From Gammaproteobacteria bacterium (GTDB lineage: Bacteria; Pseudomonadota; Gammaproteobacteria; SZUA-140): DNA of 55,461 nucleotides. The DNA is taken from positions 1 through 55,461 of the forward strand of contig JACREF010000029.1 in assembly GCA_016218365.1 (NCBI GenBank), in the 5' to 3' direction. Of the stretch, positions 1-55,461 are shown in pieces (the stretch's first letter is position 1; each line of letters starts with the position of its first letter). Below the pieces are notes generated by a model. It searched no databases, was not told the origin of the DNA, and was given only the letters and a program-made list of their open reading frames with translations. Made by a program: the position numbers and the translations under genes.

Positions 1-23
1 CCGCGTGCCTGAAGGAGACCGCA

Positions 24-860
24 ATGGCCAGTGATAAACAGTTACGCGATATTGTTGCACTGGCCTTGCGTGAGGACATCGGCAGCGGCGACGTCACCGC
101 CGCGCTGATCCCGCCCGCCACCCGGGCCCGTGGCACGGTGACCGCACGCGAGACGGCAGTGTTGTGCGGCCAGCCCTGGTTTGACGAGACCTACGCCCAG
201 CTTGACCCGCTGATCAAGGTGAGTTGGCAGGCCAAGGACGGCGATGACATCCGCAAGGACCAGGTATTGTGCACCGTCGAAGGACCGGCCGCCGCATTGC
301 TGACCGGCGAACGTACCGCCTTGAACTTCCTGCAGACGCTGTCCGGCACCGCCACCCAGACCCGGCGTTACGTCAAACGGGTCAGCAATCTGGACATCAC
401 ACTGCTCGACACCCGCAAGACGCTGCCGGGGCTGCGCCACGCGCAGAAATACGCCGTGGCCTGTGGCGGGGCCAAGAATCACCGGCTCGGACTGTTCGAT
501 GCAATACTGATCAAGGAAAACCATATCATCGCCTGTGGCTCGATTGCCAAGGCCATCGCCCTGGCGCGGCGCAGCTCACCGAACATGGCGATCGAGGTCG
601 AGGTCGAAACACTCGACGAGGTGCGCGAGGCCCTGGCCGCCGAGGCCGATATGCTGCTGCTCGACAATTTCGATGTACCGCATATCTGCAAGGCCGTCGC
701 CTTGACGCAGGGCAAGGCCAAACTCGAGGTGTCCGGCGGCATCACCCTCGACAACATCCGCGAGTTCGCCGGCACCGGCATCGACTACATCTCGGTCGGG
801 TCATTGACCAAACATGTGACGGCCATCGACTTGTCGATGCGTTTTGAGCAGACGGGCTGA
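24..860 (+). CDS. nadC: Nicotinate-nucleotide pyrophosphorylase (carboxylating)
   Basis: Quinolinate phosphoribosyltransferase: quinolinate plus PRPP gives nicotinate mononucleotide, CO2 and pyrophosphate in cytosolic de novo NAD synthesis. The 278-residue length is normal. The N-terminal alpha/beta sandwich (to about residue 110) contains GERTALNFLQ. The barrel carries LLDTRKTLPGLR (128-139), then KYAVACGGAKNHR, and the substrate-binding KENHI (164-168). The start is well supported by an AAGGAG at 12-17. A TGA at 9-11 may end an upstream gene outside the window. It is followed by two hairpins and the separately promoted proS. Confidence 0.97.
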   Translation: MASDKQLRDIVALALREDIGSGDVTAALIPPATRARGTVTARETAVLCGQPWFDETYAQLDPLIKVSWQAKDGDDIRKDQVLCTVEGPAAALLTGERTALNFLQTLSGTATQTRRYVKRVSNLDITLLDTRKTLPGLRHAQKYAVACGGAKNHRLGLFDAILIKENHIIACGSIAKAIALARRSSPNMAIEVEVETLDEVREALAAEADMLLLDNFDVPHICKAVALTQGKAKLEVSGGITLDNIREFAGTGIDYISVGSLTKHVTAIDLSMRFEQTG

Positions 861-869
861 TAGATTTTT

Positions 870-894
870 GCGGGAGGCCATAAATGGCCCCCGC
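870..894 (+). terminator. Hairpin after nadC (terminator-like, imperfect)
   Basis: GCGGG-A-GGCCA (870-880) pairs with TGGCCCCCGC (885-894) over 10 bp with one bulged A and a TAAA loop, starting 10 nt after the nadC stop. No T-run follows, so a role as intrinsic terminator is uncertain. Confidence 0.45.
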
Positions 895-895
895 A

Positions 896-933
896 TGCCG
901 CCAGGCAAAAAGTGTGATTTTTGCCTGGCGGCA
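896..933 (+). terminator. Perfect 16-bp hairpin between nadC and proS
   Basis: TGCCGCCAGGCAAAAA (896-911) and TTTTTGCCTGGCGGCA (918-933) are exact reverse complements around the 6-nt loop GTGTGA. The hairpin lies upstream of the proS promoter, so it belongs to the 3' end of the nadC transcript or acts as a DNA cruciform. The A and T runs lie inside the stem rather than after it, which is unlike a classical terminator. A related hairpin occurs at 12689-12714. Confidence 0.6.
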
Positions 934-989
934 GTACCCAGCGATTTTTCCTGCGCCATTAGCAAGCTGCCACCCATCACACACCGGGC

Positions 990-1018
990 TTGGTCCTGGC
1001 GCGGCTTTGTCCGATAAT
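990..1018 (+). promoter_or_regulatory. Sigma-70 promoter candidate for proS
   Basis: -35 TTGGTC (990-995), 17-bp spacer, -10 GATAAT (1013-1018). This predicts a transcript start near 1025, about 30 nt before the proS ATG. It is placed by eye only. Confidence 0.55.
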
Positions 1019-1056
1019 AGCCGACTCATACCACCGATAACCCAGCGGACCCCCTC

Positions 1057-2778
1057 ATGCGCCTGTCCCAGTACCTGCTCGCCACTGTCAAGGAAACCCC
1101 CGCCGACGCCGAGGTCATCAGTCACCAGCTGATGCTGCGCGCCGGCATGATCCGCAAACTGGCCAGCGGCCTGTATACCTGGCTGCCACTCGGCCTGCGG
1201 GTGTTACGCAACGTCGAACGTATCGTCCGCGAGGAGATGGACCGCGCCGGGGCCCAGGAGCTGCTGATGCCGGCGGTGCAACCGGCCGAGCTGTGGCAGG
1301 AATCCGGACGCTGGGAGAAATACGGCCCGGAACTGCTGCGGCTGACCGATCGCCACGAGCGCACGTTCTGTTTCGGTCCGACCCACGAAGAGGTCATCAC
1401 CGACCTGATCCGGCGCGAGATCCGCAGCTACAAGCAGCTGCCGGCCAACTTCTACCAGATCCAGACCAAGTTCCGCGACGAGATCCGCCCGCGTTTCGGC
1501 GTGATGCGCGCCCGCGAGTTCATCATGAAGGATGCCTATTCGTTTCATGTCGATGGCGCATCGCTGCAGCAGACCTATGAGCTGATGTACCAGAGCTATA
1601 GCCGGATCTTCAGCCGCATCGGACTCGACTTCCGCGCGGTGCTGGCCGACACCGGCAGCATCGGCGGCCACGCCTCGCACGAGTTTCATGTGCTGGCCGC
1701 GGCCGGTGAAGATGCGATCGCCTTCTCCGACCGCAGTGATTACGCCGCCAATGTCGAGCTGGCCGCGGCCATCGCACCCGACGCGGCGCGGCCGGCGCCG
1801 CACGCCGACCTGACGGTCGTCGCCACCCCGGGTCAGCACAGCATAGACGAGGTCAGCCGTTTTCTGCAGGTGCCGGCCAGCCGTTGTGCCAAGACGCTGC
1901 TGGTCAACGGCCACGATGGCCAAGTCGTGGCGCTGGTACTGCGCGGCGACCATGAACTGAATGCCATCAAGGCGGAAAAACTGCCCGAGGTCGCCAGCCC
2001 GTTGACACTCGCCAGCGCCGAGCAGGTGCGTCAGGCCACCGGCTGCGATCCAGGCTCGGTCGGTCCGCGCGGACTCTCGATCACCGTCATCGCTGATCAC
2101 AGCGCAGCCCAGCTCGCCGATTTCGTCTGCGGCGCCAATGACAATGGCAAGCACCTGAGCGGCGTCAACTGGGCGCGCGACCTGCCAGAACCGCGGACCG
2201 CAGACCTGCGCAATGTCGTCGACGGCGATCCAAGCCCGGACGGCCGCGGTACCTTGTCGATACGGCGCGGCATCGAGGTCGGCCATATCTTCCAGCTCGG
2301 CACCCGATACAGCGCTGCACTCAATGCCAGCTGCCTCGATGAAACCGGCAAGGCGGTGACATTGACCATGGGCTGCTATGGCATCGGTGTATCACGCATC
2401 GTCGCCGCGGCGATCGAACAGAACCACGATGAACGCGGCATCATCTGGCCGGAGGCGATCGCCCCGTTCCAGGTCGCCTTGCTGCCGATGAACCTGGCAC
2501 GCTCGGAACAGGTGCGCACCACCACAGAAAAACTCTATACCGAACTGACTGCAGCCGGTCTCACCGTCTTGCTCGATGACCGCAACGAACGGGCCGGCGT
2601 GATGTTTGCCGACTGCGAGCTGATCGGCATCCCGCACCGCCTGGTCATCGGCGAGCGCGGCCTGAAGGATGGACAGCTCGAATACAAACACCGCCGTGAT
2701 ACTGAGCCACGGCCGATCGGACTCGACACAGCGCTGCAGTTCATCCGCTCACAAGGCGCCGCCAGCCTGAAGCCGTGA
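1057..2778 (+). CDS. proS: Prolyl-tRNA synthetase
   Basis: Charges tRNA-Pro with proline. This is the long bacterial class II form: 573 residues, close to the 572 of E. coli. The class II core holds FGPTHEE and the motif-2 region [16 protein letters not shown] (about 142-157). An editing (INS) domain that hydrolyses Ala-tRNA-Pro occupies about 225-400. Motif 3 is GIGVSRI. The anticodon-binding domain runs from about 470 to the end. The ATG at 1057 gives the expected N-terminus MRLSQYLL and sits about 30 nt behind a good promoter; the ribosome-binding site is weak. Confidence 0.98.
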
Positions 2779-2792
2779 CGCGGCGATGCGTC

Positions 2793-2822
2793 TTGTCTGC
2801 GGCTGGCGGCCGTTGTTATCAT
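2793..2822 (+). promoter_or_regulatory. Promoter candidate for the OmpA-family gene
   Basis: -35 TTGTCT (2793-2798), 18-bp spacer, -10 TATCAT (2817-2822), about 50 nt before the ATG at 2871. Moderate match to sigma-70. Confidence 0.45.
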
Positions 2823-2870
2823 GGCTGACTGCCCCCGGTCATCTTTTCATTGCCAGCGCGAGGTTCATAT

Positions 2871-3545
2871 ATGAAACATTCACACAAACTTGTCACCGTC
2901 AGCATCGTCTGCAGCACACTGCTGGCCCTGCCGGCCTGCAGCACGATCAATCCCTATACCGGTGAACAGCAGACCTCCAAGGCCTCCAAGGGTGCGGCGA
3001 TCGGCGCCGTGGCCGGGGCCATCCTCGGCGCGGCCACCGCCAAAAAATCGGACCGCAAGAAGGCGGTGCTGCGCGGCGCCGGCATCGGCGCCATCACCGG
3101 TGGCGGCGTCGGCTATTACATGGACACCCAGGAGGCCAAGCTGCGTCAGAAGCTCGAAGGCACCGGTGTCGGAGTCGCCCGCAACGGCGACAACATCGAC
3201 CTGATCATGCCGGGTGACATCACCTTTGCCACCAACAGCTATGGCCTGAATCCGGAGTTCTTTGAGGTGCTGGATTCGGTGGCACTGGTATTGAAGGAAT
3301 ACAAGTCGACACTGGTCACCGTCATCGGCCATACCGACAGCACCGGCGGTGATCAACTCAATCAGACATTGTCGGAGAAGCGCGCCATGACCGTGGCCAG
3401 TTACCTGCAGACCAAGGGTGTCGTCAATGAGCGGCTGGCCGCCTCCGGCATGGGTGAGAAACAGCCAGTGGCCTCCAATGACAGCGCCGCCGGCCGCGCC
3501 AAGAATCGTCGTGTCGAGATCAAGCTCGAACCGATCACGCAGTGA
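2871..3545 (+). CDS. OmpA-family lipoprotein with glycine-zipper segment
   Basis: Envelope protein of 224 residues from the chosen ATG, which follows GAGG and begins MKHSHK; an in-frame start at 2850 would put extra residues before the signal peptide. The signal sequence ends in a lipobox-like LPAC. Then come a glycine-rich zipper region (AAIGAVAGAILGAA, AGIGAITGGG) that can pack in a membrane, and a C-terminal OmpA domain. The latter has the peptidoglycan-binding signatures GHTDSTGGDQLNQTLSEKRA and NRRVEI. The layout matches the YiaD/OmpA-like lipoproteins that anchor the outer membrane to peptidoglycan. It is monocistronic, ending at a strong terminator. Confidence 0.9.
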   Translation: MKHSHKLVTVSIVCSTLLALPACSTINPYTGEQQTSKASKGAAIGAVAGAILGAATAKKSDRKKAVLRGAGIGAITGGGVGYYMDTQEAKLRQKLEGTGVGVARNGDNIDLIMPGDITFATNSYGLNPEFFEVLDSVALVLKEYKSTLVTVIGHTDSTGGDQLNQTLSEKRAMTVASYLQTKGVVNERLAASGMGEKQPVASNDSAAGRAKNRRVEIKLEPITQ

Positions 3546-3615
3546 TGTCCTCTATGGCATAAGGTCGCAGACATCCTTCGATACGTGCTGCGCACTGCTC
3601 AGGACGAACGGTAGG

Positions 3616-3642
3616 AAAACGGGGCCTCAGGCCCCGTTTTTT
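3616..3642 (+). terminator. Rho-independent terminator, bidirectional
   Basis: AAAACGGGGCC (3616-3626) pairs perfectly with GGCCCCGTTTT (3630-3640) around TCA, and the T-run extends to 3642. The A-run on the other side lets it also serve the convergent minus-strand gene ending at 3665. Confidence 0.93.
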
Positions 3643-3664
3643 GTAGCTCAGACGATCGGCGATG

Positions 3665-4090
3665 TCAGCGCTTGTCGTCACCCATGCCCTCATGCCCTTT
3701 CATATCCATACCTTCATGGCCTTTCATGTTCATGCCCTCACCATGATGCATGTCACCGGCCTTCCATTTGTTCATCATCTGCTTGCTGATCTCCTCATCG
3801 CGGGCGATGAACTCGTCGAGCTGCGTGATCATCTTGGCCAGCTTGTCCTGATCGGCCTTCGATGGGTGATGATCGATGTCCTTGACGATGCGCATCGTCT
3901 CCTGCTGCATCTCGAGTACCGCGCGCAACATCTTGTGGCGCTCGGTCATCATCATCCGGAAGTCGCCCCATTGATCGGCCTTGTCCTTGTCCATGCCCTT
4001 GTCGGCATCATCGGACCTTGCCAGCGACGTACCACTGACCAGCAGCGATCCCAGCATCATCCCGACCAGCCCCAGTTTCTTCAGCTTCAT
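3665..4090 (-). CDS. Small exported Met/His-rich protein, possible metal binding
   Basis: No named family recognised. It has 141 residues from the ATG at 4090, which is preceded by AAGGAG; the longer reading frame to 4171 lacks such a site. Residues 1-24 look like a signal peptide (MKLKKLGLVG...SLLVSGTSLA). The mature part is helical and charged, with RHKML and DIDHH. The tail from about 114 is rich in Met, His and Glu (MHHGEGM) with two copies of M-[N/D]-M-K-G-H-E-G. Met/His tails of this kind occur in periplasmic copper-handling proteins, so a copper or silver chaperone role is an inference. It lies 55 nt downstream of acyP on the same strand. Confidence 0.75.
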   Translation of the reverse strand: MKLKKLGLVGMMLGSLLVSGTSLARSDDADKGMDKDKADQWGDFRMMMTERHKMLRAVLEMQQETMRIVKDIDHHPSKADQDKLAKMITQLDEFIARDEEISKQMMNKWKAGDMHHGEGMNMKGHEGMDMKGHEGMGDDKR

Positions 4091-4145
4091 CTGTCGACTC
4101 CTTCTGTTATTGATTGTTGCTACCTCTCGTCCCGCCGATCCGGGA

Positions 4146-4424
4146 TCAGCAGGTCCGAAAACCGTCCTCATGCCACTGTTCGGCAGGCTCCTCGACCTTC
4201 ACCGCTGCCACCGCCGCCTGTGCGGGCCCCTGCTGCAGCCAGTCATACAGTTGTTGCAGCGCCTGCACCTCGCCACAGGCCAGCACCTCAACCCGGCCGT
4301 CCGGCAGGTTGCGCGCATAACCACGCAGGCCCAGCCGCAGCGCCTGATCACGGGTCGAAGCCCGGAAATACACCCCCTGCACCCTCCCGGACACCCAATA
4401 GCGGCGACACAATCCTGTCATCAT
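4146..4424 (-). CDS. acyP: Acylphosphatase
   Basis: Small cytosolic enzyme that hydrolyses acyl phosphates. Its 92 residues are typical. The signature GRVQGVYFR carries the phosphate-binding Arg21, and [13 protein letters not shown] supplies the catalytic Asn39. Two ATG codons (4424 and 4421) are equally possible starts, behind a GGGG-type ribosome-binding site. The gene diverges from the lyase gene at 4521 and may be cotranscribed with the Met/His-rich gene downstream; nothing in the context indicates a specific substrate. Confidence 0.95.
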
Positions 4425-4455
4425 TCACCCCGCTGTATCTGTGCCGGCGGTCCAC

Positions 4456-4461
4456 TATAAT
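4456..4461 (+). promoter_or_regulatory. -10 element candidate for the aspartase-like gene
   Basis: Exact TATAAT at 4456-4461, 60 nt before the ATG at 4521. No convincing -35 hexamer is present at normal spacing, so activator-dependent initiation is possible. Confidence 0.35.
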
Positions 4462-4520
4462 GAACCCAAAATGGCGGCACGCCAAATCGTCCGGGTAGTC
4501 ACGGCCAGAGTGGAGAAACA

Positions 4521-5918
4521 ATGAACAAACCAAGCTATCGCACCGAGAAAGACAGTCTGGGCAACCTGGAAGTTCCCTTCGATGCCTGGTACGGCATCCA
4601 GACCACACGGGCCATCCACAATTTTCCGATCAGTGGCCGCACACCTGACAAGGATTTCGTTCATGCCCATGTACTGATCAAACGGGCAGCGGCCATCGCC
4701 AACCGCCAGGGCGGCTGGCTGGATGAAGGCCTGGCCAAGGCCATCGTCGCGGCCTGCGACCAGATCCTGGCTGGACAGCATCTGGATCAATTCGTCGTTG
4801 ACCGCTTCCAGGCTGGCGCCGGCACCAGCCACAACATGAACAGCAACGAGGTCATCGCCAACCTCGCCAATGTCGCACTCGGCGGCGAACGTGGCCGCTA
4901 TACACCAATCAATCCCAATGACCACGTCAATATGGGACAGAGCACCAACGACACCATCCCGACCGCGATCCGGCTGACGGCCTTGGCCAAGCTGCCGCGA
5001 CTGATCGACGCCGTGACCACGATGGCTGCTGAATACCAGCGCATCGCCACCGAGGAGGCCGACACCGTCAAGAGCGGCCGCACCCACTTGCAGGATGCGG
5101 TGCCGACAACGCTGGGACGCGAGTTCGCTGCCTACGGCTGGATCCTGCGGCGCTGCGCAAGCCGGCTCGCCGAAACCCGCGACCCATTGTGTGAGATCGG
5201 CCTCGGCGGCAGCGCGGCCGGCACCGGCTTGAACACCGCTCCCAACTATATAGAAAATGTGGCAAGCGAACTGGCACGACTGACCGGTGAGGCGATCCGC
5301 CCGGCGCCGCAACTGGCGGCGCAGATGCAGTCGATGCACGATCTGCAGCATCTGTCATCCACAGTGCGTGACCTGACGCTGGAGCTGATCCGGATCGCCA
5401 ACGACATGCGGCTGCTGGCCTCCGGTCCGCGCACCGGTCTCGGCGAGATCGTGCTGCCGCCGGTGCAGCCCGGCTCCAGCATCATGCCTGGCAAGGTCAA
5501 TCCGGTGATGTTCGAGATGTTGAACCAGGTCTGTTATCAGGTGCTGGGGCAGGATGCGGCGATCGCTGCGATGACCGCGGCCGGTCAGCTGGAGCTCAAT
5601 GTCATGATGCCGGCACTGGGCTCGGCGCTGTTTGATGCCATGGACTGGCTGACCCACGCCGTCACCGCCACCACCGAGCGCAACCTGCAAGGCTTGAAGG
5701 TCGATCGCGAACGCTGCCGTGACTTCCTGCACCAGAGCGTCGGCCTGGCCACACTGCTCAATACCCGGATCGGTTATGCCGCCGCCGCCGAGGTCGCCAA
5801 GGAATCAGAGCGCAGCGGCCGCCCGGTCAGCGCCATCGTCGCCGAACGCAAACTGATGAGCCGCGAGGACTTTGATGCGCTGGTGCTGGAGGCGGCGCAT
5901 GGCCGGGTTGCGGACTAA
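4521..5918 (+). CDS. aspA: Aspartase/class II fumarase family lyase, aspartase-like
   Basis: Superfamily enzyme of 465 residues that adds or removes a group across fumarate. The superfamily signature GSSIMPGKVNP is at 318-328, with the catalytic Ser in its loop, and SGRTHLQDAVP at 185-195. Several stretches are closer to aspartate ammonia-lyase than to FumC: AWYGIQTTRAI near the start (FumC has LWGAQTQRS), AGAGTSHNMNSNE (99-110), NPNDHVNMGQSTND and AGQLELNVM. I therefore favour aspartate to fumarate plus ammonia. Class II fumarase remains an alternative, because the signature loop keeps Gly (PGKVNP) where E. coli AspA has Ala. The start follows GTGGAG; a 12-bp hairpin lies just behind the stop. 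Confidence 0.8.
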   Translation: MNKPSYRTEKDSLGNLEVPFDAWYGIQTTRAIHNFPISGRTPDKDFVHAHVLIKRAAAIANRQGGWLDEGLAKAIVAACDQILAGQHLDQFVVDRFQAGAGTSHNMNSNEVIANLANVALGGERGRYTPINPNDHVNMGQSTNDTIPTAIRLTALAKLPRLIDAVTTMAAEYQRIATEEADTVKSGRTHLQDAVPTTLGREFAAYGWILRRCASRLAETRDPLCEIGLGGSAAGTGLNTAPNYIENVASELARLTGEAIRPAPQLAAQMQSMHDLQHLSSTVRDLTLELIRIANDMRLLASGPRTGLGEIVLPPVQPGSSIMPGKVNPVMFEMLNQVCYQVLGQDAAIAAMTAAGQLELNVMMPALGSALFDAMDWLTHAVTATTERNLQGLKVDRERCRDFLHQSVGLATLLNTRIGYAAAAEVAKESERSGRPVSAIVAERKLMSREDFDALVLEAAHGRVAD

Positions 5919-5921
5919 GAG

Positions 5922-5956
5922 GATGTTTCAAGCAGACCAGCCCGGCTTGAAACATC
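5922..5956. terminator. 12-bp perfect hairpin between convergent genes
   Basis: GATGTTTCAAGC (5922-5933) and GCTTGAAACATC (5945-5956) are exact reverse complements around an 11-nt loop. The hairpin sits between the aspartase-like gene and the convergent DUF4398 gene. It has no T-run on either side, so it may protect 3' ends rather than terminate. Confidence 0.6.
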
Positions 5957-5997
5957 GCGGCGCCTCGCTGCACCGCGCATGGACTGCTAACAAACCG

Positions 5998-6447
5998 TCA
6001 CGGCAGAAATGCGCTGGCTCGCCTGATCAACAGTAATGCCTGGGGCGCATCACCGCGCCGCGCCGCCAGCGTTGCCTCCTGCTGCAGCCTTCTGGCCTCA
6101 TCGACATTCCCCGCCCGACCCTGCGCATCCGCGATGGCCTTGTCCAGCGCCAGCAGACCCCGGGTCACCTCCAGCGCACTCTGTGCCTCACGCTGTGCGC
6201 GATCGGCCTGGTGACGGGCGGCCCTGAAATTGCGGTTTTCGATCTCCTGTGCGGCAATGTCGAGACGCTGCTCGGCACGACGCATGTTCTCCGGCGCATA
6301 GTCGCCGGCATGGGCCTCCCGCGCTGCGGCAACGGCCTGACGGGCATTGCTCATCAACTGGGTTGGCACCGAGGCGCAGGCCGCCAGCGTGAGCGCCATG
6401 GCACCCAGCAGCAATCCCCGCACCCTGATCGATGACTGCAGCATCAT
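5998..6447 (-). CDS. DUF4398-type lipoprotein
   Basis: Predicted outer-membrane or periplasmic lipoprotein of 149 residues. The signal peptide ends in the lipobox LAAC (around residue 23). The rest is a long amphipathic helical region rich in Ala, Arg, Glu and Gln, including RRAEQRLDIAAQEIENR and ADRAQREAQSALEV, like DUF4398 proteins that accompany OmpA-like proteins. Function is unknown. MM at the start gives two possible ATGs (6447, 6444). It diverges from the ArsC-family gene at 6555. Confidence 0.85.
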   Translation of the reverse strand: MMLQSSIRVRGLLLGAMALTLAACASVPTQLMSNARQAVAAAREAHAGDYAPENMRRAEQRLDIAAQEIENRNFRAARHQADRAQREAQSALEVTRGLLALDKAIADAQGRAGNVDEARRLQQEATLAARRGDAPQALLLIRRASAFLP

Positions 6448-6554
6448 TGAAACCCTTCAGCATTGACAGCAGCCTGTTATCTGCGAAACTAACACCGCGC
6501 CAAGAAGAGTGTCAAGAACGGCCGCCTGACACCTGCCTGACCATGGAGCCCGCG

Positions 6555-6896
6555 ATGAGCGTCATCATCTACCACAATCCACGCTGCAGCAAATCGCGTC
6601 AGACACTGCAGCTGCTGCAGCAACGCGGCATCGCGCCGCAGGTGATCGAATATCTTGTCCAGCCGCCATCGACAGTGGAACTGCAGCGGCTGCTGGCGAT
6701 GCTGCAGATGACAGCGCAGCAGCTGGTGCGGCGCAATGACGCGCGACAACTTGGCATCGACATCGATGCATTAAGTGACGCGGCCCTGATCGAGGTCCTG
6801 CACACCACCCCGCAACTGATCGAACGGCCGATCGTCGTCAGCAACGGCAAGGCGGCGATCGGCCGGCCGCCGGAAGCCATCCTGGACATCCTGTAG
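6555..6896 (+). CDS. ArsC-family thiol reductase (YfgD-like)
   Basis: A 113-residue thioredoxin-fold protein of the glutaredoxin-dependent arsenate reductase family. The start MSVIIYHNPRCSKSRQTL carries the family's catalytic Cys in NPRCSKSR, and ERPIVVSNGKAAIGRPPE is the conserved C-terminal loop. The ATG at 6555 fits family N-termini; an in-frame ATG at 6543 is possible. Being next to wrbA and hda, as E. coli yfgD is next to hda, suggests this housekeeping paralogue rather than a dedicated arsenic-resistance gene. No arsR or arsB lies nearby, so arsenate reduction is unproven. Confidence 0.88.
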   Translation: MSVIIYHNPRCSKSRQTLQLLQQRGIAPQVIEYLVQPPSTVELQRLLAMLQMTAQQLVRRNDARQLGIDIDALSDAALIEVLHTTPQLIERPIVVSNGKAAIGRPPEAILDIL

Positions 6897-7493
<597 letters not shown>

Positions 7494-7519
7494 CCGGCGT
7501 GCCGCGACTGCCCGCGTCG

Positions 7520-8212
7520 CTACCACCCTTGCAGTTCCCTGACAAACGGGATCGTCACCTTGCGCTTGGCCGCCAGTGCAGCCTGGTCCAGCCGCTCCAG
7601 CAAGGCAAACAAGGTCGGCATGTCACGCGGCACCCGTTTCAGCAGATACGCCACCACGTCATCGCCGAGCACCAGCCCGCGCTGGGCGGCGCGGCGCTGC
7701 AGCGCCTGCATCTTGTCGGCATCATCAATATCCTGCAATTGATACACCAGTCCCCAGCCCAGCCGCGACCTGAGATCCGGCAGGGTGCAGCCCAGCTGCG
7801 CCGGCGCAACATTCGCCGTGATCAGCAGCTGCGATCCCTGGTCCTGCGCCCGGTTATATAATGTGAACAGGGCGTGCTCCCACTGGGGCAGGCCCATGAC
7901 GCAATCGATATTGTCCAGCGCCAGCAATGGATAATGCTCGATCCCGTCGAGTATCTGCGGCGCGAACTGCCCGCCCTGTTCCAGTGGCAGGTAGAACGCG
8001 CTGCGCCCGGCACGGTGGGCATGGTGACAGGCGGCGTGCAACAGGTGGGTCTTGCCCAGACCGCTCGCCCCCCACAGATACAACGGCCGTCCCGCTACGC
8101 CGCCGGCATGCTCGCCCAGCCAGGCATACAGTTCATTGTTGCGGCCCGGGATGAAGTTCTCCAGCGTCGCCAGATCGCGCAGCCGTATCCCCAGCGGCAG
8201 TTGCAGCGTCAC
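7520..8212 (-). CDS. hda: DnaA regulatory inactivator Hda
   Basis: Small AAA+ protein that, bound to the DNA sliding clamp, stimulates ATP hydrolysis by DnaA and so prevents re-initiation. The 230 residues lack a DNA-binding domain, unlike DnaA. QLPLGIRL at 4-11 is the N-terminal clamp-binding motif and GASGLGKT (48-55) is Walker A. LLALDNID is Walker B. The start is GTG at 8212. The gene is the last of a three-gene minus-strand unit with the phosphatidyltransferase and DUF2066 genes, a common gammaproteobacterial order beside purM. Confidence 0.95.
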   Translation of the reverse strand: MTLQLPLGIRLRDLATLENFIPGRNNELYAWLGEHAGGVAGRPLYLWGASGLGKTHLLHAACHHAHRAGRSAFYLPLEQGGQFAPQILDGIEHYPLLALDNIDCVMGLPQWEHALFTLYNRAQDQGSQLLITANVAPAQLGCTLPDLRSRLGWGLVYQLQDIDDADKMQALQRRAAQRGLVLGDDVVAYLLKRVPRDMPTLFALLERLDQAALAAKRKVTIPFVRELQGW

Positions 8213-8242
8213 GATCGTCCGCCTCCGTTCACCTGTGGCCCA

Positions 8243-8827
8243 TCAATCCTGGCCACGCCGCTGCCGGCGCCGCCGCTCCCGTTCGGCCACCGCCCGCGTC
8301 CCCCAGCTGTAGACATAATCGGCGCCGCTGAGCAGCGTCACTGCAAACACCATATAGGTCAGGCCATGCAGCAGATCATCCGGCAGCGGGTAGCGCCAGG
8401 CATCGACGACGACAGCGAGCCCCAGCACGATCTGGAACAGGGTGTTGGCCTTGCTGACCAGTGTCGGCTCCATCTCATAGCGTGCAATCAGCGTATGATA
8501 GGCCAGTGCGCCACACACAATCAGCACATCGCGACCGACCACCACGGCCACCAGCCACGTCGGCAACAACGCCATCCAGGCCAGTGTCACAAAGGTGGAG
8601 ACCAGCAACAGTTTGTCGGCCAGCGGATCCAGGATCGAACCCAGGCGGGTGATCAGATCAAAGCGTTTGGCGATGTATCCGTCCAGCGCATCGGAGATCC
8701 CGGCCAGTCCGAACAACAGCAGCGCCAGACCATAGGACTGCTGCAGGATGGCGACACATACCGACGGGACAATCGCGATCCGCAGCAACGTGATCAGATT
8801 GGGGATGTCCCGCACACCTGGTTTCAC
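8243..8827 (-). CDS. CDP-alcohol phosphatidyltransferase family protein
   Basis: Integral membrane enzyme of 194 residues that transfers a phosphatidyl group from a CDP-alcohol. The family motif spans residues 46-71: D46, D49, G50, A53, R55, G63, D67 and D71 are all present (DALDGYIAKR...GSILDPLADK). About five to six hydrophobic segments follow. It resembles the PgsA-like proteins found beside hda; the acceptor alcohol (glycerol phosphate or another) cannot be read from the sequence. The ATG overlaps the DUF2066 stop by 4 nt, so translation is probably coupled. Confidence 0.88.
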   Translation of the reverse strand: MKPGVRDIPNLITLLRIAIVPSVCVAILQQSYGLALLLFGLAGISDALDGYIAKRFDLITRLGSILDPLADKLLLVSTFVTLAWMALLPTWLVAVVVGRDVLIVCGALAYHTLIARYEMEPTLVSKANTLFQIVLGLAVVVDAWRYPLPDDLLHGLTYMVFAVTLLSGADYVYSWGTRAVAERERRRRQRRGQD

Positions 8828-9936
8828 GGTACGAGACGGTATTCCAGCGGCTGATCATCCTGCTGCGGGGCAGCAGTCGTGTCTGGCCCGGCGCTGCCGG
8901 ACAACGGGGCCAGCAATGTCCCAAAGCCGATGGTCTGTTGCAGTGCCTGGCGATCTCCGCGTACCGCCAGCACGAAGGTCATATCCCGGCCCTGGATCGA
9001 ACTGACCTGGACACCCGTGACCGGATCCAGACCCGCCAGATACTTCATGACCCGGGCATAGGTCCACAAGGTCGGGATCCCGTGCACCGTCAAATATACA
9101 TTGTGCGCCCCGCCGGCAGGGCGTTTGCTGGCATAACGCTCACCGAGACGGTCGCCGGCCCCTTCAACACCATCGGCCAGCACGGCCACCAGACCATCCT
9201 CGGTCTGCCATGGCAGCCATGTCCCATCGAGGTACAGCATCCAGCGCGCCTGCCACAGATCAGGACCGCGCCGTGTCAAGCGGCCGACCAGCACCGCTCC
9301 GGGCTGATAACGCGCCGCTGCCGTTTGCAAACCCTGCTGGGCCTCTCCCCACAGATCGGTGGCCGCCAGCGCGCGCTGATCTTCGCCGTCCATGGCCGGG
9401 AAACGCAACGGCACCCCGCGCTGACTGGCCGCCGACTCCAGCAACAGCCGCCATTCCGGACGATTATCGGCGCCGATGACCTGGCGATTGCCATTATCAT
9501 CAACGGCCAGCCATACCAGCGTCACCGGCCGCGATTTGCCCCACAGCGGCAACGACTGTTCGCGCAACGTGCGGTTGACGGCCTGCTCGTCAAACACCAC
9601 CTCCAACTGCTGCGCGGTCGCGCCGGCGGCGCCAGGCCGGGACTCGGCAGACTGATAGTTGAATTGCTGGACATATTGCATCGCATCATCGAGCACACCC
9701 TGGGCTGCCGGGATATCGAGCACCTGCCGTGAACCACAGACCTTGACCAGCACATCGCCGAGCGCCTGCCGCACCGCCTGCAACCGCGCCTCCTCGCCTT
9801 GCCCCTCTACCGGCACCTGCGCCTGATACAGGTTGCCAAGCTCGCCGGCGAGGGCCGGGCCCGTCATCACTGTCCACAGCAGCAGCCATCCCCACCGCAG
9901 CTGCCGCCCGTATCCGCCATCCGTCTGTGTTGTCAT
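8824..9936 (-). CDS. DUF2066 domain-containing exported protein
   Basis: Function unknown. It has 370 residues from the chosen ATG at 9936; in-frame ATG 9963 and TTG 9969 lie upstream. A signal peptide follows ([11 protein letters not shown]...GPALA). The mature N-terminal part has the DUF2066 features (residues about 30-200), with LYQAQVPV and [13 protein letters not shown]. This family sits between hda and purM in many gammaproteobacteria, as here, and diverges from purM. The location is probably periplasmic. The C-terminal tail, rich in Gly, Thr and Gln, looks unstructured. Confidence 0.85.
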
Positions 9937-10067
9937 CACCGTCTGCTGTCTCGTTAAATCCATTGTCAATCTGCAGGCACATCCGGCCGATTTACGCTAG
10001 AATAGCACCCGCATCAGTGAGCAAGTGTACCCGAAGCCCCCTACTGGAGACCATCGCCGAGTTCGCC

Positions 10068-11138
10068 ATGCCTGATTCAAAAAACAACACACCCAAACCC
10101 ACCACCAACACCGGTCTCAGCTACCGTGATGCCGGTGTCGACATCGATGCCGGCAGCGCGCTGGTTGAACGGATCAAGCCGGTGGCCGCCCGCACCCGCC
10201 GCCCCGGGGTCATGGAAGGACTCGGCGGCTTCGGCGCCCTGTTCGAACTGCCGCTTGACCGCTATCCCGACCCGGTGCTGGTCTCCGGCACCGACGGTGT
10301 CGGCACCAAGCTCAAACTGGCGATCACCACCGGCCGGCACGACACCATCGGCATCGACCTGGTTGCGATGTGCGCCAATGACCTGGTGGTGCAGGGCGCC
10401 GAACCACTGTTCTTCCTCGATTACTATGCGACCGGCAAGCTGAACGTTGACCAGGCGGCACGGGTCATCGCCGGCATCGGCGAGGGCTGCCTGCAGGCCG
10501 GTGCGGCACTGGTCGGCGGTGAGACCGCCGAGATGCCCGGCATGTACCAGGGCGGTGACTATGACCTGGCCGGTTTCTGTGTCGGTATCGTCAACCGTGA
10601 CCGCATCATCACCGGTGAGCGCACCGCCGTCGGCGACACCTTGATCGGCATCGCGTCATCCGGACCTCATTCCAACGGCTACTCGCTGATCCGCAAGATC
10701 ATCGACACCGCAGGCGCCGACCTCAGCCAGCCGTTTGCTGGCCGCACGCTGGGCGAGGTGCTGCTGGCGCCGACCAAGATCTATGTCAAACCGCTGCTGG
10801 CATTGCTGCAGCAGATCGATGTCCATGCGCTGTGTCATATCACCGGTGGCGGCTTTACCGAGAACCTGCCACGGGTGATGCCGGATGGTACCCGCGCCAT
10901 CATCGACAGCCGTGCCTGGCCGCGGCCAGCGATCTTCCAGTGGCTGCAGCAGCAGGGCCGGGTCTCGGACAGCGAGATGTATCGCACCTTCAATTGCGGC
11001 ATCGGCATGATCATGAGTGTTGCACCGGCTGATGTTGCCCCGGCACTGGCAATGCTGCAGCAACACGGCGAGCAGGCCTGGGTCATCGGCCGGATCGAGG
11101 CTCACCCCAGCGCTGGCTGTGACGTCGTCGTCAGCTAG
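10068..11138 (+). CDS. purM: Phosphoribosylformylglycinamidine cyclo-ligase
   Basis: AIR synthetase, fifth step of purine synthesis: FGAM plus ATP gives aminoimidazole ribotide. It has 356 residues from the ATG at 10068, which follows CTGGAGA; a longer frame from 9927 lacks support. Family motifs are [13 protein letters not shown] near the start, the ATP loop [13 protein letters not shown], and [25 protein letters not shown] lies near the C-terminus. It is followed 6 nt later by purN. TAGAAT at 9998-10003 is a possible -10 element without a clear -35. Confidence 0.98.
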
Positions 11139-11144
11139 GCCGCC

Positions 11145-11816
11145 GTGAACCAGCGCTCCACCCCGCTGTCACTGGTCGTACTGATCTCAGGCAATGGCAG
11201 CAATCTGCAGGCGATCATCGATGCGATCGCCCATGGCGAGTTGCCAGCGCACATCCGCGCCGTGATCAGCAACCGCCGCGATGCCTATGGCCTGCAGCGC
11301 GCGCAGCAGGCCGGTATCCCGGCCGTGACCGTCGAACACCAGCAGTACCGCGGCGACCGCCAGGGCTTTGATCAGGCGCTGATGCGGCACATCGACCACT
11401 ACCAGCCGGACCTGGTGGTGCTGGCCGGCTTCATGCGGATACTGACACCGGACTTTGTCAGACATTACCGTCACCGGCTGCTCAACATCCACCCGTCACT
11501 GCTGCCGGCCTACACCGGCCTCAACACCCACCAGCAGGCGCTGGACGCCGGCGCCACCGCACACGGCGCCAGCGTCCATTATGTGACCGAGGAACTCGAC
11601 GGCGGTCCGGTCATCAGCCAGGCCCGGGTTGCGATTCACACCAACGACACTGCCACGACACTGGCGCAGCGGGTCCAGCATCAGGAACACTCCCTGTACC
11701 CGCAGACCCTGGCGCTGATTGCAAAAGGACGGATCACTATCGATAATCATGATCATATCTTTATCGATGGCAACAGACTGGAGCAGCCATTGGACTGCAC
11801 AAGGGAACTGCCGTGA
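11145..11816 (+). CDS. purN: Phosphoribosylglycinamide formyltransferase
   Basis: Transfers formyl from 10-formyl-THF to GAR in purine synthesis. It has 223 residues, starting at GTG 11145. The substrate loop SGNGSNLQAIIDA is near residue 16. NIHPSLLP holds the catalytic Asn and His, and the ELDGGPVI Asp completes the active site. It sits 6 nt behind purM and overlaps the next gene by 4 nt (GTGA), forming a purM-purN-DUF3108 operon. The C-terminal extension of about ten residues beyond E. coli PurN is unremarkable. Confidence 0.97.
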   Translation: MNQRSTPLSLVVLISGNGSNLQAIIDAIAHGELPAHIRAVISNRRDAYGLQRAQQAGIPAVTVEHQQYRGDRQGFDQALMRHIDHYQPDLVVLAGFMRILTPDFVRHYRHRLLNIHPSLLPAYTGLNTHQQALDAGATAHGASVHYVTEELDGGPVISQARVAIHTNDTATTLAQRVQHQEHSLYPQTLALIAKGRITIDNHDHIFIDGNRLEQPLDCTRELP

Positions 11817-12676
11817 AACCAACCCGATCCCTCATCGCGCTGGGCCTGGCATTCGCCCTGCTGTTGCCCCCGTTGCTGGCCAGCCCGGCTGACGATACGT
11901 CGCCGGCTGCGGCGCCAGTACCTGCCAATATCCTCCCGGCTGAACCCGCGCCGCCCCCCCCAGAGACCGTGGTACCGGAAACCTCTGAGATCGTCCCAGC
12001 GCCTCCACCCCCGTTGCCGGCGCTCACCGCCTTCAAGGCCGAATATCGCTTCACCCGTAATCGCTTTCATCTGGCCAACCTGATCCGCCGCCTGAAACCA
12101 CTCGGTAATGACCGCTATCAGTTCAGCTCTGAAACCGAGGCCGTCGGCCCGCTGGCACTGTTTCTGCGCGACACTGTCAGTGACCAATCAACATTGGCAG
12201 TGATCAACGGCCGGCTGCAGCCGGTGCATTATCTGTACCTGCATCAGCGCAGCAAGGATCCGCTGCGCACTGAATTCACCTTCGACTGGTCCACCAGTAC
12301 CGTCAGCGGCATCAGCAAGAATCGCCCATTGCCACCGACGGCCGTGCCTGCTGACACCCAGGACAAGCTCAGTTATCAATTGCTGATGATGCTGGACCTG
12401 ATGGCAGGCAAGCAGGAGTTACACTACCCATTGCAGGAAGATAAGGGGCTCAGGGATTATATATTCGATGTCGTCGGCCACGAGACCATGACCACCCGCA
12501 TCGGCCGGCTCGACACCGTCAAGCTGATGCGGCGCAATGACAAGCGTCAATCGACCTTCTGGTGCGCCGAAAAGCTCAATTATCTGCCGGTGAAATTCAC
12601 CCAGATTGAAAAGGACGGGGCGCTGCTGGAGCTGGAACTCACCAGCGTCAGCAACCTGCCATGGCCGAGGCGCTGA
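11813..12676 (+). CDS. DUF3108 domain-containing exported protein
   Basis: Function unknown. It has 287 residues and starts at a GTG that overlaps the purN stop (GTGA). Order of parts: signal peptide to about residue 23; a low-complexity Pro/Ala/Glu/Thr linker (about 24-70, with runs of prolines); then a DUF3108 domain rich in beta strands (FKAEYRFTRN, FTFDWSTSTVSG, DKLSYQLLMMLDLM). The domain belongs to periplasmic proteins of uncertain role. Coupling to purN is a conserved neighbourhood and says little about function. Confidence 0.85.
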   Translation: MKPTRSLIALGLAFALLLPPLLASPADDTSPAAAPVPANILPAEPAPPPPETVVPETSEIVPAPPPPLPALTAFKAEYRFTRNRFHLANLIRRLKPLGNDRYQFSSETEAVGPLALFLRDTVSDQSTLAVINGRLQPVHYLYLHQRSKDPLRTEFTFDWSTSTVSGISKNRPLPPTAVPADTQDKLSYQLLMMLDLMAGKQELHYPLQEDKGLRDYIFDVVGHETMTTRIGRLDTVKLMRRNDKRQSTFWCAEKLNYLPVKFTQIEKDGALLELELTSVSNLPWPRR

Positions 12677-12688
12677 ATTGGAACTGGT

Positions 12689-12714
12689 GCGGCAAAAAGC
12701 GTGTCTTTTGCTGC
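12689..12714 (+). terminator. Hairpin after DUF3108 gene, related to 896-933
   Basis: GCGGCAAAAAG (12689-12699) pairs with CTTTTGCTGC (12705-12714) over 10 pairs with one bulged A and a G-T wobble. The core GGCAAAAAG-C/T-GTG is shared with the nadC hairpin at 896-933. Confidence 0.45.
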
Positions 12715-12753
12715 GCGCCATTTTCCAGATAACCCAGCCAGCCTGAGAAACGA

Positions 12754-12771
12754 CGGCGCAGCGCTGCGCCG
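12754..12771. terminator. 18-bp perfect GC palindrome between convergent genes
   Basis: CGGCGCAGC (12754-12762) is followed directly by its reverse complement GCTGCGCCG (12763-12771). It lies between the DUF3108 gene and dcd, with no T-run. Confidence 0.45.
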
Positions 12772-12823
12772 CAGGGTGCCAGTCAGCTATTGTTACAGCG
12801 ATGGCCTGCGGCGGCTGTTGCCG

Positions 12824-13390
12824 TTATGAACGCGGCAGCGTGACGCCAGTCTGCCCCTGATACTTGCCGCCGCGATCGCGGTACGACGTTTCACATACCT
12901 CATCGGATTCCAGAAACAGGAACTGGGCCACCCCTTCATTGGCATAGATCTTGGCCGGCAGCGGCGTGGTATTGGAAAACTCCAGCGTCACATGCCCTTC
13001 CCATTCCGGCTCCAGCGGCGTGACGTTGACGATGATGCCGCAGCGCGCATAGGTCGACTTGCCGAGGCAGATCGTCAGCACGTTGCGCGGGATGCGCAGA
13101 TACTCGACGGTACGGGCCAGCGCAAACGAATTCGGCGGGATGATGCACACATCGGCCACCAGGTCGACGAAGCTGTTGTCATCGAAATTCTTCGGATCGA
13201 CAATCGCCGAATTGATGTTGGTGAAGATCTTGAACTCGTTGGCGCAGCGCACGTCATAGCCATAGCTCGACGTACCATAGGAGATGCCGCGACCGTTGCG
13301 GGTCTCGCGCACCTGATAGGGCTCGAATGGCTCGATCATGTGATACTGTTCGGCCATGCGCCGTATCCATTTATCAGACTTGATACTCAT
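12824..13390 (-). CDS. dcd: dCTP deaminase
   Basis: Converts dCTP to dUTP plus ammonia, feeding dTTP synthesis. It has 188 residues, near the E. coli length. The start [13 protein letters not shown] is typical. The dUTPase-fold signature spans [18 protein letters not shown] and [10 protein letters not shown] with the catalytic Glu, and the C-terminal lid is [11 protein letters not shown]. It lies 16 nt behind the Mrp/ApbC gene on the same strand, so the two are probably cotranscribed. Confidence 0.97.
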
Positions 13391-13406
13391 CGGTTACAGG
13401 TTCCTG

Positions 13407-14501
13407 TCAGCTGTTTTCAATGACGATGTTCGGGAAGCGGCTGCTGTAGTCGCGCCCCTGCAATGACAGACGGGCCGCCGCAGTACGGGCAATCTGGCGG
13501 TAGAGACTGGCGATGCGCCCGCCGGGGTCGGCGATGACACTCGGCGTGCCGCCATCGGCATCCTGACGGATGCGGATATCCAGCGGTAGCGATCCCAGCA
13601 GCGGCACGTCATACTGCTCGGCCATCCAGCGCCCGCCGCCCTCACCGAAGATATGTTCTTCGTGGCCGCACTGGCTGCAGATATGGGTGCTCATGTTCTC
13701 GATGATACCGAGCACCGGCACGGCGACGCGCTCGAACATCTTCAGCGCCTTGCGGGCATCGAGCAGCGCGATGTCCTGCGGCGTCGTCACGATCAAGGCG
13801 CCGCTGACCGGGATCTTCTGTGACAGCGTCAGCTGGATATCACCGGTACCCGGCGGCAGGTCGATGACCAGATAGTCCATGTCATGCCAGCGGGTGTCAT
13901 TCAGCAGCTGCAGCAAGGCCCCGGTCACCATCGGCCCGCGCCAGATCATCGGCGCATCCTCCTCGATCAGATAACCGATCGACATCGACTGCAGGCCGTG
14001 GCGCAGCACCGGCTCCATCGACTTGCCGTCGCGGCTCTCCGGTTTCTCGCTCGCCCCCAGCATCCGCGGCTGACTCGGACCATAGATGTCGGCATCAAGG
14101 ATCCCGACCTGCGCGCCCTCGGCGGCCAGCGCCAGCGCCAGGTTGACGGCCGTCGTCGATTTGCCGACCCCGCCCTTGCCCGAGGCGACGGCGATGATAT
14201 TGCGGATGGTGCCAAAGGCCTTGACCCCTTTCTGCACTGCATGGGTGATGATGTTGACACGTAGATCGATATCGACCGCGGTCACGCCGGGCACGCTGCC
14301 CAGCAACCCGCTCAGCTCGGCGATCAATTGCTCGCGCCAGCCGGCCAGTGGGAACCCCAGCTCCAGCGCCAGCCGCACCCGCCCGCCATCGATCAAGACG
14401 CTTTTGACGGCCTTGGCCGTCACCAGATCACACTGCAGATGCGGCTCGATGAAGGTCTGGAGTTTCTTTTCGATATCCTGCCGGGTCACTGCTGCTGTCA
14501 T
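13407..14501 (-). CDS. apbC: Mrp/ApbC iron-sulfur cluster carrier ATPase
   Basis: P-loop NTPase of the Mrp/Nbp35 family that binds and transfers Fe-S clusters. It has 364 residues from the ATG at 14501, which follows AGGTGG; an in-frame GTG at 14510 is also possible. It starts with a DUF59/MIP18-like domain (about 1-90). The deviant Walker A GKGGVGKSTTAVNLA follows near residue 108. The cluster-binding CXXC is in HICSQCGHEEHIFGEGGG in the C-terminal third. It diverges from metG, a frequent arrangement. Confidence 0.95.
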   Translation of the reverse strand: MTAAVTRQDIEKKLQTFIEPHLQCDLVTAKAVKSVLIDGGRVRLALELGFPLAGWREQLIAELSGLLGSVPGVTAVDIDLRVNIITHAVQKGVKAFGTIRNIIAVASGKGGVGKSTTAVNLALALAAEGAQVGILDADIYGPSQPRMLGASEKPESRDGKSMEPVLRHGLQSMSIGYLIEEDAPMIWRGPMVTGALLQLLNDTRWHDMDYLVIDLPPGTGDIQLTLSQKIPVSGALIVTTPQDIALLDARKALKMFERVAVPVLGIIENMSTHICSQCGHEEHIFGEGGGRWMAEQYDVPLLGSLPLDIRIRQDADGGTPSVIADPGGRIASLYRQIARTAAARLSLQGRDYSSRFPNIVIENS

Positions 14502-14596
14502 GGTCTCCACCTGGTTAAACCCCGGCCGCCTTGCAGCCGGTCAGAGCGGTGATTCTACACCATTTCGCCACTGGCGCCCCATGACGCGGATTGGGC

Positions 14597-14602
14597 TATA
14601 AT
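14597..14602 (+). promoter_or_regulatory. -10 element candidate for metG
   Basis: Exact TATAAT at 14597-14602, 40 nt before the metG ATG. The -35 is poor (TGGCGC at 14572-14577, 19-bp spacer). Confidence 0.4.
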
Positions 14603-14642
14603 CCCGGTCTGCAATCACGTTACCAAGGCATGGTCTTTCCGA

Positions 14643-16709
14643 ATGACGACTCCCGCCCCCCGCAAGATCCTGGTCACCAGCGCGCTGCCGTATGCCAATG
14701 GCGCGATTCACCTCGGTCACCTGGTCGAATACATCCAGACCGACATCTGGGTCCGGTTCCAGAAGATGCGCGGCCACGAATGTCATTACGTCTGCGCCGA
14801 TGACACCCATGGCACACCGATCATGCTGCGCGCCGACCAGGAAGGCATCACCCCCGAGGCGCTGATCGCCCGCATCCACGGCGAGCATCTGCAGGACTTC
14901 ACCGACTTCCATATCGATTTCGACAATTATTATTCGACCAACTCGGAAGAAAACCGCCAGCTGTCGCAGGACATCTACCGCCGGCTCAAACAGGCCGGGC
15001 TGATCGAGCTGCGCACCATCGAGCAGCTGTATGACCCGCAACGCAATATGTTTCTGCCCGACCGCTACATCAAGGGCGAATGCCCGAAGTGTCACGCCGC
15101 CGATCAATATGGCGACGGCTGCGAGGTGTGCGGCACCACCTATGCACCGACCGAGCTGCTGAAGCCGTATTCCGCGGTGTCCGGTGCTACCCCGGTGACA
15201 CGCGAGTCACAACATCACTTTGTCAAACTCAGCCAATGTGAGGACTTTCTCAAGGACTGGATCCAGAATGGCCGGAGCGGTAACCACTCGCCGCTGCAGG
15301 ATGAGACGCGCAACAAGATCGGCGAATGGTTCGGCTCCGGACTCAAGGACTGGGACATCTCGCGCGACGCGCCGTATTTCGGCTTCGAGATCCCCGATGC
15401 GCCGGGCAAGTATCTGTACGTCTGGCTCGATGCGCCGGTCGGCTACATGGCCAGCTTCAAGAACCTGTGCGCAAGGCGCGGCCTTGATTTTGACGCCTAC
15501 TGGGGCAAGGACAGTACCGCCGAGCTGTGCCATTTCATCGGCAAGGACATCCTGTATTTCCACGCGCTGTTCTGGCCGGCGACGCTGCACTATGCCGGCT
15601 ACCGCACACCGGACCACATCTTCGTCCACGGTTTTCTGACCATCAACGGCCAGAAGATGAGCAAGTCGCGCGGCACCTTCATCACCGCCCGCGCCTATCT
15701 GAATCACCTCGACCCTGAATACCTGCGTTATTATTTTGCCGCCAAGCTGACTGGGCGCACCGAGGACCTGGACCTGAACTTCGATGACTTCGTGCTGCGC
15801 GTCAACAGCAACCTGATCGGCAAATACATCAACATTGCCAGCCGCAGCGCCGGCTTCATCACCAAGCTGTTTGACGGCCAGCTGGCCGCCACGCTGACCA
15901 ACGAGGATGACGCCTTGCTCGTGCAACTGCAGCAGCGCGCAGAGACCATCGCCGGGCACTTCGAGGCCCGCAAATTCAGCGAGGCGATGCGCGAGCTCAT
16001 GGAGCTCGCCGATCTCGCCAATGAATATGTCAATAACCATGCACCCTGGGAGCTGGCGCGTCAGGACGGCCGGCGCGACCGGCTGCAACAGGTGTGCACC
16101 ACCAGCATCAACGCCTTCTACCTGCTAACGTTGTATCTGCGGCCGGTACTGCCGGCATTGGTGGCCAAGGCCGAACAGTTCCTGAACGTTGCACCACTGA
16201 CCTGGCGTGATGCCACGCGACGGCTGGCCGGCCACACCATCAAACCGTATCAGCATCTGGCGTCGCGCATTGAAGAGGACAAGATTGCTGCCATCCTCGC
16301 CGATAATCGGCCGGCAGCCGAGACCAAACCCTCGCCGGTGCGCCATGGCGAGGCCCAGCAAGCCACCCAGGGTGAAAGCGCGATGATCCAGTATGACGAC
16401 TTTGCCAAGATCGACCTGCGGGTCGCACGCATCATCAAGGCCACTACGATCGAAGGGGCTGACAAGCTGCTGCAGCTGACGCTGGATGTCGGCGAGGATA
16501 CGCCACGGAACGTTTTCGCTGGCATCCGGTCCAAGTATCAGCCCGAGGAACTGCAGGGTCGCTTGACCGTCGTCGTCGCCAACCTGGCACCACGTAAGAT
16601 GCGCTTTGGCGTCTCCGAAGGCATGGTGCTGGCGGCCGGGCCCGGGGGTCAGGAGCTGTGGCTGATCGCACCGGACTCCGGCGCCCAGCCCGGCATGCAG
16701 ATCAAGTAA
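14643..16709 (+). CDS. metG: Methionyl-tRNA synthetase
   Basis: Class I synthetase charging tRNA-Met. Its 688 residues cover the full-length dimeric form. The HIGH-type motif is HLGH (around 21-24). Two knuckles, CPKC and CEVC, bind zinc in the connective domain. KMSKSRGT (near 339) is the ATP loop, followed by a helical anticodon domain. A C-terminal tRNA-binding OB fold runs from about 580, starting [13 protein letters not shown]. Cysteines in both knuckles are intact. The gene is monocistronic and diverges from apbC. Confidence 0.98.
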
Positions 16710-16717
16710 GTCTGCCG

Positions 16718-16733
16718 GATACCCCCGGGTATC
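16718..16733 (+). terminator. Short GC hairpin after metG
   Basis: GATACCC (16718-16724) and GGGTATC (16727-16733) form a 7-bp stem with a CC loop, 9 nt behind the metG stop. There is no T-run. Confidence 0.35.
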
Positions 16734-16824
16734 ACGGCCGGCCCCTGTCAGGACGTAGCATGGAAAACAGACCGGGCAATATATGCATTAATTATATGGT
16801 AGAAAATATTTCTGATTATGATTA

Positions 16825-16845
16825 TATAGAGTTTAATTCTATAAT
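16825..16845 (+). promoter_or_regulatory. rsxA promoter -10 overlapped by an operator-like dyad
   Basis: TATAAT at 16840-16845 lies 40 nt before rsxA. The dyad TATAGA (16825-16830) and TCTATA (16838-16843), 7-nt spacer, covers this -10. It lies in a strikingly AT-rich block (about 16780-16850) between GC-rich genes. No known repressor site is recognised. Confidence 0.4.
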
Positions 16846-16884
16846 TGCCCAACGGCCCACCGCAGCACCACGGCAGCCCATCCC

Positions 16885-17466
16885 ATGACCGAATACCTGC
16901 TGATCCTGACCAGCACCATCCTCGTCAACAACTTCGTGTTGGTCAAATTCCTCGGCCTGTGCCCGTTCATCGGTGTCTCGCGCAAGCTCGAGACCGCCAC
17001 CGGCATGGGCATGGCGACAACCTTCGTGCTGACGCTGTCGTCAGTCTGTAGCTACCTGGTCAATTCCTACCTGCTCGCGCCGCTGGGGCTGGAATACCTG
17101 CGCACCATCGCCTTCATCCTGGTCATCGCCGGCGTGGTCCAGCTGACCGAGATGATCATCCGCAAGACCAGTCCGGTGCTGTACCAGGTGCTGGGCGTAT
17201 TCCTGCCGCTGATCACCGTCAACTGTGCAGTACTCGGCGTGGCACTGCTGAATATCCAGCAGGACCTCACCTTCATGCAATCCGCGGCCTACGGCCTCGG
17301 GGCAGCACTGGGATTCTGCATGGTGCTGATCTTGTTTGCGTCAATGCGCGAGCGGATCACGGCCTCGGACGTCCCGCTTGCGTTCCGCGGACCGGCCATT
17401 GCGCTGGTCACCGCCGGGCTGATGTCGCTGGCCTTCATGGGCTTTTCCGGGCTCGTCAAGGGATAA
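16885..17466 (+). CDS. rsxA: Rsx/Rnf electron transport complex subunit A
   Basis: Six-helix membrane subunit of the ion-translocating ferredoxin:NAD oxidoreductase (Rnf), called Rsx where it keeps SoxR reduced. It has 193 residues, as E. coli RsxA does. The first helix is [28 protein letters not shown], with the Cys that in the RsxA/RsxE pair binds the intramembrane [2Fe-2S] cluster; the second conserved Cys is in ITVNCAVLG. It is first in the order A-B-C-D-G-E-nth, identical to E. coli. It starts 4 nt upstream of the next gene's ATG after a short gap. Confidence 0.97.
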
Positions 17467-17470
17467 TCTG

Positions 17471-18019
17471 ATGCTGGCAGCAATCTTGGCACTGGGTCTG
17501 CTGGCGGTCGCGTTTGGCCTGATGCTGGGCTTTGCCTCCATCCGTTTCAAGGTGGAGGGTGACCCGATCGTCGACAAGATTGATGCGCTGCTGCCGCAGA
17601 CCCAATGTGGACAATGCGGCTTCCCGGGCTGCCGGCCGTATGCCACCGCGATCGCCGGCGGTGAGGCCGATATCAACCAGTGCCCGCCGGGCGGGGAGAC
17701 GACGATCATCGCCCTCGCCGACCTGCTGGGGCGTGATCCCAAACCCTTGAACCCCGAAAATGGCGCGGTCAAGCCAAAGATGGTGGCGATCATCGATGAA
17801 AACATCTGTATCGGCTGCACCTTGTGTATCCAGGCCTGCCCGGTCGACGCCATCCTCGGCGCCGCCAAACATATGCACACCATCATCGCCGCCGAATGCA
17901 CCGGCTGTGAGCTGTGTGTCGCACCGTGTCCGGTGGACTGTATCTCCATGGTGCCGATCCAGCACAACATCCTGACCTGGAAATGGCCCGCCCCACCACC
18001 CGACATGAGGCCAGGCTGA
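17471..18019 (+). CDS. rsxB: Rsx/Rnf electron transport complex subunit B
   Basis: Membrane-anchored ferredoxin-like subunit of 182 residues. One N-terminal helix precedes the conserved four-Cys motif [12 protein letters not shown]...CPPGG (about 40-70), which binds one [4Fe-4S]. Two ferredoxin motifs follow, [14 protein letters not shown] and [14 protein letters not shown], for two more clusters. All cysteines are present. Electrons pass from subunit C or soluble donors through B to the membrane cofactors. It overlaps rsxC by one base (TGATG). Confidence 0.97.
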
Positions 18020-19686
18020 TGTCCGGACCTGCCGACCCAATACGGTTACCCCCTGAACCACCACCCAAACCCCGGCTGTGGCGCTTCAGCGGTGGTGTCA
18101 GTCCGCCCTACAACAAGACCATGTCGTCAGTACACGAGACCACCGTCGCGCGCCTGCCGGCACGGCTGATATTGCCGCTGCATCAGCATATCGGCGAGGC
18201 CGCCGACCCGCTGGTCAAGGTCGGTGACCAGGTGCTGAAGGGTCAGCAGATCGCCCGCGCCAACGGCTATGTCAGCGCACCGGTCCATGCGCCGACCTCC
18301 GGCCGCATCACCAGCATCGCTGAATACCCGATCCCCCACCCGTCAGGGCTGAGCGCCCTGTGCATCGTCGTGGACAGCGATGGCCGCGACCAATGGCGTG
18401 AACGCGCGCCGCTGGGTGACCAGTTTGCCGCGCTGGAACCCAGTGCGCTGCGCAACGTCATCCGCGAGGCGGGTATCGTTGGCCTGGGCGGCGCCGGCTT
18501 CCCGACCTACATCAAACTCAACCCCGGCCACGACAAGGTCATCGATACCCTGGTCGTCAACGGTGTCGAATGTGAACCTTATATCACCTGTGACGATCGG
18601 TTGATGCGGGAGCGCCCCAGCGACATCATTCAGGGGCTGATCATCGCCCGCCACGCGTTGCAGGCCAGGCAATGCCTGATCGCCATCGAGGAAAACAAGC
18701 CCGAGGCCATCGAGGCGATGCGCCGCGCGATCGAGGGTCTGGAAAACTTTGCCGTCGTCCCGGTGCCGACACTGTATCCGCAGGGCGATGCCAAGCGCCT
18801 GATCAAGACCCTGACCGGCAAGGAGGTGCCGAGCAACGGCCTGAGCATGCAGATCGGTGTCGTGGTCGTCAATGTCGGCACTGCGGCGGCCATCTACCGC
18901 GCCATCTATCATGACGAACCGCTGATCTCGCGCTACACCACCATCACCGGCACCGCCGTCGCCGCACCGCGCAACCTCGAGGTATTGATCGGCACACCGA
19001 TCCGCGAGCTGCTGGAACAATGTGCGGCCGACAGCAGCGATCTCGGCGAGCTGATCATGGGTGGTCCGATGATGGGTTTTGCGCTGCAATCCATTGACCT
19101 GCCGGTCATCAAGACCACGAACTGCCTGCTGGCACTGGCAAGAAGCAAACAGCCACCTGCGCCCACGGTCATGCCCTGCATCCGTTGCGGCGCCTGCATG
19201 GATGCCTGCCCGGTCAACCTGATGCCCCAGCAGATGTACTGGCATGCCAAGGCCAAGGATTTCGAAAAAACCCAGGAATATAACCTGTTTGACTGCATTG
19301 AATGCGGTTGCTGTTCCTATGTCTGTCCCAGCCATCTGCCGCTGGTGCAGTATTATCGCTATGCCAAGGGTGAGATCTGGACAGCCGAACGTGAACGGGA
19401 AAAAGCCGATCTCGCCCGAACACGTCACGAATCACGCCAGGCACGACTGGAGCGCGAAAAGGCCGAAAAAGAGGCCCGTCGCAAGGCCAAACAGGCCGCG
19501 ATGCCGCAGGACATGGGGCAGCAAGGCCGCGAGGCCAAGCAGGCCGAGATCCAGGCTGCGATGGATCGTGCGCGTCAACGCCGCGATGAGGCGATTGCCC
19601 GGGTCCAGCACCAGCGCGAGCCTACACCGCCGGCCTCAGCCGCCGCGCCAGACGGCTCCCGACCTGACGATGACCACCAGACCTGA
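18019..19686 (+). CDS. rsxC: Rsx/Rnf electron transport complex subunit C
   Basis: Peripheral subunit of 555 residues with the NADH/FMN-binding domain. The Gly-rich GLGGAGFPTYIKL lies near residue 160. The C-terminal [4Fe-4S] pair is CIRCGACMDACPVNL and CIECGCCSYVCPSHL (about 393-445). From about 455 comes a charged Lys/Arg/Glu/Ala coiled tail of about 90 residues; E. coli RsxC has a longer repetitive tail there, so tail length varies naturally. The ATG at 18019 follows the rsxB TGA with one-base overlap; the frame is open further upstream but inside rsxB. Confidence 0.96.
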   Translation: MSGPADPIRLPPEPPPKPRLWRFSGGVSPPYNKTMSSVHETTVARLPARLILPLHQHIGEAADPLVKVGDQVLKGQQIARANGYVSAPVHAPTSGRITSIAEYPIPHPSGLSALCIVVDSDGRDQWRERAPLGDQFAALEPSALRNVIREAGIVGLGGAGFPTYIKLNPGHDKVIDTLVVNGVECEPYITCDDRLMRERPSDIIQGLIIARHALQARQCLIAIEENKPEAIEAMRRAIEGLENFAVVPVPTLYPQGDAKRLIKTLTGKEVPSNGLSMQIGVVVVNVGTAAAIYRAIYHDEPLISRYTTITGTAVAAPRNLEVLIGTPIRELLEQCAADSSDLGELIMGGPMMGFALQSIDLPVIKTTNCLLALARSKQPPAPTVMPCIRCGACMDACPVNLMPQQMYWHAKAKDFEKTQEYNLFDCIECGCCSYVCPSHLPLVQYYRYAKGEIWTAEREREKADLARTRHESRQARLEREKAEKEARRKAKQAAMPQDMGQQGREAKQAEIQAAMDRARQRRDEAIARVQHQREPTPPASAAAPDGSRPDDDHQT

Positions 19687-19704
19687 CCACACGACACAGG
19701 CCCG

Positions 19705-20778
19705 ATGAAACTTAACACTCCGACATCACCGTTTATCCATGCACCGATCACTGTCACCGGCGTGATGATGCGCGTCATCCTGGCGCTGATCCCGGGCGTT
19801 GCGGCCTATGTCTGGTTCTTCGGCTACGGCATTGCGGTCAACATGGTACTCGCCGCGCTGACCGCCGTGATCAGCGAGGCTGTCATCCTCAGACTGCGGC
19901 AACGCCCGTTGCGACCCTACCTGACTGATTGCAGCGCCCTACTGACCGCGCTGTTGCTGGCACTGGCGATCCCGCCAATCGTTCCATGGTGGGTGCCGGT
20001 CATCGGCACGCTGTTTGCGATCGTCATTGCCAAACACCTGTATGGCGGACTGGGCTATAACCCGTTCAATCCGGCGATGATCGGCTATGTAGTACTGCTG
20101 GTCTCGTTCCCAGTGGAGATGACGAGCTGGATTCCGATCAATACCTTCAGCGAGCACAGCCTGAATCTGTTCGAATCGATCAGATTCTCGCTGTTCGGAC
20201 AGCTGCCGGCCGGCGTCACCATCGACGCCATCACCTCGGCCACCCCGCTCGATACCTTGAAGATGCATCTGGCACAAGGCAATACGGTCTCCGAGATCCG
20301 CGCCCAGCTCGGACTGGATGAAGAAACCAGTCGCCTGCTGAGCGTAATCCCGATCTTCGGCGCCATCGGCGGCAAGGGCTGGGAGTGGGTCAGCGGCGGT
20401 TTTCTGATCGGCGGCCTGTGGCTGCTGTATCTGCGCATCATCAGCTGGCATATCCCGGTCGCCATGCTGGGTGCGATGGCACTGCTGACCGGTCTCTTCT
20501 CACTGATCAATCCAGGCCATTATGCACCACCGCTATTTCATCTGTTCAGCGGTGCCGTGATGCTCGGGGCCTTCTTCATCGCCACCGACCCGGTCACGGC
20601 AGCCGCCAGCCCGCGCGGCAGACTGGTCTATGGCGCCGGCATCGGCGTACTGGCCTTCGTCATCCGCGCTTGGGGAGGCTATCCGGACAGCATCGCCTTC
20701 GCCGTGCTGCTGATGAACATGCTGGTGCCACTGATCGACCAACACCTCCGGCCCCGTGTCTTCGGCCATGACAGGTAA
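19705..20778 (+). CDS. rsxD: Rsx/Rnf electron transport complex subunit D
   Basis: Membrane subunit carrying covalent FMN, 357 residues with about nine helices. The FMN attachment Thr is in the periplasmic loop TSATPLDTLK (near residue 180), preceded by VTIDAI. YNPFNPAMIGY is the conserved NqrB/RnfD motif, and ATDPVTAAASPRGRLVYG lies in the second half. It follows rsxC by 18 nt and precedes rsxG by 6 nt. Confidence 0.96.
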   Translation: MKLNTPTSPFIHAPITVTGVMMRVILALIPGVAAYVWFFGYGIAVNMVLAALTAVISEAVILRLRQRPLRPYLTDCSALLTALLLALAIPPIVPWWVPVIGTLFAIVIAKHLYGGLGYNPFNPAMIGYVVLLVSFPVEMTSWIPINTFSEHSLNLFESIRFSLFGQLPAGVTIDAITSATPLDTLKMHLAQGNTVSEIRAQLGLDEETSRLLSVIPIFGAIGGKGWEWVSGGFLIGGLWLLYLRIISWHIPVAMLGAMALLTGLFSLINPGHYAPPLFHLFSGAVMLGAFFIATDPVTAAASPRGRLVYGAGIGVLAFVIRAWGGYPDSIAFAVLLMNMLVPLIDQHLRPRVFGHDR

Positions 20779-20784
20779 CCCGCC

Positions 20785-21450
20785 ATGACCTCTCTGCTCC
20801 GCCACATGCTGATCATGGCCGCGCTGCTCGGGTTATTTGCACTGGTCGGCACCGGCATCGTCGCCTTTACCCAGGACAACACCAGAGAGCGGATTGCCGA
20901 GAATGAGCGCCAGACACTGCTGCGCAGCCTGCATGCCCTGGTCCCGCCAGCACTGCATGACAATGATCTCATCCAGGATGTCATTGTGATCACCGATCAG
21001 CCGCTGCTGGGATCACGCAAACCAGTGAAGGTATTCAGGGCGCGGATGCAAGGCCAGCCGGTGGCCGCGATCGTGGCCTGTGTGGCACCGGATGGTTACA
21101 GTGGCGACATCAATCTACTGGTGGCGATCAACTATGAAGGCAAGATACTTGGAGTACGCGCCGTCACCCACCATGAGACGCCGGGATTGGGCGATTACAT
21201 CGAAATTCAAAAATCAAAATGGATCTACAGTTTTGAGGGTCATTCATTGGCCGACCCAGGTGATCTGGGCTGGCACGTGATCAAGGATGGTGGTATTTTT
21301 GATCAATTCACCGGGGCCACGATCACGCCTCGTGCAGTGGTCAAGGCCGTCCATAACAGCCTCAAATATTTTGCAGCACATCGGGAGCAGCTGTTTTCAG
21401 CTCCATCACCTGATCCAAGCGGAGATATCACTCATGGCCAGCAACGTTGA
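20785..21450 (+). CDS. rsxG: Rsx/Rnf electron transport complex subunit G
   Basis: Periplasmic FMN-binding subunit, 221 residues. It has one N-terminal helix (MLIMAALLGLFALVGTGIVAF) followed by the FMN-binding domain. The covalent-flavin Thr is in FTGATITPRAVV (near residue 175-178), and HHETPGLGD is conserved in the family. The C-terminal 30 residues are poorly conserved. Its stop lies 17 nt inside the start of rsxE, whose GGAGA ribosome-binding site is in rsxG. Confidence 0.95.
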   Translation: MTSLLRHMLIMAALLGLFALVGTGIVAFTQDNTRERIAENERQTLLRSLHALVPPALHDNDLIQDVIVITDQPLLGSRKPVKVFRARMQGQPVAAIVACVAPDGYSGDINLLVAINYEGKILGVRAVTHHETPGLGDYIEIQKSKWIYSFEGHSLADPGDLGWHVIKDGGIFDQFTGATITPRAVVKAVHNSLKYFAAHREQLFSAPSPDPSGDITHGQQR

Positions 21451-22138
21451 TTACCGCGCCATCGCCCGCGACGGGCTGTGGAAGAGCAATCCTGGCCTGG
21501 TACAGATCCTCGGTCTGTGTCCGCTGCTGGCCACCTCCAACTCCGCGGTCAATGGCCTGGGCCTGGGTATTGCGACGCTGCTGACACTGGTGATCTCCAA
21601 TGGCTCGATCTCGCTGATCCGCAACTGGGTGCGTCAGGATATCCGCATCCCGGTCTTTGTGCTGGTCATCGCCTCGGTGGTCACGGCCATCGAGCTGTCG
21701 ATGAATGCCTACTTCCATGACCTGTACCTGATTCTTGGTATCTTCATCCCGCTGATTGTCACCAACTGTATCATCACTGCGCGTGCCGAGTCCTTTGCCT
21801 CGAAGAATCCGCTACTGCCGTCACTGGTCGACGGCTTCATGATGGGACTGGGACTGCTGCTGGTTATGGTGGCGCTAGGGATGATACGGGAATTGCTCGG
21901 TCATGGCACCGTGTTTGCCAATGCCCATCTGATGCTGGGTGATCTCGGCCACCAACTCAATATTACGGTATTTGATCACTACCACGACTTTCTGCTGGCG
22001 ATCCTGCCCCCGGGCGCCTTCATCGGCCTGGGACTGCTGATCGCGCTGAAGAACACCATCGACAGCAAGATGGCCGGCCGCAAGACTGTGGCCGTGGCCC
22101 GCGAGGCTACCCCCACGCCCGGAACCTCGGCCGCTTAA
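21434..22138 (+). CDS. rsxE: Rsx/Rnf electron transport complex subunit E
   Basis: Six-helix membrane subunit related to rsxA, 234 residues from the ATG at 21434, which follows GGAGA. GLWKSNPGLVQILGLCPLLA carries the first cluster Cys and VTNCIITARAES the second; with RsxA these bind the [2Fe-2S] that carries electrons across the membrane. The upstream frame to 21287 is inside rsxG and not needed. It is followed 17 nt later by nth, the same continuation as in E. coli. Confidence 0.95.
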   Translation: MASNVDYRAIARDGLWKSNPGLVQILGLCPLLATSNSAVNGLGLGIATLLTLVISNGSISLIRNWVRQDIRIPVFVLVIASVVTAIELSMNAYFHDLYLILGIFIPLIVTNCIITARAESFASKNPLLPSLVDGFMMGLGLLLVMVALGMIRELLGHGTVFANAHLMLGDLGHQLNITVFDHYHDFLLAILPPGAFIGLGLLIALKNTIDSKMAGRKTVAVAREATPTPGTSAA

Positions 22139-22155
22139 GTTCCGCCGCACCACAC

Positions 22156-22815
22156 ATGAACGCCTTACAGTGCGAAGAACTGTTCTCCAGGCTGCGGCAG
22201 CATAACCCGCATCCGACCACCGAGCTGCATTACACCACACCGTTTGAACTGTTGATCGCGGTGATGCTGTCGGCTCAGGCCACCGACACGTCCGTCAACA
22301 AGGCCACCGCCGCGCTATTCCGCACCGCCAACACCCCGGCAGCGCTACTGGCCCTCGGTGAAGATGGCCTGAGACACTATATAAGAACCATCGGCCTGTA
22401 CAACAGCAAGGCCAGAAACATCGTGGCTACCTGCCAGATCCTGATCGACAAGCACAGCGGACAGGTTCCGGATGATCGCGCATCCCTTGAGGTACTCCCC
22501 GGTGTCGGACGCAAAACCGCCAACGTCATCCTCAATACCGCCTTCGGCCAACCGACCATTGCTGTAGACACCCATATCTTCCGGGTTGCCAATCGCACCG
22601 GTCTGGCACCTGGAAAAAACGTCGCCGAAGTGGAACACAAACTGTTGCAAACAGTACCCGGGAAGTATCAGCACGATGCCCATCATTGGCTGATCCTGCA
22701 TGGTCGTTATATCTGCCTGGCGCGCCGACCACGCTGCACACAATGTATCATTGCCGATCTATGCGCCTATCAGGACAAACAGCCGCCACAGGAGGCCGCG
22801 AATGTTCGGCAATGA
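22156..22815 (+). CDS. nth: Endonuclease III
   Basis: Base-excision repair DNA glycosylase/AP lyase for oxidised pyrimidines, 219 residues. The helix-hairpin-helix LPGVGRKTANVIL (near residue 114) includes the catalytic Lys. VDTHIFRVANR holds the catalytic Asp. The [4Fe-4S] loop C-X6-C-X2-C-X5-C (CLARRPRCTQC...C) is complete near the C-terminus. It shares the rsx operon and overlaps the DUF1841 gene by 14 nt. Confidence 0.97.
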   Translation: MNALQCEELFSRLRQHNPHPTTELHYTTPFELLIAVMLSAQATDTSVNKATAALFRTANTPAALLALGEDGLRHYIRTIGLYNSKARNIVATCQILIDKHSGQVPDDRASLEVLPGVGRKTANVILNTAFGQPTIAVDTHIFRVANRTGLAPGKNVAEVEHKLLQTVPGKYQHDAHHWLILHGRYICLARRPRCTQCIIADLCAYQDKQPPQEAANVRQ

Positions 22816-23239
22816 CCGTGACCAGCTGCGGCGCTTTTTTTTCTCGGTCTGGAACAAGACCCGGTCACACCAGGCACTCGAACCGCTGGAACAGCAGATA
22901 TCCTCGGTCCTGCAACAGCACCCGGAGTATCACCGGCTACTGGAACAGGACCCCGACACCGAAGCCGGCCGCGATTACCTGCCCGAACACGGACAGACCA
23001 ATCCCTACCTTCATCTGGGGCTGCATATCGCACTGCAGGAACAGCTGGCCACGCACCGCCCCGCAGCCATCGCCGGGCTGTACCAGGATCTGCTGGCGCT
23101 GAGCGGTGGAGACAGCCATGCCACCGAACACTGGATGATGGAATGCCTGGCAGAGATGCTCTGGCAGGCTCAACGCCATGGGCTCCCGCCCGATCAACAT
23201 GCCTACCTGGACTGCCTGAATAAACTGACAGGCCGATAA
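22802..23239 (+). CDS. DUF1841 family protein
   Basis: Small cytosolic protein of unknown function, 145 residues. The start is the ATG at 22802, 14 nt inside nth, behind GGAGG. The family layout is clear: MFGNDRDQLRRFFFSVWNK, then EYHRLLEQD, NPYLHLGLHIALQEQL and the C-terminal HWMMECLAEMLW. It follows nth in many gammaproteobacteria. It closes the rsx operon; an AT-rich gap follows. Confidence 0.9.
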   Translation: MFGNDRDQLRRFFFSVWNKTRSHQALEPLEQQISSVLQQHPEYHRLLEQDPDTEAGRDYLPEHGQTNPYLHLGLHIALQEQLATHRPAAIAGLYQDLLALSGGDSHATEHWMMECLAEMLWQAQRHGLPPDQHAYLDCLNKLTGR

Positions 23240-23587
23240 CCCTCACTTACAATTACTTATATTTATAATCAACAAGTTAGATCAAAAATTACCGCTTGCC
23301 GGCTAAACAGATTTGTTAAATACATCTTTATAAATCAGCCAGATGGCAGGCGCGGGCAATTCAGCTATGTCGACACCCACCCCCGTTTGCTATAATTGCT
23401 CCAGTTTCAACCATTGGGGATCCTTCTCCTATTTCTGAGCAGTAATCATTAGGGACCAGACCCACGCCCCTTCCAGAAGATCGCAGTACCAAGATCTTGA
23501 GGTCCCGGCACAGATGAAAGTTAACTTGCGGCACGCAGCCTGAGACCCTCCGGCGTCGAGTCGCTCAAATTAAAGTGAGCTTGAATT
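23240..23587 (+). promoter_or_regulatory. 348-bp non-coding region: AT-rich block, promoter, structured mltF leader
   Basis: 23240-23340 is AT-rich with no gene. An extended -10 (TG at 23388-23389, C, TATAAT at 23391-23396) predicts a start near 23403 and a leader of about 185 nt. The leader contains nested inverted repeats: GGGACC (23452-23457) with GGTCCC (23501-23506), and inside it AAGATC (23477-23482) with GATCTT (23493-23498). Just before the mltF ATG, GCTCA (23563-23567) pairs with TGAGC (23576-23580) and would hide the weak AGTGAG ribosome-binding site. No known riboswitch class is recognised. Confidence 0.5.
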
Positions 23588-25018
23588 ATGCCAAGTACAC
23601 TGAAACCCGCTATTGCCAAGACCCTGGCCGCAGGCACGATCATCGTCATCAGCGCCATGCTGCTGACCGGTTACGTCCCCCATCCGACGGCGCTCAACCT
23701 GATCCGCCAGAGTGGCGAGCTGGTCATAGCCACCCGTAACAGCCCGACCACCTATTACGAGGCACAGGACGGCACCGAAACCGGATTCGAATATGATCTG
23801 GCAAAGATGTTTGCGGATGAACTGGGCGTCAAGCTGCATGTTGTCGCCTCTGATGATCTCAACTCCATCATATCCATGGTGGCGCGCAAAGAGGCTGACA
23901 TCGCTGCAGCAGGACTCATCATCACCGATGAAAGATCTCAGCGTGTGCGTTTTTCAACTCCATATCAGACCCTGTCACAGTATATTGTATATCGCAGCGG
24001 CACCAAGGCGCCGCGCAGCATTGACGATCTGAGCAGCGGCATTACCGAAGTGGTCGGCGGCAGCAGTCATGCCGAAAAACTCCGTGCCATGGCCGCATCC
24101 AACCCGGCACTGAACTGGAACGAGAACTTCGACGCCGACATCGAAGAGTTACTGACCAAGGTGTCCGATCAGGAGATCGATTACACTATCGCAAACTCCA
24201 TCGACTTCAGGCTCAACCAGCGCTACTATCCTGAATTACGTGCTGCCTTCGAACTCTCACGCTCAGAGCAGATTGCCTGGGCAATACGCAGGAGCGGCGA
24301 TGATAGCCTGCGGGAAGCGTTGGCGGATTTCTTTAGCCGCATCAAGGAAAATGGTCAGCTCGACAGACTTTACGAGAAACATTTCGGCCATATCCAGGAC
24401 TTCGACTACGCCGGCACCCTGAGCTTCAATGCACATGTCGAACGTCGACTGCCAAACTATGCAAAACATTTCCAGGTCGCTTCACGCAAGGTCAGTATCG
24501 ACTGGCGTCTGCTCGCTGCGATGGGTTACCAGGAATCACATTGGGATCCGCTGGCCACATCACGTACCGGCGTACGTGGCATCATGATGCTGACGCGCAA
24601 GACCGCCGAGGACCTTGGGGTCAAAGACCGCGTCGATCCGATGAGCAGCATATACGGCGGCGCCCGCTACTTCGACATGATCCTCGACAGCATCCCGCAT
24701 GATATTGCCGACCCCGATCGCACCTGGCTTGCCCTTGCTGCCTACAATATTGGTCTTGGCCACCTTGAAGACGCCCGCAAGCTGACCCAGGCGCGTGGTG
24801 GTAATCCGGATGCCTGGGCCGACGTCAAGGAAACGCTGCCACTGCTGATGCAACGCCGCTGGTACATGAAAACCAAGCACGGCTACGCCCGCGGCAGGGA
24901 AGCCGTACATTATGTAGAGAATGTCCGTGACTACTATGACATGCTGGTCTGGAAGTCCGAGAACGGCAGGGTCATCACTGCATCGCAGCATGTCGTCGCC
25001 ACGCTGGCCACACGCTGA
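23588..25018 (+). CDS. mltF: Membrane-bound lytic transglycosylase F
   Basis: Cleaves peptidoglycan to 1,6-anhydromuropeptides in the periplasm. It has 476 residues: an N-terminal anchor (11-30, no lipobox Cys), a solute-binding type 3 domain (about 42-270) that in this family binds muropeptides and controls activity, and a C-terminal SLT domain (about 290-460). The SLT part has IDWRLLAAMGYQESHWDP with catalytic Glu316, TRTGVRGIMML and LAAYNIGLGHL. It matches E. coli MltF along its length. It is expressed from its own promoter behind a long leader and converges on cmoB. Confidence 0.95.
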   Translation: MPSTLKPAIAKTLAAGTIIVISAMLLTGYVPHPTALNLIRQSGELVIATRNSPTTYYEAQDGTETGFEYDLAKMFADELGVKLHVVASDDLNSIISMVARKEADIAAAGLIITDERSQRVRFSTPYQTLSQYIVYRSGTKAPRSIDDLSSGITEVVGGSSHAEKLRAMAASNPALNWNENFDADIEELLTKVSDQEIDYTIANSIDFRLNQRYYPELRAAFELSRSEQIAWAIRRSGDDSLREALADFFSRIKENGQLDRLYEKHFGHIQDFDYAGTLSFNAHVERRLPNYAKHFQVASRKVSIDWRLLAAMGYQESHWDPLATSRTGVRGIMMLTRKTAEDLGVKDRVDPMSSIYGGARYFDMILDSIPHDIADPDRTWLALAAYNIGLGHLEDARKLTQARGGNPDAWADVKETLPLLMQRRWYMKTKHGYARGREAVHYVENVRDYYDMLVWKSENGRVITASQHVVATLATR

Positions 25019-25058
25019 TCACCCGGAAAAATCATCACTTCATCGGCATTTTCTGTAG

Positions 25059-26039
25059 CTACGGCGCCGCTGCAATGACAACGGCGCGGCGCGGTGCCGG
25101 GTAGCCCTCCAAGGTACGCAACGGATCACCGGGAGCGAGAAAGTCCGCCAACGATTCGAAATGCATCCATTCGGTGCGACGCTGCTCACTGACTGACGTA
25201 GTACTGACATCAACGATCCGGACCGCCGTGAATCCACAACGCAGCAGCCATCGCTCAAGCATCAGGCAACTGGGGATAAACCAGACATTCCGCATCTTGG
25301 CGTAACGCCCCTCAGGCAGCAGCACCTGATCGATGCCGCCGTCGATCACCAGCGTCTCCAGCACCAGCTCGCCCCCCGACCGCAGCATGCCTTTCAGTTC
25401 CAACAGATGATCAAGCGGTGACCGTCGGTGATACAGCACACCCATCGAAAACACGGTGTCAAAGGCCTGCAGATCGACCGGGACCTCTTCTACCGCCAGC
25501 GGCAAGACATGCAGCGGCATGGTCGGCTGATAATGCTTGATGGCCTGGAACTGGACATTGAACAAGGCCATCGGTTCGATGCCTATGACCAGACCAGCAC
25601 CTGCCCCCAGCATCCGCCAGCCGTAATAACCGTTGCCACAACCGACATCAAGGACCAGCCGCCCCTGTAAACCGGAGATATGCGGTGCCAGCCGCTGCCA
25701 CTTCTGATCAGAGCGCCACTCGCTGTCGATATCGATACCGAAGATCGAAAACGGCCCTTTGCGCCACGGGTGTAACTGCCGTAGCACATCAAGCAGAATC
25801 TGGTGTTGGGTATCATCGCACTCCCGACCGTGACCGATCCGCACCGCGGATGCTACGAGATCAGTCTCGGCAGGGACAAGATCTGGCAAACGACCCAGCA
25901 ATAACTGCCACTGATCCAGCTGGCCATGCGCCGCCATCCTGCTATCAGCAAATGACGCCAGGCGGTCGATCCAGCCCGGCAACCTCTGCCTGACCAGCGG
26001 GTGGTCAACGAGATACGACATTGCCGCAGGGTTCAGCAC
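25059..26039 (-). CDS. cmoB: tRNA U34 carboxymethyltransferase CmoB
   Basis: Transfers carboxymethyl from carboxy-SAM to 5-hydroxyuridine-34, giving cmo5U in tRNA. It has 326 residues. The Rossmann motif VLDVGCGNGYYGWRMLGAGA (near 126-145) binds the cofactor. RKGPFSIFGIDIDSEWRSDQKW and VFSMGVLYHRRSPLDHL are typical of CmoB. It lies 48 nt behind cmoA on the same strand; the pair makes cofactor and modification. Confidence 0.97.
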   Translation of the reverse strand: MLNPAAMSYLVDHPLVRQRLPGWIDRLASFADSRMAAHGQLDQWQLLLGRLPDLVPAETDLVASAVRIGHGRECDDTQHQILLDVLRQLHPWRKGPFSIFGIDIDSEWRSDQKWQRLAPHISGLQGRLVLDVGCGNGYYGWRMLGAGAGLVIGIEPMALFNVQFQAIKHYQPTMPLHVLPLAVEEVPVDLQAFDTVFSMGVLYHRRSPLDHLLELKGMLRSGGELVLETLVIDGGIDQVLLPEGRYAKMRNVWFIPSCLMLERWLLRCGFTAVRIVDVSTTSVSEQRRTEWMHFESLADFLAPGDPLRTLEGYPAPRRAVVIAAAP

Positions 26040-26087
26040 GCTGCGCCGCGGTTCATCATTGCGGTGCGCTTCATGTCCGGCATACCG

Positions 26088-26819
26088 TCACTTGATCGCA
26101 AGTATCGACATAAAATTCAGGCACTGAAACCAGGTCTCGGCCATGGAAAACCCGGCCGCCGTCAATCGCCGCAGATGGATATCCTCTGTCTCGGGGACCA
26201 GCACCCGCTCCAGTGCGGCCCGTTTCTGACTAATCTCCAGATCGCTGTAGCCATTGGCGCGCTTGAAGGCATGATGCAATGCAATCGCCCGGTCCTGCCA
26301 GGGCTGATCATCGAAACAGACCTTCTCGGACAGTACCAGCACGCCGCCCGCGCGCATCCCGTTGTAGATCCGCCTGATCAATTCCGAGCGCAGCTGCGGC
26401 TCGACAAATTGCAAGGTGTAATTCAATACCACAACCGATGCATCCTCGATTACCAGTTCCCGGATGTCCGCGCACAACAATTCGACTGTCAGGGGCGAAT
26501 CATCATTGGCAATATTGGTGCGGCAGACATCCAGCATCGCGGCAGAGTTGTCGACCGCGACGATCGTGCATCCAGGCCGCCGGATATGCCTGCGCAGCGC
26601 CAGTGTTGTCGCCCCCACCGAACACCCCAGGTCATAACAACGGCTGTCGGCCTGGGCATATTCGGCGGCGATGACACCGACCAGCGCCAGCAGCGTCCCG
26701 TAACCCGGCACCGAGCGTCGGATCATATCCGGAAATACATTGACCACAGCCTCATCGAATGAAAAATCTGCGACCGCCTGCTGTTGGCGGGCATAGATCC
26801 TGTCCCGTTCGCTGTCCAT
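26088..26819 (-). CDS. cmoA: Carboxy-S-adenosylmethionine synthase CmoA
   Basis: Makes carboxy-SAM from SAM and prephenate for CmoB. It has 243 residues from the ATG at 26819; an open frame runs to 26876 but its residues do not match the family. Motifs: DEAVVNVFPDMIRRSVPGY, CYDLGCSVGATTLALRRH as the SAM loop, and LCADIRELVIEDASVVVLNYTLQF. It is first of a two-gene unit with cmoB. Confidence 0.97.
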   Translation of the reverse strand: MDSERDRIYARQQQAVADFSFDEAVVNVFPDMIRRSVPGYGTLLALVGVIAAEYAQADSRCYDLGCSVGATTLALRRHIRRPGCTIVAVDNSAAMLDVCRTNIANDDSPLTVELLCADIRELVIEDASVVVLNYTLQFVEPQLRSELIRRIYNGMRAGGVLVLSEKVCFDDQPWQDRAIALHHAFKRANGYSDLEISQKRAALERVLVPETEDIHLRRLTAAGFSMAETWFQCLNFMSILAIK

Positions 26820-27160
26820 ACTACCCCCAGATCCAGAACACCTCGCCGCTGACCTCCCGGCAATATCGGCGACCATGATAATCCATCATCGGCCTGACCA
26901 CAGTCGTGGCGTTACCCACACCAACCTCACCTGTGACCGGGCGCTATCCAGCGGCCAGATCCGTCAGCAGATCGATTCAAGACAAAATATAGTTTCCGAG
27001 TGAAACAATCATACATTTTAACGAAACATATAACCATATGTTTTATATTATCTATTTTATAATTATCGATGGTGATGCAAAAATCTTGGGCTAAGCATAC
27101 TTCTCATGCTGCCCCACCGGATGTCGATAACAAAGATCATCAGCAAGAAATAAAGAGGCC
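26820..27160. other. 341-bp intergenic region before the PilZ gene
   Basis: No gene recognised. The first part (to about 26980) is GC-rich and featureless. From about 26985 to 27070 it is strongly AT-rich and holds the PilZ promoter and a dyad. GAAACA occurs at 27002-27007 and again at 27023-27028, 21 bp apart, i.e. two helical turns. Confidence 0.6.
27024..27063 (+). promoter_or_regulatory. PilZ-gene promoter with dyad over the -35 position
   Basis: AAACATAT (27024-27031) and ATATGTTT (27036-27043) form a perfect 8-bp dyad with spacer AACC. TATAAT at 27058-27063 is the -10, which places the dyad across the -35 region. This geometry suits a regulator in place of a normal -35. Confidence 0.4.
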
Positions 27161-27538
27161 ATGGTGGGCATCTTCTCATTTCGCAGCAAACAGGAAAAAC
27201 GCCGTAGCCCGCGCTATGGGGTCGAACAGTTTCTCGTCGTCTATCAAGATGATCTTCTGATCGGGCATATCAAAGACCTGAGCATCACCGGCATGTGCGT
27301 CGCCACCGAGATGGCGTTACCACTGAACAATGTCGCCAGACTGGTGATTGAAATGACGATGCCGGAAGGTGATACCAAGCGGCTGCCCATCAGTTGCCGT
27401 ACCCAATCCATCCGGCCAGCCCCCCAGGGCATCAATCTGGTCGGCTTTCAGTTCATGAGCATGTCGGCAGGCACCACGCGCCGGCTCCAGCACCTGATCT
27501 CGTGTCAGCAAACCCTTCTGGCGCAGCAAAAGCCCTGA
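27161..27538 (+). CDS. PilZ domain protein, predicted c-di-GMP receptor
   Basis: Single-domain protein of 125 residues. Both c-di-GMP-binding motifs are intact: RRSPR (R14xxxR18) and DLSITG (D39xSxxG44). The second half gives the PilZ beta barrel (RLPISCRTQSIRP) and a C-terminal helix. It is a stand-alone receptor, so it probably acts by protein contact. The ATG at 27161 sits close behind AAAGAGG; GTG at 27164 is an alternative with better spacing. It is monocistronic, and the neighbours give no pathway. Confidence 0.92.
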   Translation: MVGIFSFRSKQEKRRSPRYGVEQFLVVYQDDLLIGHIKDLSITGMCVATEMALPLNNVARLVIEMTMPEGDTKRLPISCRTQSIRPAPQGINLVGFQFMSMSAGTTRRLQHLISCQQTLLAQQKP

Positions 27539-27554
27539 CACAGGCCGCTTACCA

Positions 27555-28025
<471 letters not shown>

Positions 28026-28041
28026 TCACCCCCCTGGATGG

Positions 28042-29625
28042 TCACTCCCACTCTATGGTCGCTGGCGGCTTGCTGGAGATATCGTAGGTCACACGTGAGA
28101 TGCCCTTGACCTCATTGATGATGCGGGTCGACACCCGCTCCAGCAGTTCATACGGCAGATGCGCCCAGCGCGCGGTCATGAAATCGATGGTCTCAACCGC
28201 GCGTAGCGCCACCACATAGTCATAACAGCGTGCATCACCGACCACACCGACCGACTTGACCGGCAGAAACACCGCAAAGGCCTGCGCGGTCTTGTCATAC
28301 CAACCGCTGGCACGCAGCTCTTCGATAAATATCGCATCGGCCTGACGCAGGATATCGGCATAGTCCTTCTTCACCTCACCGAGGATACGCACCCCCAGAC
28401 CGGGGCCGGGAAACGGATGGCGATACACCATGTCAGCCGGCAAGCCCAGCTCGACACCGATGCGCCGCACCTCGTCCTTGAACAACTCGCGCAACGGCTC
28501 GATCAGCTTGAGTTGCATGTCCTTGGGCAGACCACCAACATTGTGATGGGACTTGATGACATGGGCCTTGCCGGTCTTGGATCCGGCCGATTCGATGACA
28601 TCGGGATAGATCGTGCCCTGCGCCAGCCAGCGCGCGCTGCTCAGCTTGCCGGACTCCTCCTCGAAGATCTGCACGAACAGCCTGCCGATGATCTTGCGCT
28701 TGGCCTCGGGATCGGCGATCCCGTGCAGGGCGGAGAGGAAACGCTGCTCGGCGTTGATGCGGATCACCTTGACGCCCATATGCTGGGCAAAGATCGCCAT
28801 CACCTGATCGCCTTCATGCAAGCGCAACAGCCCGGTGTCAACAAACACACAGATCAGCTGATCACCGATCGCCTTGTGCAGCAATGCCGCCACCACCGAG
28901 GAATCGACGCCGCCGGACAAACCGAGGATCACCTGATCGCTGCCAACCTGCTCACGGACCTTGCGCATGCCTTCTTCAATGATATTTCCGGCATTCCACA
29001 ATGATGCGCAGCCACAGATATCATGGACGAAACGCGACAGGATGCGCTGTCCCTGCCGGGTATGGGTCACCTCGGGATGGAACTGCAGGCCGTAGAAATT
29101 GCGCACCTCATCCGCCATGCCAGTGATCGGGGCATTGTCGGTACTGGCGATCAGCTTGAATCCGGGCGGCAGGTCGATGACACGATCACCATGGCTCATC
29201 CACACATCCAGCATGCCATAACCTTCGGCCGTGGCATGGTCCTCGATATCGCGCAGCAAGCGCGAATGGCCACGCGCCCGCACCTGGGCATAGCCATATT
29301 CATGATGATCGGCATTCTCCACCCGGCCGCCGAGCTGCGCCGCCATGGTCTGCAGGCCGTAACAGATGCCGAGCACCGGCACACCGAGCTCAAACACACA
29401 CGGCGGGGCATACGGCGCATCATCAGGATTGGTGACCGTCTCCGGGCCTCCGGACAGGATGATGCCCTTGGCCTTAAACTCCCTGACCGATTGCTCATCG
29501 ATATCCCAGGGCATGATCTCCGAATAGACGCCGGCCTCACGCACCCGGCGCGCGATCAGCTGGGTATATTGCGAGCCGAAATCGAGGATCAGGATACGAT
29601 CACGATGAATGTTCTGTTTCGCCAA
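28042..29625 (-). CDS. guaA: GMP synthase (glutamine-hydrolysing)
   Basis: Converts XMP to GMP with glutamine and ATP. It has 527 residues. The class I amidotransferase domain (1-200) carries Cys88 in [12 protein letters not shown] and the HPE of LQFHPEVTH. The PP-loop ATP pyrophosphatase domain has [15 protein letters not shown] (about 231-245). The C-terminal dimerisation domain ends in the conserved KPPATIEWE. It is transcribed after guaB, with a perfect hairpin in the 71-nt gap between them. Confidence 0.98.
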
Positions 29626-29648
29626 GGCGTTCTCCCCATTGCTTAAAC

Positions 29649-29676
29649 CAAACTGCCGGGCAAACCCGGCAGTTTG
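29649..29676 (-). terminator. Perfect 12-bp hairpin between guaB and guaA
   Basis: CAAACTGCCGGG (29649-29660) and CCCGGCAGTTTG (29665-29676) pair exactly around CAAA. On the minus strand it is followed by GTTTAAGC rather than a T-run, so partial termination or mRNA stabilisation between the two cistrons fits better than full termination. Confidence 0.6.
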
Positions 29677-29696
29677 AGTAGTAATTTTGTCAGCCG

Positions 29697-31157
29697 TCAG
29701 TCGATCCGGTAATTCGGTGGCTCTTTGGTGATCGTCACGTCATGCACGTGACTCTCCTTCATGCCGGCACCGGTGACACGGACAAAACGCGGTTTGCTGC
29801 GCATCTCCTCGATGTCCTGGCAACCGGTATACCCCATGCTGGCACGCAGGCCACCCATCATCTGATGCACGATCGCCAGCATGCCACCCTTGTACGGCAC
29901 CCGGCCCTCGATGCCCTCCGGCACCAGTTTCTCGGCCTCGCCGCCTTCCTGGAAATAGCGGTCACTGGAGCCGTTCTTCGCGGCCATCGCCCCCAGCGAC
30001 CCCATGCCGCGGTAGGCCTTGTACGAGCGCCCTTGATACAACTCGACCTCACCCGGTGATTCCTCGGTACCGGCAAACATGCCACCGATCATCACTGAAT
30101 GCGCGCCGGCGACGATGGCCTTGGCGATGTCGCCGGAAAAACGGATGCCGCCATCGGCGATCAGCGGGATACCCTTGCCCTGCAGCGCCTGGGCCACATT
30201 CGAGATCGCAGTGATCTGCGGCACACCGACCCCGGTGACGATACGGGTGGTGCAGATCGATCCCGGACCAATGCCAACCTTGACCGCATCGGCGCCGGCA
30301 TCGGCCAGCGCCAGCGCCGCCTCGGCGGTGGCAATATTGCCGCCAATGACCTGGACCTTCGGATAACGCTGCTTGACCCATGCCACCTTGTCCAGCACCT
30401 TCTGCGAATGGCCGTGGGCGGTATCGACGATGATGACATCGACCCCGGCTTCGATCAGCGCCGCGGCCCGCTCATCCATATCGGTGCCGATCGCCGCCCC
30501 GACGCGCAGCCGGCCCTGACTGTCCTTGCAGGCATTCGGGAAATCGGATGACTTCTGGATATCCTTGACCGTGATCATGCCGCGCAGCTGGAAGGCCTTG
30601 TTGACGACCAGCACCTTCTCGATGCGATGTTTGTGCAGCAACGCCACGACCTGCTCGCGGGTTGCGCCTTCCTCCACCGTCACCAGCCGCTCCTTCGGCG
30701 TCATGATATTGGAGACCGGGCTGTCATAACGCGTCTCGAAACGCAGGTCACGCCGGGTCACGATACCAACCAGCTCATCTGCGCCTTGCACCACCGGCAC
30801 CCCGGAGATGTTGTAGGCGCGGGTCAGATCCAGCACCTGGCGGATACTGGTGTCCGGCGACACGGTGATCGGGCTCTTGATGACACCGCTTTCATATTTC
30901 TTGACCCGCAACACCTCGGCCGCCTGCTGGTCAATGGTCATGTTCTTGTGGATGATCCCGACCCCGCCTTCCTGGGCCAGCGCGATCGCCAGCCGTGCCT
31001 CGGTCACGGTATCCATCGCCGCCGACAGCAACGGGATGTTCATCTTGATGGAGCGGGTCAGCTGGGTCCGCAGGCTGACCTCCTTGGGCATGACCAGCGA
31101 ATGGTCCGGGATCAGCAGCACATCATCAAACGTCAGGGCATCCTGGGCAATACGCAT
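29697..31157 (-). CDS. guaB: IMP dehydrogenase
   Basis: Oxidises IMP to XMP with NAD, the committed step to GMP. It has 486 residues. The TIM barrel is interrupted by a two-CBS Bateman domain (about 95-205: [29 protein letters not shown]). The catalytic loop [15 protein letters not shown] holds the active Cys. [17 protein letters not shown] binds the phosphate, and the flap near [10 protein letters not shown] is conserved. The start follows GGTGGGAG and a good divergent promoter. No Pur-box operator is recognised. Confidence 0.98.
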
Positions 31158-31193
31158 ACGAAACTCCCACCTGCACAGATAAAATAACCTTCT

Positions 31194-31222
31194 ATATTAA
31201 CTCGTTGGCCGCCTGCCGTAAA
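31194..31222 (-). promoter_or_regulatory. Promoter candidate for guaB
   Basis: Read on the minus strand: -35 TTTACG (31222-31217), 17-bp spacer, -10 TAATAT (31199-31194). It lies about 40 nt before the guaB ATG and is divergent from the xseA promoter. Confidence 0.55.
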
Positions 31223-31239
31223 CCGCGGCAAACCGCCCT

Positions 31240-31268
31240 TTGGCCATTCCCGCATCATCGGCTATGAT
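31240..31268 (+). promoter_or_regulatory. Promoter candidate for xseA
   Basis: -35 TTGGCC (31240-31245), 17-bp spacer, -10 TATGAT (31263-31268). The predicted start near 31275 falls at the xseA ATG (31276), so the mRNA would be nearly leaderless, or translation begins at 31297. Confidence 0.45.
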
Positions 31269-31275
31269 GACGGCC

Positions 31276-32646
31276 ATGAGCTCTGACAACCCAGGCATGG
31301 ATATCGTTCCGCAGAAAAAGATTTTCACTGTTTCCCAGCTGAATTGCAGCGTCAGGCTGCTGATTGAAGGTGAATTCCCGTCAATCTGGGTCAGCGGCGA
31401 GATCTCGAACCTGGCCCGTCCCAGCTCCGGGCATCTGTATTTCACGCTGAAGGATGCCGATGCCCAGGTCCGCTGCGCGATGTTCAAGGGCCGCAACCAG
31501 CTGCTGCGCGCCAACCCGGCCCATGGCATGCAGGTGCTGGTACGGGGCCGGATCAGCCTGTATGAACCGCGCGGCGACTACCAGCTGATCGTTGAACATA
31601 TGGAAGAGGCTGGCGACGGGGCGCTGCGGCGCGCCTTCGAGGAGCTGAAGGCCAGGCTGGCCACCGAGGGGCTGTTTGCCGCCGACACCAAGCGGCCGTT
31701 GCCGGCGCTGCCCCGACAGATCGGCCTGATCACCTCGCCCACCGGCGCCGTGATCCAGGACATGCTGACGATCCTGCGCCGGCGTTTCCCGGCGATCCCG
31801 GTCGTCCTCTATCCGGTCCCGGTCCAGGGCAAGGGCGCCGCCCGCGACATCGCGCGGATGATCGACCTGGCCGGGTCACGCCAGGAATGCGATGTGTTGA
31901 TCCTGGCCCGGGGGGGCGGTTCGCTGGAGGACCTGTGGGCCTTCAACGAAGAGGCCGTCGCCCGCGCCATCCAGCGCTGCCCGCTGCCACTGGTGTCGGC
32001 GGTCGGCCATGAGACCGATGTCACCATCGCCGACTTCGTCGCCGACCTGCGGGCGCCGACACCCAGCGGCGCGGCCGAGCTGGTGGTGCCGGATCGCCAT
32101 AGCTGGCTGCAGACACTGACGCAGATCGAACACCGGCTGTCACGCCAGATCCGCCACCACCTGGCCGGGTCGGCCCAGCGTCAGCGCTGGCTGCTGGGCC
32201 GGCTGCAGCGCCAGCATCCTGGTCACCGGCTGCAGGCACAGATGCAACACCTCGACCAGCTCGAAGCCCGCATGGTGCGCAGCCTGCAGCAGACGTTGCG
32301 CCAGCGCCTGGCGCAACTCAACACCACCGCGGCCGGCCTGCAGCGCCACAACCCGCAACACCGTATCGACAACTACCATGACCGGTTCAGCGCGCTGCAG
32401 CGCCAGCTGACATTGCTGGTTGGCCAGCAGCTCAGGACGCGCCGCCACCAGCTGTCGGCGCTGGGACGTGCGCTGGATGCCATCAGCCCTCTGGCCACAC
32501 TGGGGCGCGGTTATGCCATAGTGCGCACCCTGCCGCAGCGGCAGATCGTGCGTCAGGCGCATACACTGCACATCGGGGCCGCCGTTGAGACACAACTGGC
32601 CGAAGGCAGGTTTATCAGCACCGTGACCGCTACCCATGAAAGCTAG
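31276..32646 (+). CDS. xseA: Exodeoxyribonuclease VII large subunit
   Basis: Catalytic subunit of the single-strand DNA exonuclease. The N-terminal OB fold is FTVSQLNCSVRLL...WVSGEISN (about 20-115). The nuclease core includes ITSPTGAVIQDMLTILRRRFP and RGGGSLEDLWAFNEE. SAVGHETDVTIADFVADLRAPTPSGAAE is the family signature, followed by a long coiled region. Start candidates are 31276 (456 residues), 31297, which fits family N-termini well, and TTG 31240. The small subunit xseB is not in the window. It overlaps the M23 gene by 11 nt. Confidence 0.95.
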   Translation: MSSDNPGMDIVPQKKIFTVSQLNCSVRLLIEGEFPSIWVSGEISNLARPSSGHLYFTLKDADAQVRCAMFKGRNQLLRANPAHGMQVLVRGRISLYEPRGDYQLIVEHMEEAGDGALRRAFEELKARLATEGLFAADTKRPLPALPRQIGLITSPTGAVIQDMLTILRRRFPAIPVVLYPVPVQGKGAARDIARMIDLAGSRQECDVLILARGGGSLEDLWAFNEEAVARAIQRCPLPLVSAVGHETDVTIADFVADLRAPTPSGAAELVVPDRHSWLQTLTQIEHRLSRQIRHHLAGSAQRQRWLLGRLQRQHPGHRLQAQMQHLDQLEARMVRSLQQTLRQRLAQLNTTAAGLQRHNPQHRIDNYHDRFSALQRQLTLLVGQQLRTRRHQLSALGRALDAISPLATLGRGYAIVRTLPQRQIVRQAHTLHIGAAVETQLAEGRFISTVTATHES

Positions 32647-33487
32647 AACTGTTCTGTATACGCTGGCCCTGCTGGCATCCTGCCTGCTGCAGGCCAGCGA
32701 GCTGCCCACCGAGGCCGCGGTGCCCGGCGGTATCGTCATCCTGCCACTGACGGGTATCGATCCGGCCACCACCCGCGTCTTCTACAATGAGCAGCGGGTG
32801 ATGCTGGTTGCCAATGACCAGCGCTGGTATGCGGTGGTCGGCATACCGTTATCAGCCGCACCCGGACCACAACACGTCGTCATCGATGAACAGGGGCAGC
32901 AACGCCAGTTGGATTTCACCATCGTCGACAAGAGCTATCCGACCCAACGCCTGACGGTTGAGGAAAGGCATGTCCATCCCAGCAAAAAGGAGCTGGCGCG
33001 CATCGAGCGTGAAGCAAAGATTATTCAGGCTGCATTCCGCCACTGGAGCGATGCCAGCGATATCCCGCTCAGGATGGCGGCACCGCTGCCGGGTGAACGC
33101 AGCAGCTCGTTCGGACTGCGTCGCATCTTCAATGGCGAGGCGCGCAACCCGCACAGCGGCATGGACATCGCCGCCAGCGAGGGCACCCCGATTCAGGCCC
33201 CGGCCACTGGCACCGTCATCAACACCGGCGATTATTTCTTCAATGGCAAATCGGTATTCATCGATCACGGCCAGGGCCTGATCACCATGTACTGCCATCT
33301 GAGCAAGATTGCAGTCAAGAAAGGTCAACGGATCAAACCCGGTGAAATCCTGGGGCAGGTTGGCAAGACCGGTCGTGCCACCGGCGCCCATCTGCACTGG
33401 AGCGTCAGCCTCAACAATACCCGTATCGATCCGGTGCTGGTGCTGAATGACAGCGTTGCACAGGCAACGGGTGCCGCGGCACCATAA
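32636..33487 (+). CDS. M23-family metallopeptidase, periplasmic
   Basis: Zinc endopeptidase of the LytM type for peptidoglycan cross-links, 283 residues. It has a signal peptide (1-20), a beta-rich N-terminal domain (about 25-110) and a helical linker. The M23 domain (about 150-270) carries all metal and catalytic residues: H173 and D177 (HSGMD), H221 (YCHLS), and H252 and H254 (AHLHW), so it should be active rather than an EnvC-type activator. It overlaps xseA by 11 nt and converges on der. Confidence 0.93.
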   Translation: MKARTVLYTLALLASCLLQASELPTEAAVPGGIVILPLTGIDPATTRVFYNEQRVMLVANDQRWYAVVGIPLSAAPGPQHVVIDEQGQQRQLDFTIVDKSYPTQRLTVEERHVHPSKKELARIEREAKIIQAAFRHWSDASDIPLRMAAPLPGERSSSFGLRRIFNGEARNPHSGMDIAASEGTPIQAPATGTVINTGDYFFNGKSVFIDHGQGLITMYCHLSKIAVKKGQRIKPGEILGQVGKTGRATGAHLHWSVSLNNTRIDPVLVLNDSVAQATGAAAP

Positions 33488-33496
33488 CGACCCGGG

Positions 33497-34897
33497 TCAG
33501 GTCCTCTTTTTCAGCATCTTCTTGAAACGCTTGCGCCGCTGCAGCTGGCGCGTGGTCAGGACATTGCGGCGCCCCTTGAACGGGTTGTCACCGCTCTTGA
33601 ACTCGATACGGATCGGCGTGCCGATGATATCGAGACGCTCGCGGAAAAAATTCTCCAGATAACGACGGTAGGCGCCCGGTACCTCGGCGGTCTGATTGCC
33701 ATGGATGACGATCACGGGCGGGAACGCCCCCCCCTGATGGGCATAACGCAGCTTGATGCGCCGGCCATGCACCAGCGGCGGCTGATGCTGGGCGATCGCC
33801 TGCTCGAGCAGCCGGGTCAATTCCGGCGTCGCCATCGACAGACCGGCGGCGGCATACGACCGGTCGACCGAGCGCATCAGCTCACCGACACCGCTGCCAT
33901 GTAACGCCGAGATGAAATGCAACGGCGCAAACGAAATAAAGTCCAGCCTCCGCTCCAGCTCGCTGCGGATGGCGTCGCGCGCATCCTGGGTCAGGCCATC
34001 CCATTTATTGATGCCCAGCACCAGCGCCTTGCCATTCTCCAGCACCAGGCCGAGCAGGTGGGCATCCTGATCGGAGATCCCCTGCCGGGCATCAAGCACC
34101 ATCACCACCACATGGGCAATACTGATCGCCTGCAGCGTCTTGACGATGCTGAACTTCTCGATCATATCGTCGACACGGGAGCGGCGCCGGATGCCGGCGG
34201 TATCGATCAGCGTGTATTGAGTGCCATCGCGCTCAAAGGGGATCGCGATGCTGTCGCGGGTGGTACCCGGCTCATTGAATGCAATGACCCGGTCCTCGCC
34301 CAGCAGGCGGTTGACCAGCGTCGACTTGCCGACATTGGGGCGGCCAACGATGGCGATGCGGATCCCCGGATACTGTTCCTCTGCATCAAGCTCTCCATCC
34401 GTAGCGCCTGGCAAGGATGCCAGCACATCATGGATCATCTGCGACACGTTATCGCCATGCGCCGCCGAGATCACATGCAGTTCATGGATGCCCAGCTCGA
34501 CAAAATCGGCGCTGGTCATGGCCGGGTCACGCCCTTCCGATTTATTGACCACCAGCACGATACGCTTGCCACTGCTGCGCAACAGCCGCAGGATCGATTG
34601 ATCGGCCGGCGTCAGCCCGGCACGGCCATCGACCAGGAACAACAGCACACTGGCCTCTTCGATGGCCTGCGCGACCTGCAGGTCCATCTGGCGCTCGATG
34701 CCGCCATGCTCCTCGGTCAGCCCGCCGGTATCGATGACGATGTACGGGCGATCACCGACCCGCCCCACACCATAGATACGGTCACGGGTCAGGCCAGGCA
34801 GATCAGCTACCAGCGCATTACGCGACCGGGTCAGGAAATTGAACAACGTGGACTTGCCGACATTGGGACGACCGATCAGCGCAATCACAGGTTTCAT
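33497..34897 (-). CDS. der: Ribosome-associated GTPase Der (EngA)
   Basis: Double-domain GTPase for 50S ribosome assembly, 466 residues. GTPase 1 has GRPNVGKST (8-16) and [12 protein letters not shown]; GTPase 2 has GRPNVGKST again (near 185), [19 protein letters not shown] and NKWDG. A C-terminal KH-like domain follows ([18 protein letters not shown]). The Lys/Arg-rich end ([12 protein letters not shown]) is usual. It is the last gene of the hisS-yfgM-bamB-der run, 52 nt behind bamB. Confidence 0.98.
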
Positions 34898-34949
34898 TAC
34901 TAGCGTCCCATATACAGTGCTGACGGGAAACAGTCCCGTCAGCCGCAGA

Positions 34950-36089
34950 TCAATGCCTGGTGAGTCTCAGTGCTGCAACATGCCCCGCCTGATCCATGAC
35001 ATAGATCCGGTCATCGGCCAACAACGGGCGTGCGGTGATCGGTCTTCTGCCCAGACGATAGCGGCCCACCATATGACCATCGACAGCAGACAGCACATGC
35101 AGATACCCTTCGCCATCCCCCACTACCAGCAGATCATGAGCCACCAGCGGTGGACTGAGCTGGCGATGCAGCAGATCCTCCTGCTTCCACATGACACTGC
35201 CGGTGCTGCGCTCCAGCGCCCACAGGGTGTCATTGTTACTGCCCAGATACAGCGTCTTGTCATCCGCAGCCATGCCGACATGGGTTGCAACATCGCTGGT
35301 CCAGACCAGCCTGCCGCTCACCGGGCTGATGGCTACAGTACGCCCCTGGAAGGCGCTGGCATACAACATGCCATCAAACAACAGCGGATCGGCATCGACA
35401 TCAACGACCCGCTCCAGCTCGGAACGCCCCTGCGGCGCCGCCACCACCGTTTCCCATTGTTGCCGACCATCACCCAGCGACAGCGCCACCATCCTGCCGC
35501 TGGACGTGCCAACCAGCAACTGCTCGCCACTGACCAGCGGCCGGCCTTCGCTGTACAAGGTCAAGGCCGGTTCATTGCCTTCTTCCTGCCACAACTGACG
35601 ACCACTGACGGCATCCAGCGCATGTATCCCCCCGTCGGCCGTGCGCACCACGACACTGTTCTGCGCCACCACCGGCGCCGACAGGATCGATGAGGACAAC
35701 ACGCTGTGCCAGCGTAACTGCCCGTCTTCGTTGACGGCAAACACATCACCATTCAAGGTGCCTGCCACCAGCAAGCCGCCACCACTGCCGACACCGGCGC
35801 TGAGCGGCATGCCAAGGTCAGTGGCCCATACGCGGGCACCACTGCGCCAGTCCAGCGCCACCAGCCGCCCGGCCGGCTCAACCACGACCAGCCGGTCTGC
35901 CGTCAGGGACGGCACCAGACGCAGATCCTGCTGGGGAGATTTCAGCGCATACTTGGCCTGCCAGACCACATCCACCGCAACGGTCGGCGTGAACTTTTCC
36001 AGCTGCGCCGGCTTCAGCACCTCCTCACCATCCGTGGCACAACCGCTCAGCACCACCAGCGCCATCAATACCAGGGCTCTCATCGCCAT
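34950..36089 (-). CDS. bamB: Outer-membrane protein assembly lipoprotein BamB
   Basis: PQQ-like beta-propeller lipoprotein of the BAM complex, 379 residues from the ATG at 36089; the next ATG (36083) is equally possible. The signal peptide ends in LSGC (lipobox). Propeller repeats recur, with W-x-x-D or W-x-x-x motifs such as [20 protein letters not shown] and [10 protein letters not shown]. It begins one base behind the yfgM stop. The yfgM-bamB-der order matches many gammaproteobacteria. Confidence 0.96.
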
Positions 36090-36090
36090 A

Positions 36091-36717
36091 TCAACTGCCA
36101 AGGTTATCAAGCTTCATCTGCAACAGGGTACGGTTGTCTTCGGGCTGCAACGCCTGCAGTGCCGCAGTGTAGGCCTGCCTGGCCTGCTGGGGCTGATGCA
36201 TGGCGTGATACACATCACCAAGCGTCTCCTGCAACACCGCGCGGAAGGCATCGGTCTTGATCTCGGTCAATAATGGCACGGCCAGGTTCGGCTTGCCCTC
36301 GGCGACCAGCACTCGGGCCAGACGCAGGCGCGCAGTGATCTCGATATCCGGTTGGTCACAGTTGTCCACCACCCACTGCAGCTTGGCGTGCGCGGCGCCC
36401 AGGTCGTTGCCATCGACATAGACCCTGGCCATCGCCAGCGCGGCCAATGCTGCATAATTGGAGCGTGGATACTTGCTGACCAGCGTACCACCAATCTGCA
36501 GGACTGACTGGGTGCGATTCTCCTTCAAGGCATTGCCGAGTTCGCTGTAGATCTGCGAGGCCGCCTGGCGCTGGCTCTCCTGATAACCCTGCCAGCCCCG
36601 GTAACCAAATACCGCGGCAAACCCCAGCAGGGTGCCGACGATGACGATCTTGTGATTGTCGCGCCACCACTTCTTCAGTTCTTCGAGTTGTTGCTCTTCT
36701 GTTTCAAAATCCGACAT
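36091..36717 (-). CDS. yfgM: YfgM-family tetratricopeptide protein
   Basis: Inner-membrane ancillary protein near the Sec translocon and periplasmic chaperones, 208 residues. The cytosolic start MSDFETEEQQLEELKKWWRDN precedes one transmembrane helix (about 22-40, HKIVIVGTLLGFAAVFGYRG). The periplasmic remainder is TPR-like, with helical pairs such as YAALAALAMARVYVDGNDL and QETLGDVYHAMHQP. It lies 14 nt behind hisS and directly before bamB. Confidence 0.93.
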   Translation of the reverse strand: MSDFETEEQQLEELKKWWRDNHKIVIVGTLLGFAAVFGYRGWQGYQESQRQAASQIYSELGNALKENRTQSVLQIGGTLVSKYPRSNYAALAALAMARVYVDGNDLGAAHAKLQWVVDNCDQPDIEITARLRLARVLVAEGKPNLAVPLLTEIKTDAFRAVLQETLGDVYHAMHQPQQARQAYTAALQALQPEDNRTLLQMKLDNLGS

Positions 36718-36731
36718 TGTTCACCCTCGCT

Positions 36732-38021
36732 CTACTTCACGTTTGCAGTATCCAGCCACGCCGTCAGGTGGCGCAGCAATTCGTCCTGTGCCAGGGCCAG
36801 CTGGGGCCGCTCCTCGCGCAGGTATTTGATGGCTGTCTTGCCATCACGCAGCTCGTCTTCACCCAGCACCAGCGCCAGCGCGGCGCCGCAGCGATCGGCT
36901 CGCTTGAGCTGGTTTTTGAACCCGCCGCCGCCACAATGAACCCTGAGCCGCAGTACCGGCAACTGGTCGCGCAGACGCTCGGCCAGCAACAGGCCATGAC
37001 GCTCAGCCGCCGCGCCTACCATCACCAGATAGGCATGCGGCGCACCATGATCCGCCACACTGCCCTGCTCCAGCACCAGCGCCAGCAGCCGCTCGATGCC
37101 GAGGGCAAAGCCGGCGGCCGGCGTCGGCCGCCCCCCCAGTTGTTCGACCAGACCGTCATAGCGCCCGCCGGCACATACTGTACCCTGGGCGCCGAGCCGG
37201 GTGGTCACCCATTCAAACACGGTCTTTTGATAATAATCCAGGCCCCGTACCAGCCGCGGATTGATACGATAGCGTACACCGGCGGCCTCAAGCAGCGCGC
37301 ACAACTGATCGAAATGCTCCCGCGCCTCATGATCCAGATGATCGCCAAGGCGCGGCGCCCCTTCGATCAGCGACTGCAGCGCCGGGTTCTTGCTGTCGAG
37401 GATCCGCAACGGATTGCTGTGCAGCCGGCGCAGGCTGTCTTCATCAAGCTGTGCATGATGCGCCAGCAGATAGGCCACCAGCTTCTCGCGATAGTCACTG
37501 CGCGCCACCGCACTGCCCAGCGAATTGAGCTGCAGTTCAAGCACGTCCTGCAGGCCGAGGCGGCGCCACAGCCGCGCCGTCATCAGGATCATCTCGGCCT
37601 CGATGTCCGGCCCGGCAAACCCGAAGGCCTCGACACCGAACTGGTGAAACTGACGATAGCGCCCCTTCTGCGGCCGCTCATGGCGGAACATCGGGCCGCC
37701 ATACCACAGCCGTTGCTCCTGGTTATGCAGCAGCCCGCCTTCGATACAGGCCCGCACACAGCTGGCCGTGCCTTCCGGCCGCAGGCTCAGGCTGTCGCCA
37801 TTGCGATCCTCGAAGGTATACATCTCCTTCTCGACGATGTCGGTAACCTCACCGATGGTGCGGATGAACAGCTCGGTCTTCTCGACCAGCGGCATGCGGA
37901 TCTCATCGTAGGCATAGGCCGCCATCAACGCGCGCCAGGCCGCCTCCAGCGTCTGCCAGGCCGGCGTCGCGTCGGGCAGCAGGTCATGCATGCCGCGTAT
38001 CGCCTGAATATTGTGTGCCAC
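36732..38021 (-). CDS. hisS: Histidyl-tRNA synthetase
   Basis: Class II synthetase of 429 residues. Motif 2 is [20 protein letters not shown], and the histidine A loop is [27 protein letters not shown] and the motif-3 region GFALGIERL are intact, and the anticodon domain starts at about 330. The start is GTG at 38021 behind AAAGG. It follows ispG by 39 nt on the same strand and leads the yfgM-bamB-der run. Confidence 0.97.
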
Positions 38022-38060
38022 GTTGTCAACCTTTCAAGGTATCTGTACCGCTCCACCGGA

Positions 38061-39203
38061 TCAAACCGGGGATACGATGTCCTCTATCGCCACCCGATGC
38101 TCGGTAGCTGGCCGCTCGCCACCGGCTTGCCGGCGCCGGATCTGTTCGCGGATCACCCGTTCCAGCTCATCGACCAGCCCGTCCTGTTCCAGTTTGCGCT
38201 CGGGTTTGCCATCGATATACAGCAGGTTCGGCTCACCACCGGTCAGGCCTACCTGGGCCTCGCGCGCCTCGCCCGGACCATTGACCACGCAGCCGATGAC
38301 AGCGACATCGATCGGTTCGACGATGTCCTCCAGCCGCGCCTCCAGCGCATTGACGGTGCTGATGACATCAAAGCGTTGCCGTGAACACGACGGACAGGCC
38401 ACCAGGTTCACGCCCTTGCTGCGCAGATGCAGGCTCTTCAGGATATCAAAACCGACCTTGACCTCCTCGACCGGATCGGCGGCCAGCGAGATCCGTATCG
38501 TGTCACCGATGCCCTCGGCCAGCAACATGCCGAGCCCGATCGATGACTTGACGGTGCCAGAACGCAATGCACCGGCCTCGGTGATACCCAGATGCAAGGG
38601 CTGCTCGATCTGCGACGCCAGCTGGCGGTAGGCGGCCACGGTCATGAACACCTCGGAGGCCTTCAGGCTGACCTTGAATTCATGAAAGTCCAGGCGATCG
38701 AGGATGTCGATGTGACGCAACGCCGACTCGACCAGCGCCTGCGCGGTCGGCTCGCCGTATTTGCGCTGCAGCTCCTTTTCCAGCGAACCGGCATTGACAC
38801 CGATGCGGATCGGGATGCCATGATCGCGGGCGCTGTCGACCACCGCCCGCACCCGGTCCTCGCGCCCGATGTTACCAGGGTTGATCCGCAAACAGTCGGC
38901 GCCGAGTTCGGCGACGCGCAGCGCGATCTTGTAGTCGAAATGGATGTCGGTGACCAGCGGGATCTCGACCTGGCGGCGGATCTGGCCAAAGGCCTCGGCC
39001 GCCTCCAGCGACGGCACCGACACCCGCACGATGTCGGCCCCGGCGCGTTGCAGGGCCTGAATCTGCGCCACCGTCGCCGCCACATCCTCGGTCGGTGTAT
39101 TGGTCATACTCTGCACCGCGATCGGCGCATCACCACCCACCGCCACTGCACCGACCCGGATCTGCCGGGAACGGCGACGTATAATCTGTACCTGAGATTT
39201 CAT
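38061..39203 (-). CDS. ispG: 4-hydroxy-3-methylbut-2-enyl-diphosphate synthase (flavodoxin)
   Basis: Penultimate enzyme of the MEP isoprenoid pathway, converting MEcPP to HMBPP with a [4Fe-4S] cluster. It has 380 residues. The TIM barrel includes [15 protein letters not shown] and INPGNIG. The cluster ligands are in [11 protein letters not shown] and GCVVNGPGE. The N-terminal Arg-rich stretch [12 protein letters not shown] is usual for the bacterial form. It sits 28 nt behind pilW and 39 nt before hisS. Confidence 0.97.
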
Positions 39204-39231
39204 CCCGGCCTGCCCCTCCGCTCGCTGCCCG

Positions 39232-39984
39232 TCATTGCCTGGGTGACATCCCCAGCCGCTTTGATTCTGCAGACTCAGGAAACTGCTGTTTCAACTGCTC
39301 TGCCAGCTCCCGCGCCTGTTTGGTCTCGCCCAGCCTGCTGGCCACCCGGACACCGAGCCACAAGGATTCCGGTGACGGTGCAGCGACCTTGCCCAGGCTG
39401 TTCAGATAGCTTTGCGCTGCCGGCAGATCGCCATGATCAAAGCTGAGCTGCGCCAGCAATAACAATGAACGGCCCCGTCGCGGATTCAGGCTCACCGCCT
39501 GCCGCAGATGCTGCTCGGCGCGTGCGGCGTCCGGCACTCGCATCATACACAGGGCGGCATTCTCCAGCGCCTCGTCACGCTGCCGGTAACCAGGCACGTC
39601 GACCGCCTTCAGGAACTGACGTTCGGCCTCCTGGTAACGGCCGCGCCCGCACAGAAAGGCCCCGTAATTATTCAACGCGCTGGCATCTTGCGGTGCGCGC
39701 CGCAGGGCCTGACGATAATAATCCTCGGCCTCGGTGTACATCCCCTTCTGGCTGTACAACTCCGCCAGATACTGATAGGTCTCGACCAGCTCCGGATCCT
39801 GCGCCAGCGCGCGCAGCAGTTTGACCTCGGCCACCTCCAGGTTGCCCGCCTTCATATACGACAGGCCGAGCTGGGCATTGATGCTGGCCGAAGACGGTTT
39901 TTCCTCACTGCCGGGCAACGGCGGTGGCGCACTGCTGCAGGCGGCCAGCATACAGCTCACGATCACGGCTGCGATCCTATTCAT
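39232..39984 (-). CDS. pilW: Type IV pilus biogenesis/stability protein PilW (PilF-like)
   Basis: TPR lipoprotein of 250 residues from the ATG at 39984; the open frame continues to 40062 inside rlmN. The signal peptide ends in LAAC. Six TPR-like repeats follow, including [41 protein letters not shown] and [17 protein letters not shown]. The family pilots the PilQ secretin to the outer membrane. No pilus structural gene is in the window. The ATG overlaps the rlmN stop by 4 nt (ATGA), a conserved coupling. Confidence 0.94.
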
Positions 39985-41084
39985 TGCAGCCGTGTCTCCG
40001 GAACAATGAAGCGGTGACTGCGCCGGGTGCGATCCTGCACCTTGCCGGCCAGCTGGCCGCATGCGGCATCGATGTCATCACCGCGGGTCCTGCGGGTCAC
40101 GGTCACGATACCGGCGTCCAGCACCAGATCGCGGAACCGGTCGATGACCTCGCGCGGCGACACCTGGTACGGCGACCCCGGAAACGGGTTGAACGGGATC
40201 AGGTTCAGCTTCGATGGCACATCACGCAGCACCTGCACCAGCTGCCGCGCATGCTCCAGGCTGTCATTGATGCCCTGCAGCATCACATATTCAAAGGTGA
40301 TACGGCGCCGCGGCGCCGTCGCGGCATAATCACGACAGGCCTGCATCAGCTCGGCGATCGGGTATTTGCGATTGACCGGCACCAGTTCGTCACGCAGCGC
40401 ATCACTCGGCGCATGCAGCGACACGGCCAGCGAGACATCACAGGCATCACGCAGCTGATAGATCGCCGGTACGATGCCGGCGGTGCTCAGGGTCACGCGC
40501 CGCTTCGACAGGCCGTAGGCGAAATCATCCATCATCAGGTCCATGGCCCGGACCACATTATCAAAGTTCAGCAACGGCTCGCCCATGCCCATCATCACGA
40601 CATTGGAGATCACACGACTGTCAGCCTGTGGCAGACCGAGCTCGAGACAGGCGACCCGCAGCTGGGCGATGATCTCGCCGACCGTCAGATTGCGGTTATA
40701 ACCCTGGCGCGCCGTCGAGCAGAAGCTGCAATTCAGCGAGCAGCCGACCTGTGATGAGATGCACAAGGTGCCGCGATCATCCTCGGGGATGAACACCGTC
40801 TCGATACAGTTGCCATCCTCCAGACGCAGCAGCCATTTGCGCGTGCCATCGGCAGAATGCTGGGCAGTGACGATCTCCGGCATCCTGACCTCGGCGACCT
40901 GTTCGAGGCGATCGCGCAGCGCCTTGCTCAGATTGGTCATTCCGGCAAAATCAGCGCTCCCCTGCTGGTGCAGCCATTTCAGCAGCTGAGAGGCACGGAA
41001 GGCCTTCTCGCCCTGATTGACGAAGAAGGCCCCCATGTCCTGCCGGTTCAGGTCCAGCAGATTGATCTTGCGCGTGTCAGTCAA
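39981..41084 (-). CDS. rlmN: Dual-specificity RNA methyltransferase RlmN
   Basis: Radical-SAM enzyme that methylates C2 of A2503 in 23S rRNA and of A37 in some tRNAs. It has 367 residues. The CX3CX2C cluster motif is C115, C119 and C122. The methyl-carrying Cys near the C-terminus is C342 in [12 protein letters not shown]. Also present are [17 protein letters not shown] and VSLHAPSD. It sits 6 nt behind ndk. Confidence 0.97.
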
Positions 41085-41090
41085 GTGACC

Positions 41091-41522
41091 TCACCGGGAG
41101 CGTGGACACAGATCGACATCGGCAAAGAAATAGCCGATCTCGACCCGGGCGGTGTCGGCGCCGTCCGAACCATGGACCGCATTCTCATCGATACTGTTGG
41201 CGAAATCAGCGCGGATGGTGCCCGGTGCCGCGTTCTTCGGATTGGTCGCGCCCATGATGTCGCGATGACGGGCAATGGCATTGTCGCCTTCCAGCACCTG
41301 GATCATCACCGGACCGGAGATCATGAACTTGACCAGATCGTTGAAGAACGGGCGCTCACGGTGCACGGCATAAAAACCTTCAGCCTGCGCGCGGGTCAGC
41401 TGCGCCATCCGGGCGGCGACGATCTTCAGGCCGGCCTTTTCAAAGCGGGCATAGATCTCGCCGATGACATTCTTTGCCACGGCATCGGGTTTGATGATCG
41501 ATAGGGTACGCTCAATAGCCAT
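41091..41522 (-). CDS. ndk: Nucleoside diphosphate kinase
   Basis: Balances NTP pools by phosphate transfer through a phospho-histidine. It has 143 residues, as in most bacteria. [12 protein letters not shown] is at the start. The catalytic His117 is in NAVHGSD, preceded by [18 protein letters not shown]. It is the first gene of the ndk-rlmN-pilW-ispG-hisS run. Confidence 0.98.
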
Positions 41523-41564
41523 CGTAAATACTCCAGGGATTGGTTACAGATTCAGAAACGAACA

Positions 41565-41586
41565 CGGGCCCATGGGGTGGGGCCCG
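41565..41586 (-). terminator. GC-rich hairpin upstream of ndk, likely terminator of the barrel gene
   Basis: CGGGCCC (41565-41571) pairs with GGGCCCG (41580-41586), 8-nt loop. Minus-strand sequence after it (TGTTCGTTTC) is partly T-rich, so weak termination of the gene ending at 41696 is plausible. Between it and that gene the AT-rich stretch at 41590-41620 could hold the ndk promoter, with TAAAAT on the minus strand as a candidate -10. Confidence 0.45.
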
Positions 41587-41695
41587 CGACTGGTAAAAAT
41601 TAGCAGTTATTTTAACTTGTTAGCCGGCTGTTGAAAAGCCGTCAGTGGCCCAGGTTAGCCTCAGGCACGAACCTGGACCGCCCGGCGCACCGCTA

Positions 41696-42817
41696 TTACA
41701 GCAGCAAAAACGACCAGTTGAGCTTGATGCTGTCCCCCTGGGCCGGATTGGCGGCCGGCGCGATACCGTCGCTGGCCCGGTACTCAAGGATCATCGCATT
41801 ACTGTCATCGAACTCATAACGCAGCGCCATGACATGGGCGGTATATTCCTCACGCCCCAGCATGGTGTAAAAGCCGTCCTGGGCATCAAACACCAGCGAT
41901 TCAAAGCGATAGGTTGGCAACAGACGCTCGGCCACCCGATATCCAGCCTGCAGATAATAGGCCGTTGACCGGTGACTGCCACCATCGCCAACACCCGCCT
42001 CAGCATCATTAGAAATCTGGAAATACTCGCCCATCAGGCTGAAACCCTGATGCTCATAACGCCCATCGACCCCGATCACTGTCTGCTCGACCAGCAACTG
42101 GCCCTGCCCCTTGGAACCGCCATCAACACCACCTAGCACAGCCCCTTCGACAATCGGATTGTACAGATACGACACCCCGATATGGGCGCCGCTATCGTCA
42201 TATTCATGGCTGACGCGGGCATACAGCGCCTTGTCATCGGCCATATCAAAGAAGTTACCCACGCCCAGTGTCCGCTCCGCAATCGGCGCAGCGGTATCGA
42301 TAAAGACGGTGTTCGCCAGCGACAACTCATACCCGACCGCGCCCGCCTCACCCTCCAGCGATGCACCGATGGCATGTGTCGGCAGCACGGCCGTGGCATT
42401 GTCCTCAAACTCCAGGAAGGCGGGGCGTGACACGGTATCCTGCATCAGCACGCCATGATGATAATGGTTGTTCCAGAAACCGATCGGCGAGTGAAAGCGC
42501 CCGATGCCGAAACGCAGGTCCTTGCCAACAGAGCGCTTGATATACAAACGCTCCAGGTCGCCGTTCAATGCTGCACCATCACCTTCCAGTACATACTCGA
42601 AAAAGCCTTCGGTCCGGTCATCCATCTGGTCATGGACATAGACCGACAAGGCCCCGAGACCAAACTGGCTGGCCTTACCCAAGGCACTGCGGTCGGCCCA
42701 GCCGACATCGCCAAAGATTCCGATATTAGGCTCGGCGCCTACCGGGGCTATTCCACCCAGCAGCACGGCCAGCACCGCTACCCTGCCACCTGTCAGCCCG
42801 CCCCCGATCCACTTCAT
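41696..42817 (-). CDS. Predicted outer-membrane beta-barrel protein (porin-like)
   Basis: No named family assigned with certainty. It has 373 residues from the ATG at 42817 (MKWIGGGL). The signal peptide ends near VGAEP. The mature protein has alternating strands such as FFEYVLEG, LERLYIKRSVGKDLRFGIGRF, YYLQAGYRV and MILEYRASDG, and ends in a short hydrophobic strand. An 8-residue stretch rich in His/Asn (FWNNHYHHG) follows the fourth strand; in related proteins this precedes a periplasmic turn, but no role is proven. It lies 48 nt behind the PstS-like gene and is probably cotranscribed. Confidence 0.8.
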   Translation of the reverse strand: MKWIGGGLTGGRVAVLAVLLGGIAPVGAEPNIGIFGDVGWADRSALGKASQFGLGALSVYVHDQMDDRTEGFFEYVLEGDGAALNGDLERLYIKRSVGKDLRFGIGRFHSPIGFWNNHYHHGVLMQDTVSRPAFLEFEDNATAVLPTHAIGASLEGEAGAVGYELSLANTVFIDTAAPIAERTLGVGNFFDMADDKALYARVSHEYDDSGAHIGVSYLYNPIVEGAVLGGVDGGSKGQGQLLVEQTVIGVDGRYEHQGFSLMGEYFQISNDAEAGVGDGGSHRSTAYYLQAGYRVAERLLPTYRFESLVFDAQDGFYTMLGREEYTAHVMALRYEFDDSNAMILEYRASDGIAPAANPAQGDSIKLNWSFLLL

Positions 42818-42865
42818 AAAAGACACTCCCAGCATGCTGTGTACTGACGACAAACCAATAATTGA

Positions 42866-43303
42866 TCAGGGCAACCTTAACAAGACCTTGACCGAATCAT
42901 CTGCCACGTTGGCATCGACATAACCGATACGCCCGACCTTGGCTGCCACCCATTTCATCACCGCCAGGTCGTGCGGCAGCGTGCGCAACGGGGCACCCTT
43001 GCCGGTAAAGACCCGCTTCGCCCAATAGGCCTTGATCTGATTTGAGGTCTTGCCCATGGCCTTCAGATAGAATTCGTCACGGGTGTCATTGCCGTCCGGC
43101 AGGTCAATGACCTCGACCGCAACCCCGTCCCCCATCCTCTGCAGCTTGCCAAGGTAGAACTCCTTGACCTCCTCCTGACTCAGGGCATCCGCCGACATCG
43201 ACAGGTTGCCCACAACGACGACCTCGGCCCGGGCCGAGGCAGCTGCCATCGAAGACAACAGGGCCAGTAACGGCCAGATAAGATGTTTCAATGCGTTCCC
43301 CAT
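42866..43303 (-). CDS. Small PstS-like periplasmic substrate-binding protein
   Basis: 145 residues with a signal peptide ending near ASARAE. The body matches the truncated phosphate-binding family: LSQEEVKEFYLGKLQRMGDG (an iron/phosphate loop in PstS-like proteins), DGNDTRDEFYLKAMGK, YWAKRVFTGKG and GRIGYVDANV. It is too short for a full two-lobe PstS (about 320 residues), so it is a stand-alone mini-binding protein, not a complete ABC component; no permease or ATPase is nearby. The downstream neighbour is an outer-membrane barrel, which suggests a shared envelope job. Confidence 0.82.
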   Translation of the reverse strand: MGNALKHLIWPLLALLSSMAAASARAEVVVVGNLSMSADALSQEEVKEFYLGKLQRMGDGVAVEVIDLPDGNDTRDEFYLKAMGKTSNQIKAYWAKRVFTGKGAPLRTLPHDLAVMKWVAAKVGRIGYVDANVADDSVKVLLRLP

Positions 43304-43350
43304 ATCTGCTGCCCGGTGCTATCTCAACAGCGGGCTGGACATCCCACGCA

Positions 43351-44589
43351 TCATACACTGCGGCTGTATCCGAGGACCAGATCCAGCACATTGCTGCCGG
43401 TGGGCCCGGTGCCGATCAGGTCCCCGCTTGCAGCAAGATAGCGGCCGCTGTCGGCCTGGCGCAGACACTGTTGCCAGTCCAGCCCCTGTCGTGCGCCGCG
43501 CGCGACGCTCCGGCCATCGACCAGCGCCCCGGCGACCTCGGCACCACCGTCGCTGCCATCGGTGGCGCCTGCCAGCAGCACAAGGTCGCGGCCCTGACAG
43601 CGTCCTGCCACCTCCAGCGCCAGCGCCTGACAGCGGCCGCCCTGCCCCGGGACCGGCGGCAGGCAGACGGTGGGTTCAGCACTCCAGACATGGATGATAT
43701 CAGGCCCCGCTGCCAGCGCCTCGGCCACGGTCGCTGCAACCTCGGTAACGTCGGCTGTCAGCACGGTGTCATGTTGCAGCACCCGATAACCGAGGCCCTG
43801 CGCCGCAGCGCTGGCGGCACGCCGGGCCCGTCGCGGATCCATAACGATCTGCCACGTCACCGGCTGCCGTTGATGCAACGGCGGCGATGCTGCCGGCACC
43901 ATGTGCTGCAGCCAGTCCGGCACACCTGGCGGCAACGGCGCCGGGGCATCGGCAAACAACAGGCCGGAACCAATGACCGCCGGGTCGTCCCCCGCCACGT
44001 CGGACATCAGCAAGGCATGGCAGCGCCGGTCTGTCAGCTGTGACAATAACCGTCCGCCCTTGATCATCGACAAGGCCTTGCGCACCCGGTTGAGCTGATG
44101 AATAGCGAGGCCCGAACCCAGCAGCCAGCGGTTGGCGCGCTGCAGATCGTCCAGCGTGACCCCCGGCGGCAACACCTCGACCAGTGCCGAACTGCCACCG
44201 GAGATCAGAAACAGCAGCGGCATGTCGGGTGCAGTGTCGGCGATGAACTGCAGCAGCTGCTGTCCGGCCTGCAGACTGTAGTGATCAGGCAGCGGATGTC
44301 CAGCCTCGATCATGATCGCCTGCGGCAGCCGCGCGGCAGCCGTGTACCCATGGCAGCTGACGACCAGCAGCGCCGCGATGCGCTCCCCGAGCACGGCCTC
44401 GGCGCCCTCTGCCATCGCTTGCGCCGCCTTGCCCAGCGCAATCACCGCCAGCGGGCCCGGCGGCAACGGTTGTGCAGACAAGGCCGTGATGACGGCCGCG
44501 CGACCCTCTACCGCCGTCAACGCCGCCCGGTAGACCGTCAGCATGTCCTCGCGCAATGAAGACACTTGCGCCCCGGTGTGCGGCGGCAT
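43351..44589 (-). CDS. Glycerate 2-kinase (MOFRL/GckA-TtuD family)
   Basis: 412 residues of the MOFRL glycerate kinase family, older name hydroxypyruvate reductase-like. The N-terminal part has GKAAQAMAEGAEAVLG and AGHPLPDHYSLQAGQQLLQFI. ISGGSSALVEVLPPGVTL is the phosphate loop. The C-terminal MOFRL domain has LAGATDGSDGGAEVAGALVDG. It probably makes 2-phosphoglycerate from D-glycerate. It starts 14 nt behind metZ, so it should share the SAM-II-controlled transcript. Confidence 0.9.
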   Translation of the reverse strand: MPPHTGAQVSSLREDMLTVYRAALTAVEGRAAVITALSAQPLPPGPLAVIALGKAAQAMAEGAEAVLGERIAALLVVSCHGYTAAARLPQAIMIEAGHPLPDHYSLQAGQQLLQFIADTAPDMPLLFLISGGSSALVEVLPPGVTLDDLQRANRWLLGSGLAIHQLNRVRKALSMIKGGRLLSQLTDRRCHALLMSDVAGDDPAVIGSGLLFADAPAPLPPGVPDWLQHMVPAASPPLHQRQPVTWQIVMDPRRARRAASAAAQGLGYRVLQHDTVLTADVTEVAATVAEALAAGPDIIHVWSAEPTVCLPPVPGQGGRCQALALEVAGRCQGRDLVLLAGATDGSDGGAEVAGALVDGRSVARGARQGLDWQQCLRQADSGRYLAASGDLIGTGPTGSNVLDLVLGYSRSV

Positions 44590-44603
44590 CTTGTGGCCGG
44601 GGC

Positions 44604-45797
44604 TCAGCCCAGCGCGGCGAAACCGCGCTGCAGATCGCGCTGCAGGTCGGCGACGTCCTCCAGCCCCACCGCGATGCGCACCAGATTGTCACGGATGCCG
44701 GCGGCGGCCCGCGCCTCCGGCGTCAGCCGGCCGTGGGTCGTGGTCGCCGGATGGGTGATCGTGGTCTTGGCATCGCCGAGGTTGGCCGTCACCGAGATCA
44801 AGCGCATCGCATTGATAAAGCGCCACGCTGCCTCGCGACCACCGCGCAGCTCGAACGCCAGCAGGCCGCCGAAGCCGCGCTGCTGCTGCCGCGCCAGCTG
44901 ATGCTGGGGATGGGTCTCCAGCCCGGCATAATAGACCCGTTCGACCGCCGGCTGGCCCTCGATCCAGCGCGCCAGCTGCAAGGCGGTTTCACTGTGGGCA
45001 CGCATCCGCAGCTGCAATGTCTCCAGACCTTTAAGCAACACCCAGGCATTGAACGGGCTCAGGCAGGGGCCGGCGGTGCGCAGAAAACCGTAGATCTGCT
45101 CGCCGACCAGCGCCTGGCTGCCGACCACCGCGCCGCCCAGACAGCGTCCCTGGCCATCGATGTATTTGGTTGCCGACAGCAACGAGATGTCGGCACCATG
45201 GCGCAATGGCTGCTGCAACGCCGCGGTACACACCGTGTTGTCGACCACCAGCACGGCGCGATGGTCATGCGCCACCTGCGACAGCGCGCGCAGATCGACG
45301 ATCTGTGCCAGTGGATTGGCTGGCGTCTCGACAAACAGCATCCGGGTCGACGGGCGCAACGCCGCGCGCCAGGCCTCAAGATCGGTCAACGGCACATAAC
45401 TGGTGTCGACAGCAAAGCGCCCCAGATAGCTGTTGAACAACACTGCAGTGCTGCCAAAGATGCCGCTGGACGCAACGATGTGATCACCGGCCTTCAGCAG
45501 CCCCATGCAGGTCACCAGGATCGCCGCCATGCCGGATGACGTGGCCACGCAGCGTTCGCCCTCCTCAAGCGCCGCCAGCCGCTGCTCGAACATCGCCACC
45601 GTCGGGTTGGTAAAACGCGAATAGACATTGCCGGGCTGCTGCCCGGAAAAACGCGCCGCGGCCTGCTCGGCACTGGCAAAGACAAAACTGGAGGTGGTGA
45701 AGATCGGTTCGGACTGCTCACCCTCGGCAGTGCGACGCTGCCCGCTGCGCACCCCGCGGGTGGCCATGCCCCAGGAACCCTGCTCGGAATCACTCAT
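44604..45797 (-). CDS. metZ: O-succinylhomoserine sulfhydrylase
   Basis: PLP enzyme that joins O-succinylhomoserine and sulfide to make homocysteine for methionine synthesis. It has 397 residues from the ATG at 45797, which follows GAGAGGAGAG; an in-frame codon at 45812 is less supported. The PLP Lys is K211 in SATKYIDGQG. VYSRFTNPTVAMFEQRLAALE and TSSGMAAI (near 87) are Cys/Met-metabolism signatures; GRCLGGAVVG follows the Lys. A promoter and SAM-II riboswitch lie directly upstream, and the glycerate kinase gene follows by 14 nt. Confidence 0.96.
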   Translation of the reverse strand: MSDSEQGSWGMATRGVRSGQRRTAEGEQSEPIFTTSSFVFASAEQAAARFSGQQPGNVYSRFTNPTVAMFEQRLAALEEGERCVATSSGMAAILVTCMGLLKAGDHIVASSGIFGSTAVLFNSYLGRFAVDTSYVPLTDLEAWRAALRPSTRMLFVETPANPLAQIVDLRALSQVAHDHRAVLVVDNTVCTAALQQPLRHGADISLLSATKYIDGQGRCLGGAVVGSQALVGEQIYGFLRTAGPCLSPFNAWVLLKGLETLQLRMRAHSETALQLARWIEGQPAVERVYYAGLETHPQHQLARQQQRGFGGLLAFELRGGREAAWRFINAMRLISVTANLGDAKTTITHPATTTHGRLTPEARAAAGIRDNLVRIAVGLEDVADLQRDLQRGFAALG

Positions 45798-45823
45798 GCT
45801 CTCTCCTCTCACAGATGTGACAG

Positions 45824-45860
45824 CGGGCCGAGTTGGGGCTGCAGTACGGCAGCCGGCCCG
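45824..45860 (-). promoter_or_regulatory. Riboswitch expression-platform hairpin before metZ
   Basis: Minus strand: CGGGCCG (45860-45854) pairs with CGGCCCG (45830-45824), enclosing GGCTGC (45854-45849) with GCAGCC (45842-45837). Its first four bases are the last four of the SAM-II pseudoknot strand, so aptamer and hairpin cannot form fully together. No T-run follows. A second small hairpin, TCACA/TGTGA (45820-45809), touches the ribosome-binding site. Confidence 0.6.
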
Positions 45861-45908
45861 GTTTAGCTGTATTTGTTATGCGCCCGCAAGCTGAGTCAAA
45901 TCGGCGCA
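45857..45908 (-). promoter_or_regulatory. SAM-II riboswitch aptamer
   Basis: Binds S-adenosylmethionine and lowers expression of methionine-synthesis genes. Minus-strand reading: P1 5' strand TGCGCC (45908-45903), loop GATTTG (45902-45897), TTGC in the second loop (45889-45886), P1 3' strand GGCGCA (45884-45879), then AAAT (45874-45871), AGCTAAA (45868-45862) and GGG (45859-45857). Lengths and conserved blocks match the 52-nt SAM-II core known from metA/metX leaders: the GATTT triplex strand, TTGC, and GCTAAA pseudoknot strand all align without gaps beyond one loop base. The aptamer starts about 5 nt after the predicted transcript start. Confidence 0.87.
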
Positions 45909-45919
45909 CTGAAAGCCTG

Positions 45920-45948
45920 ATATTAAGAAGCGCCGCTCACACTGTCAA
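45920..45948 (-). promoter_or_regulatory. Near-consensus promoter for metZ
   Basis: Minus strand: -35 TTGACA (45948-45943, exact consensus), 17-bp spacer, -10 TAATAT (45925-45920). Predicted start near 45913, immediately before the riboswitch, so metZ is transcribed separately from purF upstream. Confidence 0.8.
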
Positions 45949-45951
45949 CCG

Positions 45952-47463
45952 TCACTGCGAGTTGTGCAGATCGATGATATCGGCGTTGCGACTGGCCCGT
46001 TTGCCCTTGGCATCGTCCGAGCGCTTGCGGGCCAGCGAGGCCAGGTAATCGCCCTGCACGTCGCCGGTGACATATTCACCATTGAAACATGAGGTGTCAA
46101 AGCGGGTGATCGACGGATTGTCCTCGCGCACCGAGGCGATCAGATCGTCGAGATCCTGATAGATCAGCAGATCGGCGCCGATCAGCTTGGCAATCTCCTG
46201 CTCGCTGCGCTGGTAGGCCACCAGCTCCTCGACCGTCGGCATGTCGATGCCATAGACATTCGGAAAACGTACCGGCGGCGCCGCCGAGGCGAAATAGACC
46301 TTGCGGGCACCGGCCTCGCGCGCCAGCTGGACGATCTGCTCGGAGGTGGTGCCGCGCACGATCGAGTCATCAACCAGCAACACGTTCTTGTCCTTGAACT
46401 CCAGCTCGATGGCATTGAGCTTCTGGCGCACCGACTTCTTGCGCTCCTTCTGTCCCGGCATGATGAAGGTACGACCGATATAACGGTTCTTGATGAAGCC
46501 CTCGCGATAATCAACCCCCAGCGAGGTGGCCAGCGCCAGTGCAGCGGTACGGCTGGTGTCCGGGATCGGTATCACAACATCGATGTCATGACGCGGATAC
46601 AGGCGGCGGATCTTGTCGGCCAGTCGCTCGCCCATGCGCAAGCGGGCGCGATACACCGGAATCCCGTCCAGGATGGAATCGGGACGCGCCAGATAGACGT
46701 ATTCGAAAATACAGGGCGAATACTGAGGATTGTCGGCGCACTGCTGGGTATGCAGCTCGCCGTCCAGCGTGATGTAGATGGCCTCGCCGGGTGCGACATC
46801 ACGGATCAGATGGAAACCCAGTACATCCAGCGCCACACTCTCCGATGCGATCATATACTCCGGACCCTGATCGGTATCACGCTTGCCAAACACCAGCGGC
46901 CGGATGCCATAGGGATCACGGAAACCGACAACGCCATAACCGGTGATGACGGCAATCGCCGCATAGCCGCCGCTGCAGCGCCGATGCACCTGACGGACCG
47001 CTGCAAAGATGTCCGTCGCGTCGATCCGCAGCTTGTTCAGCGCCTGCAGCTCATGGGCAAAGACATTGAGCAGGATCTCGGAATCGGAATCGGTATTGAT
47101 ATGGCGCCGGTCCTCGCGAAACAGTTCGTGCTTGAGCTGGGCGGCATTGACCAGATTGCCGTTATGGGCCAGCGCGATGCCATACGGAGAATTGACATAA
47201 AACGGCTGGGCCTCGGCCGAGGTCGAGGTACCGGCGGTCGGATAGCGTACATGGCCGATGCCGACATTGCCGTGCAGATTGATCATGTGCGCGGTATTGA
47301 AGACATCACGCGCCAGACCATTATCCTTGCGCAGAAAGAAACGCTTGTCCTCACAGGTGACGATCCCGGCCGCATCCTGACCGCGGTGCTGCAACACCGT
47401 CAGCGCATCATAGATCGCCTGATTGACCGGACCCTTCTGAACCAACCCGACAATACCGCACAT
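45952..47463 (-). CDS. purF: Amidophosphoribosyltransferase
   Basis: First committed enzyme of purine synthesis: PRPP plus glutamine gives phosphoribosylamine. It has 503 residues. The N-terminal nucleophile is Cys2 of MCGIVGLV. The class II amidotransferase domain runs to about 235. The phosphoribosyl-transferase domain has the PRPP loop [13 protein letters not shown] and GYIK-type [14 protein letters not shown]. It lies 29 nt behind cvpA; the metZ promoter begins just behind its stop. Confidence 0.98.
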
Positions 47464-47492
47464 CCGTCATGCTCTCCTTTGGTAAACGCCCG

Positions 47493-47996
47493 CTACTGCC
47501 ATAACATCCCGCGATACACAGCCAGCTGATCCTGCAATGGCGTGGCCTCAATGGCCCAGTGCCACAGCGGCTCAAACAACGCCACCGCGTGCGACTGCTG
47601 CCAGACTGGATCCAGTGTCAATGGCGTCATGTCAAAGACCGCCAGCAGCAGCATCGCCATCACCATGCCACGCAACGCGCCGAACACCACGCCGGCCAGA
47701 CGATCGATGCCGCCGAGCCCGCCCAGCGTCACCAGGTGCGAGACCAGGCGGGCAATGATTGCGCTGGCCACCAGGGTGGTGCCACACAACACTGCAAAGG
47801 CAACGAGGTAACGCAGGCCGGCGCCGGGGATCAGTGACGCCAGGTGATTGGCCGCCCACGGGGCATATCTGATTGCCAGCCACGCTGACACGACCCAGCC
47901 CACCAGCGACAACACCTCGCGCACAAAGCCGCGCAACACACCGTACAGCGCCGAGATTGCCACCACCAGCAGCAACAACCCATCGAGCCAGGTCAT
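47493..47996 (-). CDS. cvpA: CvpA family membrane protein
   Basis: Inner-membrane protein of 167 residues with four predicted helices, named for colicin V production and needed for envelope integrity in enteric bacteria. MTWLDGLLLLVVAISALYGV and RGFVREVLSLVGW at the start are family hallmarks. The ATG at 47996 fits E. coli CvpA; an in-frame ATG at 48011 is possible and neither has a strong ribosome-binding site. It lies between the SPOR gene (50-nt gap) and purF, its classical partner. Confidence 0.95.
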   Translation of the reverse strand: MTWLDGLLLLVVAISALYGVLRGFVREVLSLVGWVVSAWLAIRYAPWAANHLASLIPGAGLRYLVAFAVLCGTTLVASAIIARLVSHLVTLGGLGGIDRLAGVVFGALRGMVMAMLLLAVFDMTPLTLDPVWQQSHAVALFEPLWHWAIEATPLQDQLAVYRGMLWQ

Positions 47997-48045
47997 CGCC
48001 GCGGGCCCCATTTTATCACAGACCGGGGCCTGGCATGACCTCCGC

Positions 48046-48738
48046 TCATCGGTAGACCACCACCATGGCCTTGACACCAAACGAGGCGTTGACCGCGTCG
48101 CGGATCCGTTCGGCATTCTTCTTCACCAGCTCCGGACCGATCTGCACCCGGTATACCGGGCGGGTATTGTTTTTTCCCTTCTTGATGAAGGCCGCATAAC
48201 CCTTGCTGCGCAGCCGTTCACGCAATGCCCGGGCATTGGCCGCGCTGTCAAAGCTGCCGAGCTGCACCATCCAGGCGCTGGGCGGTGGCAGACCGGTGGC
48301 CTGGCGGGACGCCGGCTTTTGCGTCACCGGACGTTTGTCACCCTTCTTCGACTCGCTGCCCTGGACTGATGCCTGGATCTCGGGCAGCACCTTGCGCAGC
48401 GCCGCGACATCCGGCAGCGGCGGCGGACCCTCTTCAACGGCAGGCGGCTCGACAGCAGGCGCCGCTGCTGTCACGGATGCTGCTATGCCTTGTGGCGGCG
48501 GCTCTGCCGGTTTGGCCGGCGGCCTGACCTCAAGCGGCGGCAACTCATCGAGCTTCAGGATCTCGACGCGGAAATTATCCGGCTTGGGAGGGATGTTGCT
48601 GGCGACGATGATGTTGCCGTAGTCCTGGCGATAATCGAACAGAACCAGCAGCAATGCACCACCGAGGATCAGCAGTGCAACGGCACCGACGATGCGCTGC
48701 CTGCGTCCCGCTGTCTGCCTGCCGCCCGGTTCAGTCAT
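48046..48738 (-). CDS. SPOR domain protein (DedD-like)
   Basis: Septum-associated protein of 230 residues, from the ATG at 48738, 10 nt behind the folC stop. A short cytosolic Arg-rich N-terminus (RRQR) precedes one membrane helix (about 16-34, IVGAVALLILGGALLLVLF). A Pro/Ala/Glu-rich linker follows. The C-terminal SPOR domain (about 150-230) has WMVQLGSFDSAANARALRERL and VYRVQIGPELVKKNAERIRD, which binds denuded peptidoglycan at division sites. The position between folC and cvpA matches dedD. Confidence 0.92.
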   Translation of the reverse strand: MTEPGGRQTAGRRQRIVGAVALLILGGALLLVLFDYRQDYGNIIVASNIPPKPDNFRVEILKLDELPPLEVRPPAKPAEPPPQGIAASVTAAAPAVEPPAVEEGPPPLPDVAALRKVLPEIQASVQGSESKKGDKRPVTQKPASRQATGLPPPSAWMVQLGSFDSAANARALRERLRSKGYAAFIKKGKNNTRPVYRVQIGPELVKKNAERIRDAVNASFGVKAMVVVYR

Positions 48739-48748
48739 GCTGCGCATT

Positions 48749-50059
48749 CTACTCCATTTGCCGCCGCGATACCCACTGCCGCAGCGCGGGCAAGGCCTCG
48801 GCCACGGTATAGAATGAACCGCAGATGATGACCCGGTCCTCAGCCGCGGCCTCGGCCAATGCACGCTGACAGGCCGCCATGACCTCATCACCGCTATGGT
48901 GAACCGTGTGACCGGAATCGGTCAGCACCTGACGCAGCCGAGCGGCCGCGGCGGCACGCGGACACGCGGCCTGCGCCGGATACCAGTCGTCGACCACCGC
49001 CGACAGCGCCTGCAGATAGCCGCGATAATCCTTGTCGGCGAGCATCGCGACCACCGCCCGGGTACGGCCACGCGCCGGACGCTCGGCCAGGTGCAGCGCG
49101 ATGGCCCGGGCGGCATGGGGATTGTGACCGACATCCAGCATCACATCCGGCGCGGCGGCGACATGCTGGCAACGGGCCGTCAGCATCACCGCGCGTAACC
49201 CCTGCTCAATGTGTTGCTGTTCCAGGTGCAGCCCATGCCGCTGCGCCAGCGTGAACGCGGCCATGATCGCCGTCGCGGCATTATCCAACTGAAACGGCCC
49301 GGCCAGTGCCGGCAGCGGCAGACCGGACATCCGTAGATGATCGGAAAACCATTCCCAGTGCTGATGTCCCTGCCGCCGCCAGCCAAAGGCGTTGCCGCGC
49401 TGCAGCAACCGCGCGCCGCGCCGCTCTGCCTCCGCGGCCAGCCGCGCTGGCGGGGCCGGATCGCCGCTGACCACCGGACGGCCGGGGCGCATGATGCCGG
49501 CCTTCTCACCGGCGATGCTGTCGCGGTCCGGCCCCAGCCAGTCGGTATGGTCGAGATCAATCGACGTGATGACCGCCACCTCGGCATCAACGATATTGAC
49601 GGCATCGAGCCGGCCGCCGAGTCCGACCTCGAGCACAATGACGTCCAGCGGCACGGCGGCCAGGATCTGCAATGCCGCCAGCGTGCCGAACTCGAAATAG
49701 GTCAGTGGCACCGTTCCCCGTGCTGCCTCAACGGCGGCAAAGGCCTGGCACAACGCTTCATCGCCAACCATCTCGCCATTGACAGTGATGCGTTCGTTGT
49801 AGCGCAGCAGATGGGGTGAGGTATAGCTGCCGACCCGATAGCCGGCGGCGCGCAGCATGGCGTCCAGATAGGCAACGCAGGACCCCTTGCCATTGGTGCC
49901 GGCAACGGTGATCACCGCTGGCAGCCGCGGCAGCTGCAGCCGATGATAGACCGCGTTGACGCGCTCCAGCCCCAGCTCGATAACGGCCGGGTGCAGCTGC
50001 TGCTGCCAGGCTAGCCACTGCTCAACGCTCCAGTGCTGGTGTACGGGCGGAGTAACCAT
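48749..50059 (-). CDS. folC: Bifunctional folylpolyglutamate synthase/dihydrofolate synthase
   Basis: Adds glutamate to dihydropteroate and tetrahydrofolates. It has 436 residues from the ATG at 50059; a GTG at 50086 in frame begins a further nine residues, and both have purine-rich upstream stretches. The Mur-ligase ATP loop is VAGTNGKGSCVAYLDAML (near 49-66), with YTSPHLLRYNERI, GLGGRLDAVNIVD and SIDLDHTDWLG. The C-terminal ligase domain has VMLDVGHNPHAARAI. It follows accD in the conserved accD-folC order. Confidence 0.97.
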   Translation of the reverse strand: MVTPPVHQHWSVEQWLAWQQQLHPAVIELGLERVNAVYHRLQLPRLPAVITVAGTNGKGSCVAYLDAMLRAAGYRVGSYTSPHLLRYNERITVNGEMVGDEALCQAFAAVEAARGTVPLTYFEFGTLAALQILAAVPLDVIVLEVGLGGRLDAVNIVDAEVAVITSIDLDHTDWLGPDRDSIAGEKAGIMRPGRPVVSGDPAPPARLAAEAERRGARLLQRGNAFGWRRQGHQHWEWFSDHLRMSGLPLPALAGPFQLDNAATAIMAAFTLAQRHGLHLEQQHIEQGLRAVMLTARCQHVAAAPDVMLDVGHNPHAARAIALHLAERPARGRTRAVVAMLADKDYRGYLQALSAVVDDWYPAQAACPRAAAAARLRQVLTDSGHTVHHSGDEVMAACQRALAEAAAEDRVIICGSFYTVAEALPALRQWVSRRQME

Positions 50060-50087
50060 GCGACCGCCCCCGCTCCCGAAGCTCACC

Positions 50088-50957
50088 TCAGGGTGAGGTG
50101 ATGGCAGGCCGACGGGTCAGGATGGACAGCACGCCGGACAGCCGCTGGCGCAGCTCGCGGCGATCGATGATCATGTCCAGCGCGCCATGTTCGAGCAGAA
50201 ATTCACTGCGCTGGAAACCCTCCGGCAGCGTCTCGCGCACCGTCTGCTCGATGACGCGCGGTCCGGCAAACCCGATCAGCGCCTTGGGTTCGGCGACATT
50301 GATGTCGCCGAGCATCGCCAGACTGGCCGACACGCCGCCCATCGTCGGATCGGTCATCACCGACACAAATGGAATCCCGGCCTCGCGCAGCCGCGCCAGC
50401 GCGGCACTGGTCTTGGCCATCTGCATCAGCGACACCAGCGCCTCCTGCATCCGCGCGCCGCCGCTGGCCGAGAAACACAGCAGCGGACACTTGTTCTGTA
50501 GCGCAGCATTCGCCGCACGGACGAAACGTTCGCCGACCACCGAGGCCATCGAGCCACCCATGAAGCGGAACTCAAACGCCGCAGCGATCACCGGCATGCC
50601 CAGCAGCTGCCCCTGCATGACCACCAGTGCATCCTTCTCGCCGGTCGCCTTCTGGGCCTGGCTCAAACGGTCCTTGTATTTTTTTGAATCGCGGAACTTC
50701 AAGGCATCGACCGGCTCGATCTCATCGCCGATCTCCTGACGATTGCCGGCATCGAGAAAGGCCTCGAGTCGGCGGCGGGCACCGATGCGGTGGTGATGGT
50801 CGCACTTGGGGCAGACCTCCTGATTGCGCTCCAGCTCACCGCGATACAGGATCTGTCCGCAGCCTTCGCATTTGGTCCACAGCCCTTCCGGTATCGAACG
50901 TTTCTTGCTGCCCTCGGTATTGATCTTGGTCGGGAGCAGTTTCTGTAGCCAGCTCAT
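50088..50957 (-). CDS. accD: Acetyl-CoA carboxylase carboxyltransferase subunit beta
   Basis: Beta subunit of acetyl-CoA carboxylase, first step of fatty-acid synthesis. It has 289 residues from the ATG at 50957 (MSWLQKLLP, as in relatives, with GAGG before it). ATG 50993 has an even stronger GAGGGGG and GTG 51020 overlaps trpA, so a longer N-terminus is possible. The zinc ribbon has C30, C33, C49 and C52. The crotonase-like core includes [18 protein letters not shown] and [12 protein letters not shown] short inverted repeat (50084-50100) lies at its stop. Confidence 0.97.
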
Positions 50958-51016
50958 GGTGCCTCGAATCTCGGTGGTATCATTTTCATTCATCGCTCGC
51001 CCCCTCGCTTCCGCGC

Positions 51017-51819
51017 TCACGCGGCATCGATTGCCTGGCGAATGGCCGTCAGGTAGTCGGTGACTTCAGTGATCGCGCGCCCACTGTCCGCACCACACTG
51101 TTCAATGATGCTGACCACGGCGCTGCCAATCACCACGGCATCGGCCAGTGCCGCAGCCTGCGCCGCGACCTGCGGCGTCTTGATGCCAAAACCGACCGCC
51201 AGCGGCTGATGAATGTCACGGCGGATCGCCGCTACACTGCCGGCCACCGACTGCAGATCAAAGGTCGAGGCGCCGGTCACGCCCTTTAAGGATACATAGT
51301 AGACGAATCCACTGGCCAGCGCACCAATCTGCCGGATCCGCGCCGGGGTGCTGGTCGGCGCCAGCAGGAAGACCGGGTCCAGTCTGGCCGCGCGCAACGC
51401 GGCGATATACTCCGCGCCTTCCTCCGGCGGGAGGTCGACGGTGATCACGCCATCGGCGCCAGCCTGCTGTGCCGCCGCGGCAAAGGCGCGATAACCCATA
51501 TGTTCGATCGGGTTCAAATAGCCCATCAGTACCACCGGCGTGCGGGTGTCGGTGCGCCGGAACTCGGCGACCATTGCCAGCACATCATGCAGCGAGACAT
51601 GATGCCGCAGCGCCCGTTCGCTGGCACGCTGGATCACCGGCCCCTCGGCCATCGGATCGGAGAACGGCACGCCGACCTCGATGATGTCGGCACCGCCGGC
51701 CACCATCGCATGCAGCAACGGCACCGTCGCCGCCGGGGCCGGATCGCCGGCGGTGATGAACGTGATCAGCCCCTTGCGGCGTTGCTGGGCCAGTTCGGCA
51801 AAACGGGTCGCGATCCTGC

Positions 51820-51823
<4 letters not shown>
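51017..51823 (-). CDS. trpA: Tryptophan synthase alpha subunit
   Basis: Cleaves indole-3-glycerol phosphate to indole and glyceraldehyde phosphate. It has 268 residues from the ATG at 51823, which overlaps trpB by 4 nt (ATGA). Alpha-subunit barrel: [14 protein letters not shown], and [14 protein letters not shown] with the catalytic Glu49. The second catalytic acid, Asp60 in E. coli numbering, is Glu60 here (codon GAG), an unusual exchange because the alignment has no gap from residue 1. GGVG-type phosphate loops follow ([16 protein letters not shown]). Confidence 0.97.
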
Positions 51824-53022
<1,199 letters not shown>

Positions 53023-53051
53023 GGTCTCAAACTACACAATGGAAAGAAATA

Positions 53052-53672
53052 TTAGCTGCACCCACGCACCTGCTCGATGAAGGCACGCAGCCGCTGCGGG
53101 TCCTTGATGCCCGGGGCCGCCTCGACACCGCTGCTGACATCCACCGCATACGGCCGCACCGTATGGATTGCCGCCGCAACATTGTCCGGACCCAGCCCGC
53201 CGGCGAGGATTATAGGCCTTTTCAACCCGCTCGGCACCTGCGCCCAGTCAAAGGTATCGCCAGTGCCGCCGGCGACACCGGGGCGATAGGCATCGAGCAG
53301 CAGCGCGCGGGCCGCCGGATAATCGTACTGCACAGACTGCAGATCGGTGCCGTCCTGCATCCGGATCGCCTTCAGATAGGGCCGGCCGTATTTCACACAA
53401 TCGCCCTCGCGCTCATCACCATGGAACTGCAACAGGTCCAGCGGCAGCGCCGCCAGCACGGCGCGGATCTCAGCCTCGGCGGCATTGACGAACAGACCCG
53501 TCGTCGTGACAAACGGCGGCAAGGCATGCACGATCTCGGCAGCCTGGCTGATCGTCACATGGCGCGGGCTGCGCGCAAAAAACACCAGGCCGAGCGCATC
53601 GGCGCCGAGGCTGGCGGCCAGCAAGGCGTCCTCGACACGGGTGATGCCACAAATCTTGATCCGGGTATACAT
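53052..53672 (-). CDS. trpF: Phosphoribosylanthranilate isomerase
   Basis: Third step of tryptophan synthesis, monofunctional form. It has 206 residues from the ATG at 53672. The Cys8 of KICGITRVEDA is the catalytic base, and the C-terminal DVSSGVEAAPGIKDPQR holds the phosphate-binding and acid residues. It starts the trpF-trpB-trpA group, 53 nt behind truA; no trpC, D, E or G is in the window. Confidence 0.97.
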   Translation of the reverse strand: MYTRIKICGITRVEDALLAASLGADALGLVFFARSPRHVTISQAAEIVHALPPFVTTTGLFVNAAEAEIRAVLAALPLDLLQFHGDEREGDCVKYGRPYLKAIRMQDGTDLQSVQYDYPAARALLLDAYRPGVAGGTGDTFDWAQVPSGLKRPIILAGGLGPDNVAAAIHTVRPYAVDVSSGVEAAPGIKDPQRLRAFIEQVRGCS

Positions 53673-53725
53673 GACGGGGTCCGATGACTGGTTAGCAACA
53701 GTGTACTGCCAATCGTGACAACAGG

Positions 53726-54517
53726 TCAGCCACCCAACGCTGATAGATCCATCGCAGGCATGGTCAGCGGGATTGCAAACTGTGGCGGATATTCGATCGC
53801 ACACAGATACAGGCCATCGGGCACGGCGGTGACGCCGCCGAGCTGGCGGTCACGGTGCTGCAGCACCTCGGCCGCCCACTCTGCCGGCTGCTCGCCGCCA
53901 CCGATCGCGATCAACACGCCGGCAATGTTGCGCACCATGTGATGCAAAAAGGCATTGGCCTCGATGTCGATCAGCACCAGATCGCCGTGGCGCTGCACCT
54001 GCAAGCGATAAACGGTACGGACCGGACTCTTGGCCTGGCAGGCATAGGCGCGGAACGACGAGAAATCATGTTCACCGACCAGCGCGTCGGCGGCCTGCTG
54101 CATGCGTTGTGCATCAAGCGGGCGATACACCCAGCTGACCAGCGGCTGCTGCCATGACGGCCGGATCGGCCGGTTGAAGATCACATAACGATAGCTGCGA
54201 CGGAAGGCCGAATAGCGGGCATGGAACTCGTCGCTGACCGGCTGCGCCCACAGCATCGCGACATCCGGCGGCAGGTGGGCGTTGGCACCGAACACCCACG
54301 CACGCGGGCTGCGCAGCGCCTCACTGTCAAAATGGATCACCTGGCCGCTGGCATGGACCCCGGCATCGGTGCGGCCGGCGCAGAACACCCGCACCGGATG
54401 ATCGGCCACGGTCGCCAAGGCCTGCTCGACGCAGCCCTGCACGGTGCGCACCCCGTCCTGCAGCTGCCAGCCCGCGAAGGCCGTGCCGGCATATTCAACC
54501 CCCATCGCAATGCGCAT
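53726..54517 (-). CDS. truA: tRNA pseudouridine(38-40) synthase
   Basis: Modifies U38-U40 in tRNA anticodon stems. It has 263 residues from the ATG at 54517; an open frame to 54601 is not supported. The catalytic Asp51 is in CAGRTDAGVHA. GTAFAGWQLQ at the start and FLHHMVRNIAGVLI near the end are family features. It is the first gene of the long minus-strand run to the glycerate kinase and diverges from the carbonic anhydrase. Confidence 0.97.
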   Translation of the reverse strand: MRIAMGVEYAGTAFAGWQLQDGVRTVQGCVEQALATVADHPVRVFCAGRTDAGVHASGQVIHFDSEALRSPRAWVFGANAHLPPDVAMLWAQPVSDEFHARYSAFRRSYRYVIFNRPIRPSWQQPLVSWVYRPLDAQRMQQAADALVGEHDFSSFRAYACQAKSPVRTVYRLQVQRHGDLVLIDIEANAFLHHMVRNIAGVLIAIGGGEQPAEWAAEVLQHRDRQLGGVTAVPDGLYLCAIEYPPQFAIPLTMPAMDLSALGG

Positions 54518-54547
54518 ACTGGCCCTGAATGATTCGAAAAGTGCGTC

Positions 54548-54556
54548 ATTGTAGCA
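54548..54556 (-). promoter_or_regulatory. Extended -10 promoter candidate for truA
   Basis: Minus strand TGCTACAAT (54556-54548): an extended TGn motif and TACAAT. No good -35. It lies about 31 nt before the truA ATG. Confidence 0.45.
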
Positions 54557-54582
54557 GAACCACCCGGCCGCATCGGCGATGC

Positions 54583-54611
54583 CGGACAGCGCCGCAATCA
54601 TCGGTTACACT
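54583..54611 (+). promoter_or_regulatory. Promoter candidate for the carbonic anhydrase gene
   Basis: -35 CGGACA (54583-54588), 17-bp spacer, -10 TACACT (54606-54611), 35 nt before the ATG. Confidence 0.4.
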
Positions 54612-54646
54612 AAGGCCCATGTTAACAACACGGTGATGTCCTGACG

Positions 54647-55276
54647 ATGACCGATCTGAACCACCTGTTTGCCAATAACCGGCTGTGGGCACGGCGCATC
54701 AAGGAGTCCGACCCGGATTTCTTCACCAAGCTGTCCCATCTGCAGGCCCCGGAATACCTGTGGATCGGCTGCTCCGACAGCCGGGTACCGGCCAACGAGA
54801 TCGTCAAGCTGCTGCCCGGCGAGCTGTTCGTCCACCGCAACGTCGGCAACATCGTGCTGCATACCGACCTCAACTGCCTGTCGGTGCTGCAATATGCCGT
54901 CGATGTGCTGAAGGTCAAACATATCATCGTCTGCGGCCACTATGGCTGTGGCGGCATCAAGGCCGCGCTGCACAACAAGGAGCTGGGGCTGATCGATACC
55001 TGGATCCGCAACATCAAGGACATCTACCTGAAAAATCGTGACGAGATCAACGGTCTGCCCGATGAGCAGGCGCGCCAGGACCGGCTGTGTGAACTGAACG
55101 TCATGTCGCAGGTGGCCAATGTCAGCCACAGCAACATCCTGCAGGATGCCTGGAAACGCCAGCAGGACGTCACCGTCCATGGCTGGATCTACAGCATCGA
55201 CGACGGTATCCTCGAAGACCTGAAGGTCGATTGCTCCGGGCTGGAGCAGCTGGAAGACATCTACCGGCTGCGCTGA
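54647..55276 (+). CDS. can: Beta-class carbonic anhydrase
   Basis: Interconverts CO2 and bicarbonate for biosynthetic carboxylations. It has 209 residues, near E. coli Can. The zinc ligands are C42, H98 and C101, with D44 and R46 as the catalytic dyad in CSDSRVP, at the same positions as in E. coli. It therefore looks like the allosteric type II class. It is monocistronic, ending 63 nt before a palindromic element. Carboxylase accD is elsewhere in the window, but no direct link can be inferred. Confidence 0.97.
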
Positions 55277-55296
55277 GCAAAAAACCCATATAAATA

Positions 55297-55325
55297 TTGT
55301 TGATTTGACGCTCAGGCTATATATT
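55297..55325 (+). promoter_or_regulatory. Promoter candidate for a gene beyond the window
   Basis: -35 TTGTTG (55297-55302), 17-bp spacer, -10 TATATT (55320-55325). It would start transcription near 55332, just before the palindromic element. Confidence 0.4.
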
Positions 55326-55339
55326 ACGGTATCTGTGCG

Positions 55340-55461
55340 GAATGGCACTTACTTAAGGAGGTAGCCGGCGGGTAGCCTGGGTTGAGCGACAGCGAAACCC
55401 GGGTTTCACTCCGTTCAACCCAGGCTACCTCCTATCAAAAACGCTTAAGTAAGTACCATTC
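55340..55461. repeat. Composite palindromic element, MITE-like, with 18-bp terminal inverted repeats
   Basis: GAATGGCACTTACTTAAG (55340-55357) and CTTAAGTAAGTACCATTC (55444-55461) are inverted repeats with 17 of 18 matches. Inside, GGTAGCCTGGGTTGAGCG (55371-55388) pairs with CGTTCAACCCAGGCTACC (55412-55429), one G-T wobble, and GAAACCC/GGGTTTC (55394-55407) closes the centre. AGGAGGTAGCC (55356-55366) is a second left arm that also pairs exactly with 55423-55433. There is no coding capacity. The element may extend past the window end. Confidence 0.75.

Follow-up and report, generated by a model that had tools for sequence, protein, structure and literature searches.

Much of the literature, like the name of the Rfam family, treats riboswitches of the SAM-II class as an alphaproteobacterial device. 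In the SAM-II crystal RNA, U11 of loop L1 faces the sulfonium of SAM, and the base triples include U11-A45-U21, U12-A46-U20 and G8-C23-G42 (PMC3764141). A promoter hugging helix P1 is usual for the class (Corbino 2005, PMC1273637). SAM-II elements outside the Alphaproteobacteria were reported in 2005-2007 (Corbino 2005, PMC1273637; Barrick & Breaker 2007, PMC2258182), the later study placing them in Gammaproteobacteria and Bacteroidetes and describing terminators in alpha- and betaproteobacteria; the novelty that a sequence-only reading of the present locus attached to a SAM-II outside the Alphaproteobacteria was therefore overstated. Two further elements come from similar loci. The metXZ RNA of betaproteobacteria, found before metX or metZ, was called novel and was described as a pseudoknot with a terminator, built of six conserved blocks of which 1 pairs with 4 and 2 with 6; the same study reported SAM_alpha only in Rhizobiales and Rhodobacterales (Leyn 2014, PMC4239095). 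Bp2_Cand287_SIPHT, now Rfam family RF02424, precedes methionine genes and has purF, metZ and metX as neighbors (Khoo 2012, PMC3521395). We found no paper that joins a SAM-II subtype, the metXZ RNA and RF02424, a weak negative from a search mostly without subscription papers.

The window analyzed here is a whole stretch of 55,461 nucleotides, positions 1-55,461 of the forward strand of contig JACREF010000029.1 (assembly GCA_016218365.1), from a Gammaproteobacteria bacterium of lineage SZUA-140. We consider it highly probable that it carries a SAM-II riboswitch of a widespread gamma- and betaproteobacterial subtype, with its own promoter just after purF and with metZ as its target. The intergenic gap between purF (45952-47463, TIGR01134 at 531 bits) and metZ (44604-45797), both on the minus strand, reads promoter and then aptamer. 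Curated protein models confirm the proposed target as O-succinylhomoserine sulfhydrylase, a product of 397 amino acids from the ATG at 45797 that scores 664 bits against NF006003 (cut-off 522) and 560 against TIGR01325 (cut-off 510). A likely Shine-Dalgarno sequence, AGGAGAG, precedes it at 45801-45807, and 60 nt separate metZ from the 3' edge of the aptamer. A search of the source genome for MetJ found none.

An exact TTGACA -35 hexamer (45943-45948, minus strand) is followed, after a 17-nt spacer, by the -10 hexamer TAATAT (45920-45925), which ends 11 nt before P1; the promoter scan, which also picked out both hexamers, returned one site in the 901 nt scanned against 0.3 expected. The metZ leader has the promoter of its own that had been read there. 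Described as strong in that reading, it is near-consensus, at 10 of 12 positions, with 4 of 6 in the -10. Upstream of P1, 80% of 81 leaders of the subtype have a promoter-like pair that matches in 9 or more of 12 positions, compared with 7% of shuffles, and the -10 mostly ends 5-12 nt from P1.

The aptamer core spans 52 nt (45857-45908, minus strand) and reads, from 45908 to 45857, TGCGCC GATTT GA CTC AGCTTGC G GGCGCA TAAC AAAT ACA GCTAAA CC GGG. The order of parts is intact: a 6-bp P1, GAUUU, CAGCUUGC, AAAU, GCUAAA and a 3-pair P2a. P1, supported by covariation, is formed by TGCGCC (45903-45908) and GGCGCA (45879-45884). L1, GAUUU (45898-45902), corresponds to G8-U12 of the 2QWY crystal RNA; the P2b strand AGCUUGC (45886-45892), near-invariant in the alignment and including TTGC at 45889-45886, holds U20, U21 and C23; AAAU of L3, placed by alignment, lies at 45871-45874; and GCUAAA (45862-45867, within AGCTAAA at 45868-45862) corresponds to G42-A47. 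P2a pairs CUC (45893-45895), set by the 2QWY register and by covariation of columns 24-26 with 65-67, with GGG (45857-45859) as C-G, U-G and C-G, making a short helix of three pairs, one of them G-U. Every part that the sequence-only reading had named (P1, GATTT, TTGC, AAAT, AGCTAAA and GGG) is present. The bases of the SAM pocket, G8, U11, U12, U20, U21, C23, G42, U44, A45 and A46, are all in register in the window, where the letters of 2QWY are those we take it to have and agreement was checked at the published triple positions only. Of the near-invariant core positions, all but one are kept; the exception is the base after GCUAAA, C in the window where G is usual. By likeness to U47 of SAM-V (PMC6061858), the U44 equivalent in GCUAAA would pair with the adenine of SAM, and the A45 and A46 equivalents would sit in the U-A-U triples (PMC3764141).

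When 801 nt around the locus were scanned at a relaxed threshold, RF00521 (SAM_alpha) matched positions 45842-45917 of the minus strand end to end (model positions 1-79) with 33.8 bits and E 9e-6. The gathering score of this model is 36 bits, so the test that the sequence-only reading had set for itself narrowly fails, and for the same reason an Rfam scan of the whole window at curated cut-offs listed nothing. That cut-off is a convention of the database and no biological feature of the class. The match to SAM-II is beyond chance: over the whole genome the locus has an E-value of 5.9e-6, and the next-best place scores 19.9 bits, about 14 bits lower. Those weaker matches, at or below 19.9 bits, were considered as a second SAM-II element in the source genome and were read as unrelated sequence.

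Elements like this one are common in the lineage. Among 80 metZ homologues, 25 have the element upstream and none was detected in the other 55; purF lies directly upstream in 20 of the 25, and in the other five it was not found within the retrieved stretch and may lie elsewhere in the genome. RF00521 passes its cut-off in 7 of 29 relatives and reaches E <= 0.01 in 13. R1 is a covariance model built here from 30 of these aptamers, and its E-values are rough; the 70.7 bits that it gives the window aptamer come from a sequence in its training set. Across 369 genomes drawn over class Gammaproteobacteria, taken in the GTDB sense with beta included, R1 matched at E <= 1e-3 in 180 (about 159 at E <= 1e-9), compared with 117 for RF00521 at E <= 1e-3 and 30 (8%) at its cut-off. 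Genomes drawn from the phylum outside the class carry mostly the alpha type, with about 46-88 bits by RF00521 and mostly below 43 by R1; gamma/beta-type elements show the reverse, high by R1 and low by RF00521. The R1 type also occurs outside the class in some genomes (G388, G394 and G611), of which G388 and G611 carry the alpha type too. A longer P2a was rejected as a clean subtype marker, as in a fixed register some alpha loci gave 5-6 pairs and others 1-3, in part through a shift of one base in some of them; the published 5-bp figure is used instead.

MetZ-like proteins follow 73 of 89 leaders, a biased count in which many loci were fetched through metZ. Five distinct loci (L147, L113/L148, L114, L127 and L105) have metK downstream, and metF (L158), metN (L130) and metX (L212) are further targets. 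Together with metZ, these are the genes that a SAM sensor would be expected to control. The literature searched yielded no earlier report of SAM-II before metK.

Copy number and targets vary in places. Tandem aptamers about 110 nt apart occur at L120 (1515-1694), L139 (1387-1566), L104 (1424-1602) and L103 (1520-1709), the second copy differing compensatorily, for example with P1 AUCGCC/GGCGAU and P2a AAC/GUU, and having no terminator. A MoxR-like AAA+ ATPase follows those of L120 and L139, and small proteins with no Pfam match follow those of L104 and L103, in neither case with an obvious methionine link. Ten R1 matches in G262 (L202-L206) and six in G374 look like expanded copy number; several precede proteins with no evident methionine role, such as an HD-type hydrolase-like protein, and an unknown protein lies downstream at both L202 and L203.

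Covariation was assessed in an almost gapless alignment of 81 distinct aptamers that was fitted to P1 and not to P2a. Over the six pairs of P1 and the three of P2a, 91.4% of cells are paired, compared with 84.8 in shuffles, and 17 further pair types are seen. Changes on both sides of a pair occur in 49 cells, compared with 19.4 in shuffles; none of 500 shuffles reaches 49, and structures slid along the alignment give 0-19. Compensatory change in P1 among relatives, which the sequence-only reading had named among its tests, was found in three of six pairs across the 81 sequences, and in P2a as well. P1 is 96.7% paired. Its outer pair carries most of the signal (AU, CG, GC, UA, UG and GU), two sequences have UA in place of the inner CG pair, and variation in the second pair is seen in the tandem copies; three P1 pairs never vary and so are neutral on the stem, speaking neither for nor against it. 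In P2a, 80.8% of cells pair, less well at the outer pair: C26-G65 is fixed, 25-66 appears as UA, UG, AU and CG, and 24-67 is weak. Despite the missed cut-off, this comparative evidence, namely the association with metZ, the compensatory changes and the other met-gene targets, settles the predicted identity of the element as SAM-II. The gammaproteobacterial setting claimed for it is supported too. The window element very probably senses SAM.

The expression platform is where the window departs from its relatives. After the aptamer, 73 of 83 distinct elements have an intrinsic terminator with a U-run, and 78 of 83 have a GCUUU-type arm able to pair with GCUAAAG; the 5' arm of the terminator is typically the 3' arm of the antiterminator (CCUGCUUUAGC ... 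GCGGGUUUUUU). In these relatives GCUAAAGCGAGG would pair with the downstream CCUGCUUUAGC as an antiterminator when SAM is absent; with SAM present the GCUAAAGCGAGG strand would be held in the pseudoknot and a CCUGC...GCGGG-UUUUUU terminator would form. Because the two arms coincide, a pseudoknot held by SAM would favor termination, giving an OFF switch. The window leader, searched for an intrinsic terminator, has neither one with a U-tract nor a GCUUUAGC arm. Folding places there, where relatives have the antiterminator and terminator, a GC-rich two-step hairpin (45860-45824, minus strand) of 6+6 pairs, with no U-tract after it, whose 5' arm contains the 3' strand of P2a. The loss concerns the platform and not the aptamer. 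The folding energy of the leader is unremarkable (z -0.7), and base pairing between the P2 strand CUCAGCUU and the start codon of metZ, considered in the minimum free energy fold, was rejected because 63 of 1000 shuffles do equally well. Four other leaders (L019, L089, L109 and L110) also have no clear U-tract terminator, so that platform change extends beyond the window. In the proposed mechanism SAM would bind the pseudoknot (P1 plus P2a/P2b with U-A-U triples) and high SAM would lower metZ expression; with the platform gone in the source genome, the GC-rich hairpin would still compete for the P2a 3' strand. Since there is no terminator platform, any control would have to be translational, Rho-dependent or otherwise non-intrinsic. 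The direct SAM feedback on metZ put forward from the sequence is a prediction, as are SAM binding and repression of metZ.

Other readings of the element concern its class and its strand. SAM-V has the same pseudoknot core, with a 2-bp P2a (PMC6061858), and so shares with the window element the SAM-binding core and a short P2a. SAM-V also has a P3 and sequesters the Shine-Dalgarno sequence, however, and neither the SAM-V nor the SAM/SAH model matched the window at E <= 10, against the end-to-end match of RF00521; RF01726, the long-loop SAM-II model, gave 16.9 bits. That the element is SAM-V, SAM/SAH or another riboswitch instead of SAM-II is accordingly very improbable. The working strand could in principle be the plus strand, with an sRNA of the Bp2_287 family that acts in trans or as antisense, for RF02424 matches 45816-45908 of that strand with 26.3 bits and E 9e-4, below its cut-off of 70 bits, and a Burkholderia transcript was detected by RT-PCR (Khoo 2012, PMC3521395). 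That RT-PCR, from oligo-dT cDNA as described, does not fix the strand, and the authors' own proposal was a cis element belonging to methionine genes (PMC3521395). Reverse-complemented, the RF02424 consensus itself gives the aptamer core, GCGTC-GATTTGA..CAGCTTGCG-GACGC..CAGCTAAAGC; in 185 genomes all 34 RF02424 matches lie opposite an R1 match, none of them reaching the RF02424 cut-off; and the promoter and the U-tract terminator both lie on the strand of the met genes. We give the sRNA reading scarcely any weight. From these sequences, RF02424 appears to model the wrong strand, the SAM-II subtype being its reverse complement. No member above the RF02424 cut-off was found in two genomes of the family of G172, and the strand question also arises at loci L101-L130.

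Two further alternatives accept a SAM-II aptamer. For its origin both horizontal transfer and an ancestry wider than assumed had been offered, and the latter is favored. SAM-II was first found in Alphaproteobacteria, and transfer was proposed for the sporadic gammaproteobacterial cases (Barrick & Breaker 2007, PMC2258182). Against recent transfer of an alphaproteobacterial control region stand the opposite score patterns of the two types under RF00521 and R1, the co-occurrence of both in some genomes outside the class, and the presence of the subtype in about half of the genomes sampled from the class with its purF-metZ position maintained; with 180 of 369 genomes carrying it, transfer into the source genome is unnecessary, and we judge it highly unlikely. 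It is less improbable, though still unlikely, that the aptamer is a relic whose terminator platform was lost, leaving metZ constitutive or controlled otherwise. The missing terminator and GCUUUAGC arm, set beside their frequency among the 83 elements, speak for a relic, and no element was detected before metZ in several genera of the same family or before the closest metZ homologue (L009), so loss does happen. The near-invariant core is nevertheless kept save for one position, P1 and P2a still pair, and the -35 and -10 are intact; a relic with about 24 conserved bases would be expected to have decayed at some of them.

The SAM-II class was already known; it is commoner in this lineage than annotations say, and the unusual feature of this locus is its replaced platform. 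Our sample suggests that nearly half of the class carries the subtype, against 8% detected by RF00521 at its cut-off. We put at about even the broader proposal that the short-P2a subtype is an old, common and mostly unannotated SAM sensor of Gammaproteobacteria in the GTDB sense, one that unites the metXZ RNA, so far unassigned, and a mis-stranded RF02424, and that the terminator here has been replaced by a hairpin acting through translation or Rho. Subtype identity would give the metXZ element a hypothetical ligand, cast doubt on the strand assigned to an Rfam 'sRNA' family, and offer a SAM sensor to genomes that have no MetJ, such as the source genome.

Set against the known systems, the window element shares with SAM-II of RF00521 and 2QWY the H-type pseudoknot with 6-bp P1, GAUUU, UUGC, AAAU and GCUAAA in identical spacing, methionine genes as targets, a promoter a few nucleotides before P1 and, in most relatives, a terminator platform. 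The subtype differs in a P1 almost fixed as NGCGCC/GGCGCN; in a loop of GAUUUGA, a short variable stretch and then UCAGCUUGC; in a P2a usually of 2-3 pairs, compared with 5 in most SAM-II (PMC6061858); and in scores usually below the RF00521 cut-off; the window element also has no terminator. The metZ riboswitch of S. meliloti likewise precedes metZ, but has an alphaproteobacterial aptamer and a predicted SAM-dependent terminator that the window lacks (PMC9373788). Bp2_287 has the same type of locus, with purF, metZ and metX as neighbors, but its Rfam entry is an sRNA gene assigned to the opposite strand. The metXZ RNA, compared by description, fits the subtype in P1, P2, genes and taxa: both stand before metX or metZ, form a two-helix pseudoknot of conserved blocks and are followed by an antiterminator and terminator, and the subtype is carried by the betaproteobacterial metZ loci L051 and L088 and by the metX leader L212.
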